This document shows positions 1-64,000 of a stretch of 64,000 bases of DNA, in pieces (position 1 is the stretch's first letter; each line of letters starts with the position of its first letter). Origin of the DNA: Olivibacter sitiensis DSM 17696 (GTDB lineage Bacteria > Bacteroidota > Bacteroidia > Sphingobacteriales > Sphingobacteriaceae); assembly GCF_000427965.1 (NCBI RefSeq), contig NZ_ATZA01000004.1, forward strand, positions 1 through 64,000. Direction: 5' to 3'. The notes below the pieces were generated by a model. That model was not told the origin of the DNA. It worked only from the letters and a program-made list of their open reading frames with translations, and made no database searches. The position numbers and the translations under genes were made by a program.

Positions 1-206
1 AGTCCCGGACGACCTGTATCTTTCTTGGGAAATGCTTTGTAATAAATGTTCGACAAACTATCCCAGGGAAGCAGATGAGCTAACTTAACCCAACGGTTTT
101 CTGGGTTAAGATGACGATCAAAAGGAGACTCAAATCCCTCAATAATGAGCTGATTCGGACTGCTATAAATAGGGCTAGGTGCACGCCTTTTTGATGCTTT
201 TTTCAT
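1..206 (-). CDS. Transposase, N-terminal fragment (runs off window)
   Basis: An open frame begins with ATG at 206 and runs leftwards off the window edge, giving 68 complete codons with no stop. The product starts MKKASKRRAPSPIY and contains ENRWVKLAHLLPWD followed by YYKAFPKKDTGRPG, a pattern I associate with the N-terminus of IS1182/IS5-type DDE transposases of Bacteroidota. The catalytic domain lies outside the window, so activity cannot be judged. It is oriented the same way as the broken ATPase gene beside it, whose 3' part it has replaced. The family name is from recognition, not from a search. Confidence 0.7.
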   Translation of the reverse strand, partial: MKKASKRRAPSPIYSSPNQLIIEGFESPFDRHLNPENRWVKLAHLLPWDSLSNIYYKAFPKKDTGRPG

Positions 207-250
207 AAATCCTTGCACTTGACAACCTAAAAATAACTATAATTCATTGG

Positions 251-1891
251 TTAACAAAACGAATAGAGTTTTTCAGCAGACCCTAAGCTATGTATATTGT
301 CCACATCAATCGCATCCATCTCTTGCGGTAGCTCTTTATATGCTAAAGCGATGACCCGCATGGCACTACTTGACCAATCCTCAATTTCCCTATCGATTTT
401 TTCTCTTTCCGCATGATCTATATGGATACGCTCGTCCCTATTCGTTCGTGCAATTGAGTATTTCAGTACCATTTCGGGGGCACCTACGACAAATAGCATT
501 CGCCTCCCCGACCAATCTACTAGTGTTGCCCGCATTTTAATTTTCGAATCAAAAGGCAGGTCATCTATTCGTTTGATCGTGGAAGAAAACTTGTCATAAT
601 AACCAGATTTTCTGGACAAAGCAAGCAAAGCCCCTTCCGTAGGGTCTCCAATGAGTTCATAGGAATCACCATTTTCCTTAATCTCCGCATTATTGCAATA
701 TCCAGCAATCGCCATTAATGTTTGATAAGCCTTATTCTCCTTGTCACTGCTACCATCCATGGCGCTAATAGTTCCATAGGGTGACCAGCCCAACCCAGTG
801 GTGGCAAAGACATCCTGAAATCCGGAGCGGAACTGAATAACCGTTAAGACATTTTGGGTCAGTGTTCCCGTTTTGTCCGTCACGATAGTGGTCACGGCCC
901 CCAAGGTTTCGATAGCCGAAAACTCGCGAATGATGACATTCCGTTTGGCCATCCTTTGCGTGCCTATGGCAAGTACAATGGACACAATGGCTGGCAAGCT
1001 TTCGGGAATAGCAGAAACCAGCATGGCTATGGAAGTAAACAACAAGGTTTCCACTCCCATTCCTCGCAAAAAATAGCCAATAAGGAACATGATGGTCGCA
1101 CTGGCTATCGCAATAGTACCCATTTGCTTAGCCAATACATCAATTTTTTCATGAAAATGGGTTTTATGCTGTTTGATGGCAGTCATGGAACGCGCAATTT
1201 CCCCAAGCACCGTATGTTCGCCTGTAGCCACCACTACCCCAGTGGCAAAACCGCCCGCAACAAATGTCCCCTTCCATATCATGTTTGCCCTGTCAGCCAG
1301 TGGAGTATCCGTTTTTAGAATATCAACCTCTTTCCTAATCGGCAACGATTCTCCCGTGAGCGAAGCTTCGATAGTTCGAAAATTCTTGGCACCGATAAGC
1401 CTAATATCGGCTGGAACATTATCCCCTTCTTCCAAAACCACGATATCTCCAGGCACCAGCTCGCGCGCATCTATTGCATGACGTTCGCCGCTCCTTACCA
1501 CCTTGGCCATCAACACAACCATGGATTTCAGGGAAGCCACGGACCGCTCAGCCTTCATTTCTTGTACGAAAGCAATGATGACGTTAATAATTATAATAGC
1601 TAGGATGATATATAGATCTATGACATGCCCGCCCACATAAGAAATAACAGCTGCCAACAACAAAATCCATATAAGCAAACTCTTGAATTGAGCTAGTAGA
1701 ATTTCAATCCAGGTTCTGGCATCATGCGCCGGGATCTCATTATAGCCATATTTTTCACGTAGTTCTTCTACTTGCTGGATATTGAGTCCTCGCTGTGCAT
1801 CAGTCTGTAGGCTATGGATAGCGTCTCTTGCGGATATGGCATGCCAAAAATTCTGCCGTTTTAGTTGTTTCATGCTACTTCCCGTGTTCAT
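251..1891 (-). pseudogene. Cation-transporting P-type ATPase, 3' truncated by an insertion sequence
   Basis: The product is 546 residues from the ATG at 1891, against roughly 850-900 for the P2-type Ca2+/cation ATPase family. It has the N-terminal cation ATPase domain (about residues 15-70), two membrane helices, the actuator domain with TGES (about 180-183), a PESLP version of the M4 ion-binding motif (about 297-301) and the phosphorylation motif DKTGTLT (Asp about 340). The nucleotide domain reaches a VGAPE motif, but the GDGxND hinge and the M5-M10 helices that complete the ion pathway are absent. The last nine codons derive from the insertion sequence end. The protein should be unable to transport, so I call it a disrupted gene. 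A TTG three bases upstream is a less likely start. Confidence 0.85.
266..283 (-). repeat. Putative terminal inverted repeat of the insertion sequence
   Basis: This 18-bp stretch is where the ATPase coding sequence stops resembling its family: the ATPase reads to about NIHSLG and then continues SAEKLYSFC before a stop. It is placed at the outer side of the transposase start, as expected of an IS end. The partner repeat is outside the window, so it is not proven. Confidence 0.5.
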
Positions 1892-2021
1892 CAATTTCCC
1901 TATAAATTCAAGGAAATAAAATTAACACCTAACAAAAAGAACAACAATGATTTACGCCAGAAAAAAGATGATATTAGTCACATTTTAATACCGTGCTAAT
2001 ATATTCGGTTAATTAAGGAAT

Positions 2022-2864
2022 CTAATTTGCCGAATTTTTCTTATTAATCTGATTGTCTGCTGCGGCAGCCGCTCCAAGCAAGGCAGCGCTACCTATGAGC
2101 ACAGCGGCAGTCGTACCTTTTACTTCCCTGAACACGAACGTATCTCCACGCTGGTTTCTATAATTGAGCATATTTTCAGGCCTTAGGTTCTTCATTTTCA
2201 CTACTTCGGATACATAAAACTCATGCTCAAAATTCATCAACCTAGGTTGATTGGAACTTTTATCTATCACATAGACCGTCAGGTAGCTCTTAAACGTAAG
2301 CGGTGTATTCTCTGGCGAGAATTGTGAGACTTTCACCGTATTAGTATATCCGTCCAAATCGGCTATCTCTTGATTCTTATATTCGCTATTGGAAATATTT
2401 CTAAAAAAATCATCAGGCAACCGCAGCTTGGTCCTTTCCACACGGGCCTTTGGAGGAATAAAGTCCATCCCCCGCGGCAAGGTAGCCTGTGCGTTAAAGG
2501 TACCAAAGGAACTTCCTCCTGTCCACCCATCACGTGTGACATAACCAGACCCCGAAGAGAAACTATTACCCTGAATATCGATTTCATCCCCCATGTAACT
2601 GGTGGCGTAATCGTCCACAATGAGAGCAGAACGTTGCCAATCTATGTACAACGGTTCGTTGAGCTTGTTGTACACTTCCACATTGACCGGAGCATCTACC
2701 CCGAAAAAATTGTATGTAATCTTCAGAGAATCATTTTCGACAATAAAAAGGCCGGATTGGTCATCTTTAACTAGTGCATCTGCCGTATCTACCTTACTCA
2801 GGTAATACGTGGAGCAGCTACTCAACAAAATCGAGAAGAATAAATAAGGGACAAACTTTTTCAT
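2022..2864 (-). CDS. Lipoprotein of unknown function
   Basis: The product is 280 residues from the ATG at 2864. That start is chosen because a clear lipoprotein signal follows it: a short basic stretch, a hydrophobic core and a lipobox ending in Cys17 (LLSSC). The 25 extra upstream codons lack signal-peptide character. The mature protein is predicted to be membrane-anchored and beta-rich, with a Gly/Ser-rich stretch near its middle (about residues 100-120) and a small hydrophobic Ala-rich segment at the C-terminus (about 255-275). I do not recognise a named domain. It stands alone between the broken ATPase gene and a long non-coding stretch upstream. No regulatory signal was seen. Confidence 0.75.
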   Translation of the reverse strand: MKKFVPYLFFSILLSSCSTYYLSKVDTADALVKDDQSGLFIVENDSLKITYNFFGVDAPVNVEVYNKLNEPLYIDWQRSALIVDDYATSYMGDEIDIQGNSFSSGSGYVTRDGWTGGSSFGTFNAQATLPRGMDFIPPKARVERTKLRLPDDFFRNISNSEYKNQEIADLDGYTNTVKVSQFSPENTPLTFKSYLTVYVIDKSSNQPRLMNFEHEFYVSEVVKMKNLRPENMLNYRNQRGDTFVFREVKGTTAAVLIGSAALLGAAAAADNQINKKNSAN

Positions 2865-3536
2865 AAGGTTACAATTTGACTCAAATATAATTAAAATCCC
2901 CTCACAAAAAAAGGTTCTACGCTGTAAATCAGCCAACAAGAACTATCGTCACAGCATTGTTATCTTCATGGATAAAAAATCAATCGGATCCCGAAGCAAA
3001 ATACCTCCTATAGGCCGGATTGATTACAAGCACAAACACCCGATGTCAATTGGTAGATATGGACCAAAATCCAGTATCTTCAAATACCTGAAACAGGTAT
3101 CGATACGATCAAGTCTTCTTGATTAACCAATTCCTCTTAAATATTAATCATTTTTTCACTATGGCATTAAATATCCTTGATATTACAATCACATATCCTA
3201 TAAGTCACTGGATGTATGGATCGGGATCAACACCCATTTTTACCGGTTTAACCTTAATATCAAAAGTATATTCCTCCAGACAAATCTTGCATTTCAATAT
3301 CTTTATCAATATCAAAAACGGTATTACAATCTGAAGAAAAATGATTGTCAGTAAATTATGGCTTTAAATTTTTTTGTCTTCTTAGCTATGTTGAGCAACC
3401 ATTTATTTCCTCTCCCATAATGCCGCACGCATACGGTGAGTGCAGTGTTAATAAACAAATCAAAATCAACCCAAAAAGAGATGAACAAAACCCAAAAGAC
3501 AAAAAAACTGACAAACTGTCATTAAAAAATTAATAC
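2865..3536. other. Non-coding stretch, nothing recognised
   Basis: About 670 bases without a convincing gene. Short open frames occur on the plus strand near 3119-3334 and 3345-3533 but have no start context, biased codon use or family resemblance. A minus-strand frame near 3220-3350 ends in a peptide-like tail but has no ATG and an upstream stop. The base composition is AT-rich. It may hold decayed coding sequence. Confidence 0.4.
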
Positions 3537-3544
3537 TATCTTTG
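3537..3544 (+). promoter_or_regulatory. -7 promoter box for miaB
   Basis: TATCTTTG matches the Bacteroidota -7 consensus TAnnTTTG and sits 19 nt before the miaB start codon. No good TTG element is seen at the expected distance upstream. Confidence 0.5.
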
Positions 3545-3563
3545 CAACATATTTTGAATTGAG

Positions 3564-4997
3564 ATGCTTGAATCACAGATCACATTGAAGGACCACGATG
3601 AGGCACGCCAGGGCGAAGCGCTCCTATTGGACAAGAAAGAAGGACGCAGCGGCCGCAAACTCTATATAGAGAGCTACGGTTGCCAGATGAACTTTGCCGA
3701 TAGTGAAATTGTCGCCTCTATATTGATGGACAAAGGATTTGAAACGACGGGAGACTATAAAGAGGCTGATGTTGTATTTATAAACACTTGTTCTATCAGG
3801 GAAAATGCGGAGCAAAGGGTACGCAACAGGCTCAAGGAATTTGAAACGGCAAAAAGTAAGAATCCGGGAATGATTGTGGGCGTGCTGGGCTGTATGGCCG
3901 AGCGCCTGAAATCCAAGTTTCTGGAAGAGGAAAAGCTGGTCGATGTGGTGGTAGGCCCAGATGCCTATCGCGATTTACCTAGCCTCATAGAACAAGTCGA
4001 CGATGGTACCCGTGCCGTCAATGTGCTTTTGTCTCGCGAGGAGACCTATGCCGACATCAATCCAGTGAGGTTAAACACCAATGGCGTGACCGCCTTCATC
4101 TCCATTATGCGTGGTTGCGACAATATGTGCTCGTTCTGCGTAGTACCCTTCACCCGGGGCCGTGAGCGAAGCCGCGAGCCGCGATCTATCGTCCGCGAAG
4201 CACAAGCGCTCTTTGATGCAGGCTATCGGGAGGTAACGCTATTGGGCCAAAACGTAGACTCCTATAAGTGGACCCCACCTGTTGCGGAAGGCGAACCTGC
4301 AGCAGAAACCATTACTTTTGCCAAATTACTGGTCATGGTAGCAGAGATAAATCCACTTCTAAGGGTACGTTTCTCTACTTCGCACCCCAAGGATATCACG
4401 AACGAAGTGCTGTACGCCATAGCAGAACACGAGAACATCTGCAATTATATACACCTTCCCGTGCAATCCGGCAACTCACGTATACTGGAGCTAATGAACC
4501 GTACCTATGACAAAGAATGGTACCAGGAACGTGTGGATGCCATTAGGCGTATCATTCCCAGCTGTGCCATCTCTACCGATGTCATTACCGGTTTCTGCAC
4601 GGAAACGGAAGACGAGCACCGGGACACGCTAGCCATGATGGATTACGTGCAGTATGACTATGCCTATATGTTTGCCTATTCGGAAAGACCGGGCACCTTG
4701 GCGGCAAAACGTTATGAAGACGACATACCCGACGAAGTAAAAAATCGCCGATTGACAGAAGTTATTGCCAAACAGCGGGAACACAGCCTACTACGTTTGC
4801 AAGCACAGGTAGGTAAAACACAAAAAGTGCTAATAGAAGGTTACTCCAAGCGTTCCGACAAGGATTATTGTGGCAGAAACGACCAAAATGCCATGGTAGT
4901 ATTTCCTGTAGACGAGCGCTTCAAAAAAGGCGATTATGTACATGTCCTTGTGGAAAAATGTACATCGGCTACATTGATTGGAAAAATCAACAATTAA
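3564..4997 (+). CDS. miaB: tRNA-2-methylthio-N6-dimethylallyladenosine synthase MiaB
   Basis: MiaB is a radical-SAM enzyme that adds a methylthio group to i6A37 of tRNAs reading UNN codons. At 477 residues the length is normal. The N-terminal MTTase domain has the three cluster cysteines Cys40 (SYGCQMN), Cys76 and Cys110. The radical-SAM triad is Cys185, Cys189 and Cys192 in [15 protein letters not shown] domain occupies roughly the last 65 residues. The start at 3564 lies just downstream of a -7 box, which supports it. All catalytic cysteines are present, so the enzyme should be active. It is followed after 73 bp by the sigma-54 activator gene. Confidence 0.97.
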
Positions 4998-5035
4998 ATA
5001 ACATACAATAATATTATATATAGATTGGTACTTTT

Positions 5036-5067
5036 CTAAGTACTAAGTACTATTTACTAAGTACTAA
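5036..5067. repeat. Short direct repeats of AAGTACT
   Basis: The heptamer AAGTACT occurs at 5038-5044, 5045-5051 and 5059-5065, immediately before the ATG at 5071. The unit holds the palindrome AGTACT. It could be a binding site or a simple slippage repeat; nothing else in the sequence decides. Confidence 0.5.
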
Positions 5068-5070
5068 CAA

Positions 5071-6309
5071 ATGGATATCCAAGATATTAAAAACAGATTT
5101 GGTATAATAGGAAACTCACCGCTACTAAACAGGGCCATCGACGTAGCCCGACAAGTGGCCCCTACCGATATTTCCGTACTTATAACCGGAGAAAGCGGTA
5201 GCGGTAAGGAAGTTTTTTCCCATATCATTCACCAATTGAGTGCCCGCAAACACGGCCCTTTCATTGCCGTCAACTGCGGCGCTATCCCCGAGGGCACAAT
5301 AGACTCGGAACTTTTCGGCCATGAAAAGGGCTCATTCACTGGAGCGCATGAGGCAAGAAAGGGCTATTTCGAGGTCGTAAACGGAGGCACCATCTTCCTT
5401 GATGAGGTAGGTGAGCTCCCACTGGGCACGCAGGCACGCCTTCTTCGTGTACTGGAGTCGGGAGAATACATCCGCGTAGGCTCGTCCAAAGTGCAAAAAA
5501 CAAATGTCCGTGTCGTTGCGGCCACTAATGTGGATGTCTACGAGGCTGTAAAAAAAGGTAAATTCCGTGAAGATCTTTACTATAGGCTCAACACCGTGCC
5601 ACTACGCATTCCCCCTCTTAGGGATAGAAAAGAAGATATCTATCTGCTCTTCCGCAAGTTTATTGCCGACTTTACGGACAAATATAGAAGCCCGAACGTT
5701 CAACTGACAGATGATGCCCAACAACTGCTCGTTTCCTATAACTGGCCAGGAAACGTGAGGCAGCTAAAGAATATTGCTGAACAAATAGCCGTACTGGAAA
5801 AAGAAAGGCTCATCACCGCTCAGATACTTAGGCAGTACCTTCCCATGGATCAGGGGAGTTCGCTTCCCATGCGCGTGGAAGGCAGCAAGGAAGATTTTTC
5901 TGAACGAGACATCTTATATAAGGTGCTTTTTGACATGAAAAAGGACATGGTGGACTTGAAGAAGTTGGTAGTAGAGCTTTTACAAAATGGCATCAATGCC
6001 AATACCATAAATGATAACAGTCCCTACTTAAACCAATTATATCAGGATGTTAATGCCAATCGAGGTGAATCCATGATACCGGCCACACTGACCATTCACC
6101 ATAACAAAGACGAGAAAAAAGAACCCAGTTATGATTTCGTGCCGCATGAGGAAGAAGTAGAAGAGTCGCTCTCCTTAATAGACAGAGAGTCTGACCTCAT
6201 CAAAAAGGCTTTGAAAAAATACAAAGGGAAACGTAAATTAGCTGCTCAGGAATTAGGCATATCCGAACGTACGCTCTATAGGAAGATCAAAGATCTAAAT
6301 TTGAATTAG
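5071..6309 (+). CDS. Sigma-54 interacting transcriptional activator (no receiver domain)
   Basis: At 412 residues this is a bacterial enhancer-binding protein that should open RNA polymerase complexes carrying sigma-54. The AAA+ domain begins almost at the N-terminus: Walker A GESGSGKE (40-47), the sigma-54 contact loop GSFTGA (87-92, a variant of GAFTGA) and Walker B around Asp111-Glu112. A linker of about 100 residues follows, with a Fis-type helix-turn-helix at about 385-412 ([16 protein letters not shown]). There is no response-regulator or GAF domain, so it is either constitutively competent or controlled by level or partner. The stop codon abuts the start of lptE, which suggests co-transcription. 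The targets are not visible here. Confidence 0.93.
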
Positions 6310-6840
6310 ATGATTATAAAGATCAAAAATAAAAAACTATTCACTCATTGTGTTCTTCTCCTTTTAATTGTTGGACTAGGCACCTCTTGCGCCTCCTATT
6401 CACTGAGCTTGGCCGGGGCATCCATTCCGGCAGAAATGAAAACGTTCACCGTGGAGTTTTTCGAAAACAATGCGCAAATCGTCAACCCCATACTGAGTCA
6501 AAATTTCACAGAAGCACTTAAGGACCGCATTCGCAACCAATCTCGATTGAGCCAAATAGACCAAGAAGGAGATGCCATGTTTACCGGGGCGGTCACGGGC
6601 TATGCCATTGGACAAGCAGCCGTGGGAGGGCAAAATGATCAAGCTCAATTGAACCGGCTTACCATCACCATTCAGGTAAAATATACCGACAACATCAATC
6701 AGGACAACAGCTTTGAACAATCGTTTTCCAGGTATCAAGATTTTAGCGGTGACTTGCAAACCAGTGAAGCAACCATGAATACAGCCATTATTAATATGCT
6801 CACAGAGGATATTTTCAATCGAGCTTTTGCCAATTGGTAA
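6310..6840 (+). CDS. lptE: LptE-like LPS assembly lipoprotein
   Basis: This 176-residue lipoprotein has a lipobox with Cys27 (LGTSC) after a hydrophobic segment. The mature part carries the pattern of the Bacteroidota LptE family: an NPILSQNFTEALKDRI segment, SRLSQIDQEGDAMFTG and a beta-strand-rich body. LptE plugs the LptD barrel and helps deliver LPS to the outer leaflet. The ATG directly follows the stop of the sigma-54 activator with no spacing, indicating translational coupling. The family is diverse in sequence, so the call leans on pattern and on gene order (activator, lptE, TPR protein, secG). Confidence 0.85.
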   Translation: MIIKIKNKKLFTHCVLLLLIVGLGTSCASYSLSLAGASIPAEMKTFTVEFFENNAQIVNPILSQNFTEALKDRIRNQSRLSQIDQEGDAMFTGAVTGYAIGQAAVGGQNDQAQLNRLTITIQVKYTDNINQDNSFEQSFSRYQDFSGDLQTSEATMNTAIINMLTEDIFNRAFANW

Positions 6841-6870
6841 CACACAAAACCGAAATAAGCGTAGCAGACA

Positions 6871-8598
6871 ATGAAGCAACAATCTCTGAAAGAAATCTTC
6901 CATCAACTACTAGTTACACCAAACTATGCCGACAAGGAGTCAATCGATTCCCTGATCGACGTGTTTCCATATAGTCGTGCATTGTGGTTTGTTAAGGCTA
7001 AAATGGAGGTTTCTTCGCCGGAGATTTATCCTCAGCAGACAACTGCGCTCACCAGGGCTGCACTATTGGCTGGCGACAGCGATGTTTTGGCTCAATATCT
7101 CTATACGGGAACAACGCCTGCACTAGAGCCAAATACGGCAACTTCTGAAAACTCTTCATCCCTTATAGATAATCGCATTACAGATGCCGAAGAACAAGTA
7201 GCCGCATCGGTTGACGAAAACGAAACGACAGCCCTAAGTGAGCTGCCCACGGAAGAAGAAACTTCAACTCCACTTGTCACGGATGCTAGCCTAACCGCCA
7301 ACGAGCAGCCAGCCTACGAAACCGAAGCTGGCGAAAATGAATCCCCGCAGCAAGAGGAAGAAACCCTTTACGATCAAAACGCTGCTATTGTAGACAAGCA
7401 AGAGAATGAAGAAGCAATCGGTTCAGACTACATAGAAAATTCGGAGATCTCCCAGGAGGACGCAGCACCAGAAGAAATAATAGCCGCCGACGAGCAGGAG
7501 ATTTTAGAAACGCATTATAGCAACGAGCATAGCAGTGCGGAGCAGGAAGATGAAAAAGAGGCATCCACCATTCCCCAACGCGAGGAGCTTGAAGATCCAT
7601 CAATCAACGAGCTGCCCCCAGAAGGCGAATTTGAAACGGACATAATTGAAACTGCTTCAGCATCTGTTGTTGAACCTGAAAAAGAACAAAGCGCCGAAAC
7701 CACCCTATCTATCGACGAGGAGGAGCAAGAAGAAGTAAACAGTTCAAACTACATAGAAAATTCGGAGATCTCCCAGGAGGGCGCAGCACCAGAAGAAATA
7801 ATAGCCACCGACGAGCAGGAGATTTTAGAAACGCATTATAGCAACGAGCATAGCAGTGCGGAGCAGGAAGATGAAAAAGAGGCGTCCATCATTCCCCAAA
7901 GCCAGGAGCTCGAAGATCCATCAGTCAACGAGCTGCCCCGAGAAGGCGAATTTGAAACGGACATAATTGAAACTGCTTCAGTACCCGATGAAGCACCTGT
8001 TGTTGAACCTGAAAAAGAACAAAGCACCGAAACCAACCTATCGCCTGCTGTCGGCAAGGAGGAAAAAGAAGAGGTAAGCAGATACGATGACGAGCATATG
8101 CCTTACAGTTTTCTTTGGTGGTTGCACAAGACACGTATAGATTATGCAGATACCTATCAGCCGTATAATGTTCACGACAGTCGATTGTCGAAGACAAAAA
8201 AACCTGCGGGGAATGACATCGACACCCTATTGGATCAGCAAATAAAGCAACATATATTTAACCTGCAAGCACCCGAAAAGAAATTAAGTATCCAAGACAC
8301 GGGCAAAGAGGAAAGAACTTTTCATTTTGCGTCAAAAACAGACGACATCATAGATCGGTTCATCAAGGAAGAGCCCCAAATCACGCCACCGCGCGCAGAT
8401 AAAATAACCTTGGAAAACAAGGCCAGGAAAAGTGCCGAGGACGAATCGGAATTTGTATCCGAAACGCTCGCCACTATTTATATCCAACAGGGGCTATACC
8501 ACAAGGCAGAAGAAACTTACAGCAAATTAAGTTTGAAATATCCCGAAAAAAGTGCTTACTTTGCCGACCGTATCGAAGACTTAAGAAAAAGAAAATAA
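6871..8598 (+). CDS. Acidic repeat protein with C-terminal TPR
   Basis: The 575-residue product has three parts. The first 80 residues form a helical region with no signal peptide, so a cytoplasmic place is likely. Residues about 90-410 are very rich in Glu, Ser, Thr and Ala, probably disordered, and contain a near-exact duplication of about 107 residues. The last 170 residues hold a conserved block (PYSFLWWLHKTRIDYADTY) and one or two TPR-like helices near the end (TLATIYIQQGLYHKAEETYS). I do not recognise a named function. It sits 30 bp after lptE and 15 bp before secG, in an operon-like run. Repeat number may vary between strains. Confidence 0.85.
   Translation: MKQQSLKEIFHQLLVTPNYADKESIDSLIDVFPYSRALWFVKAKMEVSSPEIYPQQTTALTRAALLAGDSDVLAQYLYTGTTPALEPNTATSENSSSLIDNRITDAEEQVAASVDENETTALSELPTEEETSTPLVTDASLTANEQPAYETEAGENESPQQEEETLYDQNAAIVDKQENEEAIGSDYIENSEISQEDAAPEEIIAADEQEILETHYSNEHSSAEQEDEKEASTIPQREELEDPSINELPPEGEFETDIIETASASVVEPEKEQSAETTLSIDEEEQEEVNSSNYIENSEISQEGAAPEEIIATDEQEILETHYSNEHSSAEQEDEKEASIIPQSQELEDPSVNELPREGEFETDIIETASVPDEAPVVEPEKEQSTETNLSPAVGKEEKEEVSRYDDEHMPYSFLWWLHKTRIDYADTYQPYNVHDSRLSKTKKPAGNDIDTLLDQQIKQHIFNLQAPEKKLSIQDTGKEERTFHFASKTDDIIDRFIKEEPQITPPRADKITLENKARKSAEDESEFVSETLATIYIQQGLYHKAEETYSKLSLKYPEKSAYFADRIEDLRKRK
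7423..8070 (+). repeat. In-frame tandem duplication inside the acidic protein gene
   Basis: Two near-identical units start at about 7423 and 7744, an offset of 321 bp or 107 codons. About 240 bp at the front of each unit are almost identical; the tails have drifted, and the second carries about four extra codons. The offset is a multiple of three, so the frame is kept. The low divergence points to a recent duplication. Confidence 0.9.
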
Positions 8599-8613
8599 TT
8601 AAATAACAAATAA

Positions 8614-8979
8614 ATGTATTATTTACTGCTCACACTTATTATTGTTGCCTCCATCCTGTTGGTATTAATCGTGCTTATACAAAATCCAAAGGGGGGTGGT
8701 TTGGCTTCTGGATTTGCTGGAACCAACAACCTGATGGGGGTTCAACGTACTGGAGACATCCTAGAAAAAGGAACCTGGATCTTGGTCATCACCATCATGG
8801 TTTGTTCATTACTAATAAATATCGTTGGTGCTGGCCCTTCGTCCGGCAACCAAGGCCGCGAATTACAACAGCAAATAACGCCAACTACGGCTCCTTCCAG
8901 CCCCTTGACTCCTGGTACTTCAAGCACAGAACCAGCTACTGGCACTGTAGCGCCAAGCGAAGCTGACACTAGCAAATAG
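8614..8979 (+). CDS. secG: Preprotein translocase subunit SecG
   Basis: SecG is a small non-essential partner of SecYE that assists protein export through the inner membrane. The 121-residue product has two membrane helices (about 3-22 and 50-68) separated by the conserved loop IQNPKGGGLASGF with NNLMGVQRTGDILEK. The C-terminal tail of about 50 residues is Thr, Ser and Pro rich and probably extended, as in other Bacteroidota SecG proteins. It is the last gene of the forward run that starts at 5071 and is followed by an intrinsic terminator. Confidence 0.96.
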   Translation: MYYLLLTLIIVASILLVLIVLIQNPKGGGLASGFAGTNNLMGVQRTGDILEKGTWILVITIMVCSLLINIVGAGPSSGNQGRELQQQITPTTAPSSPLTPGTSSTEPATGTVAPSEADTSK

Positions 8980-9020
8980 GTTGCGCACAACAAAAATAGT
9001 TGACTCTACTATAAAGAGAG

Positions 9021-9050
9021 AAAGCATCTGCCAATGGGAGATGCTTTTTT
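9021..9050 (+). terminator. Rho-independent terminator after secG
   Basis: The stem AAAGCATCT pairs with AGATGCTTT around a 9-nt loop and is followed by a T run. It lies 42 nt after the secG stop. Confidence 0.85.
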
Positions 9051-9219
9051 ATTTGTCAGTATGCTGACAACCTGACATCGCCTACCGAATAGAGAGTGTA
9101 TTCAAAAATGAAAAATTGGCAAGAAACAAGCATAAAGATCTCTTGGCATAATTCATGAGTATAACCAACCAGAAATTTAACGTTAATCTTTTTAAACAAT
9201 TAAATAATTTAAAAGAACC

Positions 9220-9495
9220 ATGTCACTAAGTATTAAACCTATCGGAGACAGAGTGGTAGTAGAAGCTGCTGCCGCTGAAGAAAAAACTGCTTCAGGAATT
9301 TACATTCCAGATACAGCAAAGGAGAAACCCTCCAAGGGAACCGTAGTTGCGGTTGGGGAAGGAAAAAAAGATGAACCTTTGACCGTAAAAGTTGGAGATC
9401 AGGTACTCTATGGCAAATACGCCGGCACAGAAATCACTTACGAAGGCAAGGAATATTTAATTATGCGCGAATCCGATATTTACGCTGTTCTTTAA
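9220..9495 (+). CDS. groES: Co-chaperonin GroES
   Basis: GroES is the heptameric lid that closes the GroEL chamber during protein folding. The 91-residue product has the normal length and the mobile-loop region ([20 protein letters not shown]), the conserved [14 protein letters not shown] segment and the usual ending ([10 protein letters not shown]). It is followed 120 bp later by groEL in the same direction. No CIRCE inverted repeat is visible upstream, so HrcA-type control is not supported by the sequence. Confidence 0.98.
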
Positions 9496-9615
9496 GAGCG
9501 AGCACAAAATATCCCTTTAACAAACAAAAAATCAAAAAACAGTATTAGTTTTTAAACGATCGGCTTCAGGAGAATCTTGAAGAATATTGTATAAAACTTC
9601 AAACTTAATTTTATT

Positions 9616-11253
9616 ATGTCAAAACTAGTTAAATATAACGTCGAAGCACGCGACTCATTGAAAAAAGGCGTGGATATCTTGGCTAACGCCGTGAAAGTAA
9701 CCCTAGGACCTAAAGGGCGTAACGTCATTATCGAAAAGAAATTCGGATCGCCATCAATCACTAAGGATGGTGTTTCTGTAGCAAAGGAAATCGACCTGAA
9801 AGATCCTTTGGAAAACATGGGAGCCCAAATGGTAAAAGAAGTAGCGTCCAAAACAGCCGACCAAGCAGGTGATGGAACTACTACCGCTACCGTATTGGCA
9901 CAAGCCATTGTAAGTGCCGGTATCAAGAACGTAGCCGCTGGTGCTAATCCCATGGATTTGAAACGCGGTATAGACAAGGCCGTAGCTGCTATAGTTACCG
10001 ATTTGCGCAAGCAATCTCAAACCGTTGGCGAAGATTTTGCAAAAATCAAACAAGTAGCAACTATCTCTGCCAATAACGACGAAGTAATCGGTGAACTGAT
10101 TGCCGAGGCGATGGAAAAGGTAGGCAAGGACGGTGTCATCACCGTAGAAGAAGCAAAAGGTACGGAAACCGAAGTCAAAACCGTAGAAGGTATGCAATTT
10201 GACCGTGGCTACCTTTCTGCCTATTTTGTCACCAATACCGACAAAATGGAAGCAGAACTGGAAAATCCCTACATTTTGATCTACGACAAGAAGATCAGCA
10301 ATATGAAAGAGTTGCTTCCTATCCTAGAAAAACAAGTGCAAACAGGCAAACCATTGTTGATCATTGCAGAAGATTTGGACGGCGAAGCATTGTCGACCTT
10401 GGTGGTAAACAAGATTCGTGGTGCGCTGAAAGTAGCAGCCGTTAAGGCTCCTGGCTTTGGCGATCGTCGTAAGGCCATGTTGGAAGACATCGCCATCTTG
10501 ACCGGCGGTACCGTTATTTCTGAAGAAAGAGGTTTCAAGTTGGAAAACGCAGATCTTTCTTTCTTGGGTCAGGCAGAAAAAGTAGTTATCGACAAAGACA
10601 ACACAACTATCATCAATGGCTCTGGCGAAACAGAACAAATCAAGGCTCGTATCGGTCAAATCAAATCTCAAATAGAGACAACTACATCTGATTACGATCG
10701 CGAAAAATTGCAAGAACGTCTTGCTAAGCTATCTGGCGGTGTTGCTGTTCTTTACGTAGGCGCTGCCACAGAAGTGGAAATGAAAGAAAAGAAAGACCGC
10801 GTAGACGACGCATTGCATGCCACACGCGCTGCCGTTGAAGAAGGCATCGTTGCTGGTGGTGGCGTAGCCTTCATCCGTGCCATCGAGGCGCTGGAAGGCC
10901 TTAAAGGCGACCACGAAGACGAAACTACCGGTATCAATATCATCAAACGCGCAGTAGAAGAACCTCTTCGTCAAATCTGTAACAACGCAGGTATAGAAGG
11001 ATCTATCGTTGTGCAAAAGGTAAAAGAAGGCAAGAGCGATTACGGTTACAATGCTCGCCACGATCGCTATGAAAACCTCATCGGTGCCGGTGTCATAGAC
11101 CCAACTAAAGTATCTCGTGTAGCTTTGGAAAATGCTGCCTCCATAGCAGCTATGCTATTGACTACCGAATGTGTACTGGCAGACGAACCAGAGGAAGAAA
11201 AAGCAGGTGCTGCTGCTCCAGGTATGGGCGGTGGCATGGGCGGCATGATGTAA
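9616..11253 (+). CDS. groEL: Chaperonin GroEL
   Basis: GroEL forms the double-ring ATP-driven folding chamber in the cytoplasm. The 545-residue product is full length, with the ATP-site motif [11 protein letters not shown] near residue 87, conserved apical-domain segments and the Gly/Met-rich tail [10 protein letters not shown]. The 120-bp gap to groES is longer than usual but no other gene lies in it. A strong terminator follows 17 nt after the stop. Codon use is even and consistent with high expression. Confidence 0.99.
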
Positions 11254-11270
11254 GAGTAACATTCATGCAC

Positions 11271-11309
11271 AAAAAAGCGGAACATTTGTTAAAATGTTCC
11301 GCTTTTTTT
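11271..11309 (+). terminator. Rho-independent terminator after groEL
   Basis: A long stem with arms AAAAGCGGAACATTT and AAATGTTCCGCTTTT is followed by a T-rich tract. The A run on the other side could also serve the opposite strand. Confidence 0.9.
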
Positions 11310-11342
11310 ATTTTTTATCTAAGACAACCCGAAAACATAAGA

Positions 11343-11789
11343 TCATAAGCCTGTCTTTTGAGTAGGTTTCACCACTACCCTTCTCTTGGTCTTATTAGGT
11401 TTTATAAAGGAAGTTAATTTGCTGATCCCAGCAGCAATCCTATCTTTATTCAGCATGCCTGCTGCTTGATTAGATGCAAATGCCAGGACAATGCGCTTAA
11501 TAAAACCAGCCTTCCTGAACAATACCTTATTGACAAAAAACGGCAATCCCAACTGCAATAAACCAGTGATGCTATCGGGATGGAATTCGGAAGATCCTTT
11601 TGACGTGGAGGACTCGCCACCACCTATAAAAAAAGAGCCTAGACTTTTAATGAATCCAAAAGGCTTATTTACTTTCGCTTTTGCCAAAGCTACCTGATTT
11701 GAAAGGAAAAGTTCTTGCTCACTCTTCACCTGCTTCAATCGTGCAATTTCGGCATGCAGCTCAGTAATATTGTTTATTTTATTTCTCAT
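11343..11789 (-). CDS. Hypothetical protein, coiled coil then conserved tail
   Basis: The product is 148 residues from the ATG at 11789, chosen because a strong AAGGAGG lies just upstream, rare in this genome; an in-frame ATG at 11804 is less well placed. The N-terminus is a short coiled coil (about 5-40), followed by a Gly/Ser linker and a hydrophobic region (about 75-130), then a basic tail (KPNKTKRRVVVKPTQK). I recognise no named domain. Its start overlaps the end of the holin-like gene by 11 bp, so the two are translationally coupled, and it probably acts at the membrane with it. Confidence 0.75.
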   Translation of the reverse strand: MRNKINNITELHAEIARLKQVKSEQELFLSNQVALAKAKVNKPFGFIKSLGSFFIGGGESSTSKGSSEFHPDSITGLLQLGLPFFVNKVLFRKAGFIKRIVLAFASNQAAGMLNKDRIAAGISKLTSFIKPNKTKRRVVVKPTQKTGL

Positions 11790-12147
11790 TGTTTCCTCCT
11801 TCATTCCATTTCCTTAAAAACGAATTGACCATCGAACCGCCAATACTACGCTTAATAGCCCCTCCAAAAAGGGATAATAAGATGATTAACAGAAAAAATA
11901 CGGCTCCCGTAACCAAAAAGCCCAAAGCATAGCTGTTCATGAGCTCTCCTAAAAACAATGCGAGTGATATGCTTAGATATACGAGAAGGAAAAATGCAAA
12001 CACAAGCTTTACGATTGTAAGCAATATAACTGGGACAATCTGTGACAATCGCTCTACGGATTGCAAAACAAAAAGATCTTTATTCGTTTGTATGTATTCC
12101 TTTAGCTTGTGTATTACGCCTTTAAGAGAAAATTTTTCGTTTTCCAT
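11779..12147 (-). CDS. Phage holin family (Holin_X-like) membrane protein
   Basis: The 122-residue product has an N-terminal amphipathic segment (KLKEYIQTNKDLF) followed by two to three membrane helices between about residues 35 and 105. This matches the pattern of the Phage_holin_3_6 / YqjE-like superfamily, small inner-membrane proteins often found beside YtxH genes and linked to stress response rather than to phages. There are no phage genes nearby. It overlaps the next gene by 11 bp and lies 250 bp after ytxH on the same strand. Confidence 0.75.
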   Translation of the reverse strand: MENEKFSLKGVIHKLKEYIQTNKDLFVLQSVERLSQIVPVILLTIVKLVFAFFLLVYLSISLALFLGELMNSYALGFLVTGAVFFLLIILLSLFGGAIKRSIGGSMVNSFLRKWNEGGNNEK

Positions 12148-12322
12148 AAATACTTTTTAAATTTTGCCTTTTATATAGGCCCAATTACCCAACGATTAAC
12201 ATTCCCTTGCGTAAGTAAAAGGGATGAAGACATCCTACATATCCTTTCTCTGGATTGATCTGATATAACGTTTCTTCATAATAAAGGCTAGAAAAATTTA
12301 GGCTACGAAAGCCTTATATATT

Positions 12323-12365
12323 GGGTTGCCTATGCCTATTCTCTAACAACAGCGATAGGCAACCC
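12323..12365 (-). terminator. Hairpin terminator after ytxH
   Basis: GGGTTGCCTAT pairs with ATAGGCAACCC around a 21-nt loop. It sits 32 nt after the ytxH stop on the minus strand and separates it from the holin-like gene. The T run is weak. Confidence 0.6.
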
Positions 12366-12396
12366 TCTTCTTATTAACAATTACCTGCTTCTATAT

Positions 12397-12666
12397 TCAG
12401 GCGTGTTCTTCTATAGCGTCCTCTAGTTCCGCTTCACCTTTGTTAATCTTAGATTTGATAGTAGACACCACACGTTCTTTCAAGTCGTTCAATGTTTCTA
12501 CCTGTTCAGCGGTTCTTTCTTTAATAGCATCGCTTAAATCTTTCAAGGAATCGCTGATTTTATCTCTTGTATCGGCACCTTTTTCTGGTGCAAATAAGAT
12601 TCCCAATGCTGCTCCTGCCGCTAGGCCAGCCAAAAGCGCTGCAACCACTTTCCCATTATCATTCAT
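12397..12666 (-). CDS. YtxH domain protein
   Basis: An 89-residue protein with an N-terminal glycine-rich hydrophobic segment (VVAALLAGLAAGAALGILFAPEKG, here split over about residues 7-30) followed by a long charged amphipathic helix. This is the signature of YtxH-like general-stress proteins, which are anchored in the inner membrane with the helix in the cytoplasm. It is 250 bp upstream of the holin-like gene, with a hairpin between. The function is not defined for the family; the stress link is family knowledge. Confidence 0.9.
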   Translation of the reverse strand: MNDNGKVVAALLAGLAAGAALGILFAPEKGADTRDKISDSLKDLSDAIKERTAEQVETLNDLKERVVSTIKSKINKGEAELEDAIEEHA

Positions 12667-12817
12667 AGCTTTTAAAAATTATAAGGTTAAAAAAAACAAT
12701 AATATCCACTAAATCTAAACAAATTACGCCATCCCTTCAGCGCAATTATATAAAAAGCTTCTTTTATAAACTTCTTACAAGGAATACAAACTTAACAGCA
12801 AACAGTTTGCCAAAAAT

Positions 12818-13864
12818 TCATTCTTTGCTAATTCCTCTTTCAGCGTCTCTTACTTCCGCCAATCTATTTGTCTCATATATTTTTATGGTGATCAGGAAAT
12901 AAGAAAGTAACAGCGGGCCAAAAACCAAGCCCATGATACCGAACATTGGAATACCGATGATGACACCAATGATGGTAATGATAGGATGGATGTCGCCTAC
13001 TTTCTTGGCAATAACTAACCGGAGCACATTGTCCACATTAATGACCAGTATCAATGTCCAGAGTAGCATGCCTAATGCATGAGCCGTGTCTCCATCCACA
13101 AATTTTATAATGCATGCTGGTATCACTACCATGGGGGCCCCCACCACGGGAATAAACGAAAGGATAGTACAAATTACTCCCCAAAAAATCGGATCCCCAA
13201 AACCGAAAATATAATAGCCCAAAGCCACCAAACTACCCTGTACTATGGCTATAAATCCTTGGCCCAACACATTTGAATAGGTGATATTCCTTAATTCCAG
13301 TCCAAAGCGAATGGCGTTTTCATCCCTAAAGGGCGAATACCGAAGTAGCCCCCTTTCGAATCCTTTGTAATTGACAAACAAAAAATATAGGAGGAAGTAC
13401 ATCACCGTGATATCCAGAAAAAGCCCCGCCGCACTGTTGAGTACGGACGTCAATAGCCCCCCCGCATAGGTTATGCCTTGTTGTATATTATCGGAAATCA
13501 AGTCTGGTTGATTTAATTTATCTCCCATGAACTTATTAACCTGCTCCACGATCTCATTTATTTGTTCTGGATTCTTGGTAAACGTAATCACCTTCTTGGC
13601 TATCATGCTGATAAATCCATAAACAGGCAGCACGATGACAAACAAAGAACCGACAATCAAGGAGACAGCAGCCAAGGATGGGCGCCACCGCCATTTTTCT
13701 ATCAAAAACACATTGATGGGTCTAAATATGGTATACATCACCAATGTAGCCAAGATGGCACCAAAAATACCCCGAATAGAATAAATAATGAACCCTCCCA
13801 ACACCAGGATGAGTACCAAGGTGATGTTGTTTCTTTGCTTTTGACTAAATAGATTTGTTGACAT
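12818..13864 (-). CDS. AI-2E family transporter (PerM/UPF0118)
   Basis: The product is 348 residues from the ATG at 13864. The longer frame to 13996 would run into the end of the neighbouring hydratase gene and adds a non-conserved leader, so it is rejected. There are about eight membrane helices, an N-terminal pair, a central soluble stretch (about 100-160) and the C-terminal block with HPIITIIGVIIGIPMFG and GLVFGPLLL typical of this family. Members export small molecules or act as Na+/H+ antiporters; the AI-2 role is proven for few. It is 55 bp after the enoyl-CoA hydratase gene on the same strand. Confidence 0.9.
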   Translation of the reverse strand: MSTNLFSQKQRNNITLVLILVLGGFIIYSIRGIFGAILATLVMYTIFRPINVFLIEKWRWRPSLAAVSLIVGSLFVIVLPVYGFISMIAKKVITFTKNPEQINEIVEQVNKFMGDKLNQPDLISDNIQQGITYAGGLLTSVLNSAAGLFLDITVMYFLLYFLFVNYKGFERGLLRYSPFRDENAIRFGLELRNITYSNVLGQGFIAIVQGSLVALGYYIFGFGDPIFWGVICTILSFIPVVGAPMVVIPACIIKFVDGDTAHALGMLLWTLILVINVDNVLRLVIAKKVGDIHPIITIIGVIIGIPMFGIMGLVFGPLLLSYFLITIKIYETNRLAEVRDAERGISKE

Positions 13865-13919
13865 ATACTTCGTTAAATAAAACCTCCATAATGGACAAGG
13901 CTTATGTTTAAACCGCAAT

Positions 13920-14684
13920 TTAAAACTTTGGTTTTCTTTTTTCCAAAAAGGCAGAAACACCTTCCTGAAACTCGCTGTTGCCAAAACAAGATCCAAATTC
14001 CTGGATCTCTACTTCAAATCCTTTTTGGCCAAATACTGCATTGATAGCCCGAATAGCCGCTGATATGGCTTTGGGTGAGCGACTGGCAACCACATCAAGC
14101 ATTTCCTTTGCCTTGGTCAGCAGCTCCTCCCCCGAGACTACATGATTGACAAGACCTATTTGTAACGCTCGTTCTGCCTCTACCATATTGCCCGTAAGGA
14201 TCATTTCAAATGCAAAGCCTTTTCCCACCAATTGAGACAGACGTTGCGTACCACCGTATCCGGGGATAATGCCCAGTGAAACTTCGGGCAAGCCCATCTT
14301 GGCTGTAGTAGAAGCGATACGTATATGGCAAGCCAAAGCCAACTCCAAGCCACCTCCCAAGGCAAAGCCATTGATGGCAGCAACTACTGGTTTCGGTGCA
14401 TTCTGTATGAAGTCAAACAGCCGATGTCCTGCACGGGCCATATCCATGCCCTCTTCCTTTGTACGACCCAAAAACTCCTTGATGTCAGCGCCCGCTACAA
14501 AAGCCTTCTCCCCTTGCCCTGTTAAAACAATCCCACGAACCCGATCGTCGTTGAAGACCTCGCTGAAAGCCGAGTACAATTCATCCAAGGTGACCTTATT
14601 CAGCGCATTCAGTGCTTTTTCCCTATTGATTGCAATAGTGGCTATATTCCCTTCTATTTCTGTTATAAGATTGATATAGGACAT
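13920..14684 (-). CDS. Enoyl-CoA hydratase/isomerase family protein
   Basis: A 254-residue crotonase-fold enzyme, probably hydrating 2-enoyl-CoA in fatty-acid or amino-acid degradation. Visible features are the CoA-binding NREKALNAL region (about 20-28), the oxyanion-hole segments AFVAGADIKEF (about 62-72) and ALGGGLELALACH (about 106-118), and LPEVSLGIIPGYGGTQRL (about 133-150), which carries the second catalytic glutamate. All are intact. The substrate cannot be told from sequence. The AI-2E permease gene follows on the same strand. Confidence 0.92.
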   Translation of the reverse strand: MSYINLITEIEGNIATIAINREKALNALNKVTLDELYSAFSEVFNDDRVRGIVLTGQGEKAFVAGADIKEFLGRTKEEGMDMARAGHRLFDFIQNAPKPVVAAINGFALGGGLELALACHIRIASTTAKMGLPEVSLGIIPGYGGTQRLSQLVGKGFAFEMILTGNMVEAERALQIGLVNHVVSGEELLTKAKEMLDVVASRSPKAISAAIRAINAVFGQKGFEVEIQEFGSCFGNSEFQEGVSAFLEKRKPKF

Positions 14685-14805
14685 AATTATGCAGCTTTTT
14701 TTGGTTTAAACATTTTTGATATACATCAACTCTATTTCCGTCCAATATAGTGAAATTTTCTATTCGTTCGCCTCTTTAGAAATCTTAACAATTTTTAACA
14801 TGCTC

Positions 14806-14844
14806 TACATTTGTAATTGTCACATTATTACGATATTTTCGTAA
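14806..14844 (+). promoter_or_regulatory. Promoter and palindromic operator before GLPGLI gene 1
   Basis: A -7 box TACATTTG (14806-14813) is followed by a near-perfect palindrome TTACGATATTTTCGTAA at 14828-14844, 35 nt before the start codon. The palindrome would overlap or follow the transcription start, a typical repressor position. A matching site lies before the next GLPGLI gene. Confidence 0.65.
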
Positions 14845-14878
14845 ATCAATTAATCATTCAGAGAATAACAAGTATCAT

Positions 14879-15772
14879 ATGAAACATTTCGCTACACTCT
14901 TCTTTATTGCACAGCTGCTTACGGGCGGTTGCCACGCGCTGGCGCAGGAAGCCAACACTGCACTCGTCAGTATCACATATGATTTTGTACATGTCAACGA
15001 TACGACTAACAGGGAAAAGCCGATCAAAGAAGAAATGATCCTCTATTTGGGAGAAAAAGGAAGTGTCTACAAAAGTCTTACGAAAGAAAAAGCCATGAAA
15101 GCTGCACAAGAAAAACTGCTGGAGACACTTGGTCCCGAGCGGGCCAGGAATTTCACAACCAGTCGAAGCTTCTCCTTTGGAGGAGCGGGGATGTCGAACG
15201 ATGATCTCTTTCAATTTCCCGGGCAAGGAAAGCTCGTAACTTCCAGTAAACTGGGCATGAACGATTACCTTATAGAAAACCCCTTGCCCAAGATAGACTG
15301 GCAAATAAAGGAGGACACGAAAGAAATAGGTGGTTATGACTGTCAACTGGCTACTGGTCATTATGCCGGTCGCGATTATAGCGCATGGTTTTGCCCGGAA
15401 CTGCCTTTCTCGGCAGGTCCCTGGAAATTTTCAGGGCTTCCGGGTGTCATACTTGAAATAGCCGACAGCAAGGAAGAGGTTATATTCAGGTTCAAGGAGC
15501 TCCAAAAGCTGGAAACAGACGCCCCGCAAATCGCGTTACCCGAAGGGGCATTGAAGACTACCGAAAAGAATTTTGCCAATGCCAAAGAAGCTTTTGAGCA
15601 AAATCCGACCGCTGGAATGAATGCACCTCCCGGAGCCATAGTCAAAAGGGTTTTTAAGGACCAATCTGGGAGAGAGATCTCGGCAGACGAAGCAAATGCC
15701 AATCGTCTCCGGGCATTGAAAGAAGCCAAAGAGAGAAATAACAACCCGATAGAACTGAACACCAAAAGATAG
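14879..15772 (+). CDS. GLPGLI family protein 1
   Basis: A 297-residue secreted protein with a signal peptide ending near ALAQE (about residue 24). It contains the family's conserved features: the VNDTTNREKP segment near the N-terminus, IKEDTKEIGGYDCQLATG, the YSAWFCPELPFSAGPW block and GLPGVILEIAD, a variant of the name-giving GLPGLI motif. The C-terminus has the usual NNPIELN ending. The role of GLPGLI proteins is unknown; they often lie beside outer-membrane receptors, as here. It has its own promoter with a palindromic operator and is separated by 206 bp from the next family member. Confidence 0.93.
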   Translation: MKHFATLFFIAQLLTGGCHALAQEANTALVSITYDFVHVNDTTNREKPIKEEMILYLGEKGSVYKSLTKEKAMKAAQEKLLETLGPERARNFTTSRSFSFGGAGMSNDDLFQFPGQGKLVTSSKLGMNDYLIENPLPKIDWQIKEDTKEIGGYDCQLATGHYAGRDYSAWFCPELPFSAGPWKFSGLPGVILEIADSKEEVIFRFKELQKLETDAPQIALPEGALKTTEKNFANAKEAFEQNPTAGMNAPPGAIVKRVFKDQSGREISADEANANRLRALKEAKERNNNPIELNTKR

Positions 15773-15920
15773 ACGAAAGGCAAGTAGTGGCAGTTCCACA
15801 ACTAGCTATGTCCGCTCCGCAAGATCAAGGTAAAACGGGACATCAACCATTGCCCCTTTTGCCTTCTTAATTGCATGGCATCAACAATTTTAACATATTT
15901 CATTTGGCAAAACCATAGAA

Positions 15921-15937
15921 TTACGATATATTCGTAG
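15921..15937 (+). promoter_or_regulatory. Palindromic operator before GLPGLI gene 2
   Basis: TTACGATATATTCGTAG is almost the same as the site at 14828-14844 and lies 42 nt before the start codon. The sequence upstream (an AACAT ... CATTTG context) is also shared between the two sites, so the whole promoter region seems duplicated. Confidence 0.65.
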
Positions 15938-15978
15938 AATAATAATTAAATATTTTTAGACATATTATTGTTCCCAAC

Positions 15979-16887
15979 ATGAAAAGACACCTCATTTCAG
16001 CAATACTGCTACTTAGTGCCTTAACTTCCGCTCGTGCACAGGAAGAAGACACCGCCATGGCCCAAATCAAATACGAATTCATCCATATAGACGATACCAC
16101 GCAGCAAGACAACCCCTACATGGAGGATATGTTATTGCTCATCGGCCCTAGCTCTAGCGTGTATAAAAGCTATACCGCTATCAAGGGTCAGCAGGAGCTG
16201 AAACGGCAGATGGAAGAACAAAAAGGAAACAGCGATATCAAGCTCAATATTGATCTTGGCGGAAAAAGCCGTTCCAACACCATATACTATAACCAGCCTA
16301 AAGACAATAAATTTTACAAAACAGACCGTATAGCTGGGACGGAATACCTTATCGAGGAAAAATATCCGGAACTAGCTTGGCAAATCAGCGAAGAGACCAA
16401 GGATATCAGCGGTTACACCTGCCAAAAAGCCACCACCAATTATGCGGGCAGGAACTACACGGCCTGGTTTACCACTGAACTTCCCTTTCCTTTTGGCCCG
16501 TGGAAACTGAGCGGATTGCCTGGCCTCATCATCGAAGCCGAAGACGACAAACAGGAAGTTCAATTCAAGTATCTCGCATTTGACAAACTAGAGGGAGAGC
16601 AACAGGAAAGTCTACTGGCATCGGAAAAAGCCATCAAGACCAATCAAAAAGCATTTGACAAAGCATTTGAGGCCTTTAGAAAAGATCCAAGTGCTGCTTT
16701 TAGGGCTGCTGGCAGCAATGTGAGACCAGGGAGTAGTGTCACAATGAGTACACCCAACGTTACATCCCCTACGTCCGCCGAAGTAGCCGGCATCAGATCG
16801 GTCACTGTCAGCAGTGGTACCACCTCGAACCCCAACGCCAAAAAGAAAAACAAAAACAATCCTTTAGAATTGAAGGGAGCAAAATGA
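15979..16887 (+). CDS. GLPGLI family protein 2
   Basis: A 302-residue secreted protein with a signal peptide (cleavage near ARAQEE, about residue 21). It shares the family blocks: HIDDTTQQDNPYMEDM, ISEETKDISGYTCQKA, the YTAWFTTELPFPFGPW stretch and GLPGLIIEAED. The last 60 residues are low-complexity Ser, Thr and Ala, then end NNPLELKGAK. It heads an operon with GLPGLI protein 3 (4-bp overlap) and the receptor at 17715 (12-bp gap). It is secreted to the periplasm or beyond; the function is unknown. Confidence 0.94.
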   Translation: MKRHLISAILLLSALTSARAQEEDTAMAQIKYEFIHIDDTTQQDNPYMEDMLLLIGPSSSVYKSYTAIKGQQELKRQMEEQKGNSDIKLNIDLGGKSRSNTIYYNQPKDNKFYKTDRIAGTEYLIEEKYPELAWQISEETKDISGYTCQKATTNYAGRNYTAWFTTELPFPFGPWKLSGLPGLIIEAEDDKQEVQFKYLAFDKLEGEQQESLLASEKAIKTNQKAFDKAFEAFRKDPSAAFRAAGSNVRPGSSVTMSTPNVTSPTSAEVAGIRSVTVSSGTTSNPNAKKKNKNNPLELKGAK

Positions 16888-17702
16888 AAAGCAAAAAAAA
16901 CTATTGGATACTCGCACTAAACGCCATACTGGCATTCAGCGCAAACGCACAGCAGGCCAACACGATCATTGCCAAGGCAACCTATCATTTCGTCTATATA
17001 GATGACACTACGCAACGCGATAAGCCACGTCAAGAGGATATGGTGTTATACTTAGGAAAAGAGGCCAGTCTCTATAGAAGAGTAGCCGAAGAAGAATCGC
17101 AATTTTACCAGCACAAAGCTGCCGGCGGATCGGACGCCAATTTTGACCTGAACAGCCTATTGGAAAAAACTGCCTCACAAATTTCCTTTCCCAAGGAAAA
17201 CAAAAGCTACACCGTAGAACGCATCATAGAGAGCATGTTCCTCATATCGGACACCCTCCCAAATATACCGTGGCAGATAGTAGATGAAAACAAGGAAATA
17301 GGCGGTTATAACGCACAGAAAGCCATTGCACATTTCAAGGGAAGAACCTACACGGCATGGTTTTCTGCCGATGTTCCTTTCCCATTCGGCCCATGGAAAC
17401 TGCAAGGTCTGCCCGGATTGATACTCGAAGCAGCCGACAATAAAGGGGAAGTGGCATTTCAATACCTCGGTTTTGAACAACTGCCGCAGCGAAACACCGT
17501 CATCGCTGTACCGAAAGATATCAAAATCAAAAAGTTAAGTCAAAAAAATTTCAACAAAATTCATCAGGCATTTCTAGCCGACCCCAGCTCGTTCATCAAG
17601 GCTACCACCGGTGCCACCTCGGTGGCGGCCGGAAGGCCAGCCGGTGCTGGTGCAAACTTCAAACCGAAACAACAAAACAATCCATTAGAGTTGGAAAACT
17701 AA
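16884..17702 (+). CDS. GLPGLI family protein 3
   Basis: A 272-residue secreted protein with a signal peptide (cleavage near ANAQQ, about residue 23). It has YIDDTTQRDKPRQEDM, VDENKEIGGYNAQKA, the YTAWFSADVPFPFGPW block and GLPGLILEAAD. The cysteine after GGY in the other paralogues is Ala here, so a possible disulfide is lost. It ends NNPLELEN. Its ATG overlaps the stop of the previous gene by 4 bp, so translation is coupled. The receptor gene follows after 12 bp. Confidence 0.94.
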   Translation: MKSKKNYWILALNAILAFSANAQQANTIIAKATYHFVYIDDTTQRDKPRQEDMVLYLGKEASLYRRVAEEESQFYQHKAAGGSDANFDLNSLLEKTASQISFPKENKSYTVERIIESMFLISDTLPNIPWQIVDENKEIGGYNAQKAIAHFKGRTYTAWFSADVPFPFGPWKLQGLPGLILEAADNKGEVAFQYLGFEQLPQRNTVIAVPKDIKIKKLSQKNFNKIHQAFLADPSSFIKATTGATSVAAGRPAGAGANFKPKQQNNPLELEN

Positions 17703-17714
17703 TACCTCACAAGC

Positions 17715-20399
17715 ATGAAAAGCCTTTACCTTACCCTAGTTGCTCTATCCTTGATGCATCTATCCACTTTTGCCCAACAAAAGCGGCTCTCGGGCCAGCT
17801 CAAGGACACTACCGGCAAGCCCGTGGCCCATGCCAGCGTGATGCTGAAGAACGCCCAGGGCCGCATCATCGGCTTCAACAACAGCAATGCCGAGGGCAGG
17901 TACGCCATTGCCCTTCCCGACACGGCAAGGCTGTCCTCCCTCTCCATCGAGATCAACCACCTGGGCTACGCAAGGGTGCAGCAGCGGCTCACCGAGGGCA
18001 GGTACGCCTACGACATCACCATGGAGGAAAAGGCCATCGACCTCTCCGAGGTGCAGGTGAAGAGCAGGCCCCGCATCGAGAGCAGGGGCGACACGCTGAG
18101 CTACGACGTGGAGTCCTTCGCACAGGCCGAGGACCGCAGCATAGGCGACGTCATACGCCGCATGCCCGGCGTGGAGGTGGCCGAGAGCGGCCAGATATCC
18201 TACAACGGCAGGACCATCTCCAACCTCTACATTCACGGCGACGACCTGATGGACGGCCGCTACGGGCTGGCCACCAAGGCCATCACCAAGGACATGATCA
18301 AGAGCGTGGACATCATGCAGCACCACCAGCCCATCAAGGTGCTGCAGAACAAGACCTATACCGACAACGTGGCCATGAACCTGGTGCTCAAGGACGAGAA
18401 CAGCCTCAAGCTCTCCGGGCAGGCCATGCTGGGCGGGGGACTCCCCGAGCAGTACGACGCCGCCCTGAACACCATGCTCTTCAACAAGAAGTTCAAGATG
18501 CTCAACTCGGCCAAGGCCAACAACAGCGGGGTGGACTACCGCGGCGACTTCGAGCAGTTCGGCCTGTCGGGCTTCCTCAGCGGGGTGGGCAACACCCGCC
18601 CCGGCGCCCTGCTATCGGCCGGCACGGCCGGCAACCCCGACCTGCCCCGCAGGAACTACTACCTCAACAACTCGGGCGTCATCAACGCCAACAACCTCGT
18701 CAATACCAAGGGCGGCCTGCAGCTCAAGTCCAACATACAGGGCTTCCTGGACCGCAACACCCTCAACTATACCAGCCGCGTGGACAACTATCTGGCCGGA
18801 GATACCATACGCTACGACGAGCTGCAGCGGGCCGTGCGAAAGCCCTTCCAGGTCAACACCTCGCTGACGGCCATGGCCAACAAGGAATCCTATTTCCTGA
18901 ACGACAAGCTTAGCCTCAACTTCTCGGGCGAGGGCAACTCCAGCTACATGGACTTCAACGGGGAGGCCTTCGACCAGCGCCTGCGCGAGCGTACCAGGGA
19001 CATCTCCAACGACCTGGCCTTCACCCCCGCGCTGAAGAACAGGGACATCGTGGACCTGCGCTGGTACGCCAACTACTACAACAGCCCCCAGCGCCTCTAC
19101 GTGGGCAGTGGCCTCAACGCCGATATACTGAACGGCGGGCTGCCCTATGCGGCCATATCGCAGTATGCCGAGACGCCCACCTTCTTCAGCAACGCATCGG
19201 CCGCCTACCGCATCACCCGCCACCTCATCAAGCAGAGCTACCAGCTGGGGGTGATGAACGAGCGGCAGAGGCTCAATTCCGACCTGGACCTGGCGCAGCC
19301 GGACGGCACCGTCACGGACTATGCCGGGGATGTGGGCAACGCCCTGCGCTGGGCGCGAGACCGTGCCTACCTCAACGCCTCCTACGAACTCAAAAAGGGC
19401 AAATGGGAGGCCAACCTCTCCTTGCCGCTCATCGCCCAGCGCATACGCTACAGCCAGGACGAGTACGGACTGGACGAGCGCAAGGACCAGTTCTTCCTCA
19501 ACCCCAACGCCAGGCTCAAGTACTTCCTCAACGCCGAGGACTACCTGCAGGCCAACTACATGTACAGCAACAATGTGGGCAATATCAGCGGCGTGTACAG
19601 GGGCACCGTCCTGACCAACTACCGCTCCCTGCGGGCCAACGATGCCGAGCTGCAGGAGACCAATACCTCCGGCACCGGCCTGTACTACAACTTCCAGCGC
19701 TCCATCACCATGCTCTTCGCCAATGCCGGCATCAACTACAGCCGCGTCAGCGTCAACTCCATCCTTGCCAGCGAGCTGACGGACAACGTGCAGCGCACCG
19801 TGCTGCTGCCCTACCAGAACGACCAGAGCACCCTGAGCGCCAATGCGGGCATCAGCAAGTACCTCTTCGGCCTGGGCACCACCGCCTCGCTCAAGTCCAG
19901 CTGGGGGCGCACCCGCTACAACCAGTTCATCAACGGGCAGATGCTGCCCTTCAACAACGATGCCCTCAGCGCCACCCTCGGCCTGGAGAGCAAGTTCTTC
20001 GGCAGCGTCTCGCTGAGCTACAGCGGCACGGGCACCTGGAACACCAGCCGCCAGCTGTCTACCGACGGTAGCCCCGGCAACGCGCTGGACAACCGCATGA
20101 GGCGCCTGGACCAGAACGCCTCCCTGGGCTACTCGCCCGCCAGGGGGCTCTTCCTCACCGCCAGGGCCAGGCACATCCAGGCCACACAGGCCAACGCCGC
20201 CGACATCAGCTACCTCTTCACCGACGCCAACGTCCGCTACAAGGTGAGCAAATGGCGCACCGACCTGGAGCTGGACCTCACCAACCTGGCCAACGTGCGC
20301 GACTACGAGGTCTTCTCCCTCTCCTCCAACCGCTTCTCCGTCAACCGATACGAGATCAGGGGAAGGATGGCCATATTGAGGGCGACTTTCAATTTGTAA
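17715..20399 (+). CDS. Outer-membrane beta-barrel receptor with CarboxypepD_reg-like domain
   Basis: The 894-residue product has a signal peptide (to about residue 20), a carboxypeptidase-regulatory-like beta-sandwich (about 22-105, RLSGQLKDTTGKPVAHASV), a plug-like region (about 125-220, with IGDVIRRMPGVEVAESG and NLYIHGDDLMDGRYG) and a long barrel domain ending in an aromatic-poor strand (RATFNL). It resembles TonB-dependent receptors linked to GLPGLI genes; the ligand is unknown. It is the third gene of the GLPGLI operon. The coding sequence is strikingly richer in G+C than its neighbours from about codon 20 onwards, with many AAC, CTG, GGC and AGG codons. A long antisense frame is a by-product of this bias. 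Confidence 0.92.
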   Translation: MKSLYLTLVALSLMHLSTFAQQKRLSGQLKDTTGKPVAHASVMLKNAQGRIIGFNNSNAEGRYAIALPDTARLSSLSIEINHLGYARVQQRLTEGRYAYDITMEEKAIDLSEVQVKSRPRIESRGDTLSYDVESFAQAEDRSIGDVIRRMPGVEVAESGQISYNGRTISNLYIHGDDLMDGRYGLATKAITKDMIKSVDIMQHHQPIKVLQNKTYTDNVAMNLVLKDENSLKLSGQAMLGGGLPEQYDAALNTMLFNKKFKMLNSAKANNSGVDYRGDFEQFGLSGFLSGVGNTRPGALLSAGTAGNPDLPRRNYYLNNSGVINANNLVNTKGGLQLKSNIQGFLDRNTLNYTSRVDNYLAGDTIRYDELQRAVRKPFQVNTSLTAMANKESYFLNDKLSLNFSGEGNSSYMDFNGEAFDQRLRERTRDISNDLAFTPALKNRDIVDLRWYANYYNSPQRLYVGSGLNADILNGGLPYAAISQYAETPTFFSNASAAYRITRHLIKQSYQLGVMNERQRLNSDLDLAQPDGTVTDYAGDVGNALRWARDRAYLNASYELKKGKWEANLSLPLIAQRIRYSQDEYGLDERKDQFFLNPNARLKYFLNAEDYLQANYMYSNNVGNISGVYRGTVLTNYRSLRANDAELQETNTSGTGLYYNFQRSITMLFANAGINYSRVSVNSILASELTDNVQRTVLLPYQNDQSTLSANAGISKYLFGLGTTASLKSSWGRTRYNQFINGQMLPFNNDALSATLGLESKFFGSVSLSYSGTGTWNTSRQLSTDGSPGNALDNRMRRLDQNASLGYSPARGLFLTARARHIQATQANAADISYLFTDANVRYKVSKWRTDLELDLTNLANVRDYEVFSLSSNRFSVNRYEIRGRMAILRATFNL

Positions 20400-20438
20400 G
20401 TTAAACTTAGGGATTTTGGCACATGGTACGGAGCTATA

Positions 20439-21299
20439 TCACCGCAATTCAATCGGATTGTTGCAATAGGGTTTTGATGCCAATGATTCTAGGGAAATAA
20501 GATCGCTAATAACCCCGTTTGCAGCTCGTATCTGCGAACGGACAAATTCGTCCTTGTTTTTGGAATAGGCATCCCAGAGCCTTGCCACATGCTTTTTATC
20601 TGTTTTTATGATGCGTGCATCATCAGGAATAGCGGTAGTTAGCCGTGTCTCAGGGATTGCGACCTGCCCTTCTCCTTCATCAACACGCTGGAAAGAGATC
20701 AATGCAAAATTGATACTGTTCCTTTCATCCGTCGCCTTCACGATCAGCCCAGGCAAACCAACCAATTTCCATGGCCCGGCCGAAAAGGGAATCTCCGAAC
20801 TGAACCAAACCGTCCAGGTCCTTCCCCCAAACCCTCCAACTGCCTTTTGACAGGCAACACCCTGGATAACCTGACTATCAGAAGATATGTCCCAGTTTAT
20901 CTTGGGATAGGCATCTTCATACAAAAAAGGATTTACTATTTTCTCCACAACAAACAGAGTACCCTTGACATGGTCAACATATAGTTCCTGCGGGAAGTAA
21001 TATCTCTTGACGTTTGCCTTGACCGTAGTCGCGCCGTTTTGTTCTGTTAGTACTGGCCTAGCCTTGAAGTTCCCCTGCGCCTCTGCCAGCGCCCCACTAA
21101 AGAAAACCGAGCTTTCCTTGCTCAAGGTTAACACCATATGCTCCATATAGCGATCTGACGGTCTCGAGGTATCCATGACGTGTTCATACCGATATTCGGC
21201 CACTGCGATAACGCGATCCTTTGACTGAGAAAAAGAATGCAACGGCTCGCCGAAAGCAAGCAAAAATAGGAAGAGCGGTATTATAGAAAAAAGACGCAT
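20439..21299 (-). CDS. GLPGLI family protein 4
   Basis: The product is 286 residues from the ATG at 21299; the frame extends upstream but the signal peptide (about 1-22, ending HSFSQ) fixes this start, and a -7 box lies 19 nt before it. It carries MDTSRPSDRYMEHM, SDSQVIQGVACQKA, a TVWFSSEIPFSAGPW block and GLPGLIVKATD. It ends CNNPIELR. It is transcribed towards the receptor gene, converging with 39 bp between stops and no visible hairpin. It is the most divergent of the four paralogues. Confidence 0.93.
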   Translation of the reverse strand: MRLFSIIPLFLFLLAFGEPLHSFSQSKDRVIAVAEYRYEHVMDTSRPSDRYMEHMVLTLSKESSVFFSGALAEAQGNFKARPVLTEQNGATTVKANVKRYYFPQELYVDHVKGTLFVVEKIVNPFLYEDAYPKINWDISSDSQVIQGVACQKAVGGFGGRTWTVWFSSEIPFSAGPWKLVGLPGLIVKATDERNSINFALISFQRVDEGEGQVAIPETRLTTAIPDDARIIKTDKKHVARLWDAYSKNKDEFVRSQIRAANGVISDLISLESLASKPYCNNPIELR

Positions 21300-21325
21300 A
21301 CGTAGTCGTAGATAAACCAAATTTA
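21298..21325 (-). promoter_or_regulatory. Promoter of GLPGLI gene 4 with degenerate operator
   Basis: On the minus strand TAAATTTG at 21325-21318 matches the -7 consensus. Just downstream CTACGACTACGTA (within 21298-21312) resembles the half-sites of the palindromes before GLPGLI genes 1 and 2, though not symmetric. The predicted leader is only about a dozen bases. Confidence 0.45.
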
Positions 21326-21425
21326 GATAAAAAATTAGATTTATAATCGCGTTCAATAAAACAAGTCATCTGTTGCCAGCGATACTGCCCCTTGTCCCGT
21401 CTGGCAAGTAGTGAGCTAGAGATGC

Positions 21426-21467
21426 AGCATTGAAAACGAAAACAATCCACTAGAATTGAAAAACTGA
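21426..21467 (+). pseudogene. C-terminal remnant of a GLPGLI gene
   Basis: Fourteen codons read SIENENNPLELKN followed by a stop, the same ending as the intact GLPGLI proteins 2 and 3 (NNPLEL). A stop lies in frame just upstream (21417-21419) and no start or body of the protein is present. It sits behind GLPGLI gene 4 in the opposite direction. It is most simply the tail of a deleted fifth copy; chance similarity is possible given its size. Confidence 0.5.
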
Positions 21468-21614
21468 ATTTGTGTTTACATTATTTATCCTTTTATCCTA
21501 GAAAGATATATTTTTTCTACCTAATTTTGTATCTTACACAATAACAACCCATTGATATCGTTATAAATGGAACTTGCTGAAAAGCGAACAGCATAGAACA
21601 ACAAAAAATACCAC

Positions 21615-22454
21615 ATGACTCTTAGAAAAAAACGCCTTTTACCTGTCCTGATTGTGTGCCTCATTGGCAGTCTGGGATGGAAAAGTTACCACAGCGGATC
21701 GACCTTATCACACGCCAAAAATAATAGGAAAACGACAAAGCACGCAAACCTAGAGGAAGAAAACAAGAGTCATAGGCTCATGGAAAACCAAACATCCAAA
21801 ATATATCATGGGGCCCTGCTGGATGAATCCGGTTTGGATAGCATGGTTTTTCGTAAAGCATATACGGGATACCTCAACCTGAAAGCGCAAGGCAAGGCGA
21901 GATCGTCCATCATCTCCATTGCCGACTTTAGTCTGCCAAGTAGGCTCCCTAGGCTCTGGATCGTAGATGTAGCCACCAGACGGCTACTCCTTAAGACTTA
22001 CGTGGCCCACGGCAGGGGGAGTGGAAATGAAGAGGCCACCGTATTCTCAGACAGAAATAATTCCAATCAAAGTAGTTTAGGTTTCTACCTCACAGGAGAG
22101 GAATATCGCGGGAAACATGGACGTTCATTGCGTTTGGACGGACTGGACAAAGGATTCAATAGCAACGCCAGAGGCAGGGCCATTGTACTGCACGGAGCAT
22201 CCTATGTAGGCGAACATATGCTGAAAAGCCAAAATAGAATGGGGCGCAGCTTGGGATGTCCGGCTGTTTCGGATAAGCAGGTCGATCAGGTTATCAATAT
22301 GGTGAAAGGCCGCTCGGTGCTATTTATTAATGGTATATCCAGCAATTACCGCTCGGCCTACCTTGATGAAGAAGTAGCCAATAGAACACTGATGGCCATG
22401 CAGGAGGAAATGAACGGTGACGACCTGATAAGCAGTACAGAAAACGTGATGTAA
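21615..22454 (+). CDS. Murein L,D-transpeptidase catalytic domain protein (YkuD_2-like)
   Basis: A 279-residue exported protein with an N-terminal membrane segment or uncleaved signal (about 7-24). The catalytic region has VLHGASYVG (His193) and GRSLGCPAV with the presumed nucleophile Cys215, the arrangement of the YkuD_2 family, which is related to L,D-transpeptidases that cross-link peptidoglycan or attach to it. Conserved GRGSGNEEATVFSD precedes these. All key residues are present. It is a single-gene unit with a bidirectional terminator after it. The substrate is inferred from the family. Confidence 0.88.
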   Translation: MTLRKKRLLPVLIVCLIGSLGWKSYHSGSTLSHAKNNRKTTKHANLEEENKSHRLMENQTSKIYHGALLDESGLDSMVFRKAYTGYLNLKAQGKARSSIISIADFSLPSRLPRLWIVDVATRRLLLKTYVAHGRGSGNEEATVFSDRNNSNQSSLGFYLTGEEYRGKHGRSLRLDGLDKGFNSNARGRAIVLHGASYVGEHMLKSQNRMGRSLGCPAVSDKQVDQVINMVKGRSVLFINGISSNYRSAYLDEEVANRTLMAMQEEMNGDDLISSTENVM

Positions 22455-22459
22455 TAAAA

Positions 22460-22500
22460 ATGGGGCTGATACCTTTGCACTCGCATAGTATCAGCCCCAT
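22460..22500. terminator. Bidirectional terminator between convergent genes
   Basis: ATGGGGCTGATAC pairs with GTATCAGCCCCAT around a 15-nt loop. It lies 5 nt after the L,D-transpeptidase stop and 29 nt after the yceI stop on the other strand. Confidence 0.85.
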
Positions 22501-22529
22501 TAGATAAAAGAAAATAAATCTTGCGACTC

Positions 22530-23123
22530 CTATTTCTTGGCAACTAATTCAATATCCAAGGTAAATTCATCCTTAATAGCCTTGTCTCCCAAATCAGAGA
22601 AAAAACTACCTGAACGGTATTTCACATTGAATTTTGTCCTATCTATCTTAATACCTTCGGCCACAGCATGTATCTGTTGCGCAGAACTGTGTATCGTAGC
22701 CGGGAAACTAATAGCGTTGGTAATGCCCTTAATGGTCAAATCACCCGTGACGGTAGCCTTGTCCTTGCTGCTATAAGCCACCTTTGTAATCTTGAAGGTA
22801 GCTGTCGGATATTTATTGGTCTCGAAGAAATCTTCGTTTTTAAGGTGGCCTTCCAGCCTACCGGGGTTGGACTCGCCAGTGATTTTCAGACCATCTACAT
22901 TGGCTACAAAATCTCCGCCCACTAAAGCTTCCTTTTCTACCAACAAGCTACCCGATGTAAAAGGAATTTCTCCCTTGTGTCCACTACCCACAATTTTGTC
23001 TGCTTGCCAAGAAATTTTCGATTTTTGTACATCTAGTGTGTACTTATCGGCCCTTTTGTTAATAAAAGCAGTCCCCACGACCACTACAGCCATTAAAAGG
23101 ATTAAATTAAAAATACGATTCAT
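22530..23123 (-). CDS. YceI family periplasmic protein
   Basis: A 197-residue protein from the ATG at 23123, where a signal peptide starts (MNRIFNLILLMAVVVVG). The lipocalin-like YceI domain covers the rest: WQADKIVGSGHKGEI, FETNKYPTATFKI and a conserved ending FSDLGDKAIKDEFTLDIEL. YceI proteins bind isoprenoid-type lipids in the periplasm; their physiological role is varied. Earlier in-frame codons from 23171 would bury the signal peptide and are rejected. Confidence 0.93.
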   Translation of the reverse strand: MNRIFNLILLMAVVVVGTAFINKRADKYTLDVQKSKISWQADKIVGSGHKGEIPFTSGSLLVEKEALVGGDFVANVDGLKITGESNPGRLEGHLKNEDFFETNKYPTATFKITKVAYSSKDKATVTGDLTIKGITNAISFPATIHSSAQQIHAVAEGIKIDRTKFNVKYRSGSFFSDLGDKAIKDEFTLDIELVAKK

Positions 23124-23219
23124 GCTGTTTTTTCTGTTTAAAACAATTTTAAATAAGAACAAAAATAGCATAAAAAAGCATGGTCACAAGGATCTGCACC
23201 ATTATTTGTTCGAACACCT

Positions 23220-24365
23220 TTATTGTGACAAGTAATTTCCTATTTCATCCAGGGAACTACTCGCTCTCAGCACCTTGCCTCCTTTATCCGTTACGATCAA
23301 AAAAGGCAATTCCGTCATATACCAATTTTTGACCAGCGTTTGTTGACTTCCTGCATCCAGCATATAATTATACGGCAATCCCAGATTTGTCTTATCCCAA
23401 TCACTATACCGTGCATCCATAGACAGAAAAATCCATTGTGCCTTATCATCATCGTTAAGCTTGGACATCGATTGCAAGCGCGAAATATGGGCTTTTGTCG
23501 TTCTATCCCAAGAAGCCCAAAAATAGAGCACAAAACGATCTGCTCTTGGGAAATCATCCGGACCGAAGGCCTTCCTTTCTTTGTCTTTTGCCTGCAGCTC
23601 CTCTTTGAAGGAAATAGAAGTAGGCGGCTTGGAAATAATCTCAAATCTTGCAGCCAGATCCTTGCCGTATATCGATTGTTTAACAGCTTCGGGCGTCGTT
23701 TGATAAATTTCTTCGTATTGCTTAGCGTTTGCCCTCAAATCGTCCAGTTGCAGCATGAGATAAAGTGTAGATACCAAGGGTTCTCCTTTCAGCACAAGAT
23801 CCTTCTTTATCTCTGGGATAAGCTGCTGTATAGTCTTTGCTTTCTCCATCTTTCCAACCATCACATTGCCACCCTGCACCACTTGGTTTGCTAGCTCCTC
23901 TTCCTTTTTGCCTACTTCTCTCACATAGGCATTTAGAAGTTCCTGATCCTTGTGCTGGGCAACTACGGAAAACCTTCTGTTTATTGTTGGCGAATCTTTT
24001 GCCCATTCGACTTCAACCGTATCTTGCCCCTCCGCTAGAAAAAAGGGAATCTGTTGTTGCATGTCGTCGTTAGCACCTTTTAAAGTAAGGTAATAGACGA
24101 TATTGGGTCGAAGTCCTTTTGCCACGACACGCAAGGAATCACCAACGAGATTTCCCCCTCCCAATCTTGCATTTGTTTTCTCGTCACTCACCAGCACCTG
24201 CAGACCACCGATATAAGTTATCTGCCCCACAACGACAATGTCTTGCTGAGAGGGGGCAGCTTGTTTTGCACTATCTTCTTGTCCGCCGTCTTTTGTGTTG
24301 GTACATGAAAAAGACATCATCAATAAACAGGCAATAAAAGGCTGTACTATTCTTTTAAATATCAT
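23220..24365 (-). CDS. Thioredoxin-fold lipoprotein (DUF4369-like N-terminus) lacking CxxC
   Basis: A 381-residue lipoprotein with Cys21 in the lipobox MSFSC. The N-terminal domain (about 45-130) resembles the DUF4369 beta-domain, a helical linker follows (about 140-260), and the C-terminal domain is thioredoxin-like (about 270-380). At the redox site the sequence is FWASWDRTTKAH (about 282-293), so both active cysteines are missing. The cis-proline region (TELPFLIV) is kept. It cannot act as a classical thiol oxidoreductase and may have a binding or structural role. The yceI gene lies downstream on the same strand. Confidence 0.85.
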   Translation of the reverse strand: MIFKRIVQPFIACLLMMSFSCTNTKDGGQEDSAKQAAPSQQDIVVVGQITYIGGLQVLVSDEKTNARLGGGNLVGDSLRVVAKGLRPNIVYYLTLKGANDDMQQQIPFFLAEGQDTVEVEWAKDSPTINRRFSVVAQHKDQELLNAYVREVGKKEEELANQVVQGGNVMVGKMEKAKTIQQLIPEIKKDLVLKGEPLVSTLYLMLQLDDLRANAKQYEEIYQTTPEAVKQSIYGKDLAARFEIISKPPTSISFKEELQAKDKERKAFGPDDFPRADRFVLYFWASWDRTTKAHISRLQSMSKLNDDDKAQWIFLSMDARYSDWDKTNLGLPYNYMLDAGSQQTLVKNWYMTELPFLIVTDKGGKVLRASSSLDEIGNYLSQ

Positions 24366-24523
24366 ACAAACAGTTCTGTTGGGAATATAGAAACCACTAC
24401 TTTCTAAACATTTACATCATATACATTGTTTAATTTCTTTTTGATGGCTTACGTGATTTTTCCATTAGCGTCGGCCAAAGCCGCCATTTTATAAAGCTAC
24501 CTCATAACCTTACCCCTCCTACC

Positions 24524-25363
24524 TTATTCAAACACCACGGTCTTATTACCCGTCATAAATACCCTATCTTCCAAAATCAGGGAGATGGCCTTGATCAAAA
24601 CCGATTTCTCGATCTCCTTTCCCGCACGGCGCATATCTTCGGCCTTATAGGTATGATTAACAGGCCGGATATCCTGCGCTATAATAGGCCCTTCATCCAA
24701 ATCGTCCGTCACGAAATGGGCGGTAGCCCCTATCAGCTTTACGCCGCGCACAAAAGCTTGCTTATAGGGATTGGCTCCCACGAAAGCCGGAAGGAACGAA
24801 TGATGGATATTGATGATACGCCCTGGATAGTGCTTAATGAAAACGGGAGATAAAACACGCATAAACTTGGCCAAGACCACGTAATCTGGCTCGTAGGTAA
24901 GCAATATACGATGGATTTCCTTTTCAAAGTCTTCCTTATTTTTGCCTACATGATCTACAAAATGAAAAGGTATCCCAAATTTTTCTGTAAAGGATCGCAG
25001 TACCTCATAATTGCCCAATACACATACCACGTCCGCCCCAAGCGTATGGAAAAAATGCCTTACCAATATATCTCCAAGGCAATGGGGTTCTTTGGTCACC
25101 ATAATGGCCAATTTTTTGGTACTGGGGGGATGCACCTTCACCAAAGCCTCTTTCGGCAGCACCTCTTCTAGTCTGTTCTTGATAAGATCTGCCTCGTGTT
25201 TTAGACCTGTACAGACGAATCTAGCAAAAAACAGGGATTGTGTTTCGTCTACAAATTCACGCATGGTAATGATGTTCATCCCATGTCGTGCAACCACCTG
25301 TGAAACGGATGACACCAAACCCACTTCATCCCTGCATTGAATCAGAATCAGCGTTTGCTCCAT
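24524..25363 (-). CDS. purU: Formyltetrahydrofolate deformylase PurU
   Basis: PurU hydrolyses 10-formyltetrahydrofolate to formate and tetrahydrofolate, balancing one-carbon units. The 279-residue product has an N-terminal ACT domain (about 5-80), expected to sense methionine or glycine, and a formyl-transferase-fold domain with IINIHHSFLPAF and GATAHFVTDDLDEGPII, which contain the catalytic Asn, His and Asp. Length is normal. Its start codon is 2 bp after the parE stop, so the two are co-transcribed. Confidence 0.96.
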   Translation of the reverse strand: MEQTLILIQCRDEVGLVSSVSQVVARHGMNIITMREFVDETQSLFFARFVCTGLKHEADLIKNRLEEVLPKEALVKVHPPSTKKLAIMVTKEPHCLGDILVRHFFHTLGADVVCVLGNYEVLRSFTEKFGIPFHFVDHVGKNKEDFEKEIHRILLTYEPDYVVLAKFMRVLSPVFIKHYPGRIINIHHSFLPAFVGANPYKQAFVRGVKLIGATAHFVTDDLDEGPIIAQDIRPVNHTYKAEDMRRAGKEIEKSVLIKAISLILEDRVFMTGNKTVVFE

Positions 25364-25365
25364 GC

Positions 25366-27249
25366 CTATCCCGCTTGGTCAAGTTCTTCTCTGGATTCGT
25401 TTTCCTTTTCCGTTATATCTTGTTCGATACGCAGGTTATTGACAATATGCTTTTGCCTGTCTGGCGTATTCTTGCCCATATAGTACTCCAGCAGCTGTTT
25501 TATCTTTTGCTCTTTGGACAAAATCACGGGATCCAGGCGCATATCCTTGCCGATGAACAAACCAAACTCTTCAGGCGAGATCTCGCCCAAACCCTTAAAG
25601 CGGGTAATCTCTGGCTTGCCACCCAATTTCAATATGGCTCGTTGGCGTTCTTCATCGCTATAGCAATAGATGGTTTCCTTTTTGTTGCGCACACGAAACA
25701 GCGGCGTTTGCAGGATGGAAACATGCCCCGCCTTGACCAGATCGGGGAAAAACTGCAGGAAAAAGGTCATCAGCAGCAAGCGAATATGCATCCCATCCAC
25801 ATCGGCATCAGTGGCAATGACGATATTGTTGTACCTCAAGCCATCCAGTCCGTCCTCTATATTCAGAGCATGTTGCAGCAAATTGAATTCTTCGTTCTCA
25901 TAGACCACCTTTTTGGTCAGCCCATAGGCATTCAAAGGCTTCCCTTTCAGGCTGAATACCGCTTGTGTCAATACATCCCTCGATTTGGTGATGGAACCGC
26001 TGGCAGAGTCCCCTTCGGTAATGAAGAGCGTCGTTTCTTGATTGCGTTCGTGCTTATCGTCAAAATGAACCTTGCAGTCGCGCAGCTTCCTATTGTGTAG
26101 GGAAGCCTTCTTGGCCCTCTCGTTGGCGAGTTTTTTGATACCCGCAATATCCTTGCGTTCCCTTTCCGACTGGAGGATGCGTTTGAGCAGGGCATCTGCC
26201 GTATCGCTATGTTTATGCAGGTAATCGTCTAGGGTTTTCTTGATAAAATCATTGATAAAGGTACGTACCGTTGGCCCATCGGGTCCCACGCTTTGCGAGC
26301 CCAATTTCGTTTTTGTCTGCGACTCAAACACCGGCTCCTGCACTTTGATGGCTATTGCCCCAATGATAGAAGCACGAATATCCGAGGCATCATATTCCTT
26401 TTTATAAAATTCCCTAATGGTCTTCACGATCGCTTCGCGAAAGGCGGCCTGATGTGTTCCTCCTTGCGTGGTATGCTGGCCATTGACAAAGGAATAGTAC
26501 TCCTCCCCGTATTGCTGCCCGTGGGTCAAGGCAATTTCTATATCTTCCCCTTTGAGATGGATAATGGGATAGCGCATGGCTTCCGTATCGATGTTTCTCT
26601 CCAGAAGGTCCTTCAACCCGTTCTCGGAGATAAACTTCTGCCCATTGAAATTGACCGTCAATCCCGTGTTGAGGAAAACGTAGTTCCATATCATGTTTTC
26701 CACAAATTCGGGACGGTACTTGTAGTTTCTGAAAATGGAATCGTCTGGCACAAAAGTGACTGCCGTACCGTTCCTTTGCGTGGTATCCTTCTCCTCGTCA
26801 TGCAGCAGCTCACCCTTGCTAAATTCGGCAATCCGCGTCTTCCCGTTCCGATAGGATTGAACTACGAAATTGCTGGATAGCGCATTCACCGCTTTTGTAC
26901 CCACGCCATTTAGTCCCACAGATTTCTGGAAAGCCTTACTATCGTATTTACCTCCGGTATTGATCTTGGAAACCACATCCACTACCGAACCAATGGGAAT
27001 ACCACGCCCATAATCGCGCACGGCCACCTTGTAATCGCTTACCGATATCTCTATGGTCTTGCCAGCACCCATTACAAATTCGTCAATGGAATTGTCAACG
27101 ACCTCCTTCAGCAAGACATAGATACCGTCGTCATATGCCGAGCCATCGCCCAGCTTACCGATATACATCCCCGGGCGCAAGCGGATATGTTCTTTCCAAT
27201 CCAGGGAACGGATGCTATCTTCATTGTAATTGTTCGCGTTTTCCGCCAT
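25366..27249 (-). CDS. parE: DNA topoisomerase IV subunit B (ParE)
   Basis: ParE is the ATPase subunit of topoisomerase IV, which unlinks daughter chromosomes. The 627-residue product has the GHKL ATPase domain with [14 protein letters not shown] (about 46-59) and the glycine-rich [13 protein letters not shown] stretch (about 112-124), a transducer domain, and the TOPRIM domain with [10 protein letters not shown] and DADVDGMHI. It is nearer the length of Bacteroidota type IIA B subunits of the ParE type than of GyrB. The ParC subunit is not in the window. purU follows directly on the same strand. Confidence 0.92.
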
Positions 27250-27261
27250 AGTATGAGAAAT

Positions 27262-27303
27262 TTACGATTTTAGAGTTACGATTTTAGAGTTACGATTTTA
27301 GAT
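27262..27303. repeat. Three tandem copies of a 14-bp unit
   Basis: TTACGATTTTAGAG is repeated at 27262-27275 and 27276-27289, with a third copy at 27290-27303 that differs in its last base. It lies 13 bp upstream of the parE start and 26 bp after the cupin stop. It may be a replication-slippage array or part of the parE promoter. Confidence 0.85.
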
Positions 27304-27329
27304 GCATGAATTAACGGATACCCAGAACC

Positions 27330-27830
27330 CTAACGGCCAAAATCGTCCTGCACGCGCACGATATCCTCTTCATCCGAAGGATGCTCCGCATCAGTATGTT
27401 GCCAGATTTCAGAAAGAACTCCCCATCCATCGAGGCCTACCAAACGATGGCGCTCGCCCTTTTCCAATTTGATGATATCGCCTGGATACTTGGTCACCAC
27501 TTCCGTTTCCAAGTCCGTATCGCTTACCACTACACCTACCTCTCCCTTAATCACCCGCCATATCTCCGCACGGCGATGGTGGTATTGCCAAGAAAGGCGC
27601 TTTTGCGGTGCCACCACCAGTATCTTGGGGCTCAGCTTACCAGAAATCTTCAGCTCTTGTACGTCCAGTCCATCAAAATACGTATCGGCAAATTGCTGTG
27701 CTTGGCTTTCATCTATGACAAAGAAGCCTCCCCAAGGGCGGGTTTGATCTTGCTTATCAATATGAAAACCTTTATCGGTCAATTCTTTCTCTATCTCGGA
27801 AAATACTTCAGCTTTTTCTTCTAGTGCCAT
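27330..27830 (-). CDS. Cupin, phosphomannose isomerase type II-like
   Basis: A 166-residue single-domain protein with a double-stranded beta-helix fold. The metal-binding cupin pattern is seen in SWQYHHRRAEIWRVIKGEVG (about 79-98) and PGDIIKLEKGERHRLVG (about 115-131), with the histidines and glutamate expected to hold a metal ion. It resembles the C-terminal domain of bifunctional mannose-6-phosphate isomerase/GDP-mannose pyrophosphorylase enzymes. As a stand-alone domain its substrate is uncertain; sugar-phosphate isomerisation is the family-level guess. It precedes parE on the same strand with 80 bp between. Confidence 0.82.
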   Translation of the reverse strand: MALEEKAEVFSEIEKELTDKGFHIDKQDQTRPWGGFFVIDESQAQQFADTYFDGLDVQELKISGKLSPKILVVAPQKRLSWQYHHRRAEIWRVIKGEVGVVVSDTDLETEVVTKYPGDIIKLEKGERHRLVGLDGWGVLSEIWQHTDAEHPSDEEDIVRVQDDFGR

Positions 27831-27844
27831 AAATTTTTTTGAGG

Positions 27845-27876
27845 CTAATATAGCATTTATTTGTCATTTCTGTCAA
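27845..27876 (-). promoter_or_regulatory. Promoter of the cupin gene
   Basis: On the minus strand TTG (27876-27874) and TATATTAG (27852-27845) are 21 nt apart, close to the Bacteroidota consensus. The box lies 14 nt before the start codon. Confidence 0.45.
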
Positions 27877-28087
27877 TCCGGAAGTGAGAACGGATGCACG
27901 GTAAAATCCGTTTTTGAAAAAAGCGTCTTTGCGAAGGGGTGACCTGTTCATCCTCAAAAAAACTCCTCTTATTTCTCGTCCCAAAAAATCAACAGGGAAA
28001 TAACCTCAAAGATATTTTAATTTTCCCCACTTTAAATATCAACATCCCTTGACAGCTACTTCTATTTTTCCTATTTTGATCAGCACC

Positions 28088-30310
28088 ATGAGCGAGACGA
28101 TACACTACGACCCAGACAACCATGCATTCCAACAGGCTGTATCCTTTGTGAACCATACGGCACGCTCCATCTTTCTGACCGGTAAGGCCGGTACGGGAAA
28201 GACGACCTTTCTGAAATATATCAGGCAACATAGCCATAAGAACATGGTCATAGTAGCCCCTACCGGCGTGGCGGCTATCAATGCCGGTGGCACTACCCTG
28301 CATGCGCTTTTCCAGCTTCCTTTTGGTCTCTACCTGCATGACTATGAGCTGGCATGGAACGAAAGTGACAATCATATCTACAATAGGCGCCGCTTACTGG
28401 GTCAATTGCGGTTCAGCCAAGAACGCCGTCAACTGCTCCAGGAACTAGAACTCCTGATCATAGATGAAGTGTCCATGCTCAGGGCAGACGCCTTGGATGC
28501 GGTAGATGCCATCTTGCGCTCCATACGCAGAAGTGCCCTTCCTTACGGTGGGGTGCAGGTATTGTTCATAGGCGATCTTTTTCAGCTGCCACCCGTCACC
28601 AAGCACCATGAAATGGCACTGATGCAACGTTATTATCAAAGTCCGTTTTTCTTTGAGGCCCTGGCCGTAAAACAGAGTCCACCCATCATGCTGCAATTGG
28701 ATAAAATATACAGACAAAGTGATTTGACATTCATTGAGCTACTGAACAATGTCCGCGACAATTGCTGCACACGGGAACAATTGAACCTGCTTAACCAACG
28801 ACATATCCCCAGCTTTGTTCCCACAAAGGGAGAAAGCTATATCACTTTGACTTCGCATAACCGCCTAGCTGATGCCATCAATCAACGCGAACTGGACAAA
28901 TTGCCCGACAAAGAATACAAGTTCGAGGCCGAGATCAAGGGGGAATTCAGCAACCTGACCTTTCCCACGGAGAGCACGTTGATCTTGAAAAAAGGAGCAC
29001 AGGTCATGTTCATCAAAAACGACAAGGGAGAAGAAAGACGCTATTACAATGGTAAAATAGGCACGATTACGGACATCTCCAGGGACGGAAAAATTCAGGT
29101 GCGTTTTGAAGGAGAAGAGGGCGGTATAGAAGTGGAACGCGAAAAATGGGAAAACATCCGCTATAGCTATGATCAGCAAGAAGACAAGATAGAATCGGAG
29201 ACGCTGGGCATATTTTCGCAATATCCCATTCGCTTGGCATGGGCGGTGACCATACATAAGAGCCAAGGCCTTACTTTTGACAGGGCTATCATCGACGCAG
29301 GCAGGAGTTTTGCCCCCGGTCAGGTGTACGTGGCACTCAGTCGACTCACCAATATGGAGGGCTTGGTGCTAAGTTCGCCGATCACCTCCATAAGTATCAA
29401 AAGCGACCAACAGGTACTGGCATTTTCCAAGCAGTTCTTACAAAAAGAGCAGGTAGACGATCTGTTACAAACAGAGCAAAAGTATTTTCTAGCGAGAAAC
29501 CTATTGGAAACCTTTAGTTTCAGTAAGCTATGCCGAGAGGCTCAGGAACTGTTGCAAGGTGCACCTCAGAAGTTAGCCGTAGACCGGAAGCTTGCCCAGG
29601 AGGCCCTCGCTCCATTGGCTAGGCACTGTGCAGAGATGCTCCAGGTGGGCGACAAGTTTAAAACCTGGCTAGGAAAACGTTTTGAGCACGACAACATAGA
29701 CTATGATGAAATTCACGAGCGTACCTTGAAAGCAGTAGGATGGTTCAAGGAGGAAATAGATAGACAGTTGATACGCCCCTTTACGGAGCAATCCAAGCTA
29801 TGGGCATCCACAAAGAAAAACAAAGCATTTTCGAAAAAAATAAACAGCCTGCTTATCAGTCTTAAGCGGAAGGAAGCACAAATAAAGCACAGCACTTCCA
29901 TCACTGAAGCCCTGTCGTCCGGAAAAAACCTTTCCAGTGTACTACAAGATGCAGCCGAAACCAAACGGGTAATCGTCCCTATAGATGAAATTGGAATTTC
30001 AACTACATCCGCAAAAAAAGGCGATTCCAAACAAATAAGTTTGACATTATTCAAAGAAGGCAAAACCATTCAAGAAATCGCCAAAGAACGTGGATTTGCA
30101 GAGAGCACCATCATGTCACACCTCATCGGCTTTTTGGGAACCGAGCTAGAAGGAAAAGACCTCATACCTGCCGATAGGCTAGAAAAACTATTAACGGAAT
30201 TGAAAGCTTTCTCCGCTGAGCAATCGCTCAGCGCCATCAAAAACCAGTTGCATGATGAATACAGCTATGATGAACTGAGGATTGCGATGAAGACCCTTAA
30301 CAACCAGTAA
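28088..30310 (+). CDS. PIF1/RecD-like helicase with C-terminal helix-turn-helix
   Basis: A 740-residue SF1B helicase from the ATG at 28088 (an in-frame start at 28049 lacks conserved residues). The core has Walker A TGKAGTGKTTF (about 31-41), DEVSM in the Walker B, the GDLFQLPPV motif III and, near residue 410, AVTIHKSQGLTFDRAI with YVALSRL, typical of PIF1-like enzymes. The C-terminal 200 residues contain an HRDC-like helical stretch and a helix-turn-helix (GKTIQEIAKERGFAEST), as in RQC-type DNA-binding tails. It probably unwinds DNA 5'-3' in repair or replication restart. It is monocistronic. Confidence 0.9.
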   Translation: MSETIHYDPDNHAFQQAVSFVNHTARSIFLTGKAGTGKTTFLKYIRQHSHKNMVIVAPTGVAAINAGGTTLHALFQLPFGLYLHDYELAWNESDNHIYNRRRLLGQLRFSQERRQLLQELELLIIDEVSMLRADALDAVDAILRSIRRSALPYGGVQVLFIGDLFQLPPVTKHHEMALMQRYYQSPFFFEALAVKQSPPIMLQLDKIYRQSDLTFIELLNNVRDNCCTREQLNLLNQRHIPSFVPTKGESYITLTSHNRLADAINQRELDKLPDKEYKFEAEIKGEFSNLTFPTESTLILKKGAQVMFIKNDKGEERRYYNGKIGTITDISRDGKIQVRFEGEEGGIEVEREKWENIRYSYDQQEDKIESETLGIFSQYPIRLAWAVTIHKSQGLTFDRAIIDAGRSFAPGQVYVALSRLTNMEGLVLSSPITSISIKSDQQVLAFSKQFLQKEQVDDLLQTEQKYFLARNLLETFSFSKLCREAQELLQGAPQKLAVDRKLAQEALAPLARHCAEMLQVGDKFKTWLGKRFEHDNIDYDEIHERTLKAVGWFKEEIDRQLIRPFTEQSKLWASTKKNKAFSKKINSLLISLKRKEAQIKHSTSITEALSSGKNLSSVLQDAAETKRVIVPIDEIGISTTSAKKGDSKQISLTLFKEGKTIQEIAKERGFAESTIMSHLIGFLGTELEGKDLIPADRLEKLLTELKAFSAEQSLSAIKNQLHDEYSYDELRIAMKTLNNQ

Positions 30311-30358
30311 CTATCCGAGTCTGCCGGGAAGGTTCGTGCGACGGGGACTACGGATGGT

Positions 30359-31597
30359 TTACTCGTTTAACAACCCTTCCACCTCACTTGTGAATTCTTC
30401 CACAAATTCATGGTAGAAATGTCCCGTCGCCGGGCCGGAGAAGCCCGAATGAATCTTTCGCACCTTTCCAGTCTTATCTATCAAAATCGTGGTAGGGAAA
30501 GAAGCAAAGTTTTCCAGTCCCTTGATACTCTCTTCCACCAGTTTCTTGTCATTGGTATAGCCCGTAAGCAACAAGGGATAATTCACATGGAATCGCTTCT
30601 TTAAATTCAGTACGGCTGCTTTGGCTCTTTCAGGCTCCTTATAGCGTTCATAGGCAAGCCCTATGATTTCCAATCCCTTGGATTTATACTTATCATAAAA
30701 GGGAGCCAAAAAGGCGGTTTCGTCCATGCAATTGGGACACCAGGACCCCATAAACTGTACAACGACTACTTTATTCTTAAATTGGTTGTCAGACAAGGAA
30801 ACATCGTTGCCTTCCAGGTCTTTGAAAGTAAAATCTATCTTATCCGTTCCTTCCGTCAAGTAGGTGATTTTGTATGCATCGGGCAGGGCCGCATCATTAT
30901 CTCTTCCTGCCAACCAGGATGTCACGCCAGATGGTCCGCTGAATGAGCGTCCATTAATCAGGTTAACACTATCGCTTGCCAGTTCTGCCGTGAAAAGTGA
31001 GGCCCCCGAACCACTGAAACCAGACAAGAAAAGCATATTTCCGTCCACGACACCGTTCAGGTACCTGTAATCGCCTGTAGGCGTCAGGAAGGAACCGTTG
31101 ACGATATTGCCCTTTTGCGTAAACTCGCCCACGGCCAGTGCCGTGTCTTTCCCTCCATTGCGGAGAAACTGTACAGACCATCTTCCCGACACATCATACA
31201 ATGCTTTTTTGGGATCTTCCGTAAAACGGTAAGTTACGTTCGGCTTTGCGCTAAACGGCATCTCTATGGTACGATCGGGCAAATGCTTCAACCAACGGCC
31301 CGACAAACCTTCGGAGGTAAAGGCAGCCTTGATCTCACTTTCGTACAAGGGTGTTTTGATAAATACGGAATCACCTTCCACGCTCACCTCATTGATGTTC
31401 AATCTTTCATCGCCATTTATAAATGCCAATTGCTTGCTACCAAGCGAATCGTATATCTCAAAATTAAAAGGAATTTCAACAGCCGAGTCGGTCAACAACA
31501 CGCCACGCCACACCCCATCGGTCAATGATTTGGGCTCTTGTGTACAAGCAGCCAAGCAAGTGGCTATAACCACTAGCACAAAAAACATTCTATACAT
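30359..31597 (-). CDS. TlpA-family thiol-disulfide lipoprotein
   Basis: A 412-residue lipoprotein with lipobox Cys18 (LAAC). The first 240 residues form a beta-rich domain with several repeats of the pattern of DUF4369-type modules. The C-terminal thioredoxin domain has GSWCPNC (Cys287 and Cys290) and the Bacteroidota insert AFLAPFYDKYKSKGLEI, with a cis-Pro region SFPTTILID. It is likely anchored to the periplasmic face and reduces or oxidises protein thiols. In contrast to the paralogue at 23220, both active cysteines are present. Confidence 0.92.
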   Translation of the reverse strand: MYRMFFVLVVIATCLAACTQEPKSLTDGVWRGVLLTDSAVEIPFNFEIYDSLGSKQLAFINGDERLNINEVSVEGDSVFIKTPLYESEIKAAFTSEGLSGRWLKHLPDRTIEMPFSAKPNVTYRFTEDPKKALYDVSGRWSVQFLRNGGKDTALAVGEFTQKGNIVNGSFLTPTGDYRYLNGVVDGNMLFLSGFSGSGASLFTAELASDSVNLINGRSFSGPSGVTSWLAGRDNDAALPDAYKITYLTEGTDKIDFTFKDLEGNDVSLSDNQFKNKVVVVQFMGSWCPNCMDETAFLAPFYDKYKSKGLEIIGLAYERYKEPERAKAAVLNLKKRFHVNYPLLLTGYTNDKKLVEESIKGLENFASFPTTILIDKTGKVRKIHSGFSGPATGHFYHEFVEEFTSEVEGLLNE

Positions 31598-31664
31598 AAA
31601 CTACAACTTTGGTCGACTAATATACGGATGAAAGAAATAGCATGCAAAAAATATGACAGGTTCT

Positions 31665-32804
31665 CTATTTGAGAATATTCCTTGCTATGACCAAGCGCTG
31701 TATTTCGGACGTTCCTTCATAAATTTGTGTAATCTTGGCATCGCGCATCAAGCGCTCCACATGATATTCCCTCACGTATCCATATCCGCCATGAATCTGC
31801 ACCGCCTCTACCGTTACCTCCATGGCCGCTTCGGAAGCCATCAACTTGGCCATGGCTGCCGCCTCGCCGTAAGGCAGGCCTTGGTCTTTCAGCCATGCGG
31901 CCCTTAGACAGAGCAGACGCGCAGACTCGATCTTGCAATGCATATCGGCTAGCTTGAACTGTATGGCCTGGTGGTCGGCAATAGGATGACCAAAGGTCTT
32001 GCGTTCCTTGGCATAGGCAAGGGCCAACTCATAAGCGCCAGAAGCTATTCCAAGGGCTTGGGCCGCTATACCGATACGACCTCCGTCGAGGGTTTGCATG
32101 GCAAACTTAAAACCAAAACCATCGTCACCGATGCGGTTTTCCTTAGGCACCTTCACATCCGTAAATTGCAGCGAATGCGTGTCCGAACCCCTAATTCCCA
32201 GTTTATTTTCCTTTGGCCCCACGGTAAATCCCTCCATACCTTTTTCCACTATCAGCACATTGATACCCCTATGGCCCTTTTCGGGGTAGGTTTGCGCAAT
32301 CACCAAATAGATGGAAGCGTTGTTTCCATTGGTAATCCAGTTTTTCGTACCGTTGAGCAGATAGTAGCCGCCCATATCTATAGCCGTCGTGTGTTGCGAG
32401 GTAGCATCCGACCCTGCTTCTGGTTCCGAGAGGCAAAACGCGCCCAGTTTTTGTCCCGAAGCCAGGGGAACTAAATACTTTTGCTTCTGCTCTTCGGTCC
32501 CATATTTTTCCAAACCGTAGCATACCAGCGAGTTATTCACCGACACAGCCACCGAGGCCGAGGCATCAATCTTGGACAGTTCTTCCATCACCAAGACATA
32601 GGAAATGGTATCCAGTCCCGCCCCTCCATATTCTTCCTTGGTCATCATTCCCATAAAGCCCAGTTCGCCAAGCTCTTTAATCTGGTCTGCAGGAAATTTT
32701 TGTTGCTCATCGCGCTCAATGACACCTGGTTTCAGTTCATTTTGCGCAAAACTTCGTGCGGCATCGCGCACCATCTTTTGCTCTTCGGTCAATTCGAAAT
32801 TCAT
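31665..32804 (-). CDS. Acyl-CoA dehydrogenase
   Basis: A 379-residue FAD enzyme that oxidises acyl-CoA to 2-enoyl-CoA. Landmarks are EEYGGAGLD (about 58-66), the FAD and substrate signature CLSEPEAGSDA (about 126-136) and the C-terminal IYEGTSEIQRLVIAR, where the glutamate after Tyr is the catalytic base of the short- and medium-chain class. Two consecutive ATG codons at 32807 and 32804 are both possible. A perfect 22-bp-arm palindrome lies just upstream. Chain-length preference cannot be read. It could supply the enoyl-CoA hydratase at 13920, although they are not linked. Confidence 0.95.
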   Translation of the reverse strand: MNFELTEEQKMVRDAARSFAQNELKPGVIERDEQQKFPADQIKELGELGFMGMMTKEEYGGAGLDTISYVLVMEELSKIDASASVAVSVNNSLVCYGLEKYGTEEQKQKYLVPLASGQKLGAFCLSEPEAGSDATSQHTTAIDMGGYYLLNGTKNWITNGNNASIYLVIAQTYPEKGHRGINVLIVEKGMEGFTVGPKENKLGIRGSDTHSLQFTDVKVPKENRIGDDGFGFKFAMQTLDGGRIGIAAQALGIASGAYELALAYAKERKTFGHPIADHQAIQFKLADMHCKIESARLLCLRAAWLKDQGLPYGEAAAMAKLMASEAAMEVTVEAVQIHGGYGYVREYHVERLMRDAKITQIYEGTSEIQRLVIARNILK

Positions 32805-32856
32805 CATAACTTGGATTATCAATTAGTTTTATACAATCCACTACTATTGGAGCATC

Positions 32857-32902
32857 AAAAATAACCAAAATATTATGCAAGCATAATATTTTGGTTATTT
32901 TT
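32857..32902. repeat. Perfect AT-rich palindrome, 22-bp arms
   Basis: The arms 32857-32878 and 32881-32902 are exact inverted copies separated by AA. It lies between the panD terminator and the acyl-CoA dehydrogenase start. It is longer than most terminators and lacks GC-rich pairing; it could be a cruciform, a transcription stop acting both ways or a protein site. Confidence 0.9.
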
Positions 32903-32908
32903 TTCCAA

Positions 32909-32938
32909 TAAAAAAAGCCAGCGAAATCACGCTGGCTA
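32909..32938 (-). terminator. Rho-independent terminator after panD
   Basis: On the minus strand AGCCAGCG pairs with CGCTGGCT around a 6-nt loop and a run of seven T follows. It lies about 50 nt after the panD stop. Confidence 0.85.
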
Positions 32939-32986
32939 CCATCTCTCTATCGTGAAAATAGGCCCTTTATTCAGTTTAAGGGTATC

Positions 32987-33337
32987 TTATTTTATCAGTC
33001 TATTATTCTCGTCTGGGAAAACCAAAAGGGGTTGATACTGCTTGGCCTCTTCAAAAGGCATCTGGCAATAGCTAATAATAATGCAAATATCGCCCACCTG
33101 CGCCAACCTTGCTGCGGCGCCATTGAGGCATACCATACCCGAACCACGTTCGCCTTTGATGACGTAGGTTTCGAAACGGGCGCCATTATTGTTGTTGACA
33201 ATTGCCACCTTTTCGTTGGGAATGATGTTTGCCGCATCCAGCAAATCCTCATCTATAGTGATGCTGCCCACATAGTTCAGCTCAGCTTGCGTGACCTTCA
33301 CACGATGGATTTTAGATTTTAAAATCTCAATAATCAT
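32987..33337 (-). CDS. panD: Aspartate 1-decarboxylase PanD
   Basis: PanD makes beta-alanine from aspartate for pantothenate and coenzyme A. The 116-residue proenzyme has the Gly24-Ser25 self-cleavage site (YVGSITID), at which Ser25 becomes the pyruvoyl group, and conserved [16 protein letters not shown]. Length is normal. It is 47 bp after panC on the same strand, so the last two steps to pantothenate are co-transcribed. A strong terminator follows. Confidence 0.97.
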
Positions 33338-33384
33338 GATACAAAATTACGAAAAATCCCATTCAGGTTTTATGATTGCTCCAT

Positions 33385-34230
33385 TTATTGACAATCTATC
33401 AACATGTTGTCTATCAAGCGCACTCCTTCAATATATGCTGCAATCAATGCAACCAGTTGTTCCCCTTCACATTCCTTTACCTCCAAAAGGGTATCTGGCT
33501 TACAAATAGCAAAGTATTCTACTTGTATATTTGGGTTTTCATCCAACAGGGCATTTGCAGCCAATTTTGATTTGGAGAGCCCTTGCTCCTTGGCCCCATG
33601 TCTTACCAACCTCAGCGCCTTAGAAAGGTCTAGGGCATCTCGCAGTCCATGATCAGAAAGCCGTACATTGCGCGAGCTAAGAGCCAAGCCCTCCCTGGAG
33701 CGCTCAATAGGACATATCACAAGCCGTACAGGCACCTGCATTATGTCCACAAGTCGCCGTACAACCATGCATTGCTGAAAATCCTTTTGCCCAAAAAAGG
33801 CATAGTGGGGCTGCACTATTTGAAATAGCTTATACACCACTTGGGTTACACCTTGAAAATGCCCCGGACGAAAAGCGCCCTCCCACATCGTTTCCAGGCT
33901 TCCCAAATCAATATGCCAGTGCTCGTTTTCTCCATACATCTCTTCAACATCCGGCAAAAACAGCACGTCGCAAGAAATGGATTCCAGCAAGGCCGTATCT
34001 TGTTCTATAGGCCGAGGATATTTTTCCAAGTCCGATGCATCGTTGAATTGGGTGGGATTGACAAAAATGCTGCACACAACGATATCGCACCTGGATTTCG
34101 CGTTCCGCAGCAGACTAAGATGCCCAGGGTGCAAAGCCCCCATGGTGGGCACCAAACCTATGGTTTTATTTTTATCCCTTAAAGGCTGTAGATACGCCTT
34201 TAAGGCCGATTTTGTTCTAATGGTTTTCAA
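33385..34230 (-). CDS. panC: Pantothenate synthetase PanC
   Basis: PanC joins pantoate and beta-alanine using ATP. The 281-residue product has PTMGALHPGHLSLL (ATP-binding HxGH class), FVNPTQF, and FGQKDFQQCMVVRRL, all typical. The start is TTG at 34230: the N-terminus fits the family from there (KTIRTKSALK), no in-frame ATG is found upstream, and the next ATG lies inside the conserved PTMG motif. It is divergent from the glycogen-synthase-like gene with 152 bp between. panD follows on the same strand. Confidence 0.96.
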   Translation of the reverse strand: MKTIRTKSALKAYLQPLRDKNKTIGLVPTMGALHPGHLSLLRNAKSRCDIVVCSIFVNPTQFNDASDLEKYPRPIEQDTALLESISCDVLFLPDVEEMYGENEHWHIDLGSLETMWEGAFRPGHFQGVTQVVYKLFQIVQPHYAFFGQKDFQQCMVVRRLVDIMQVPVRLVICPIERSREGLALSSRNVRLSDHGLRDALDLSKALRLVRHGAKEQGLSKSKLAANALLDENPNIQVEYFAICKPDTLLEVKECEGEQLVALIAAYIEGVRLIDNMLIDCQ

Positions 34231-34304
34231 GATAGCATGCCCTCAATGCAAGGCGGCAAAATTGTATATTTTACTTGTAATTACAAAGCATTTTCCTTAA
34301 ATCG

Positions 34305-34335
34305 TTGATATTATACTAGATAATCCGTATATTTG
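34305..34335 (+). promoter_or_regulatory. Promoter of the glycogen-synthase-like gene
   Basis: TTG (34305-34307) and TATATTTG (34328-34335) are 20 nt apart and match the Bacteroidota consensus very well. The start codon follows 47 nt later. Confidence 0.75.
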
Positions 34336-34382
34336 CACACTATTTATACTTTTCAACAAATTTCAAATATAAATTATCGGAG

Positions 34383-35204
34383 ATGGCAAAAACGAAAATA
34401 TTGTTTATTACTCACGAGATGTCGCCTTTCCTAGAAGTAAGTAAAATTTCAGAAATCACGAGGCAGTTACCACAGGCAATGCAAGAAAAGGGATTTGAGA
34501 TCCGTATATTGATGCCGCGATTTGGAAACATCAACGAGCGTAGAAACCGTTTGCATGAAGTAATACGTTTGTCGGGAATGAACATTGTTGTCGATAACAA
34601 CGACAATCCACTCATCATTAAGGTAGCGTCCTTACCTGCTGCCAGAATGCAGGTTTATTTCTTGGACAATGAAGAGTATTTTCAGAGAAAACATGTCTTT
34701 ACAGACAAAGAAGGCAAATTCTTTAACGACAATGACGAACGTACCATTTTCTTCTGCAAGGGCGCGCTGGAAACCGTCAAGAAACTAGGCTGGTCTCCAG
34801 ACGTGGTACATTGCCACGGATGGATGAGTGCCTTGGTACCCGCCTATGTAAAAACGGCCTATAAGGACGATCCTACCTTTAAGAATACAAAGGTAATATA
34901 CTCCTTATACAATGATCGTTTTGAGCATACATTAAGTGAGAATTTTGCCAACAAGGCCTTGACTGGCAACATGAAGCCAGAAAACACCGCCTCCTACAGC
35001 GCCGACTACATTGGCATATACAAGGGTGCTTTGCAGTACACAGACGCCGTTGTCTTGAGTGACGATGACTTGGACGAGGAACTGTTAAATATTGTTAAAA
35101 AGGCGGAAATTCCAGTCACTGACTGTAGAAATGATGCTGAATTCGAAAATTATTCCAATCTTTACGAACAATTTTCAAGCGAAGAACTTGAGACGGTTGC
35201 CTAG
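34383..35204 (+). CDS. Glycogen/starch synthase N-terminal-type protein
   Basis: A 273-residue protein equal to the N-terminal GT5 Rossmann domain of glycogen synthase. It keeps the overall pattern (KILFITHEMSPFLEVSK, RILMPRFG, VYFLDNEEYFQRK, VVHCHGWMSALVPAY) but the KxGGL motif that binds ADP-glucose is replaced by SKISE, and the C-terminal GT1 domain is missing. Short proteins of this kind occur beside panC in many Bacteroidota. A catalytic role in glycogen synthesis is doubtful; it may be regulatory or a degenerate enzyme. The DUF4270 gene follows after 37 bp and is probably co-transcribed. Confidence 0.85.
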   Translation: MAKTKILFITHEMSPFLEVSKISEITRQLPQAMQEKGFEIRILMPRFGNINERRNRLHEVIRLSGMNIVVDNNDNPLIIKVASLPAARMQVYFLDNEEYFQRKHVFTDKEGKFFNDNDERTIFFCKGALETVKKLGWSPDVVHCHGWMSALVPAYVKTAYKDDPTFKNTKVIYSLYNDRFEHTLSENFANKALTGNMKPENTASYSADYIGIYKGALQYTDAVVLSDDDLDEELLNIVKKAEIPVTDCRNDAEFENYSNLYEQFSSEELETVA

Positions 35205-35241
35205 TATAGAATCAGGTATAGTTGAACGAATTTAATTATTT

Positions 35242-36702
35242 ATGAAATACCAATCACGAGGCTTATTAACCCTGTTAATAAGTCTCTTTATTTTCAATGC
35301 ATGTGAAAACCCACGCAATGTGGGGCTAGATGTAAACCCCGGCGACGAAATACTGGGAACCTTAACGGATACCGTTACCATACATTCTGTTACGCAACGT
35401 GATGCTCCTGCTAATACGAGAAGCTCTGTAGACAGCTCAAATCTAAACAAACCAGCATTCACGGTAAACCAATTGGGATTGGGCTATATCAATGACCCTG
35501 TCATCGGAGAAACCTCGTCAGACATAGCTTTTTTATTACAGAGACCCACCAGCGGTGATGTGCGTCTTCCCGAAAATGCAGAAATAGATTCTGCCATACT
35601 GGTATTCAATTACGGCAGATCGCTGTTCGGAGATTCTATCGCTGCACACACGCTACAGATCAGAAGGCTTGCTGAGGCTTTCAACGCCAGTTCGAACAAT
35701 TTCACCACTTCAAAGACATGGAACATAGAAGAAGATCTGATAAGTTCAAAAAACATATCCCGCTTCGCCATAAGAGATAGCATCAGTGTAGTACGACGTA
35801 TCAATGGTAAAGACAGCGTACTGAGAGTCCCTCCACAATTGCGTATTGCACTGCCAAACAATTACGTAAAGCAGCTATTTTCGCATGAACTGGATTCCAC
35901 AACTATGAATACAGACGCGTCTTTTTTCTCTTATCTAAAAGGTTTATACCTTTCTGTTAGCAAAGAGCAAACGACCAACCTTGGCAGCTTGGCGACCTTA
36001 GTTGCAAATGATTCTACCGGGTTGGAAATTTCATACAAAATAAGACATACAGCAGACAGCGCAGACACTGTATTTAGACGCTACCCAGCCAATATGGGGC
36101 TCATGTCAATGAGCACAAAGCACGATTATTCTGAAAACGTCCTTGAACAATTAAGCAATCCCAACGGAACCTACACCACGGTATATGCTCAAGGCATGGG
36201 TGGATTACGCACCAAACTGTCGTTCCCTTATCTGCATTTACTTAAAGACCAGAACTTGGTGATCAACAAGGCAGAACTTGTGGTATATATAGACGAAGAC
36301 AATACGGGAGACGCAAAACTTGCGCCTGCACCTAGGCTTACCCTATATCGTCAAGATATTGCACGCAGAAACCAACCCATACCAGATGGTGACGCCAGGT
36401 TGCAGCCGGATCCTCGCTCGCTATTTGTACTTCCTATGTATTCCGGAAGTCCTTATGCTTTTGGCGGTTTCTACGACAGCGCCAACAAACGATATACTTT
36501 CGTTATGACCTCTTTTGTACAGGACATACTACTCGGCAAGCTCAACCATTCGGATGTTTACCTTTCACCTGCTATAGAGTACGCCAGCGGACTGCCTTAT
36601 TTTCCTGATGCAAACACCCCGTTCCGTTCCGTATTGGCAGGTGGTAGCAATCAGAAGTTTCGGACAAAACTGAATATTTATTATTCAAAAACACATAATT
36701 AA
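35242..36702 (+). CDS. DUF4270 lipoprotein
   Basis: A 486-residue lipoprotein with lipobox Cys21 (IFNAC). The body is beta-rich with the family's features near the N-terminus (PRNVGLDVNPGDE) and a C-terminal block around FVLPMYSGSPYAFGGFYD. The function of DUF4270 proteins is unknown; they are common in Bacteroidota and found next to the short glycogen-synthase-like gene, as here. It is probably exported to the outer membrane. A strong hairpin follows the stop. Confidence 0.9.
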   Translation: MKYQSRGLLTLLISLFIFNACENPRNVGLDVNPGDEILGTLTDTVTIHSVTQRDAPANTRSSVDSSNLNKPAFTVNQLGLGYINDPVIGETSSDIAFLLQRPTSGDVRLPENAEIDSAILVFNYGRSLFGDSIAAHTLQIRRLAEAFNASSNNFTTSKTWNIEEDLISSKNISRFAIRDSISVVRRINGKDSVLRVPPQLRIALPNNYVKQLFSHELDSTTMNTDASFFSYLKGLYLSVSKEQTTNLGSLATLVANDSTGLEISYKIRHTADSADTVFRRYPANMGLMSMSTKHDYSENVLEQLSNPNGTYTTVYAQGMGGLRTKLSFPYLHLLKDQNLVINKAELVVYIDEDNTGDAKLAPAPRLTLYRQDIARRNQPIPDGDARLQPDPRSLFVLPMYSGSPYAFGGFYDSANKRYTFVMTSFVQDILLGKLNHSDVYLSPAIEYASGLPYFPDANTPFRSVLAGGSNQKFRTKLNIYYSKTHN

Positions 36703-36723
36703 CCGAAGCTTGCTTGCTTCTTA

Positions 36724-36766
36724 ACATCCAATTGACATCAGGACTGCGCTGATGTCAATTGGATGT
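36724..36766. terminator. Bidirectional hairpin between convergent genes
   Basis: Perfect 17-bp arms (36724-36740 and 36750-36766) enclose a 9-nt loop, between the DUF4270 stop and the stop of the minus-strand lipoprotein gene. There is no T run on the plus strand. Confidence 0.75.
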
Positions 36767-36784
36767 ATTATCCTTCCACGTTCC

Positions 36785-37330
36785 TCATTCGCCCATAACG
36801 GGCCATTTACTATAATAACCTACTATCTTATATTGCCCGTTCACTTTTCCAAAAACAAAAGCGAAGAAATCGCCGTCCACCTTGCCATCGAGGGTATATT
36901 GCCTATAGTATTCATAAATGGGACTATTAACATCCAATTTCTGCTGCAGTTCTTTGTAGTAGCTTCCGCTTGAAGCGACGTTTATCTGCCTTACTTCCGT
37001 TTCGGAGGCTTGGGGCATATAGGTCCATACCGGCTCGTAGAAAAGGTCGTTTTTATACTCTTCATAGTCCTCTTCACTCATCAACCCTTGTTGCTTCTCC
37101 TCCATGGAGATACTGTCGTCTCCATCTATCCAATACAACGTTTGCAACGGAAAGGCAATCATGTTTTTGATTTCATCCAATTCATCATTCGCTACCAAAT
37201 CCTGTAAATGATGGAAGAAGGTCGCCAATTCTGCGTCGCTTCCTTTTGCCACATGGGAAGAAGAACCGCAAGAGGTAATAGCTATACATACAAACCATAT
37301 CAAAACCAGCAATCTGTTCCAAAACCTCAT
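36785..37330 (-). CDS. Lipoprotein of unknown function
   Basis: A 181-residue lipoprotein with Cys21 in the lipobox ITSC. The mature part has an acidic helical segment (about 30-60) and a beta-rich C-terminus with aromatic residues (FFAFVFGKVNGQYKIVGYYS), resembling small nuclear-transport-factor-2-like folds, though I cannot confirm it. No named family recognised. A MITE-like repeat lies 17 bp upstream of its start. Confidence 0.75.
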   Translation of the reverse strand: MRFWNRLLVLIWFVCIAITSCGSSSHVAKGSDAELATFFHHLQDLVANDELDEIKNMIAFPLQTLYWIDGDDSISMEEKQQGLMSEEDYEEYKNDLFYEPVWTYMPQASETEVRQINVASSGSYYKELQQKLDVNSPIYEYYRQYTLDGKVDGDFFAFVFGKVNGQYKIVGYYSKWPVMGE

Positions 37331-37346
37331 CTTAATTCTTAATTAG

Positions 37347-37486
37347 AGTCTGTCCATAATTCAGTGGCCGAGTTAGAATGGTGTCTGGCTAGGTGCACGA
37401 AACGAGAAAAAGCGCAGTATACCGATAGTAAATGAGCATTTTTCGAGCGAGTGCAACGACGCTAGGCGACATTATAGACGGACACT
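37347..37486. mobile_element. MITE-like imperfect inverted repeat, about 140 bp
   Basis: The ends AGTCTGTCCATAAT and ATTATAGACGGACACT are near-inverted copies, and the interior continues the symmetry loosely (GGCTAG with CTAG, GTGCAC with GTGCA, AAAAAGC with GCATTTTT). No gene fits inside. The size and symmetry suggest a miniature transposable element or a repeat RNA. No copy elsewhere in the window was found. Confidence 0.5.
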
Positions 37487-37644
37487 ATTGAAAAGTAAAG
37501 GTACAAAAGCAATGTATTTAAAAGAAGAATATGTAAATTAGCATAATTACTTTATGCAACCTGTTGTTTTTGAACGATTAAAATATCCCGATTTTTGGGG
37601 GTATACTTTTTCTACTTTTGACTTTTTAATTTTTACTTTTCATC

Positions 37645-38715
37645 ATGACCCTGAATGCTGCCAATAGACCGGTACCTGTAGATGACGTGAAGATTTCGCG
37701 CAAGAAGCCCATCTTTCCAATCAGGCCTGAGTTGCACAAATACCTCCGCATGTACCAGCGGGAAGCAAGACTGCCCCTAGGCTATGACGAGTTGATGAAT
37801 TTCAATGAAGCAGTACCAGTATATGACAAGAACGGCAATGACACCCTGTGGGAGACCCCACTCTATCCACCGCATGAGATAGACCAGATTAACGATAACC
37901 TGAAAACCATCTATGCGCAGCTGAAGGCTTCGGGCAACACGCGCATCGTGCAGCACAAGTACATCGATCGAATAGATTACTGTACCTTCGGCAATACGCA
38001 CCCATTCCGCATCCGTATCGTCAACAGGCTCAATGACGTATATGATTATTTCTATATCAAACGAGCAGACGCTTCCCGCGTATATGGACTGGAACTGGAA
38101 GAGATACTTTCACCCAATCAGGTCAATTTTCTGGTGGATAAAGCAACCTTGGTGGAAGAACACATCGTGGGCATACCTGGAGATGTGTTCACAAAGAGAT
38201 TGATGAACAGCCCCGATTACAACCCGATACGTATTGCAAAAGAATTTGTCAAGTTCAACGAACGCTGCCTCATCACGCTCCTGGGCGACATGCGCGCTTA
38301 CAACTACGTGGTGCAGATAACTCCAGATTTTGACGATTTCCAATTTCGCATCCGCGCCATTGACTTCGATCAACAATTTTACGAGGGCAATATGAAAGTT
38401 TACATGCCACAGTTCTTCAAGGAAAATCTGCCCTATGTGAAACTTTCCATGGCTCATTTGACGGAAAAAACGGTCAATCAATACCAGCAGGAAGAGCGCT
38501 CGTCCATCGTGCATCGTGTACGCAGCGAGAGACATCGATTGACGGATTTGAGGGATGTATCGCGCAAGGAACAGTTGTCTACTCCTGAAAACATAGAAAA
38601 ATTGAAAATTTCGCTGGCCTTACATTATAATGACAAAAAATACGAAAACTGCCTGAATATGACCGACATAATAGAAATGAACATTAAAAATGTGATTCGT
38701 CAAGTAAATATTTAA
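37645..38715 (+). CDS. Conserved hypothetical protein, possible atypical kinase fold
   Basis: A 356-residue soluble protein, no signal or membrane segment. The N-terminal third has no recognised motif. The middle contains an element like the kinase lysine strand (YFYIKRAD, Lys139), then LLGDMRAYNYVV (Asp215, Asn220) and RAIDFDQQFYEG (DFD 240-242), in the order and spacing of the catalytic loop and metal-binding motif of HipA/aminoglycoside-phosphotransferase-type kinases. The usual His before the Asp is Leu-Gly. The C-terminal 100 residues are helical and basic. Function is unknown; the kinase-like fold is inference. Neighbours give no clue. Confidence 0.8.
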   Translation: MTLNAANRPVPVDDVKISRKKPIFPIRPELHKYLRMYQREARLPLGYDELMNFNEAVPVYDKNGNDTLWETPLYPPHEIDQINDNLKTIYAQLKASGNTRIVQHKYIDRIDYCTFGNTHPFRIRIVNRLNDVYDYFYIKRADASRVYGLELEEILSPNQVNFLVDKATLVEEHIVGIPGDVFTKRLMNSPDYNPIRIAKEFVKFNERCLITLLGDMRAYNYVVQITPDFDDFQFRIRAIDFDQQFYEGNMKVYMPQFFKENLPYVKLSMAHLTEKTVNQYQQEERSSIVHRVRSERHRLTDLRDVSRKEQLSTPENIEKLKISLALHYNDKKYENCLNMTDIIEMNIKNVIRQVNI

Positions 38716-38807
38716 TTAAGCCAACTATTTTTTTGGCACGGTCTTAGTAACGTTTTTATCAAAGTGAAGACGAATTAAATATTTACTAAACAAATAATTA
38801 TTACGCC

Positions 38808-38975
38808 ATGAAAAATACAACTAAAAGAACAAACAAAAAAGCAACAGTTAAAAGACTCAATGATTTAGCTAAGTTTTTTGATATTCAATTAAGGGAAATT
38901 CTTGGCACGGAACTAGAAAGACTGAGGAACGGATCGTCTCAAATGGGCAGTTCATCTACTCCGAAAATAGCATAG
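38808..38975 (+). CDS. Small basic protein (55 aa)
   Basis: A 55-codon frame begins ATG at 38808. The product is basic at the N-terminus (KNTTKRTNKKATVKRL), then has an amphipathic segment (LAKFFDIQLREILGTELERL) and a Ser-rich tail. A transcription terminator follows 37 nt later and no other gene lies between it and the upstream gene, so a separate transcript is likely. The sequence TTGGCACGG occurs both upstream (38731-38739) and inside the gene (38901-38909). I do not recognise a family. Confidence 0.5.
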   Translation: MKNTTKRTNKKATVKRLNDLAKFFDIQLREILGTELERLRNGSSQMGSSSTPKIA

Positions 38976-39012
38976 ACATTTACGTAAAACAATTTTCTTA
39001 TACGCATTCTAG

Positions 39013-39048
39013 TAAAAAGCATTCCACTTCTGGTGGGATGCTTTTTTT
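39013..39048 (+). terminator. Rho-independent terminator
   Basis: AAAAGCATTCC pairs with GGGATGCTTTT (one G-T pair) around a 7-nt loop, followed by a T run. It ends the transcript of the small protein gene at 38808. Confidence 0.8.
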
Positions 39049-39067
39049 CTTTATGGACAAAGCGCAG

Positions 39068-39075
39068 TATATTTG
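39068..39075 (+). promoter_or_regulatory. -7 promoter box for the acetyltransferase gene
   Basis: TATATTTG matches the consensus and sits 18 nt before the ATG at 39094. No clear TTG element upstream. Confidence 0.45.
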
Positions 39076-39093
39076 CCCCTATATTTAAGCAGC

Positions 39094-39627
39094 ATGTCCT
39101 CCTCCCATTGCCATCTCGTTTATACATACGCGCAGGAAAATGACCTTCCTTTTATCGTGGAGGTCTACAATAGTACCATAGCTGGTCGCATGGTTACGGC
39201 AGATACCGAAAAAGTAAGCATAGAAAGCAAGCGCGATTGGCTTGCACAGCACCATCCCGACACTAGGCCGCTTTGGATTATACGGGATCAAGCGAACGAA
39301 AAAATCGGCTGGGTAAGCTTTCAGTCTTTCTATGGCCGACCAGCCTACAGCGGTACGGCCGAAATCAGCATTTACCTCCACCCGAGCCATCGGGGAAAAG
39401 GATATGGCAATTGCATATTGAGCTATGCCATTGAAAAATCGCCATCACTGAAAATACACACCTTACTGGCATTTATTTTTGCTCACAATGCTCCCAGTTT
39501 AGCCTTATTTGAGAAACATGGCTTTGCTACTTGGGGCACTTTCCCAGATGTGGCGGTGTTGGACGGCATCCCAAGAAGCTTGGTTATTTTGGGAATAAAA
39601 ACCGTGCCTCCTGTTAATATTTGTTAA
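39094..39627 (+). CDS. GNAT acetyltransferase (phosphinothricin/MnaT type)
   Basis: A 177-residue GNAT enzyme that transfers acetyl from acetyl-CoA to an amine. The pyrophosphate-binding motif A is HRGKGYGNCIL (about 108-118), with EISIYLHPS in front and an EKHGFATWG motif B near the end. It resembles the PAT/MnaT group acting on phosphinothricin, methionine sulfone or similar amino acids. The start is the ATG at 39094, which lies after a -7 box; an upstream TTG would precede the promoter. It is a single-gene unit. Confidence 0.88.
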   Translation: MSSSHCHLVYTYAQENDLPFIVEVYNSTIAGRMVTADTEKVSIESKRDWLAQHHPDTRPLWIIRDQANEKIGWVSFQSFYGRPAYSGTAEISIYLHPSHRGKGYGNCILSYAIEKSPSLKIHTLLAFIFAHNAPSLALFEKHGFATWGTFPDVAVLDGIPRSLVILGIKTVPPVNIC

Positions 39628-39676
39628 ATACTTGCAGCATCCATGTATTGAGGCTAACTTGCACGATTAAAAATAA

Positions 39677-39707
39677 TTGCGACATTACGTCATTTAACTT
39701 ATCTTTG
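39677..39707 (+). promoter_or_regulatory. Promoter of bamD
   Basis: TTG (39677-39679) and TATCTTTG (39700-39707) are 20 nt apart. The start codon is only 4 nt after the box, so the transcript should have almost no leader. Confidence 0.7.
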
Positions 39708-39711
39708 CAGC

Positions 39712-40620
39712 ATGTTTAAAAACAGTCCTTTAACTTTAGGCTTGATCTTCGTTCTCTTACTATCCGTTATTGCTTCGGGATGCAAGAGCAGATTCGAAAA
39801 ATTGCGCCTAAGCAACGACAATGCCCGAAAGTATCGCGAGGCCATCAATTTTTACAACAAAAAGAGATACAGCAAGGCATTGATCTTATTCGAGGACCTT
39901 GCCAATAAGTACCGAGGAAGTGCGGAGTCTGAAGAGCTGCAATACTATTATGCCTATACTAGCTATAGACTACGCGACTACACATCGGCACGTTATCAAT
40001 TCAAGCAATTCACGGACAATTTCCCGCAAAGTGCACGGGCCGAGGAATGTCGCTTTATGGGGGCTTACTGTTATTATTTGGAATCTCCTGTGTTCAGTCT
40101 CGACCAAGACAACACACGCAAAGCCATCGAGTCCTTGCAGCTATTTATCAACTTATATCCACAGAGCGACCGCGCCGCCGAAGCGTCCAAGTTCATTGAC
40201 GACCTTCGCGACAAGCTGGAAAGAAAAGCCTATGCCAATGCCAGGCTTTACTTGGATATTGGCGATTATCAAGCTGCCGTAATTGCATTCCAAAATGCCC
40301 TTAGGGACTATCCCGATACCAAATATGGGGAAGAAATGGAATACCTGATAATAAGAGCGCAATATCTCTATGCCCAGAACAGCATGCTGCGTAGCCAGGA
40401 AAAACGATTCAACGAGGCCATTGGTTTCTATAACGACTTTTTGGAAGCTTATCCTGAAAGCAAGTATAGAAAGGACGCAGATAATTTAAAGGAAAACTCC
40501 TTGAAGAACATTGAAAGCGTACAAAAACTGATCGCCGCCTATACTCCCAAAAAGATAGAAGAAGATGCAAAGGAAAAGCAAGCGGAGCAGGAAAAAGAAA
40601 ACAGCATTATTTTACGATAA
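39712..40620 (+). CDS. bamD: Outer membrane assembly lipoprotein BamD
   Basis: BamD is the essential TPR lipoprotein of the BAM complex that inserts beta-barrels into the outer membrane. The 302-residue product has lipobox Cys24 (IASGC) and about five TPR repeats, e.g. NFYNKKRYSKALILFEDLA and FNEAIGFYNDFLEAYPES. The C-terminus is a charged tail (EEDAKEKQAEQEKE). Length fits the Bacteroidota family. rpoZ and coaBC follow on the same strand with short gaps, a conserved order in this phylum. Confidence 0.94.
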   Translation: MFKNSPLTLGLIFVLLLSVIASGCKSRFEKLRLSNDNARKYREAINFYNKKRYSKALILFEDLANKYRGSAESEELQYYYAYTSYRLRDYTSARYQFKQFTDNFPQSARAEECRFMGAYCYYLESPVFSLDQDNTRKAIESLQLFINLYPQSDRAAEASKFIDDLRDKLERKAYANARLYLDIGDYQAAVIAFQNALRDYPDTKYGEEMEYLIIRAQYLYAQNSMLRSQEKRFNEAIGFYNDFLEAYPESKYRKDADNLKENSLKNIESVQKLIAAYTPKKIEEDAKEKQAEQEKENSIILR

Positions 40621-40638
40621 AAACAACAAAATCAAGAT

Positions 40639-40953
40639 ATGAGCAACATCATTCCAAATTCAACGATAACACGTGATCTACGTGAATTGGACAAATCTAC
40701 AGACAACATCTACGAATCCATTGTTATCATTGCACGTAGAGCCAATCAAATCGCGGCAAACGTGAAGGAAGAACTTCACGCCAAATTAGCTGAATTTGCC
40801 ACATCCAATGACAATTTGGAAGAAGTATTTGAAAATCGCGAGCAGATAGAAATCTCCAAACACTATGAGCGTATGCCAAAGCCCACTCTAGTGGCCATAG
40901 ATGAGTTCTTGAACGACAAGATTTACTTCAGGAATCCTTCTAAAGAGAAATAG
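40639..40953 (+). CDS. rpoZ: RNA polymerase omega subunit (Bacteroidota type)
   Basis: A 104-residue protein that assists assembly of RNA polymerase. It has the omega core pattern YESIVIIARRANQIAANVKEE (split at about residues 25-45), with the conserved ARRANQI helix, and is located 18 bp after bamD, as in other Bacteroidota. The N-terminus (ITRDLRELDKSTDN) is family-specific. coaBC follows 62 bp later. Confidence 0.9.
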   Translation: MSNIIPNSTITRDLRELDKSTDNIYESIVIIARRANQIAANVKEELHAKLAEFATSNDNLEEVFENREQIEISKHYERMPKPTLVAIDEFLNDKIYFRNPSKEK

Positions 40954-41015
40954 GGCTATGTAAAATGTCGTGATACGAGTCCGCTCATCATGACATAGCC
41001 TTCCCTACTTTGGCC

Positions 41016-42227
41016 ATGCTAAAGGACAAAAAGATATTGTTGGGAGTATGCGGTGGCATTGCTGCGTACAAAACATCCTTCTTGATCAGATTATTGATCA
41101 AGGAGGGTGCTCAGGTGCAGGTGGTTATGACGCCTGAGGCTCAACAATTTATTACATCACTCACGCTTTCTACACTTTCCAAAAGACCGGTACTCACTGC
41201 TTATTACGATCCAGAAAACGGCGAATGGAACAACCACGTTGAACTAGCGCTCTGGGCCGACCTGCTGGTCATAGCCCCAGCCACCGCCAATACGCTGGCC
41301 AAGATGGCTCATGGCCTTTGCGACAACCTATTACTGGCCATATACCTGTCTGCCAAATGCCCAGTCTGCTTTGCTCCGGCAATGGACTTGGACATGTGGA
41401 TTCATCCCACGACAAAAAGCAACGTGGCCCTATTGCAAGGCTTCGCCAAGCACCACCTGATACCTCCAGGCACAGGAGAACTTGCCAGCGGCCTTTCTGG
41501 GGAAGGAAGGTTGGCCGAGCCAGAGGAAATCATACAATTCCTTATCCGTTTCTTTGACGACGACTCACTACCGCTAAGTGGTAAAAACATATTAGTCAGC
41601 GCTGGTCCCACCTACGAGGCCATAGACCCCGTACGGTTCATCGGCAATCATAGCAGCGGCAAAATGGGCTATGCCATTGCAAAGCTATGTGCACAGTTGG
41701 GCGCCTCTGTCACCCTAGTCTCCGGCCCTACCAATTTGCCCACGCCAAAGGGCTGCCACCGCATAGATGTCACCTCTGCCGGCGAAATGCTCACGGCTTG
41801 CCTTTCTGCCGCCGATGGGGCGGACATCATCATAATGAGCGCCGCCGTTGCTGACTATACACCTGCAAAGGTCTCCGATAAAAAAATCAAGAAGACCGAA
41901 GACCTATTCGAAATAAAGCTCAAAAAAACTACCGATATATTGGCGGAGCTGGGTAAGAGAAAGAAAAGCAAACAACTATTGGCAGGTTTTGCGCTGGAGA
42001 CCGACAATGAAGAGGACAATGCCCTTTCAAAGTTAAAAAGGAAAAACCTGGATTTTATCGTGCTCAATTCCTTGCGGGATAAAGGAGCCGGTTTCTCCGG
42101 CGACACAAACAAAGTGACCATCTTGGATAAGCAAGGCAACAAGACAGAGCTCCCCCTCAAGTCCAAGGAAGATGTCGCAAAAGACATTATCGACTATGCC
42201 ATCAAATTAATACCATCTACCATTTAA
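41016..42227 (+). CDS. coaBC: Bifunctional CoaBC (coenzyme A biosynthesis)
   Basis: The 403-residue protein joins phosphopantothenate to cysteine (C-terminal CoaB) and decarboxylates the product (N-terminal CoaC, FMN dependent). CoaC is seen in GVCGGIAAYK, a conserved His in WNNHVELALWADLLVIAPATANT, and the PAMDLDMW substrate clamp. CoaB shows ILVSAGPTYEAIDPVRFIGNHSSGKMG and the ADYTPAKVSDKKIKK segment. Start is the ATG at 41016; a TTG two codons upstream is less likely. The 3' end overlaps the DUF763 gene by 4 bp, tail to tail. Confidence 0.96.
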   Translation: MLKDKKILLGVCGGIAAYKTSFLIRLLIKEGAQVQVVMTPEAQQFITSLTLSTLSKRPVLTAYYDPENGEWNNHVELALWADLLVIAPATANTLAKMAHGLCDNLLLAIYLSAKCPVCFAPAMDLDMWIHPTTKSNVALLQGFAKHHLIPPGTGELASGLSGEGRLAEPEEIIQFLIRFFDDDSLPLSGKNILVSAGPTYEAIDPVRFIGNHSSGKMGYAIAKLCAQLGASVTLVSGPTNLPTPKGCHRIDVTSAGEMLTACLSAADGADIIIMSAAVADYTPAKVSDKKIKKTEDLFEIKLKKTTDILAELGKRKKSKQLLAGFALETDNEEDNALSKLKRKNLDFIVLNSLRDKGAGFSGDTNKVTILDKQGNKTELPLKSKEDVAKDIIDYAIKLIPSTI

Positions 42228-43429
42228 AAAAGACTTAACTGTTCTCCATCCTTGGGTTTCTTCGCATCGCCGAAAACCGTCTTTCCTCCGTGCTTCCAAG
42301 CATTGTCGCGCTCCTGTTTCAAATAGTTGTCAAATCCATTTTTAGCCACTTCAAAGTCCCTTTCCATAGACCGCGCCGCCTTGGCCAGGTTAACGAGTGC
42401 ATCAGACTTATCCCGAAAGCCAAGCTTTGCCGCCTCTATAGCCACTTGCAAATGCTGGATACTTTCGTCATAAACCTTTGTAAGTACCGGAAAAGGATGG
42501 CCATCCTTCCCGCCATGCGCCATGCTGTACCTCGCTGGGTCATCAAAGCGCGACGGAGTACCGTGGATGACTTCACTAATCAGTGCCAAGGACTGTATCG
42601 TTCTTGGCCCTGCGCCGGGCAGCAGCAGGAGTGACTCCGTATCGGCCACCTGCTGCTCTTGCGCTAAAGCAAGAATGGCACCCAACCTCTTCAAGTTCAC
42701 GTCCTCCGCACGTACATCATGGCGATTGGGCATCACCAGTTTCCTGGCATCTTCCATCACTTCACGAGGATCGATCTTAAGAATTTCCAGCATCCCTTGC
42801 TTTGTAGATTTAGCGGCCTTATCCGTCAAATTCAATAGAGGTCCGCGGCGCTTTCCATAAATAAAGCTATGAGGTTCTTCTGTAAAGGACTGTACCTTTG
42901 CCGAGTGCCAATGATAGCGCCTGGCTAATTTGAGATCCTCATTCATACCTTGCTGTACGATGGTCCAATCGCCATCTATACTCACCACAAAATGGTGCAG
43001 GTAAAGTTGAAAGCCGTCTTGAATAGCCGTATTGTCAACCTTGGCCGCCAACCGGCTGTTATAAACCATTGCTTCGCCATCTATGCCCGTTTTCATCGCC
43101 ACTTGCCGCAATTCTTGCGGAGTCTGGAGCGATTGCTTCCCCCTACCACCGCAGAAATAAAGTCCCAGCTCCTTCGATCGTTCGTTGACAGCACGCTTCA
43201 ACGCCCCCATCACCGAGGTTGTAATTCCGGAAGAATGCCAGTCCATCCCCATTACGCAACCCAAAGATTGAAACCAAAAAGGGTCACTGAGACGAGAAAA
43301 AAAAGCCTTCCGTCCATATTCAAGCACAATGGCCTCCACGATGGCGCCTCCCAGCAAGGCCATACGCTCCGCTAGCCATTTAGGCACCCTACCGTAGTGC
43401 AGCGGCAAATCGGCATGTCCACTTTTCAT
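42224..43429 (-). CDS. DUF763 domain protein
   Basis: A 401-residue protein of the DUF763 family, found in bacteria and archaea, with the conserved N-terminus SGHADLPLHYGRVPKWLAERM, here at about residues 3-23, and LYFCGGRGKQS, DWHSSGITTS and AARYHWHSA-like segments. The structure and function are unknown; some members have a helix-hairpin-helix-like region (LLPGAGPRTIQSLALIS, about 276-292), suggesting DNA binding. No signal peptide or membrane helix. It converges with coaBC and is probably monocistronic. Confidence 0.9.
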   Translation of the reverse strand: MKSGHADLPLHYGRVPKWLAERMALLGGAIVEAIVLEYGRKAFFSRLSDPFWFQSLGCVMGMDWHSSGITTSVMGALKRAVNERSKELGLYFCGGRGKQSLQTPQELRQVAMKTGIDGEAMVYNSRLAAKVDNTAIQDGFQLYLHHFVVSIDGDWTIVQQGMNEDLKLARRYHWHSAKVQSFTEEPHSFIYGKRRGPLLNLTDKAAKSTKQGMLEILKIDPREVMEDARKLVMPNRHDVRAEDVNLKRLGAILALAQEQQVADTESLLLLPGAGPRTIQSLALISEVIHGTPSRFDDPARYSMAHGGKDGHPFPVLTKVYDESIQHLQVAIEAAKLGFRDKSDALVNLAKAARSMERDFEVAKNGFDNYLKQERDNAWKHGGKTVFGDAKKPKDGEQLSLF

Positions 43430-43558
43430 GGACGCAACATACTAATTTTAATAGTAATACCTGCCATGAAATCGAAAATTTTATTCCTCCCTCGACACCC
43501 CATGCCAAGGCGTTTTTTCCACAGCAGCATACCATTCCCAATATCCATCTATAAACCT

Positions 43559-43566
43559 TATCTTTG
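43559..43566 (+). promoter_or_regulatory. -7 promoter box for the DUF4835 gene
   Basis: TATCTTTG matches the consensus and lies about 50 nt before the chosen ATG. No TTG at the standard distance. Confidence 0.4.
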
Positions 43567-43617
43567 GCTTACCATTATTTGTTCAAAAAAGCGGATGACA
43601 CAAAAACACGAAAAACA

Positions 43618-44526
43618 ATGCGGATGAAAACAATCAAGCTGCTACCAATTTTTGTAGGTCTATTTTCCTTTGCTCATCTTCAGGCCCAGGAAATCTTTGC
43701 GCGCGTGCAGATCTTATCACCTATGGTGCAAACCGCGAACAAGAATGCCTTAGACCAGCTCGGCAAATCGGTTACGGACTTTTTGAACACCAGAAACTGG
43801 ACCGGCCACCAAGTGCGCCCCAACGAACGAATAGAATGTTCCTTGGTCATCAATATCTTGGAATGGGATGGAGCAAGCAATTATAGCGCGGAAGCACAGA
43901 TAATTTCCAACAGGCCCGTATACAATAGCGCGTACAATAGCCCAGTGCTCAGCATTTCCGATAAAGACTTTAACTTCAATTACAATGAAGGTGATCCATT
44001 GGACTTTGCCGACAATCAGTTCATAGGCAACCTGCAGTCACTATTGGCCTACTACGCCTACATCATCATTGGCCTAGATGCAGATACATTCTCCATAGAG
44101 GCAGGTACCCCCTATTTCCTGAAGGCTCAAGAGATTGTCAACAATGCGCAAAACTCCTCTTTTACAGGCTGGAAGCCCTTGGACGGCCTCAGAAACCGCT
44201 ATTGGCTGATGAACAACCTACTGGACCCTAATTACCTCCCAATAAGAACCTTTTCATATGAATATCATATAGACGGCCTAGATAAATTGGCCGACAAGCC
44301 CAGCGAGGCACGAAATACCATAGGACAACTATTGCCTAGCCTCCATAAAGTGGATCGCCTGGCGCAGGGCGCCATGTACAACCAGCTATTTTTCACGGCG
44401 AAATCAGAGGAATTGGCGGCTGTATTGAGTGGGCTTTCGCCAACCGAACGACTGAAGGCCATTAACATCTTGATGGAGATAGACCCAGGGAATATCAACA
44501 AATACGAAGCAATCAGAAAATTATAA
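43618..44526 (+). CDS. DUF4835 secreted protein
   Basis: A 302-residue protein with a signal peptide ending near LQAQE (about residue 23). It begins either at 43618 or at the next ATG, 43624. The family blocks are EIFARVQILSPMVQTANK near the N-terminus and the central FNYNEGDPLDFADNQFIGNLQSLLAYYAYIIIGLDAD stretch (split over about 125-165). DUF4835 proteins precede recN in many Bacteroidota and are associated with outer-membrane or type IX secretion functions, but this is not proven. recN follows after 11 bp. Confidence 0.88.
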   Translation: MRMKTIKLLPIFVGLFSFAHLQAQEIFARVQILSPMVQTANKNALDQLGKSVTDFLNTRNWTGHQVRPNERIECSLVINILEWDGASNYSAEAQIISNRPVYNSAYNSPVLSISDKDFNFNYNEGDPLDFADNQFIGNLQSLLAYYAYIIIGLDADTFSIEAGTPYFLKAQEIVNNAQNSSFTGWKPLDGLRNRYWLMNNLLDPNYLPIRTFSYEYHIDGLDKLADKPSEARNTIGQLLPSLHKVDRLAQGAMYNQLFFTAKSEELAAVLSGLSPTERLKAINILMEIDPGNINKYEAIRKL

Positions 44527-44537
44527 CCTTATCCTAC

Positions 44538-46190
44538 ATGCTCAAAAGACTGTCCATACACAATTACGCATTGATAGACCAACTTGAAATTGAGCCCAGC
44601 GCCGGACTCAATATACTTACCGGAGAGACAGGAGCGGGCAAATCCATCGTATTGGGTGCGTTATCGCTCATCTTGGGACAAAGAGCCGAAAGCAAGTATT
44701 TCTTCAATCAGGCAAAGAAATGCATCATAGAAGGCAGGTTCGATATTGGCCATTATGATCTGAAGGATTTTTTTGACGAACAAGAACTGGATTACGAAAA
44801 CGAGACCATATTGAGACGTGAAATCAGTGCCGACGGAAAATCGCGCGCTTTTATCAACGACACTCCCGTGACGCTCAATCAGTTGAAAAGCCTAGGCGAA
44901 AAACTAATAGATATTCATTCGCAACATGCTACACAGGAGCTCAACACAGAATCCTTCCAGCTACTCACCCTAGATAGTGTCGCACAAAACGGCGTCTTAC
45001 TCCAGGACTATAAATCCCATTTTTCGCAATACAAACAGGTACAAAAGGCCTTGCAACAACTGAGAGAGCAGGTGCAACAGGCAAAAACGGAGGCAGATTA
45101 TCACCAGTTTCTCTACAATGAGCTGGAAGCAGCCAAGTTGCAAGCCGACGAGCAGGTGCCATTGGAGCAGGAACAACAGCAGCTAAGCCATGCGGAAGAA
45201 ATAAAAAGAGCCCTTCTGGAGGGCGCCTATGCCCTCGGCGAGCAAGAAGAGTCCGCCCTTAGCCTGATGCGAAGTGCCTTGCACCAGCTTAGGCAAATAG
45301 AGCCTTACCTTCCACTTGCACCAGAATTGGCCGAACGCCTTAATTCCTCCATCATAGAGGTGAAGGACATTGCGGACGAAATGTCTCGCTTGGAGAGCGG
45401 AACGCTCTTTGATCAACAAAGGCTGGAAGAAGTATCGGAAAGACTCAGCCTCATCTACAATCTTCAACAAAAACACCATGTAGATGATGTCAGCCACCTG
45501 CTGTCCATACAGCAAGAGCTGAGCGAAAAACTCGGGGCCATCACCGACAACGAGGAAGAATTGACCCATCTGGAAACGGAAAGTAGCAGGCTATATGCCA
45601 AATGCGAGGAACTTGCCTTGCAATTGAGCGAGGCGAGAAAAAACAGCATAGCCAAAGTATCCGAATTTATCCTGGACACTTTAGCGGAAGTGGGCATGCC
45701 CAATAGCCAACTCCATATCGAATTGACTTATTCAGATGATTTACGGCCTACCGGGAGGGACCACGTTCGTTTTCTCTTCTCTGCCAATAAAGGGCAACAA
45801 GCACAACCACTCAACAAGGTAGCCTCGGGAGGAGAGCTATCACGCCTCATGCTTGCCATCAAAGCATTGGTAGCCAATACTTCGGCCCTGCCTACCATCA
45901 TTTTTGACGAGATAGACACCGGCATTTCTGGGGAAGTGGCGCTCAAGGTAGGCGATGTTATGGAAAAAATGGCTCAGCATATGCAGGTCATAGCCATCAC
46001 CCACTTGCCCCAAATTGCTGCCAAGGGAACCACTCACTACAAGGTATACAAGGAAGACCGAGAAGAGAAAACACTGACAAACATGAAAGTATTGGCTCAA
46101 AAAGAGCGTATACTGGAAATCGCTCAAATGCTGAGCGGGAGCAACCCGGGTGATGCGGCAATACAACATGCAAAAGAATTGTTAGAATAA
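44538..46190 (+). CDS. recN: DNA repair protein RecN
   Basis: RecN is an SMC-like ATPase acting early in double-strand break repair. The 550-residue product has Walker A GETGAGKS (29-36), a long coiled coil (about 150-375) with a short hinge, and the C-terminal signature ASGGELSRLM with Walker B FDEIDTGISG. All motifs are intact and the length is normal. It is coupled to the DUF4835 gene (11-bp gap). No LexA-type site could be recognised upstream. Confidence 0.96.
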   Translation: MLKRLSIHNYALIDQLEIEPSAGLNILTGETGAGKSIVLGALSLILGQRAESKYFFNQAKKCIIEGRFDIGHYDLKDFFDEQELDYENETILRREISADGKSRAFINDTPVTLNQLKSLGEKLIDIHSQHATQELNTESFQLLTLDSVAQNGVLLQDYKSHFSQYKQVQKALQQLREQVQQAKTEADYHQFLYNELEAAKLQADEQVPLEQEQQQLSHAEEIKRALLEGAYALGEQEESALSLMRSALHQLRQIEPYLPLAPELAERLNSSIIEVKDIADEMSRLESGTLFDQQRLEEVSERLSLIYNLQQKHHVDDVSHLLSIQQELSEKLGAITDNEEELTHLETESSRLYAKCEELALQLSEARKNSIAKVSEFILDTLAEVGMPNSQLHIELTYSDDLRPTGRDHVRFLFSANKGQQAQPLNKVASGGELSRLMLAIKALVANTSALPTIIFDEIDTGISGEVALKVGDVMEKMAQHMQVIAITHLPQIAAKGTTHYKVYKEDREEKTLTNMKVLAQKERILEIAQMLSGSNPGDAAIQHAKELLE

Positions 46191-46340
46191 ATCCTCCAAG
46201 GAATGAACAACTCAGCTGCTTCGTCGCCACCAAGGATGCCATTGAGCACTTACACTCACAAATAATTATTTCCGAATGAAAAAAAACTGTACTTTTACCA
46301 GATTAAAAACATTAAGACTTAAAGTAAAACAAAAATAACT

Positions 46341-47162
46341 ATGGCTTATAACCTATTGAAAGGGAAAAGAGGGATCATCTCGGGAGCACTGAACTCCAAT
46401 TCAATTGCATGGAAAGTAGCAGAAAAAGCACATGAAGAAGGCGCCAGCTTCGTACTGACAAATGCCCCCATCGCCATGCGCATGGGAGAGCTCAATGAGC
46501 TTGCTGAAAAAACAGGAGCTGAAATAATTGCTGCCGATGCAACCAGCACCGACGACCTGACGAACCTATTTACCAAGTCTCAGGAAATACTGGGTGGAAA
46601 AATCGACTTTGTACTTCACTCTATAGGCATGAGCGTTAATGTACGTAAAAACATTCCTTATACAGAAGCCAATTACGATTTCTTCCAAAAGGGGATAGAC
46701 ATATCTGCCCTGTCCCTGCACCGCATGTTGGCCGCCGCCAAAAAGCTGGATGCAATCAATGAATGGGGAAGCGTGGTAGCCCTTACCTACTCGGCAGCAC
46801 AGCGCACCTATCCATTTTACAATGACATGGCAGACATTAAGGCGATGCTTGAATCCATTGCCCGCAGCTTCGGCTACCATTATGGCGTAGAAAAGAAAGT
46901 AAGGATCAATACCGTCTCACAATCGCCTACCAAAACAACGGCGGGCTCCGGCATCAAGGGATTTGGCGATTTCTTCGATTATGCCGACGCCATCTCTCCA
47001 CTGGGCAACGCAAGCGCGGAAGACTGTGCCAATTATTGCATTACCTTATTCTCCGACCTTACACGTATGGTTACCATGCAAAACCTCTATCATGACGGAG
47101 GCTATACTTCTACCGGAGTAAGTACCAAAGTATTGGAAAAACTGGGAATTGGGGGAGAGTAA
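46341..47162 (+). CDS. fabI: Enoyl-[acyl-carrier-protein] reductase FabI
   Basis: FabI catalyses the last reduction in each round of fatty-acid elongation with NADH. The 273-residue protein has the FabI-type N-terminus GALNSNSIAW, the Tyr-x6-Lys catalytic pair in PFYNDMADIKAML, and SPTKTTAGSGI near the substrate-binding loop. Two hairpins follow the stop, the second with a short T run. It is transcribed separately from the heptose operon downstream. Confidence 0.95.
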   Translation: MAYNLLKGKRGIISGALNSNSIAWKVAEKAHEEGASFVLTNAPIAMRMGELNELAEKTGAEIIAADATSTDDLTNLFTKSQEILGGKIDFVLHSIGMSVNVRKNIPYTEANYDFFQKGIDISALSLHRMLAAAKKLDAINEWGSVVALTYSAAQRTYPFYNDMADIKAMLESIARSFGYHYGVEKKVRINTVSQSPTKTTAGSGIKGFGDFFDYADAISPLGNASAEDCANYCITLFSDLTRMVTMQNLYHDGGYTSTGVSTKVLEKLGIGGE

Positions 47163-47208
47163 AAACAATACACACTCGTCCGTTTCTAAACGAGTGATTT
47201 AATATAGG

Positions 47209-47237
47209 CCCATTCCTGAAAACAGGAATGGGCTTTA
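47209..47237 (+). terminator. Terminator after fabI
   Basis: GCCCATTCCTG pairs with CAGGAATGGGC around a 4-nt loop, followed by TTTA. A second, weaker hairpin lies at 47173-47198. Confidence 0.75.
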
Positions 47238-47320
47238 CTACTTAATGCAATTTGCGGGATATATGGCTCGCCCAATCTCGACAAATTTCCTTTAATTGCG
47301 ATCTTGGGTTACTACCTTCT

Positions 47321-48283
47321 ATGAAAGCATATATCAAAATGAAAGAAAGTAATATAATCGTCATTGGCGATGTGATGATAGACCATTACATTTATGGCAA
47401 ATGCGAGCGCATATCGCCAGAGGCTCCAGTGCCAATAGTCAACCAAACGAAGGAAAGCTATACCCTTGGCGGTGCAGGCAACGTGATCGAAAACCTCGGG
47501 GCTTTTGGCATACCTGCCTTTTTGCTTTCCATATGCGGCGATGACAACTCCGCCCACCGCCTGGACACATTGCTCCAAGCAAAAGCAGCGGACTCGTACT
47601 TCCTTGCAAGAGATAAGGAGCGGCCCACCACCGTCAAGACCCGGATATTGGCTGGTAACCATCAGATGCTCCGCATAGACCGCGAATGCGTCCAAGCTCC
47701 CTCTCCCGCATTGAGCGAACTCCTACTGAATGAGCTAAAAAAACGTTTGGACAAAGCGCACATTGTCATCCTATCGGATTACTGCAAGGGGCTTTTCAGC
47801 ACAGAGCTAGCGCATGATGTCGTGAAACTATGCAAAGCCCAAGGAGCAATCACCTTGCTCGACTCCAAGCAAAAGCACATCGAACGCTTCAAAGGTGTTG
47901 ACATCGTCAAACCGAACAAAAAAGAGGCGGCAGCCATGTCGGGCATAGAGATTACCGACAACAGCAGCTTGGAAGCTGCCTGCAAGACCATCGCCGAAAA
48001 AACGGACTGCCGCGCCGTAGTGGTTACCCTATCAGAAGAAGGAATGGCAATATACCAAGATCAACGGCTAGAGATTATTCCCACCAAGGCGATGGAAGTA
48101 TTTGATGTAACGGGTGCCGGCGACACGGTCATTGCCGCTATAGCCTATGCTCTGTCTGCCAATAAGACCTTGCAGGAAGCCTGCGACTTTGCCAATCACG
48201 CTGCGGCCGTCGTAGTTGCCAAAACGGGCAGTGCTACGGCTACCCTAACAGAAATCGATAACATGAAAAAAAGATGGCTATGA
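47321..48283 (+). CDS. hldA: D-glycero-beta-D-manno-heptose-7-phosphate kinase-like (HldA/RfaE1 domain)
   Basis: A PfkB-family kinase, about 320 residues from the ATG at 47321 (47339 is also possible; the frame extends further upstream without conserved sequence). It has IGDVMIDHYIYG, the GGAGNVIENLGAFG loop and the catalytic DVTGAGDTVIAA anion hole. It corresponds to the kinase domain of bifunctional HldE, here a separate gene as in Pseudomonas-type two-gene arrangements. It phosphorylates heptose 7-phosphate at C1 on the way to ADP-heptose for LPS inner core. It is followed by gmhA with a 10-bp overlap. Confidence 0.9.
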   Translation: MKAYIKMKESNIIVIGDVMIDHYIYGKCERISPEAPVPIVNQTKESYTLGGAGNVIENLGAFGIPAFLLSICGDDNSAHRLDTLLQAKAADSYFLARDKERPTTVKTRILAGNHQMLRIDRECVQAPSPALSELLLNELKKRLDKAHIVILSDYCKGLFSTELAHDVVKLCKAQGAITLLDSKQKHIERFKGVDIVKPNKKEAAAMSGIEITDNSSLEAACKTIAEKTDCRAVVVTLSEEGMAIYQDQRLEIIPTKAMEVFDVTGAGDTVIAAIAYALSANKTLQEACDFANHAAAVVVAKTGSATATLTEIDNMKKRWL

Positions 48284-48846
48284 AAACATATTCCTTTATC
48301 CTTTCCATAGATGATCACATAGGGCTTATTACTTCCTTAAGGGAATCCCTGCTGCCATTGATAGAAAAAGTAGCGGGGGAAATAGGTCAATCAATACAAA
48401 AAGGCAATAAAGTCCTACTTATAGGCAATGGAGGCAGTGCTGCAGATGCACAGCACATCGCCGCCGAGTTTACCGGCAGGTTCGTAAAGGAACGTAGGCC
48501 CTTGCCCGCCATTGCCCTAACAACCGATACATCTGCACTTACCGCCATCGCAAACGACTATGGCTATCAACAGGTTTTTGCCAGGCAGGTAGCCGCCCTA
48601 GGGCAAGGGGGAGATATACTGATCGCCATCTCTACCAGCGGAAATAGTCCCAGCATACTGGAAGCGGTAGAAGTAGCCAAAGAAAAAGGGATCAAGACCA
48701 TCGGCCTCACGGGAAAAGATGGAGGTACGCTGGGCCAGATCTGCGATATGCACATAAACATTCCCCACCAAGCTACGGCACGTGTACAGGAAATGCATAT
48801 CCTCATTGGCCATCTCCTTTGCGAATATGTAGATTCACTTTATTAA
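48274..48846 (+). CDS. gmhA: Sedoheptulose-7-phosphate isomerase GmhA
   Basis: GmhA converts sedoheptulose 7-phosphate to D-glycero-D-manno-heptose 7-phosphate, the first step of heptose synthesis. The 190-residue SIS-domain protein has GNKVLLIGNGGSAADAQHIAAEF split over residues about 45-67 and ISTSGNSPSILEA. Metal and active-site residues (Glu and His of the C-terminal helix region, AQVQEMHILIGH-like stretch) look conserved. It overlaps the kinase gene by 10 bp; the start at 48274 and a second ATG at 48280 are both usable. Confidence 0.95.
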   Translation: MAMKTYSFILSIDDHIGLITSLRESLLPLIEKVAGEIGQSIQKGNKVLLIGNGGSAADAQHIAAEFTGRFVKERRPLPAIALTTDTSALTAIANDYGYQQVFARQVAALGQGGDILIAISTSGNSPSILEAVEVAKEKGIKTIGLTGKDGGTLGQICDMHINIPHQATARVQEMHILIGHLLCEYVDSLY

Positions 48847-48865
48847 ATAGGCAGAAGAGAACACA

Positions 48866-49363
48866 ATGGCAACAGAAATAGATAAACTACTGGATTCAAA
48901 GTTCTTGAAAAAAAAGGATGCGGTCCACCTGGTAAAACAATGGAAATCAGAAGGCAAGCATGTTGTCTTTACCAATGGCTGTTTCGACCTGTTGCATCCC
49001 GGGCACCTCAACTACCTGTTGGAAGCAGCCAATCTGGGCGATAAATTGGTGATAGGCCTCAATGCCGATGCCTCCGTCAGTAGGTTGAAAGGGCCAACAC
49101 GACCTGTCAACAATGAGCGCAACAGGGCTGCAATACTTGCTGCGCTGTATTTCGTTGACATGATCGTACTGTTTGAGGAGGATACGCCATTGGAATTGAT
49201 ACAATCGCTGAGTCCAGACGTATTGGTGAAAGGCGGCGACTATAACTTGGGAAATATAGTTGGTGCCAGGGAAGTGCTGGCAAATGGCGGAGAAGTCAAG
49301 GTATTGAAGTTCTTGGAGGGATATTCGTCCAGTTCTTTGATCGCAAAGATAAGGCAGCCGTAA
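48866..49363 (+). CDS. rfaE2: ADP-heptose synthase nucleotidyltransferase domain (RfaE2/HldC-like)
   Basis: A 165-residue cytidylyltransferase-fold protein with the HxGH-type motif NGCFDLLHPGHLNYL (about 38-52) and a C-terminal EGYSSSSLIAKI motif (about 150-162). It adds AMP to heptose 1-phosphate, producing ADP-heptose. In Enterobacteria this domain is fused to the kinase; here it is a separate gene, directly followed by gmhB with zero spacing after the stop codon. The partner epimerase (hldD) is not in the window. Confidence 0.92.
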   Translation: MATEIDKLLDSKFLKKKDAVHLVKQWKSEGKHVVFTNGCFDLLHPGHLNYLLEAANLGDKLVIGLNADASVSRLKGPTRPVNNERNRAAILAALYFVDMIVLFEEDTPLELIQSLSPDVLVKGGDYNLGNIVGAREVLANGGEVKVLKFLEGYSSSSLIAKIRQP

Positions 49364-49867
49364 ATGAAAAAAAGAGCGCTATTTCTGGACAGAGACGGAA
49401 TCATCAACCTAGACAAGGGTTATGTGCACCGTATCGCAGATTTTGACTTTGTGGATGGCATCTTTGACCTATGTACATATTTTCAAGAGAGGGGGTATCT
49501 CCTCATCGTCGTCACCAACCAGTCGGGCATTGCGCGAGGCTATTATACCGAAAAGGATTTCCAAATCCTTAGCGGCTGGATGAACGAAAAATTCGAGGAA
49601 AAAAACATCCATATTGCCAAAGTTTATTATTGTCCCGACCATCCCGACATCACAGGTCCTAGCCAGCGCAGAAAGCCCAATCCGGGCATGTTGCTGGAAG
49701 CAGCACAAGAATTTGACCTAGATCTAAGCACTTCCGTGATGATAGGCGACAAGGAAAGTGATATGCTGGCTGCAGAAAATGCAGGAGTAACCTTGCGTTT
49801 GCTACTTGGCAAAAAACCAAATATTTATCGAGAGTTCCTGGAAAAAGCAAGTGAACACAAAATTTGA
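49364..49867 (+). CDS. gmhB: Heptose bisphosphate phosphatase GmhB-like (HAD family)
   Basis: A 167-residue HAD phosphatase with the DxD motif FLDRDGIIN (Asp9 and Asp11), the conserved TNQSGIARGYY segment and GDKESDMLAAENAGV, typical of GmhB. The zinc-binding loop YYCPDHPDI is present in part. It removes the C7 phosphate from heptose 1,7-bisphosphate between the kinase and nucleotidyltransferase steps. It is the last gene of the four-gene operon, starting one base after the previous stop codon. Confidence 0.93.
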   Translation: MKKRALFLDRDGIINLDKGYVHRIADFDFVDGIFDLCTYFQERGYLLIVVTNQSGIARGYYTEKDFQILSGWMNEKFEEKNIHIAKVYYCPDHPDITGPSQRRKPNPGMLLEAAQEFDLDLSTSVMIGDKESDMLAAENAGVTLRLLLGKKPNIYREFLEKASEHKI

Positions 49868-50062
49868 ACGGTTCCCTTTCGTTCCGTCGTCTATTTCCCC
49901 TTGATTTATTTATAGCGTGAATGATGGCACCTATCCCCCTGCCATTTCAACGGATTGTCAATAATATATTGGCGTGGTAGGGTTGCCCGTTTCGGACGGC
50001 GGGGAGCTGAACCGTAAACCGGGATTTGCATAGGCAGTATCACTATAATCGGCTGGAATGCT

Positions 50063-50070
50063 TATATTTG
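50063..50070 (+). promoter_or_regulatory. -7 promoter box for the Rpn-family gene
   Basis: TATATTTG matches the consensus and lies 15 nt before the ATG at 50086. No TTG element at the expected place. Confidence 0.5.
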
Positions 50071-50085
50071 CGTTATACTGGACCA

Positions 50086-51006
50086 ATGATTATAATGGCA
50101 AGAAAGCGACTGGATATCCTGTGGAAAGGCATACTCGAAGACCTGTTCATCGAGTTCCTTCGCTTCATGGTACCAAATGCCGATGAGATCTTCGATTTCG
50201 AGCGGGGTCTGGATTTTCTCGACAAGGAAATGGAGCAGCTTTTTCCTCCCGAGGGAGACGAGTTCTCCCTCAAGGTGGTGGACAAATTGGCGCGGGTGTA
50301 CAGGCGCACGGGCGAGGAGGAATGGGTACTCATTCACGTGGAAGTACAGCACCAGTACCGCAACAACCTGGCCAGGAGGATGCTGGACTACTACGTGCGG
50401 ATAAGGGACAAGTACGGCGTGTCCATCACGGCCTTTGCCATCCTCACCGAGGCTAGCACCAGGCAGCGGCCCGACACCTACGAGGAGGGCTTCCTTGGCA
50501 CCAGACTTCGCTATACGTTCAATACCTTTAAGGTTTCCCGGCAGACAGACGAGGAGCTGTTGGCCAATGGTAATCCCTTTGCGCTGGTGGTGCTGATAGC
50601 CAAGACGGCCTTTGCGGGCAGCAACATGAAGGAAAGCGGGCAGCGTGACGGTGCGTTACTGGCCGCAAAGGACAGGCTGATGCGCGAACTGGTATCGCGC
50701 GGCATGCCCACCGAGAAGATCAGGGTGCTTATGAACTTCCTCACCTACTATGTACATTTTGAGGATGAGGAAATAAGTGCTATCTTTGAGGAACACAAAA
50801 GGGAAATAATAGGAAGGAGCGAAACCATGGGTATAGAGGAACAATTGCTGGACATAGCCCGAAAGGAAGAACGTGCCAAAGCCGAAGCCGAGAAATTGGC
50901 CGAGAAAAACAAAGCCGCCAAGAAAATGCTACAAAGCGGTTTTGATGTGCAGCTAGTGGCGGACATCCTTGATATGACAGTAGAACAGGTGGAGAAGCTG
51001 AAATAG
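50086..51006 (+). CDS. Rpn-family PD-(D/E)XK nuclease/putative transposase-related protein
   Basis: The product is about 306 residues from the ATG at 50086 (50095 also fits); the promoter box makes the upstream in-frame codons unlikely. The N-terminal domain matches the Rpn/PD-(D/E)XK family: GILEDLFIEFL, then the catalytic elements Asp66 (VVDKLARV) and Glu86-x-Gln88 in VLIHVEVQHQ. The middle part contains FAILTEAST and RYTFNTFKV. The C-terminus is a coiled coil with a repeated KAEAEKLAEKNKA stretch and a small helical domain (VQLVADILDMTVEQVEKL). These proteins promote recombination and are often multicopy; the gene is G+C richer than its neighbours, hinting at mobility. A terminator follows. 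Confidence 0.85.
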   Translation: MIIMARKRLDILWKGILEDLFIEFLRFMVPNADEIFDFERGLDFLDKEMEQLFPPEGDEFSLKVVDKLARVYRRTGEEEWVLIHVEVQHQYRNNLARRMLDYYVRIRDKYGVSITAFAILTEASTRQRPDTYEEGFLGTRLRYTFNTFKVSRQTDEELLANGNPFALVVLIAKTAFAGSNMKESGQRDGALLAAKDRLMRELVSRGMPTEKIRVLMNFLTYYVHFEDEEISAIFEEHKREIIGRSETMGIEEQLLDIARKEERAKAEAEKLAEKNKAAKKMLQSGFDVQLVADILDMTVEQVEKLK

Positions 51007-51025
51007 ACTTTTCTTAGCTATATTC

Positions 51026-51049
51026 AAAAGCCACCTTATGGCGGCTTTT
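51026..51049 (+). terminator. Terminator after the Rpn-family gene
   Basis: AAAAGCC pairs with GGCTTTT around a short inner stem and loop, followed by TG. The T run is short. Confidence 0.55.
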
Positions 51050-51097
51050 GTTGTCTGTAAATCTTTTGAAAATATTGAACTGAAGTTACGCCAAAAA

Positions 51098-51326
51098 AAT
51101 GTAAACCTGCGCAAGCGTAGGTTAAAGACACCACGCAAAGGCCACGGACACCACCAAGAAAGTCAGCAAGCTCAACTTGCAGGATACGACCTTTCAATTG
51201 CAGGAGGTGGGGGTGAGCACATGCAAGTACTACCCTTGGTTCAAATATGTTTCGGCCTTTCAATTGCAGGAGGTGGGGGTGAGCACGGGGTATCAGACTA
51301 TTTCCAAGGAAAGAGCTAGCGGGTAA
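51098..51326 (+). pseudogene. N-terminal remnant of a SusC/RagA receptor gene
   Basis: This stretch is similar to the 5' part of the intact susC gene at 53104: the first 45 bases or so (TGTAAACCTGCGC, AAAGACACCACGCAAAGGCC) are nearly identical, then the frame reads [21 protein letters not shown] and VSTGYQTISKERASG before a stop, equivalent to the [18 protein letters not shown] region there. It has an in-frame stop in the signal-peptide part, a frameshift, and an internal 66-bp duplication (copies of a 31-bp piece at 51190-51220 and 51256-51286). It cannot encode a receptor. It is likely the residue of a deleted or recombined SusC gene. Confidence 0.8.
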
Positions 51327-51331
51327 CTCAC

Positions 51332-51342
51332 TTTGCCAATAG
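51332..51342 (+). promoter_or_regulatory. TTTGCCAATAG motif before the MNT-HEPN gene
   Basis: The 11-mer occurs at 51332-51342, 20 nt before the start codon, and again at 52739-52749 over the susC promoter. The half-site TTTGCCAAA forms a palindrome at 52634-52652. It is a candidate binding site shared by the three units. Confidence 0.5.
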
Positions 51343-51361
51343 ATTTCCCTATCTTTACCTC

Positions 51362-52225
51362 ATGAGAACCGATATTTCACATTTGCCAAACATCAAGCAG
51401 GATGAAATCAGACGGATCACCGAAATCATCAAGGATGTAACAAAACCGGAGATGATCATCCTCTTTGGCAGCTATGCCAAGGGCAACTATGTGGAACATC
51501 GCTATGTGTCAGAAGGTATCAAATACGAGTATATCAGCGACTATGACTTTCTGGCAATAACGAAAGGTGATCCAGAGAAAGTGCACCTGCAGGAAAATCA
51601 AATCCTAGAATTGACGGACGGGTTTATCCCGCCGGTAAATCTGGAAATACACGGGCTGGATTATGTCAACAAAGGGCTGGAATGGGGTGAATATTTTTGG
51701 GTAGATATCGTTGCCGAAGGCATCGTTTTGTATGATAGGGGAACCATTCAATTTGCAGATCCCAAGGAACTGACGAGCGCAGAGAAAAAGGAAAAAGCAC
51801 AACGGTATTTTGACACATGGTTTTTCCAAGGCAGCGAATTTTTAGAGGGAGCACACTTTTATCTCAATAGAAGCAATTTAAAAATCGCCTTATTTCAACT
51901 CCATCAAGCAGCAGAAAGTTTGTTTAATACCATTTTGCTGGTCTTCTCTGGCTATAAACCCAAGACGCACAACCTTTGGAAGCTGCGCAAAAAGTCCAAG
52001 CCACATTCCGAAACGCTGTTCCTTCTGTTCAGGACGGAGACCGATAAAAGTGAAAAACAACTATTTGAATTGCTAAAACAGGGATACATAGATGCGCGAT
52101 ACGGGCAGGATTTTCATATTGTTGAAAAGGACTTGTTGATTTTGATCAAAAGAGTTAGCCTCATGGTGTCCCTTGTGGAGAAAATATGCCGGCTGCATAT
52201 ACTTGAACTTGGCAAGGAGCCATAA
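51362..52225 (+). CDS. Nucleotidyltransferase (MNT) and HEPN domain protein
   Basis: A 287-residue fusion of two domains. Residues about 25-110 form a minimal nucleotidyltransferase with LFGSYAKG (36-41) and the acid pair in SDYDFL (Asp60, Asp62). Residues about 130-280 form a helical HEPN domain (ALFQLHQAAESLFNTILLVFSGYKPKTHNLWKL region, split). Such MNT-HEPN pairs are known as toxin-antitoxin modules when encoded separately; here they are fused and lie in front of a susC operon, so an RNA- or protein-modifying role is possible. I saw no clear R-x4-6-H RNase motif. An HTH protein gene converges on its 3' end. Confidence 0.85.
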   Translation: MRTDISHLPNIKQDEIRRITEIIKDVTKPEMIILFGSYAKGNYVEHRYVSEGIKYEYISDYDFLAITKGDPEKVHLQENQILELTDGFIPPVNLEIHGLDYVNKGLEWGEYFWVDIVAEGIVLYDRGTIQFADPKELTSAEKKEKAQRYFDTWFFQGSEFLEGAHFYLNRSNLKIALFQLHQAAESLFNTILLVFSGYKPKTHNLWKLRKKSKPHSETLFLLFRTETDKSEKQLFELLKQGYIDARYGQDFHIVEKDLLILIKRVSLMVSLVEKICRLHILELGKEP

Positions 52226-52232
52226 GCTCTGT

Positions 52233-52634
52233 TTATTTGTTTTTCTTCCGTTTGATGAGGGTATTTGACTGGGCGGATTCTTTAAGCAACTGATTTTCCT
52301 CTTTCAGTATCATGATTTTTCTTTCATAGTCCTTCAGGAGATCTTCTTTTCGTTCTATAATGCCTCTAAGCTCTTGATTTTCCATGGTCAACTTATGTGA
52401 ATCAATTTTCGAAATAGAGCTTAAGGGCTCGAAGTCATAATAATATTGGAAGAAGTCATGATTAAAAGCCTTGCAGAAGGTTAGTAGCACTTCGGTGTTG
52501 ATGCTAGATTTTTTGATTATACGGTAGTAGTTCTGTTTGGTCATATGCAGTTTCTGCAAACAGAAAGTATCCATGTTGTCAATTTTTACATTGGCTACAA
52601 AATCTCTTATAATATTGCCGATATGAATATCCAT
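52233..52634 (-). CDS. HTH/coiled-coil protein, possible regulator
   Basis: A 133-residue protein. The first 65 residues look like a Cro/C1-type helix-turn-helix without a firm family (IIRDFVANVKIDNMDTFCLQKLHMTKQNYYRIIKKSS, split), with CKAFNHDFFQYYYDF after it. Residues about 75-125 form a coiled coil (ELRGIIERKEDLLKDYERK). No signal peptide. Its start codon abuts a perfect palindrome (52634-52652), consistent with autoregulation. It is divergent from the susC leader promoter and convergent with the MNT-HEPN gene (7 bp between stops). A local regulator is the most natural reading, not proven. Confidence 0.75.
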   Translation of the reverse strand: MDIHIGNIIRDFVANVKIDNMDTFCLQKLHMTKQNYYRIIKKSSINTEVLLTFCKAFNHDFFQYYYDFEPLSSISKIDSHKLTMENQELRGIIERKEDLLKDYERKIMILKEENQLLKESAQSNTLIKRKKNK

Positions 52635-52652
52635 TTGCCAAAGTTTGGCAAA
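52634..52652 (-). promoter_or_regulatory. Palindrome at the start of the HTH gene
   Basis: TTTGCCAAA and TTTGGCAAA are exact inverted copies around one G. It begins at the first base pair of the start codon of the HTH gene. Its half-site is shared with the motifs at 51332 and 52739. Confidence 0.6.
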
Positions 52653-52711
52653 GGCATTTACTTAATTCAATAAATAAATACACAATATAATTACATATAG
52701 TAAACATTTTA

Positions 52712-52749
52712 TTGCTTTTTGACTATATATGTGTTATATTTGCCAATAG
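52712..52749 (+). promoter_or_regulatory. Promoter of the susC operon with overlapping operator motif
   Basis: TTG (52712-52714) and TATATTTG (52735-52742) are 20 nt apart, an excellent match. TTTGCCAATAG (52739-52749) overlaps the box and continues past it, so a factor binding there would compete with RNA polymerase. Confidence 0.7.
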
Positions 52750-53103
52750 CTAGTAAATAATATATTTCTTTTAGTCATTACCGGGAGCGTGAGAAACTCC
52801 AGCAATGACGGAAAAAGAAAGAACATATAGCAAGACTTTTAAGTGCGGGGCCACATTTCTATCTTCCGTGAGCATTTTCTCACGCCTCGGTAAAACAGAA
52901 ATGGGCCTCGCCTTAAATCCCTTTTCATCGAATGCCAGCTTTTGGAGTAAAGACACTTATCCTTTGGTGCACTTCACTTTGTTTGACCTCTTGTTCATCT
53001 GCAAACCTAAAAACCCAGTGTAACGATTTGACACGTTCCACCGATTTGTATCGGTATTTTTCGTTGTTTATCAACTAATTGCTTAACCGTATCAATTTAA
53101 GAA
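52743..53103 (+). promoter_or_regulatory. Long structured leader of susC
   Basis: About 350 nt separate the promoter from the susC start. Hairpin A is GTCATT (52774-52779) with AATGAC (52804-52809), with GGAG and CTCC pairing inside. Hairpin B is CGTGAG (52867-52872) with CTCACG (52879-52884). The segment GCGTGAGAAA (52787-52796) can instead pair with TTTCTCACGC (52876-52885), so A and B compete with a long-range stem. A 72-codon frame from 52805 and an opposite 61-codon frame cover the same bases but neither is supported as a gene. The layout suggests an attenuator. Confidence 0.5.
53040..53061 (+). terminator. Terminator-like hairpin just before susC
   Basis: ACCGAT pairs with ATCGGT around TTGT and is followed by ATTTTT. 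It lies 42 nt before the susC start, in the right place to be the terminator of an attenuator. The stem is short. Confidence 0.45.
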
Positions 53104-56100
53104 ATGAAGCAAAATTTACGCTTTCGGGCATGCTATTGCCCTAGCCCATTCATTATAAAGCATCTATTATCGACGATACTTTTATTCCTATTATGTAAAC
53201 CTGCGCTTGCGCAGGTCAAAGACACCACGCAAAGGCCACCGGTCGTGGATACCATCAAGAAAATCATCAAACGTAGCCTACAAGACACCACCTTTCAGTT
53301 GCAGGAGGTGGAAGTGGGCACGGGGTATCAGACTATGCCGAAAGAGAGCGCTACGGGAAGTTTCTCTCATGTCGACAACGAGCTGTACAACCGCAAGGTG
53401 AGCAGCAACGTGGTAGACCGCATAGCCGACCTGGTGCCAGGACTCTCCTACAACACGCCCGGCGACGGGCTGCTAATACGTGGGCGCAACTCCATCTATG
53501 CCGACGTGAACCCGCTCATCGTGGTGGACAACTTCCCCTTTGACGGCAACCTGGACAACATCAACCCGAACGACGTGGAAAGTATCACCGTGCTGAAAGA
53601 TGCGGCCGCTGCCTCCATCTGGGGCGCCAGGGCGGGCAACGGCGTCATTGTCATCACCACCAAAAGGGGAAAGACGGCCAGGCCACAAGTGGCCTTCAAC
53701 TCCAACTACAGCGTGCAGGGCAGGCCCGACCTGTACGGTCTGCCCATCATCTCATCGGCAGACTACATCGAGCTGGAAAAGGATCTCTTCTCCAGGAACT
53801 ATTACAACACGCAGATTACCAATGAGCGGACCAAGGCTCCGCTGACGCCCGTAGTGGAGATATTGCAGCGGCAACGCCTGGGGGAACTGACCGAATCGGA
53901 AGCAAACGCGCTCATCGACGTACTGAAAGCCAACGACGTAAGGGAAGATCTCATGCGCTACTTCTACAGGAATAGTACCGCCCTTCAACAGGCGCTGAAC
54001 GTCAGTGGCAGCACGCCCACGGTGAACTACTACATGTCGGCAGGCCACGACAGGGACAGGGACGAACTGGTGCAGGGCACGGACAATTCGCGCATCACGC
54101 TCCGCAACAGAAACACGTTCCAAATTGGCCGAAAGCTAAAGGTGCAGACCGGGCTTACCTTTTTGCAGAACACACGCAGCATCGGCAACAACCCCGGCAG
54201 GAACATCAACAGCGGCACCGGAAAGGGGCTCTATCCCTATGCCGACCTGGTGGACGAGCAGGGCAATCCGCTACAACTGGTGAGGGACTTCCGCCGGATA
54301 TACGTCGACACCGTTTCTTCGCCGCTGGACTGGCGCTATTTTCCATACGCCGATCTGGGCACGGAAGAGCGCACGAACACCTATAGGGACTATGTGGTCA
54401 ACGGTGGGGTTGAATATGACATCATACCCGGCCTGAATGCCCAGGTAAACTACCAGTATGGTTTTTCCTCCACCGCCAGTGTCAACCAATCGGACGTGGC
54501 GTCCTATTACACGAGAGATCGGATAAACCGCTTCTACCAACCCAATGCCACCAATCAATACCCCATTCCGATCGGGGATATCCTTACGGCGAGCAATAAC
54601 GAAAACGTTTCGCACCAGTTGCGTGGGCAGTTGAACTTCGGCAAAAGCATCGCCACAGACCATGAAGTGAGTGCCCTTGGGGGGTTTGAGATCAAACGGA
54701 CGGACACAAGGGGCAGGTCCTATACCATGTACGGGGTGAAGGACGACGGCAGTCAGGTAAACACACTGATCAATTTTAACGAAAGCTATCCGCAGTTCAA
54801 CAATACAGCTTCACGTAGTATGATACCCAATTCACAGAGCATCTCACAATCGGCAGATCGTTTCATCTCCTACTACGGCAACGTGGGCTACCAGTATAGA
54901 AACAGCTATTCCTTGACGGGCAGCATACGCAAGGACGCCGCCAACCTGTTCGGCGTGAATACCAACCAGCGCGGCGTCCCCTTATGGTCGGCAGGACTTG
55001 GATGGCAAATCCACAACGAACCGTTCTATCCTTTTCTCGCCCTTCCCTACCTCAAGCTACGGGCAACGTACGGTAGCAACGGCAATTTTAGCAGGCGGGC
55101 ATCCGCACTGTCCACCATTTCCTATGGCATATCGACCAACAACACTACATCGGCGACCATCAGTGCCCCTCCCAACAGTTTGCTGCGATGGGAGCAGACC
55201 AGGATAGCCAACCTCGGGCTGGATTTTGCCACCAGGGGCAATAGGCTGTCAGGTACATTGGAATATTACAAAAAGAACATCAGGGACATACTGGCAGAGG
55301 CTCCCGTAGACCCAACGATGGGTGTATCCACCTTTTATGGGAACGTGGCCAGCATGAAAGGGGAGGGATTGGAGGTGGAGCTGAATGCCAATCTCCCCCT
55401 GTCATCCCGCTCCAGCTGGCAGGGAAGTTTCCTTTTTAGCTATGCGCAGACAAGGGTGACGGAATACCTCCTGCCCATGCCTCCTACCAATCTGGTGCTT
55501 GGTTCCAACAGTGGCGTGACACCGATACTGGACAGGCCCATAAAGACGGTATACAGCTATGCATGGGCGGGGCTGAACCCGGAGAACGGCAACCCGATGG
55601 GCTATATCCATGGTGAGCCTAGCGAGGACTATACGGCACTGACCAATATCGCGGTAGAAGACCTGGTCTACAACGGTGCCGTGCAGCCTCCCTATTTTGG
55701 CGCTTTCCGCAGCGGGTTCACCTGGGGCGGTTTCTCTTGCTCGTTTACGGTCAACTACCGCTTTGGGCACTATTTCAGGAGGACATCCGTCTACTACGGC
55801 ACGCTGTACAGCAACTGGACGGGACACTCCGACTATGGGTTGCGCTGGCAGGAGCCCGGCAACGAGCTAAGCACGCAGGTGCCATCGATGGTCTATCCAG
55901 CAAACAGCTCGCGAGACAACTTCTATACCAATGCGGAGGTGCTGGTAGAGAAAGGGGACTACATTCGGCTGGAGGACGTGCGGCTACAGTATACCGTCGG
56001 TAGGAAACTCATGGGCAATCTGCCCTTTCGACAGCTTACGTTCTATGCATACACAAGCAATCTGGGGTTGCTCTGGGCAGCAAACGACAGAGGCATAGAC

Positions 56101-56166
56101 CCCTCCTACCAAAATTCGCCCGTACTGGGCAAGAGAATATCGTTTGGACTCAACTTTAGTTTATAA
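53104..56166 (+). CDS. SusC/RagA family TonB-linked outer membrane receptor
   Basis: A 1020-residue TonB-dependent transporter that imports a substrate with its SusD partner. After a signal peptide (about 1-36, cutting near LAQ) there is a short Pro-rich linker and then the [20 protein letters not shown] motif, a plug domain (about 85-200: [49 protein letters not shown]) and a 22-strand barrel ending in FGLNFSL. The N-terminal carboxypeptidase-like domain found in most SusC proteins is missing, so this is the shorter class. The coding sequence is clearly more G+C rich than susD. It is followed by susD after 5 bp. Confidence 0.96.
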
Positions 56167-56171
56167 GAATT

Positions 56172-57608
56172 ATGAAAAATAGATTAACCTCCATGGGCTA
56201 TTGCCACCTGATGGCCCTTATCTTTTGCCTTATGCAACTTGCCTGTACGGACTCCAGCTTCCTCGATGCCGTGCCCAATAAAAGTTTGGTCATCCCACAT
56301 ACACTGGATGACTACCAGGCCATTTTGGACAATGATAGGTTTATGAACGGAAGCGTTAGCTCGAATTATGGTGTGACACCCGCACTGGGAGATATGGGAG
56401 CTGATGATTATGTGTTGTTGGAGAGTTTTGAAGATCACCCCATCATGGATAATGAATATGCAAACATATATACTTGGCAAAGCCACATTTTTGAGAGGAG
56501 CGGTATTCATGGCGACTGGACCGAACCTTATAGAACAGTTCTTTATGCCAATATGGTGTTGAACGGAATAAAAGACATTCATATAACAGAGAATGATAGG
56601 GGGGAATATGAGAAGATAAGAGGAAGTGCTCTTTTTTATAGGGCACATGCCTTTTATCAGTTGGCGCAGATTTTTGCACCGCCATATCCGATTAACGAAA
56701 ATGCTTCATTACTGTTAGGTATTCCATTACGACTCGATAGCGACATAAATGAACCGTTGCAGATAGCCAATTTGGAAGACACGTACCAAAGGATAATCCT
56801 TGATCTCGAAATATCCATACCTTTATTGCCAGAAAAAGCACAGTTCAATACACGCCCCTCTAAGGCAGCGTCTCATGCATTATTAGCTAGAACCTATCTG
56901 GTGATGCATCAATACCAGAAAGCAAAAGATCACGCGGATTCTTGCTTAATGATAAAGGATGATTTGCTTGATTACAATGAAGTTCTACAACAGTCTGGGG
57001 AGCAATCGCTTTATCCATTTGGAGACGCTAGAGAAAATAAGGAAATTATTTTCTCTAGTTTGATGGTGAACCAAAATGCCAACTTAAAGGACGGTTTTTT
57101 CTCTGTTACACCTGCAACGTTACTTAATCAATATGGGAGTGGAGACTTAAGAAAAACACTATATTTCCATAATGAGGAATGGGGAATTACGTATTCAGGA
57201 AGTTATAGCAACAATAATTATTACCAGCATTTCTCAGGATTGGCCACGGATGAAATATACCTCGTCAGGGCCGAGGCAAAGGTTCGTCTCGGTGACCATG
57301 CAGGAGCACTGGACGACCTAAACTCATTGCTGATAAAAAGACACGATGCTACATTTAACGGGATATCTGCATCTTCAAGTTTGGATATCCTCGATGCAAT
57401 ATTGAGCGAACGAAGAAAGGAATTGTTGATGCGCGGATTGAGATGGACGGATTTGCGTCGCTTAAATGAAGAAGGGTATAACATTACTATTAGTCGAAAA
57501 TTCCGTGGCCGGACCTATTCACTGCCTCCAAATGACCCTAGGTATACTTACCCCATCCCTCCCAATATTATGGTATTCAATCCGACCTGGCCCCAGAACG
57601 CACGCTAA
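56172..57608 (+). CDS. RagB/SusD family lipoprotein
   Basis: A 478-residue surface lipoprotein with lipobox Cys25 (LAC) that captures the substrate for the SusC barrel. It has the SusD start FLDAVPNKSLVIPHTLDDY, a TPR-like core (LFYRAHAFYQLAQIF, AASHALLARTYLVMHQYQKA) and the C-terminal RRKELLMRGLRWTDLRRLNEEGY segment, all family hallmarks. The ligand cannot be read from sequence; no carbohydrate enzyme is encoded nearby, so a non-polysaccharide substrate is possible. It lies between susC and a TlpA protein in a three-gene unit. Confidence 0.95.
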   Translation: MKNRLTSMGYCHLMALIFCLMQLACTDSSFLDAVPNKSLVIPHTLDDYQAILDNDRFMNGSVSSNYGVTPALGDMGADDYVLLESFEDHPIMDNEYANIYTWQSHIFERSGIHGDWTEPYRTVLYANMVLNGIKDIHITENDRGEYEKIRGSALFYRAHAFYQLAQIFAPPYPINENASLLLGIPLRLDSDINEPLQIANLEDTYQRIILDLEISIPLLPEKAQFNTRPSKAASHALLARTYLVMHQYQKAKDHADSCLMIKDDLLDYNEVLQQSGEQSLYPFGDARENKEIIFSSLMVNQNANLKDGFFSVTPATLLNQYGSGDLRKTLYFHNEEWGITYSGSYSNNNYYQHFSGLATDEIYLVRAEAKVRLGDHAGALDDLNSLLIKRHDATFNGISASSSLDILDAILSERRKELLMRGLRWTDLRRLNEEGYNITISRKFRGRTYSLPPNDPRYTYPIPPNIMVFNPTWPQNAR

Positions 57609-57613
57609 AGAAA

Positions 57614-58186
57614 ATGAAGTTAACGATTACGATACTGACCGTTTTGTATTTTGTTGGTGAACAATCCGCTATTGCACAACAAAAGTTCAAACCTTTAAGT
57701 GTTCACGATACGGTGCCAGAACTGGAATTGAAAATGATCAACTACAAGGCTCCAACCGTAAAGTTGAGCGACTTTAGAGGTAAACTGCTCATTCTTGATT
57801 TTTGGTCCAAGTGGTGCTCAGTATGTATTGCACAGTTCGCAAAGGTCAAAAAACTGCAAGACGAATTTGGTGACGGCATTTTTATTTTGCCTGTAGGTTA
57901 TCAAACAGATATGAAATGGGATAACATAGAACACTTTTATGAACAGCGAATATCCATGGGGAACCCGATTGAAATCCCTTCAGCCGTACAGGATATGAAA
58001 ACTGACACATTGCTTAGGAGGCTATTTCCCTTTTCGGCAGTTCCGTACCTGATATGGATAGACCATTCAGGTACAGTATTAGGAATTACCTCCCATCATG
58101 CCTTGACGTCAGAAATGATACAAATTTACCTCGATGACCATAGACGTTTGGAAAAGCTGCGTGGAGCATTTGACAAAATAAAATAG
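57614..58186 (+). CDS. TlpA-like thioredoxin
   Basis: A 190-residue exported thioredoxin-fold protein with a signal peptide (about 1-21) and the active site FWSKWCSVC (Cys68, Cys71). The AhpC/TSA-type N-terminus KAPTVKLSDFRGKLLILDF is typical of TlpA/ResA-like thiol-disulfide proteins. Gene order after susC-susD with a 5-bp gap suggests it helps maturation of the receptor system or of an exported partner. A hairpin follows the stop. Confidence 0.92.
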   Translation: MKLTITILTVLYFVGEQSAIAQQKFKPLSVHDTVPELELKMINYKAPTVKLSDFRGKLLILDFWSKWCSVCIAQFAKVKKLQDEFGDGIFILPVGYQTDMKWDNIEHFYEQRISMGNPIEIPSAVQDMKTDTLLRRLFPFSAVPYLIWIDHSGTVLGITSHHALTSEMIQIYLDDHRRLEKLRGAFDKIK

Positions 58187-58193
58187 ATTCAAA

Positions 58194-58227
58194 CATGAGT
58201 GGTAGCTGGCTTGTGCTACCACTCATG
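58194..58227. terminator. Hairpin between convergent genes
   Basis: CATGAGTGGTAGC pairs with GCTACCACTCATG around an 8-nt loop. It separates the tlpA stop from the stop of the minus-strand gene at 58276. No T run. Confidence 0.7.
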
Positions 58228-58275
58228 AAATCGTTTCATTCGTTAAGAGTTAGGGCTCACCCAAGCTTAAAACTA

Positions 58276-58689
58276 CTAGTTTTTACTTCTTTCTGCATCG
58301 GCAGTATTGGAAGACGGAACCCAATATTCTACGCCATCGATGTTTTCTATTGTGAAGTTAGTTTCATTTCTCACATAACCTTTAGCACAGCAGTACGCAG
58401 TCCCAGAGCAACTAACCGCAGGATTTGGAGTTTGCGGTAAATCGTCCACAGTTTCATAATCCTCTACTGGATATAATGTCCTATCCATACCACTCGTTGA
58501 GCATCCAACCTGATTCCCCGGTGTCTGATACCATACATAATTAGTTTGCACTGCCTCATTTTCTGCAGTCTCATTGGAAATGCCCTCCTTCTCACCCGCC
58601 ATCAAACTACGGATCATGAAAAAGGATATAAACAATAAAATCAATAATGATGCGACGATATATAATCTCGCGTTTAAAATACGTACCAT
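58276..58689 (-). CDS. Small membrane-anchored protein with Cys-rich tail
   Basis: A 137-residue protein from the ATG at 58689, where a membrane segment starts (VASLLILLFISFFMIRSLM, about 12-30). The rest is exported and has a Cys- and Tyr-rich C-terminus: WYQTPGNQVGCS, then CSGTAYCCAKGY. The longer frame to 58899 would add a G+C-rich, non-hydrophobic leader and is rejected. It recalls small exported proteins of the DUF6520 type, but the match is loose. Processing or disulfide-linked secretion is possible. The LuxR-type gene lies upstream on the same strand. Confidence 0.65.
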   Translation of the reverse strand: MVRILNARLYIVASLLILLFISFFMIRSLMAGEKEGISNETAENEAVQTNYVWYQTPGNQVGCSTSGMDRTLYPVEDYETVDDLPQTPNPAVSCSGTAYCCAKGYVRNETNFTIENIDGVEYWVPSSNTADAERSKN

Positions 58690-59077
58690 ATTTTTTGGTT
58701 TTAAGTAATAAGTTTTAATTTCTATGACCCCTTTCGTCGGTCGGGCCATGTCCCGAAAGCCATCGTACACAGGTGGCGGCTTTCGATAGCTGGGCAAGCT
58801 GCTCAGCATGACGGGATAGTTAGTCACCGCTTCCCCGCGGGAAGGGCGCGAACCTGCGGTCGTGGGCTTGCTGCCATGCCCACCACTTTGTCCATCCAAA
58901 TTTTCCCGTCCTGTGTCCCATTTTTTTATCCTCCTGCCGTTTCACCGGCCAACGGAACAAAAGTAGTACACGAAACAGGGCCAAAACAATCGCCCACCGG
59001 GGTGATTCGGCTCATCCAAGAAGGGTGATTTTCTGCTCACCAGGGGTGGGTGATACCTTTGGGAACTGCCCTTGGGC
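58690..59077. other. Non-coding stretch with G+C-rich island and degenerate repeats
   Basis: Between the LuxR stop and the start of the small protein gene. Positions about 58735-58910 are G+C rich and form several hairpins, including CTTCCC with GGGAAG. Positions about 58993-59065 hold three degenerate copies of a roughly 24-bp unit with a GGGTGAT core. No gene was recognised; the first part may be a leader of the small protein gene. Confidence 0.45.
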
Positions 59078-60013
59078 CTAGTCTGGGCGCTCCATTGCCA
59101 AGACGGCTGCCAGCGCCGTACGGTCATTGACGCCCGTTTTCTTGTAGATATTGCGGATGTGGGTCTTCACCGTATTGCGCGATACGTAGAGCGCATCGGC
59201 TATGGCGGCATTGCTCTTGCCGTCCAAGAGGTAGCGGGCCACCCTCACCTCGGCCTGGCTAAGGCCGTGGTGCAGGCAGTTGGCATCAAAGCGCATCTGG
59301 TCTATGCCCTTATCGCTGAGGCGCAGCAGCAGGCGCTGCTCCTCGCGCGCCTGCATGGCAGAGCGGTACAGCAGTATGGCCGTGGCCACGAGGTAGCAAC
59401 TATTGGTAAAGAGTACGTCCGTCAGTTGGCTCAGCGGCAGGTACAGCACCAGGGGCAGTGCACACCAGGGCAGTAGGGTGAGCAGGGCCACCACGCGCTC
59501 CTGATTCATACCCTTGCGAGGGGCCTGGAGGTACTCCTGGCGCAGGTCGTCCAGCACGGAAAACAGCAGGTAGATACAATAGCCTATCACAAACCAGAAA
59601 TAATAACCATGCAGCGTTGCGGCCAGCTCCCTGCTAAGCAAGGCATTTGCTAGGGAAAACGACGCATAGCCGAGCAGAAAAATAACCGCCATGCCATAAA
59701 AGGCATAGGGAAAGATGATGCGCAGCGCAAAGGCACCGCGGAAGTACAGCGGCAGGTAAGTGACCATAAGATACCCGATGCACAAGGGAATCATGTGCTG
59801 GACGTGCAGGGGTATAAGCCCGATGGAACTATCCGGAAAAATGGCCGTCGTGAGGTTGTGCAGGATGAGCAAGACGAGCAGGATAAAGTGCCAGCGCCTA
59901 TGGTACTCCTCCGGCTTCTGCAGCAACAAGACAGACTGCCCACCGAGCATGATGAGCTCCAGCGCGATAAAGGCGAGGGTAAGGTCTTGTATCTGGGTAA
60001 AATGTATGTGCAT
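59078..60013 (-). CDS. Membrane-bound LuxR-family regulator (7TM-type sensor)
   Basis: The product is 311 residues from the ATG at 60013; longer starts at 60046 and 60088 exist but include the direct repeats upstream. About seven membrane helices span roughly residues 10-225, with short loops and no ligand domain visible. A LuxR-type helix-turn-helix fills the last 65 residues (LSQAEVRVARYLLDGKSNAAIADALYVSRNTVKTHIRNIYKKTGV, split). It should sense a signal in the membrane and control transcription directly. Target genes are unknown; it is followed on the same strand by the small Cys-rich protein gene. Confidence 0.88.
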   Translation of the reverse strand: MHIHFTQIQDLTLAFIALELIMLGGQSVLLLQKPEEYHRRWHFILLVLLILHNLTTAIFPDSSIGLIPLHVQHMIPLCIGYLMVTYLPLYFRGAFALRIIFPYAFYGMAVIFLLGYASFSLANALLSRELAATLHGYYFWFVIGYCIYLLFSVLDDLRQEYLQAPRKGMNQERVVALLTLLPWCALPLVLYLPLSQLTDVLFTNSCYLVATAILLYRSAMQAREEQRLLLRLSDKGIDQMRFDANCLHHGLSQAEVRVARYLLDGKSNAAIADALYVSRNTVKTHIRNIYKKTGVNDRTALAAVLAMERPD

Positions 60014-60057
60014 AAGCGAGTTCTTTTTTACCAAAATGAGAATCATCACCGTAAGTC

Positions 60058-60102
60058 CATTTTCATTGTCAAAATAAGCGGTAAGCAATCATTTTCATTG
60101 TC
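60058..60102. repeat. Two 13-bp direct repeats upstream of the LuxR-type gene
   Basis: CATTTTCATTGTC occurs at 60058-60070 and 60090-60102, 32 bp apart, about three helical turns. Binding of a dimeric regulator on one face of the DNA would fit. It may be the autoregulatory site of the LuxR-type protein. Confidence 0.55.
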
Positions 60103-60166
60103 GTAAAAATAAAAAATACGCCATATTCTATCAAAAAACACAAAATTTTATTCCGAAATTTGCCGT

Positions 60167-60334
60167 ATGGAGCAGCAGATTGATGGATACGTCGGCCAAG
60201 GTATTGATCTGATGGAGCAAGAAAATAACCGGTTACCGAATATCCCAAAAATTACTCTTAAGAAATATGTTTTCAACAAAAGAAATGCCACCCTCAACAA
60301 ACTGATGGATGAGCCCTTTATGCCCTGTCAATAG
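60167..60334 (+). CDS. Possible small protein (55 aa)
   Basis: A 55-codon frame from ATG at 60167 reads MEQQIDGYVGQGIDLMEQEN and ends KLMDEPFMPCQ. It is not recognised. The frame has balanced composition and a helical-looking first half. It is divergent from the LuxR-type gene and followed by two strong tandem hairpins, which gives the transcript a plausible end. No -7 box matching the consensus was seen. The alternative is a non-coding RNA in the same place. Confidence 0.4.
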   Translation: MEQQIDGYVGQGIDLMEQENNRLPNIPKITLKKYVFNKRNATLNKLMDEPFMPCQ

Positions 60335-60408
60335 CTCGTATTTCGCCAGATAAACACAAAACGCTGCTAAAGCGCGTTTAAATAGGTGTTTCTGCACAAA
60401 AACACATC

Positions 60409-60450
60409 AAAACTGAGGCTCTCTTTTCGGAAGAAGAGAGCCTCAGTTTT
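60409..60450. terminator. Long perfect hairpin 1
   Basis: Arms 60409-60425 and 60434-60450 are exact inverted copies of 17 bases around an 8-nt loop. It ends with four T and is followed at once by a second hairpin. Confidence 0.8.
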
Positions 60451-60451
60451 C

Positions 60452-60491
60452 AAAAAGAGGGTCAAACTTTCTCAAGTTTGGCCCTCTTTTT
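60452..60491. terminator. Long near-perfect hairpin 2
   Basis: Arms 60452-60469 and 60474-60491 pair over 18 positions with one G-T mismatch around TCTC, followed by T-rich sequence. Together with hairpin 1 it can stop transcription from both sides. Confidence 0.8.
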
Positions 60492-60869
60492 GGAATTTCA
60501 CCTTTAAGTCCGGCAAAAAAAGCATGGTAAAACACAAAAAAGACAGAAAAAAGACTAAATCAACTCCAACGAAAGAAACAATATTAACCACAAATAAAAA
60601 AGTCAAAACCCTGGTACTAGGCTTACAATCGCGATATTGCCTAAACCTAAAAAAATGGCACCGAAGTAATGTTGCTGTTCTCTCCCTATAGTTCTAGTTC
60701 TTAACTTGTTTTCTGACCACGAATAGCCGTAGCCCCTTCTACGCCTACTCTGAAACAGCACATCACAACAGCTTTGTTACAAACAGCCTGTATTGTTCAG
60801 CCAACAACCTTCGTTTTAACAAACAACTAACATATTATTTAGAACAATTATAGCCGAACGGTTACATAC
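60492..60869. other. Non-coding stretch, nothing recognised
   Basis: About 380 bases before the nitroreductase-like gene. No convincing frame, hairpin or promoter box was found; the sequence is A-rich near its start. Confidence 0.4.
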
Positions 60870-61946
60870 ATGAAACAAAGAATCGTTTCTTTTTTTCTGA
60901 ATTTGCTTGCTCAGTGGCTATGGAAACTTAGAAACTATTTCAGTGCTAAGCAATCGCATTATATTTCTTGGGGCACGGCCAGCCCTTTTAGAAGCACCCT
61001 TTATTACCTTTTATTTAGCGCCGAGTTCGACAATATACATTTCAGGCTATTAAATGGGAAATCCCATTTTTTGGATGACCCCAAATCGTTGGGTGTATAT
61101 TCCAAAACACGCCGCAACATCCATCGGCTCGAAAAGGGGATTGCTGCAAACATGTTAGATCGGCGTAATAGTTTTGCAACAGATTACATCTCGGAAACCA
61201 TCGACGATTTTTCTGCGCTTGCCCAGAATGGGGCAAATCCATACTTTTTAAAATGGGGAAAGGACGTACTGGAAACCTATTTTTCCATAGTAACTCAAAC
61301 AGACAGCATAGAAGCATTATACACGAAATTCCGGTCCATTGACCTGTCCAAAAGCGACAACCATAGTATTAAGTCCATTCCTTACGCATATGGAACCGTT
61401 CGTAGTTCAAAACCGACATTTGAGCAGTTGAATTCCCTGCTCGTTAACAGGCATTCAGTTAGGTGGTACAACGGAAAAAGGGTTGCAGATGACATTATTC
61501 AGAAAGCTGTGTCCGCCGCTTTGACAGCACCCAGTGCCTGCAACAGACAAGCATTCAAGGTCTATTGTCTCCAAGGCGATAAACTAGAAGATATCAAACG
61601 ATTAAAATTGGGCTTCGAAATATTTGCCGATTATATACATACTTTTCTTTTCATCGTGGGCGACCTAAGCGCTTATGTAGAAGAGCGGGACAAGCATCTG
61701 ATTTATATAGACGGCGGCCTGTTCGCCATGTCCTTGATGCTCGCTCTTGAAACCATGGGCGTATCCTCTTGCCCTATTAATTATCCGGACATGAGCTGGC
61801 TGGACAACGAAATAGAAAGGATATTGGATCTACAGCGTTACCAAAAGGGCGTTATGCTCATATCCATTGGCTATGCCAATGAGGACAGCCCTATACCATT
61901 CTCGGCAAAAAAACAAGTCAACGAAGTGTTAACATTTGTAAAGTGA
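60870..61946 (+). CDS. Nitroreductase-like protein in a polysaccharide locus
   Basis: A 358-residue protein. The first 160 residues have no recognised motif and include an amphipathic or membrane-interacting start (RIVSFFLNLLAQWLWKL). Residues about 190-350 match the FMN nitroreductase fold: the RHSVRWY entry, APSACNRQAFKVY and the C-terminal QKGVMLISIGYA. Such fusions occur in exopolysaccharide clusters, where the enzyme function is unknown. The polysaccharide pyruvyl transferase gene starts 4 bp after its stop, so they are co-transcribed. Confidence 0.85.
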   Translation: MKQRIVSFFLNLLAQWLWKLRNYFSAKQSHYISWGTASPFRSTLYYLLFSAEFDNIHFRLLNGKSHFLDDPKSLGVYSKTRRNIHRLEKGIAANMLDRRNSFATDYISETIDDFSALAQNGANPYFLKWGKDVLETYFSIVTQTDSIEALYTKFRSIDLSKSDNHSIKSIPYAYGTVRSSKPTFEQLNSLLVNRHSVRWYNGKRVADDIIQKAVSAALTAPSACNRQAFKVYCLQGDKLEDIKRLKLGFEIFADYIHTFLFIVGDLSAYVEERDKHLIYIDGGLFAMSLMLALETMGVSSCPINYPDMSWLDNEIERILDLQRYQKGVMLISIGYANEDSPIPFSAKKQVNEVLTFVK

Positions 61947-61950
61947 GGCG

Positions 61951-63078
61951 ATGAACATACTGATAGACCATGCCGGATTTATAAACAAAGGAGCAGAGCT
62001 GATGCTTTACGCCACACGCGATAGTGCATCAAGGCTTTTTCCCGATGCCAAATTTGTCATCCAAGAAGAAATTGCTGCCATTCCCAAGGATAAAATCGTT
62101 AAAAAGCGTTTTCATATACTATCACACCCTAAAGACAAACGGCGTTTCATTCCCGACAAATACACCCATTATGCGCACTTCATTAGGCCCCGGAACATCG
62201 ATCTGGTATTGGATGCTGGAGGCTTCCAGTTTTCCGATCAGTGGATAGAAGCCTATACCGAGGAATCAAATGAAATGCTAAGACAATACTACAGTACCCT
62301 GAAGTCGGGTGGCGCAAAAATTGTCTTTCTACCACAGGCACTAGGGCCATTCACCCTACCGCTAGCCATTGAAAGGATTAAGGATGCTTATGCGGTTGCC
62401 GACTTGTTCTATGCCCGCGAACAAACATCCTACAATCATTTGTGCGAACTACTGGGAACCCAGGAAAAAATCAGGCTATGTCCTGACTTCACCAACATAT
62501 ACAAACCAAGTGTACCCATGGCAGATCTCCTCCCCTTCAAAGCATATATAGGCATCATACCCAACCAAAAAATGGTCACCCATACTCCTACCAATGTTTC
62601 CAAAAGTTACCTGACCTTCATGGTTGATCTCTGTAAAAAGCTGATGGGAAAAGGACACCCCATTGTCCTTATCAATCACGAAGGTAAAGGAGACCAAGAG
62701 ATCATGCGTACCATAAAAGACGAACTGCCCAAGGAGGTAATCTACTTAAACAACCTGAACGCGGCTGAAATCAAGGCCGTCATTGGCCGTCTCAAGGCCG
62801 TGGTGTCTTCCCGGTTTCACGGGGCAGCAAGCGGACTGGCACAAAGAGTGCTCACATTCTGTACCGGCTGGAGCCATAAATATCAGGAATTGCTAAAAGA
62901 CTATGGCGTGGAAAGCAATTTCCTACAAGTAAACGACCTGCACGGCTCTTACCAAAAAATTGTCCAGGCAATGGAATCAAAAGATAAAGAGCGCTTCCAC
63001 CCCGATCGACTTGCCGTCTCCTCTCAGGAGCAACAAGTGAGGCAAATGTGGGACGAAATCAGCCAACTTCCGCTATGA
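61951..63078 (+). CDS. Polysaccharide pyruvyl transferase family protein
   Basis: A 375-residue enzyme expected to add a pyruvate ketal (from phosphoenolpyruvate) to a sugar of a cell-surface polymer, WcaK/CsaB type. Visible are LVLDAGGFQFSDQW (about 88-101), VFLPQALGPF, FYAREQTSYNHL and the C-terminal SRFHGAASGLAQRV motif. It lies between the nitroreductase-like gene and a glycosyltransferase, overlapping the latter by 4 bp (ATGA). The accepting sugar cannot be told. Confidence 0.92.
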   Translation: MNILIDHAGFINKGAELMLYATRDSASRLFPDAKFVIQEEIAAIPKDKIVKKRFHILSHPKDKRRFIPDKYTHYAHFIRPRNIDLVLDAGGFQFSDQWIEAYTEESNEMLRQYYSTLKSGGAKIVFLPQALGPFTLPLAIERIKDAYAVADLFYAREQTSYNHLCELLGTQEKIRLCPDFTNIYKPSVPMADLLPFKAYIGIIPNQKMVTHTPTNVSKSYLTFMVDLCKKLMGKGHPIVLINHEGKGDQEIMRTIKDELPKEVIYLNNLNAAEIKAVIGRLKAVVSSRFHGAASGLAQRVLTFCTGWSHKYQELLKDYGVESNFLQVNDLHGSYQKIVQAMESKDKERFHPDRLAVSSQEQQVRQMWDEISQLPL

Positions 63079-64000
63079 AAATACTCCATATCAATACAGT
63101 AGACACGGGAGGAGCGGCCACGGCCTGCCTACGAATACACCTAGCTTTACTTGAAAAAGGCATCGATTCCAAGGTGTTGCTCTTGGGCAAAAACCGAGAA
63201 ATACCGGAAACCTACCTCTTTGAACCCACTATCCCGCCTGTAAGCAAAATGCAACGGCTACGCAAAAAGCTAACCAAGCTATCGCCACTGGCCAAACGCC
63301 GGGCAAGACAGCAACAACGCCAACTGGCAGACCTTAACGCCAGACAGCAAGGAGCCGAGATCTTCTCCTTCCCTACTTCACCCTATGACATCACACAGTC
63401 GCCGTTATACCAAGAGGCAGATATCATCCAGCTCAATTGGGTATCGGGCTTTCTGGACGAGCCATCTTTTTTTGCCAAGAACACCAAACCCGTCATATGG
63501 CGCATGGCTGACCTCTATACCTGTGGGGGTGGCTACCACTACGAGAAAGGATTTCCCTTCGATGCCTTGCGCCCAGAACTGGAGATCAACCATGCCCTCC
63601 GCCTGGCTACCTTAAAAGGGAAAAAGCTGCACATGGTCCCCATATCCAACTGGGTGAAAAGAAAGGCTGAAGAAAGCGAAATACTGGGTCCATTGAACAA
63701 AACAATGATAAACAACGGCTTGGACAGAACGCTGTTCAAACCCCATGATAAAGCTTTTGCAAGATCGGTGTTTAATCTACCACAGGGCAAGAAAATATTG
63801 CTGTTTGGCGCTGCAAATGTCAAAAACAAAAGAAAGGGTTTCGACCTGCTGAAGAAAGCCTTATATACCCTAGAAGAAGACGTGGTATTGGTAGTTTTCG
63901 GTCGTGATGCATTAGACCCCACTGAATTTATGTTTCCTTTAATACAGTTAGCCAGAATAGCCGATAAAAGGTTGCTTTCTGTGCTGTATGCCGCGGCCGA
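63075..64000 (+). CDS. Glycosyltransferase family 4, partial (runs off window)
   Basis: An open frame starts at 63075, overlapping the previous stop by 4 bp, and is still open at 64000 (308 complete codons). It has a glycosyltransferase group 1 pattern: MKILHINTVDTGGAAT at the N-terminus with the glycine-rich loop, VPISNWVKRKAEES and INNGLDRTLFKP, then LLFGAANVKNKRKGFDLL, the start of the C-terminal nucleotide-sugar domain. It resembles WcaC-like transferases of exopolysaccharide clusters. The nucleotide-sugar-binding EX7E region is beyond the edge, so donor specificity is unknown. Confidence 0.88.
   Translation, partial: MKILHINTVDTGGAATACLRIHLALLEKGIDSKVLLLGKNREIPETYLFEPTIPPVSKMQRLRKKLTKLSPLAKRRARQQQRQLADLNARQQGAEIFSFPTSPYDITQSPLYQEADIIQLNWVSGFLDEPSFFAKNTKPVIWRMADLYTCGGGYHYEKGFPFDALRPELEINHALRLATLKGKKLHMVPISNWVKRKAEESEILGPLNKTMINNGLDRTLFKPHDKAFARSVFNLPQGKKILLFGAANVKNKRKGFDLLKKALYTLEEDVVLVVFGRDALDPTEFMFPLIQLARIADKRLLSVLYAAA

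Follow-up and report, generated by a model that had tools for sequence, protein, structure and literature searches.

An MNT-HEPN gene and a divergent HTH gene beside the folded, translated leader of a SusC receptor operon in Olivibacter sitiensis

Gene order at the locus

The DNA analysed here, called the window below, is a stretch of 64,000 nucleotides from Olivibacter sitiensis DSM 17696. A fused MNT-HEPN gene (51362-52225, forward strand) encodes a nucleotidyltransferase with a C-terminal HEPN domain (Pfam HEPN, 39.9 bits). It is followed tail-to-tail by a gene for an HTH/coiled-coil regulator on the reverse strand (52233-52634). On the other side of the HTH gene, a leader with a short ORF precedes a receptor operon on the forward strand, which consists of a SusC gene (53104-56166), a SusD-like gene (56172-57608), and a TlpA/thioredoxin-like gene (57614-58186; AhpC-TSA, 38.7 bits). 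The SusC gene scores 448 bits with TIGR04056, above the cut-off of 368.

SusC receptors set what Bacteroidota import, and they can act as phage receptors. The SusC, SusD, and TlpA-like genes are those of the SusCD/RagAB operons of Bacteroidota. Such operons are usually controlled by an ECF sigma/anti-sigma pair, a hybrid two-component system, or an antisense RNA, whereas a divergent HTH gene and a translated leader are found here. SusC control is poorly known beyond polysaccharide loci.

Two further features lie on the upstream side. The stretch 51099-51318 (forward strand) is a second, decayed susC 5′ end; it repeats 53193-53353 with 77-91% identity, is partly duplicated (tandem shift of 66 nt), and indicates that the island was rearranged in the past. 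A gene resembling the Rpn family of recombination-promoting nucleases adjoins the island at 50095-51006 (33.8 bits, below the cut-off of 52.1).

Is this gene set found elsewhere? A sequence-only reading of the window had regarded a non-conserved order as evidence against its own proposal. Instead, examination of the neighbourhoods of MNT-HEPN homologues showed that the MNT-HEPN/HTH/SusC set is strongly conserved. In more than ten genomes, the MNT-HEPN gene converges on the HTH gene, and a TlpA/SusC/SusD operon follows divergently from the HTH gene on the MNT-HEPN strand; in the conserved order, the leader stands between the HTH gene and the operon, and TlpA is optional. The stop codons of the MNT-HEPN and HTH genes lie within about 20 nt of each other in those loci. 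The HTH proteins in this slot belong to several unrelated-looking subfamilies, most of which have clear XRE/Cro-C1 profiles. Thus, the slot is kept while the regulator changes. The one genome in the species collection with an ortholog of the window HTH protein (63% identity) is that of Agriterribacter humi, which has orthologs of both window proteins next to a SusC-SusD operon, arranged as in the window (locus L102). The earlier remark that no described system with this set was known agrees with the literature searches made on SusC leaders, leader peptides, HTH/TlpA, and MNT-HEPN, which returned no description.

A common sequence word and a palindrome

The sequence-only reading had drawn attention to an 11-mer, TTTGCCAATAG, before the MNT-HEPN gene and over the susC promoter, and to an exact palindrome formed from its half-site at the HTH start codon. 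Both observations held. The 11-mer matches exactly at 51332-51342 and 52739-52749 on the forward strand, its only two copies in the window. The palindrome TTTGCCAAAGTTTGGCAAA (52634-52652) is 19 bp long with an exact 9-1-9 symmetry and touches the start codon. A fourth forward copy of the word TTTGCCAA had been overlooked; it lies at 51382, inside the MNT-HEPN gene. In the 1.42 kb concerned, TTTGCCAA was counted five times against 0.27 expected from its rate in the rest of the window, giving P values (about 1e-5, or 2e-4 with the palindrome counted once) that make the enrichment look stronger than it is, since the interval was picked by its own sites. The 5.05-Mb genome has 22 copies of the 11-mer, and a same-strand pair within 1.4 kb would arise somewhere in it with a chance P of 0.06. 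Sharing of an 11-mer between the region upstream of the MNT-HEPN gene and the HTH-susC gap was better than in all 200 of 200 shuffles, and dinucleotide shuffling of the 190-nt region that contains the palindrome gave p = 0.02 for it. The sites and the palindrome are real and modestly above chance.

These numbers would fit the proposal of a single regulon, made up of the HTH gene itself, the MNT-HEPN gene, and susC, in which the HTH protein recognises TTTGCCAA as a common site at all three promoters. In A. humi, however, TTTGCCAA is missing at all three corresponding positions; the orthologous locus lacks the 51332 site, and the CCAATAG part of the 52739 site is not retained in the HTH-susC gap. 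Among 13 relatives, no word common to the MNT-HEPN and HTH/susC upstream regions was found above chance. Thus, a three-promoter regulon is unsupported by conservation. What is kept instead looks like promoter sequence. The sigma-A -7 consensus of the phylum is TAnnTTTG (PMC9723704), and the -7 box of the susC operon, TATATTTG (52735-52742, forward strand), fits it and contains the TTTG of the 52739 site. The gap alignment retains this box as TATATTTG in the window and as TAAATTTG in the A. humi ortholog. The MNT-HEPN gene has a kept element of its own, which in most loci reads TATCTTTAC or nearly so and stands 5-8 nt ahead of the ATG; in the window, the likely -7 box is TATCTTTA (51350-51357, forward strand), like the box in most relatives. 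The 11-mer site at 51332 is absent from the 13 relatives. By this comparison, TTTGCCAATAG is mostly promoter sequence not common to relatives, and TTTGCCAA, which is no conserved regulon signature, is not what ties the three units together. The shared-operator regulon was therefore rejected, by orthology and by the shared-word tests alike, and I regard it as unlikely.

The palindrome deserves a separate judgement. It has no second exact copy in the 5.05-Mb genome, and its sole near-copy, with one mismatch (L193, 3977-3995; G000:C49:39976-39994), lies 95 bp upstream of a different SusC gene, which is followed by SusD. This near-copy also counts in favour of the regulon just discussed. I estimate the chance of such a position at well under 1%, on the basis of 56 scored SusC genes, with more left unscored. 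Thus, TTTGCCAAAGTTTGGCAAA remains a plausible candidate operator. The A. humi alignment at the HTH start keeps only the core CAAAnTTTG, and strong palindromes are present in the HTH promoters of some relatives too.

The window HTH protein itself scores 15.7 bits against an HTH profile (cut-off 22), and HTH_3 is matched by seven of the 12 members of its family. AlphaFold modelling of the protein alone gave a helical N-terminal domain and a long C-terminal helix, at low confidence, the N-terminus included. No homologues on plasmids were found. The sequence-only reading had predicted that this protein controls itself, the MNT-HEPN gene, and susC. Control of itself and of susC is likely because of the divergent position of the HTH gene, and the palindromes in the relatives' HTH promoters and the near-copy point the same way; the part that did not stand is the single site acting on three units. 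I consider it probable, with some confidence, that the HTH protein would bind its own divergent promoter region and repress both itself and the receptor operon.

The leader RNA and its ORF

The main feature of the locus had escaped the sequence-only reading: the region between the susC promoter and the SusC gene comprises a leader RNA and a leader ORF. All elements are on the forward strand. A hairpin, P1 (GTCATT/AATGAC, 52774-52809), read from the sequence and present in the folds, encloses arm A (52778-52796). Its 3′ strand contains the start codon of the leader ORF in the window and in several relatives. Arm B (52837-52859), arm A′ (52876-52893), and arm B′ (52898-52917) follow. With the order A-B-A′-B′, the two helices are interleaved and cannot both form as simple nested hairpins, from which I infer that A:A′ and B:B′ are alternatives or parts of a pseudoknot.

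Comparison of leaders shows both helices. Duplex energies were better than in shuffles for A:A′ in 29 of 30 leaders (p ≤ 0.02) and for B:B′ in 28 of 30 (p ≤ 0.05). The arm sequences differ among leader groups, yet the duplexes remain. In an alignment of 31 rows, which include a match on the reverse strand of locus L068, 10 of the 16 A:A′ pairs have changed on both sides. Double-change cells numbered 39 against 13.5 in shuffles (0 of 500 reached this), counts that overstate the independent events because the sequences are related. The A:A′ score was 0.188, against at most 0.093 when the arms were slid.

Could A and A′ be inverted repeats in DNA, that is, inversion sites for phase variation, rather than RNA arms? 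The repeats GCGTGAGAAAC/GTTTCTCACGC are indeed near-identical and inverted, 70-100 bp apart. However, the segment has one orientation at all homologous loci, on which ground inversion was rejected, and an inversion would break the conserved B:B′ helix, as B lies inside the segment and B′ outside. I consider this explanation very improbable.

No Rfam match was found for the leader of the window or of its relatives, with either the gathering threshold or a relaxed E-value, on which basis a known riboswitch or leader was rejected. A DNA search for copies of the leader elsewhere in the same genome returned only the leader itself.

The leader ORF (52805-53023) encodes 72 amino acids ending in LLFICKPKNPV. 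A homologous ORF in A. humi (L102, 9586-9831) has the same KPKNPV-stop end, with synonymous third-position changes. A degenerate search of 299 genomes for the codons of a KPKNP[VI]-stop end gave forward matches far outnumbering the control. Most of these matches are the ends of short ORFs, [CY]PF[DN]RL[YF]ALKPKNPV-stop, and lie at most about 280 nt upstream of TlpA or SusC. Among 25 KPKNP leaders, single differences in the last 8 codons were synonymous in 733 cases and nonsynonymous in 323 (expected, 256 and 800), while the codons further upstream were neutral (96 and 417, against 110 and 403 expected). Leaders in MNT-HEPN loci mostly end in [C/S/K/T][P/A]P[E/V/D]-stop. In this class, the last 7 codons gave 445 synonymous and 156 nonsynonymous differences, exactly reversed in expectation (156 and 445), and only 30 and 47 synonymous ones when read in the wrong frames. 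As with the covariation, relatedness of the sequences makes all these counts larger than the number of independent events. The substitution pattern shows that the leader ORF is translated and that its C-terminus is conserved. A Pro-X-stop end is common to all leader ORFs of both classes, where the ribosome may pause. With a variable N-terminus and a conserved C-terminus, these peptides look like regulatory leader peptides.

Leader-peptide attenuators of the TnaC/trp type, including Bacteroid-trp (RF01692), likewise have a short translated ORF with a conserved C-terminus in a structured leader with competing helices. In contrast, the peptides described here end in KPKNPV or CPPE rather than in a run of one amino acid; the leader is without an Rfam match, belongs to a SusC operon, is tied to HTH and MNT-HEPN genes, and has no terminator established as general. 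A weak terminator-like hairpin does follow the leader stop codon in the window (53040-53061, forward strand; p = 0.29). Post-stop terminators are striking in some relatives, and 10 of 25 loci had p ≤ 0.05. However, so did 8 of 25 control stretches, and a general terminator was not established. Thus, premature termination is only one possible output of the leader. The nearest description concerns Flavobacterium, in which amino-acid operons are reported to be preceded by structured 5′ regions and to be subject to leader-peptide attenuation (PMC9723704).

How closely is this leader tied to the MNT-HEPN gene? A covariance model was built from ten leaders, using A:A′ only; these leaders all came from loci beside MNT-HEPN genes. 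It gave 12 matches in 299 relatives and 29 in 399 genomes of the family. In 394 genomes of the class, it gave three matches, all previously known, and thus the leader class is narrow. Eighteen of the family matches (L163-L180) were neither in the model nor reached via an MNT-HEPN gene. One of these new loci is cut upstream by a contig end. Of the remaining 17, 16 have an MNT-HEPN gene on the same strand, 288-619 nt upstream. In most of the 16, an HTH gene lies between, and SusC follows wherever the contig is long enough. The exception, L178 (E = 6e-5), has no partner gene at all and is probably a false or decayed match. These comparisons show that leader and MNT-HEPN gene co-occur tightly. Since 11 of 23 MNT-HEPN loci have no detectable leader of this class, the dependence is one-way.

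Plain linkage has to be weighed at this point. The MNT-HEPN and HTH genes might move together and land next to receptor operons without a functional tie; some MNT-HEPN genes occur without SusC, and the decayed susC 5′ end upstream of the MNT-HEPN gene shows that this locus was rearranged in the past. Against this count the constant orientation and tail-to-tail spacing, a leader that is specific throughout the lineage (16 of 17 new loci), and a slot that is filled by different HTH subfamilies. I hold this explanation to be decidedly unlikely. The joint inheritance of an enzyme gene, a regulator gene, and a folded, translated leader in dozens of genomes points to an undescribed kind of receptor control.

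The MNT-HEPN protein and a possible receptor switch

What might the enzyme do? The nucleotidyltransferase GS and DxD residues (G36, S37, D60, and D62) are invariant in 16 homologues; for the window protein, Pfam Polbeta and NTP_transf_2 score slightly below their cut-offs. In the same 16-sequence alignment, the Rx4-6H RNase motif of HEPN is not conserved; the arginine is sometimes lysine, and the histidine is not retained. A survey of HEPN domains (PMC3710099) describes the same domain order, with HEPN fused C-terminally to nucleotidyltransferases, and the same loss of Rx4-6H, and it suggests substrate binding. Its text has no mention of TonB or Sus, nor of the neighbourhood seen here. The sole solved relative found by sequence is 4nqf, an entry titled only nucleotidyltransferase. 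On the basis of the invariant GS and DxD, the lost Rx4-6H, and the survey, I read the protein as a nucleotidyltransferase whose HEPN domain would bind RNA or protein, and not as a type VII toxin-antitoxin pair. HepT-MntA, the type VII system, shares with it the MNT and HEPN domains and the catalytic GS..DxD. However, HepT-MntA consists of two adjacent genes, a toxin and an antitoxin, while the window has a single fused ORF. The window protein also lacks a conserved Rx4-6H, scores 15.2 bits against the NCBIfam MntA model, far under the cut-off of 60, and is linked to a receptor operon.

A related possibility is a toxin-antitoxin or phage-defence module of the MNT-HEPN protein and the leader RNA. 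The RNA would serve as antitoxin or sensor, and the receptor operon would be cargo or encode a guarded phage receptor. In favour of it, a structured RNA is specific to MNT-HEPN loci, and genes resembling toxin-antitoxin or defence genes (DarT with a macro domain, AIPR, HEPN-like, and DUF6934) lie near the HTH gene in KPKNP loci without MNT-HEPN. However, of four MNT-HEPN proteins run through PADLOC, three had no match and one a weak, partial match, the RNase motif is not conserved, and the RNA lies in the susC leader, beyond the HTH gene and outside the MNT-HEPN transcript. Such a module seems rather doubtful to me.

The reading that I favour is that an HTH-repressed, translation-sensing leader governs the receptor operon, with the MNT-HEPN protein as its dedicated partner; on the sequence data, this is reasonably probable. 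In addition to repression by the HTH protein, P1 would hide the leader start codon, and A:A′ would compete with B:B′. This folding, together with ribosome progress or a pause at the conserved Pro-X-stop end, would determine if transcription or translation extends into the receptor operon, a step that I consider fairly likely. More tentatively, the MNT-HEPN protein might modify or sense the leader step, probably by nucleotidylating an RNA, for instance a tRNA or the leader itself. It is still more speculative that the MNT-HEPN protein has co-evolved with a pseudoknot-capable translated leader, that a change made to the tRNA or leader lets the ribosome pause at or pass the Pro-X-stop and so switches the receptor, for example under phage attack, and that receptor operons with this type of leader are more widely wired to toxin or defence genes via HTH proteins. 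With its new structured RNA, its conserved leader peptide, and the enzyme that co-occurs with them, the locus is a concrete, testable candidate for a switch. It also places fused MNT-HEPN proteins, which have a HEPN domain without the RNase motif, in a functional context for the first time.

Within the family, other SusC operons are also preceded by KPKNP[VI]-stop leaders, and the mechanism may therefore be a general one in this group. Of the KPKNP-leader loci without MNT-HEPN, 11 of 11 checked have SusC downstream and an HTH gene in divergent orientation. The genome of the window has such a locus itself (L182; G000:C1:2000-16000), with a second KPKNP-type leader, a divergent HTH gene, DUF6934, and TlpA/SusC/SusD genes, and a homologue of the Rpn-like gene lies in its vicinity. 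Neighbours of the HTH gene at other loci of this kind include DarT with a macro domain (L183), AIPR (L191), and a weak HEPN match (L192); a possible HEPN near the HTH gene of L185 was judged by eye only. The neighbours seen at these loci give a lead towards a possible link between receptor operons and toxin or defence genes.

Leaders of a quite different kind were noticed before several other SusC genes (L093, L096, L098, L099, L117, L119, and L120). They have long RNA-like repeats, such as ATCTGGTAAATTT...TACCAGAGCC, that had no Rfam match where tested and may represent more classes of leader RNA.
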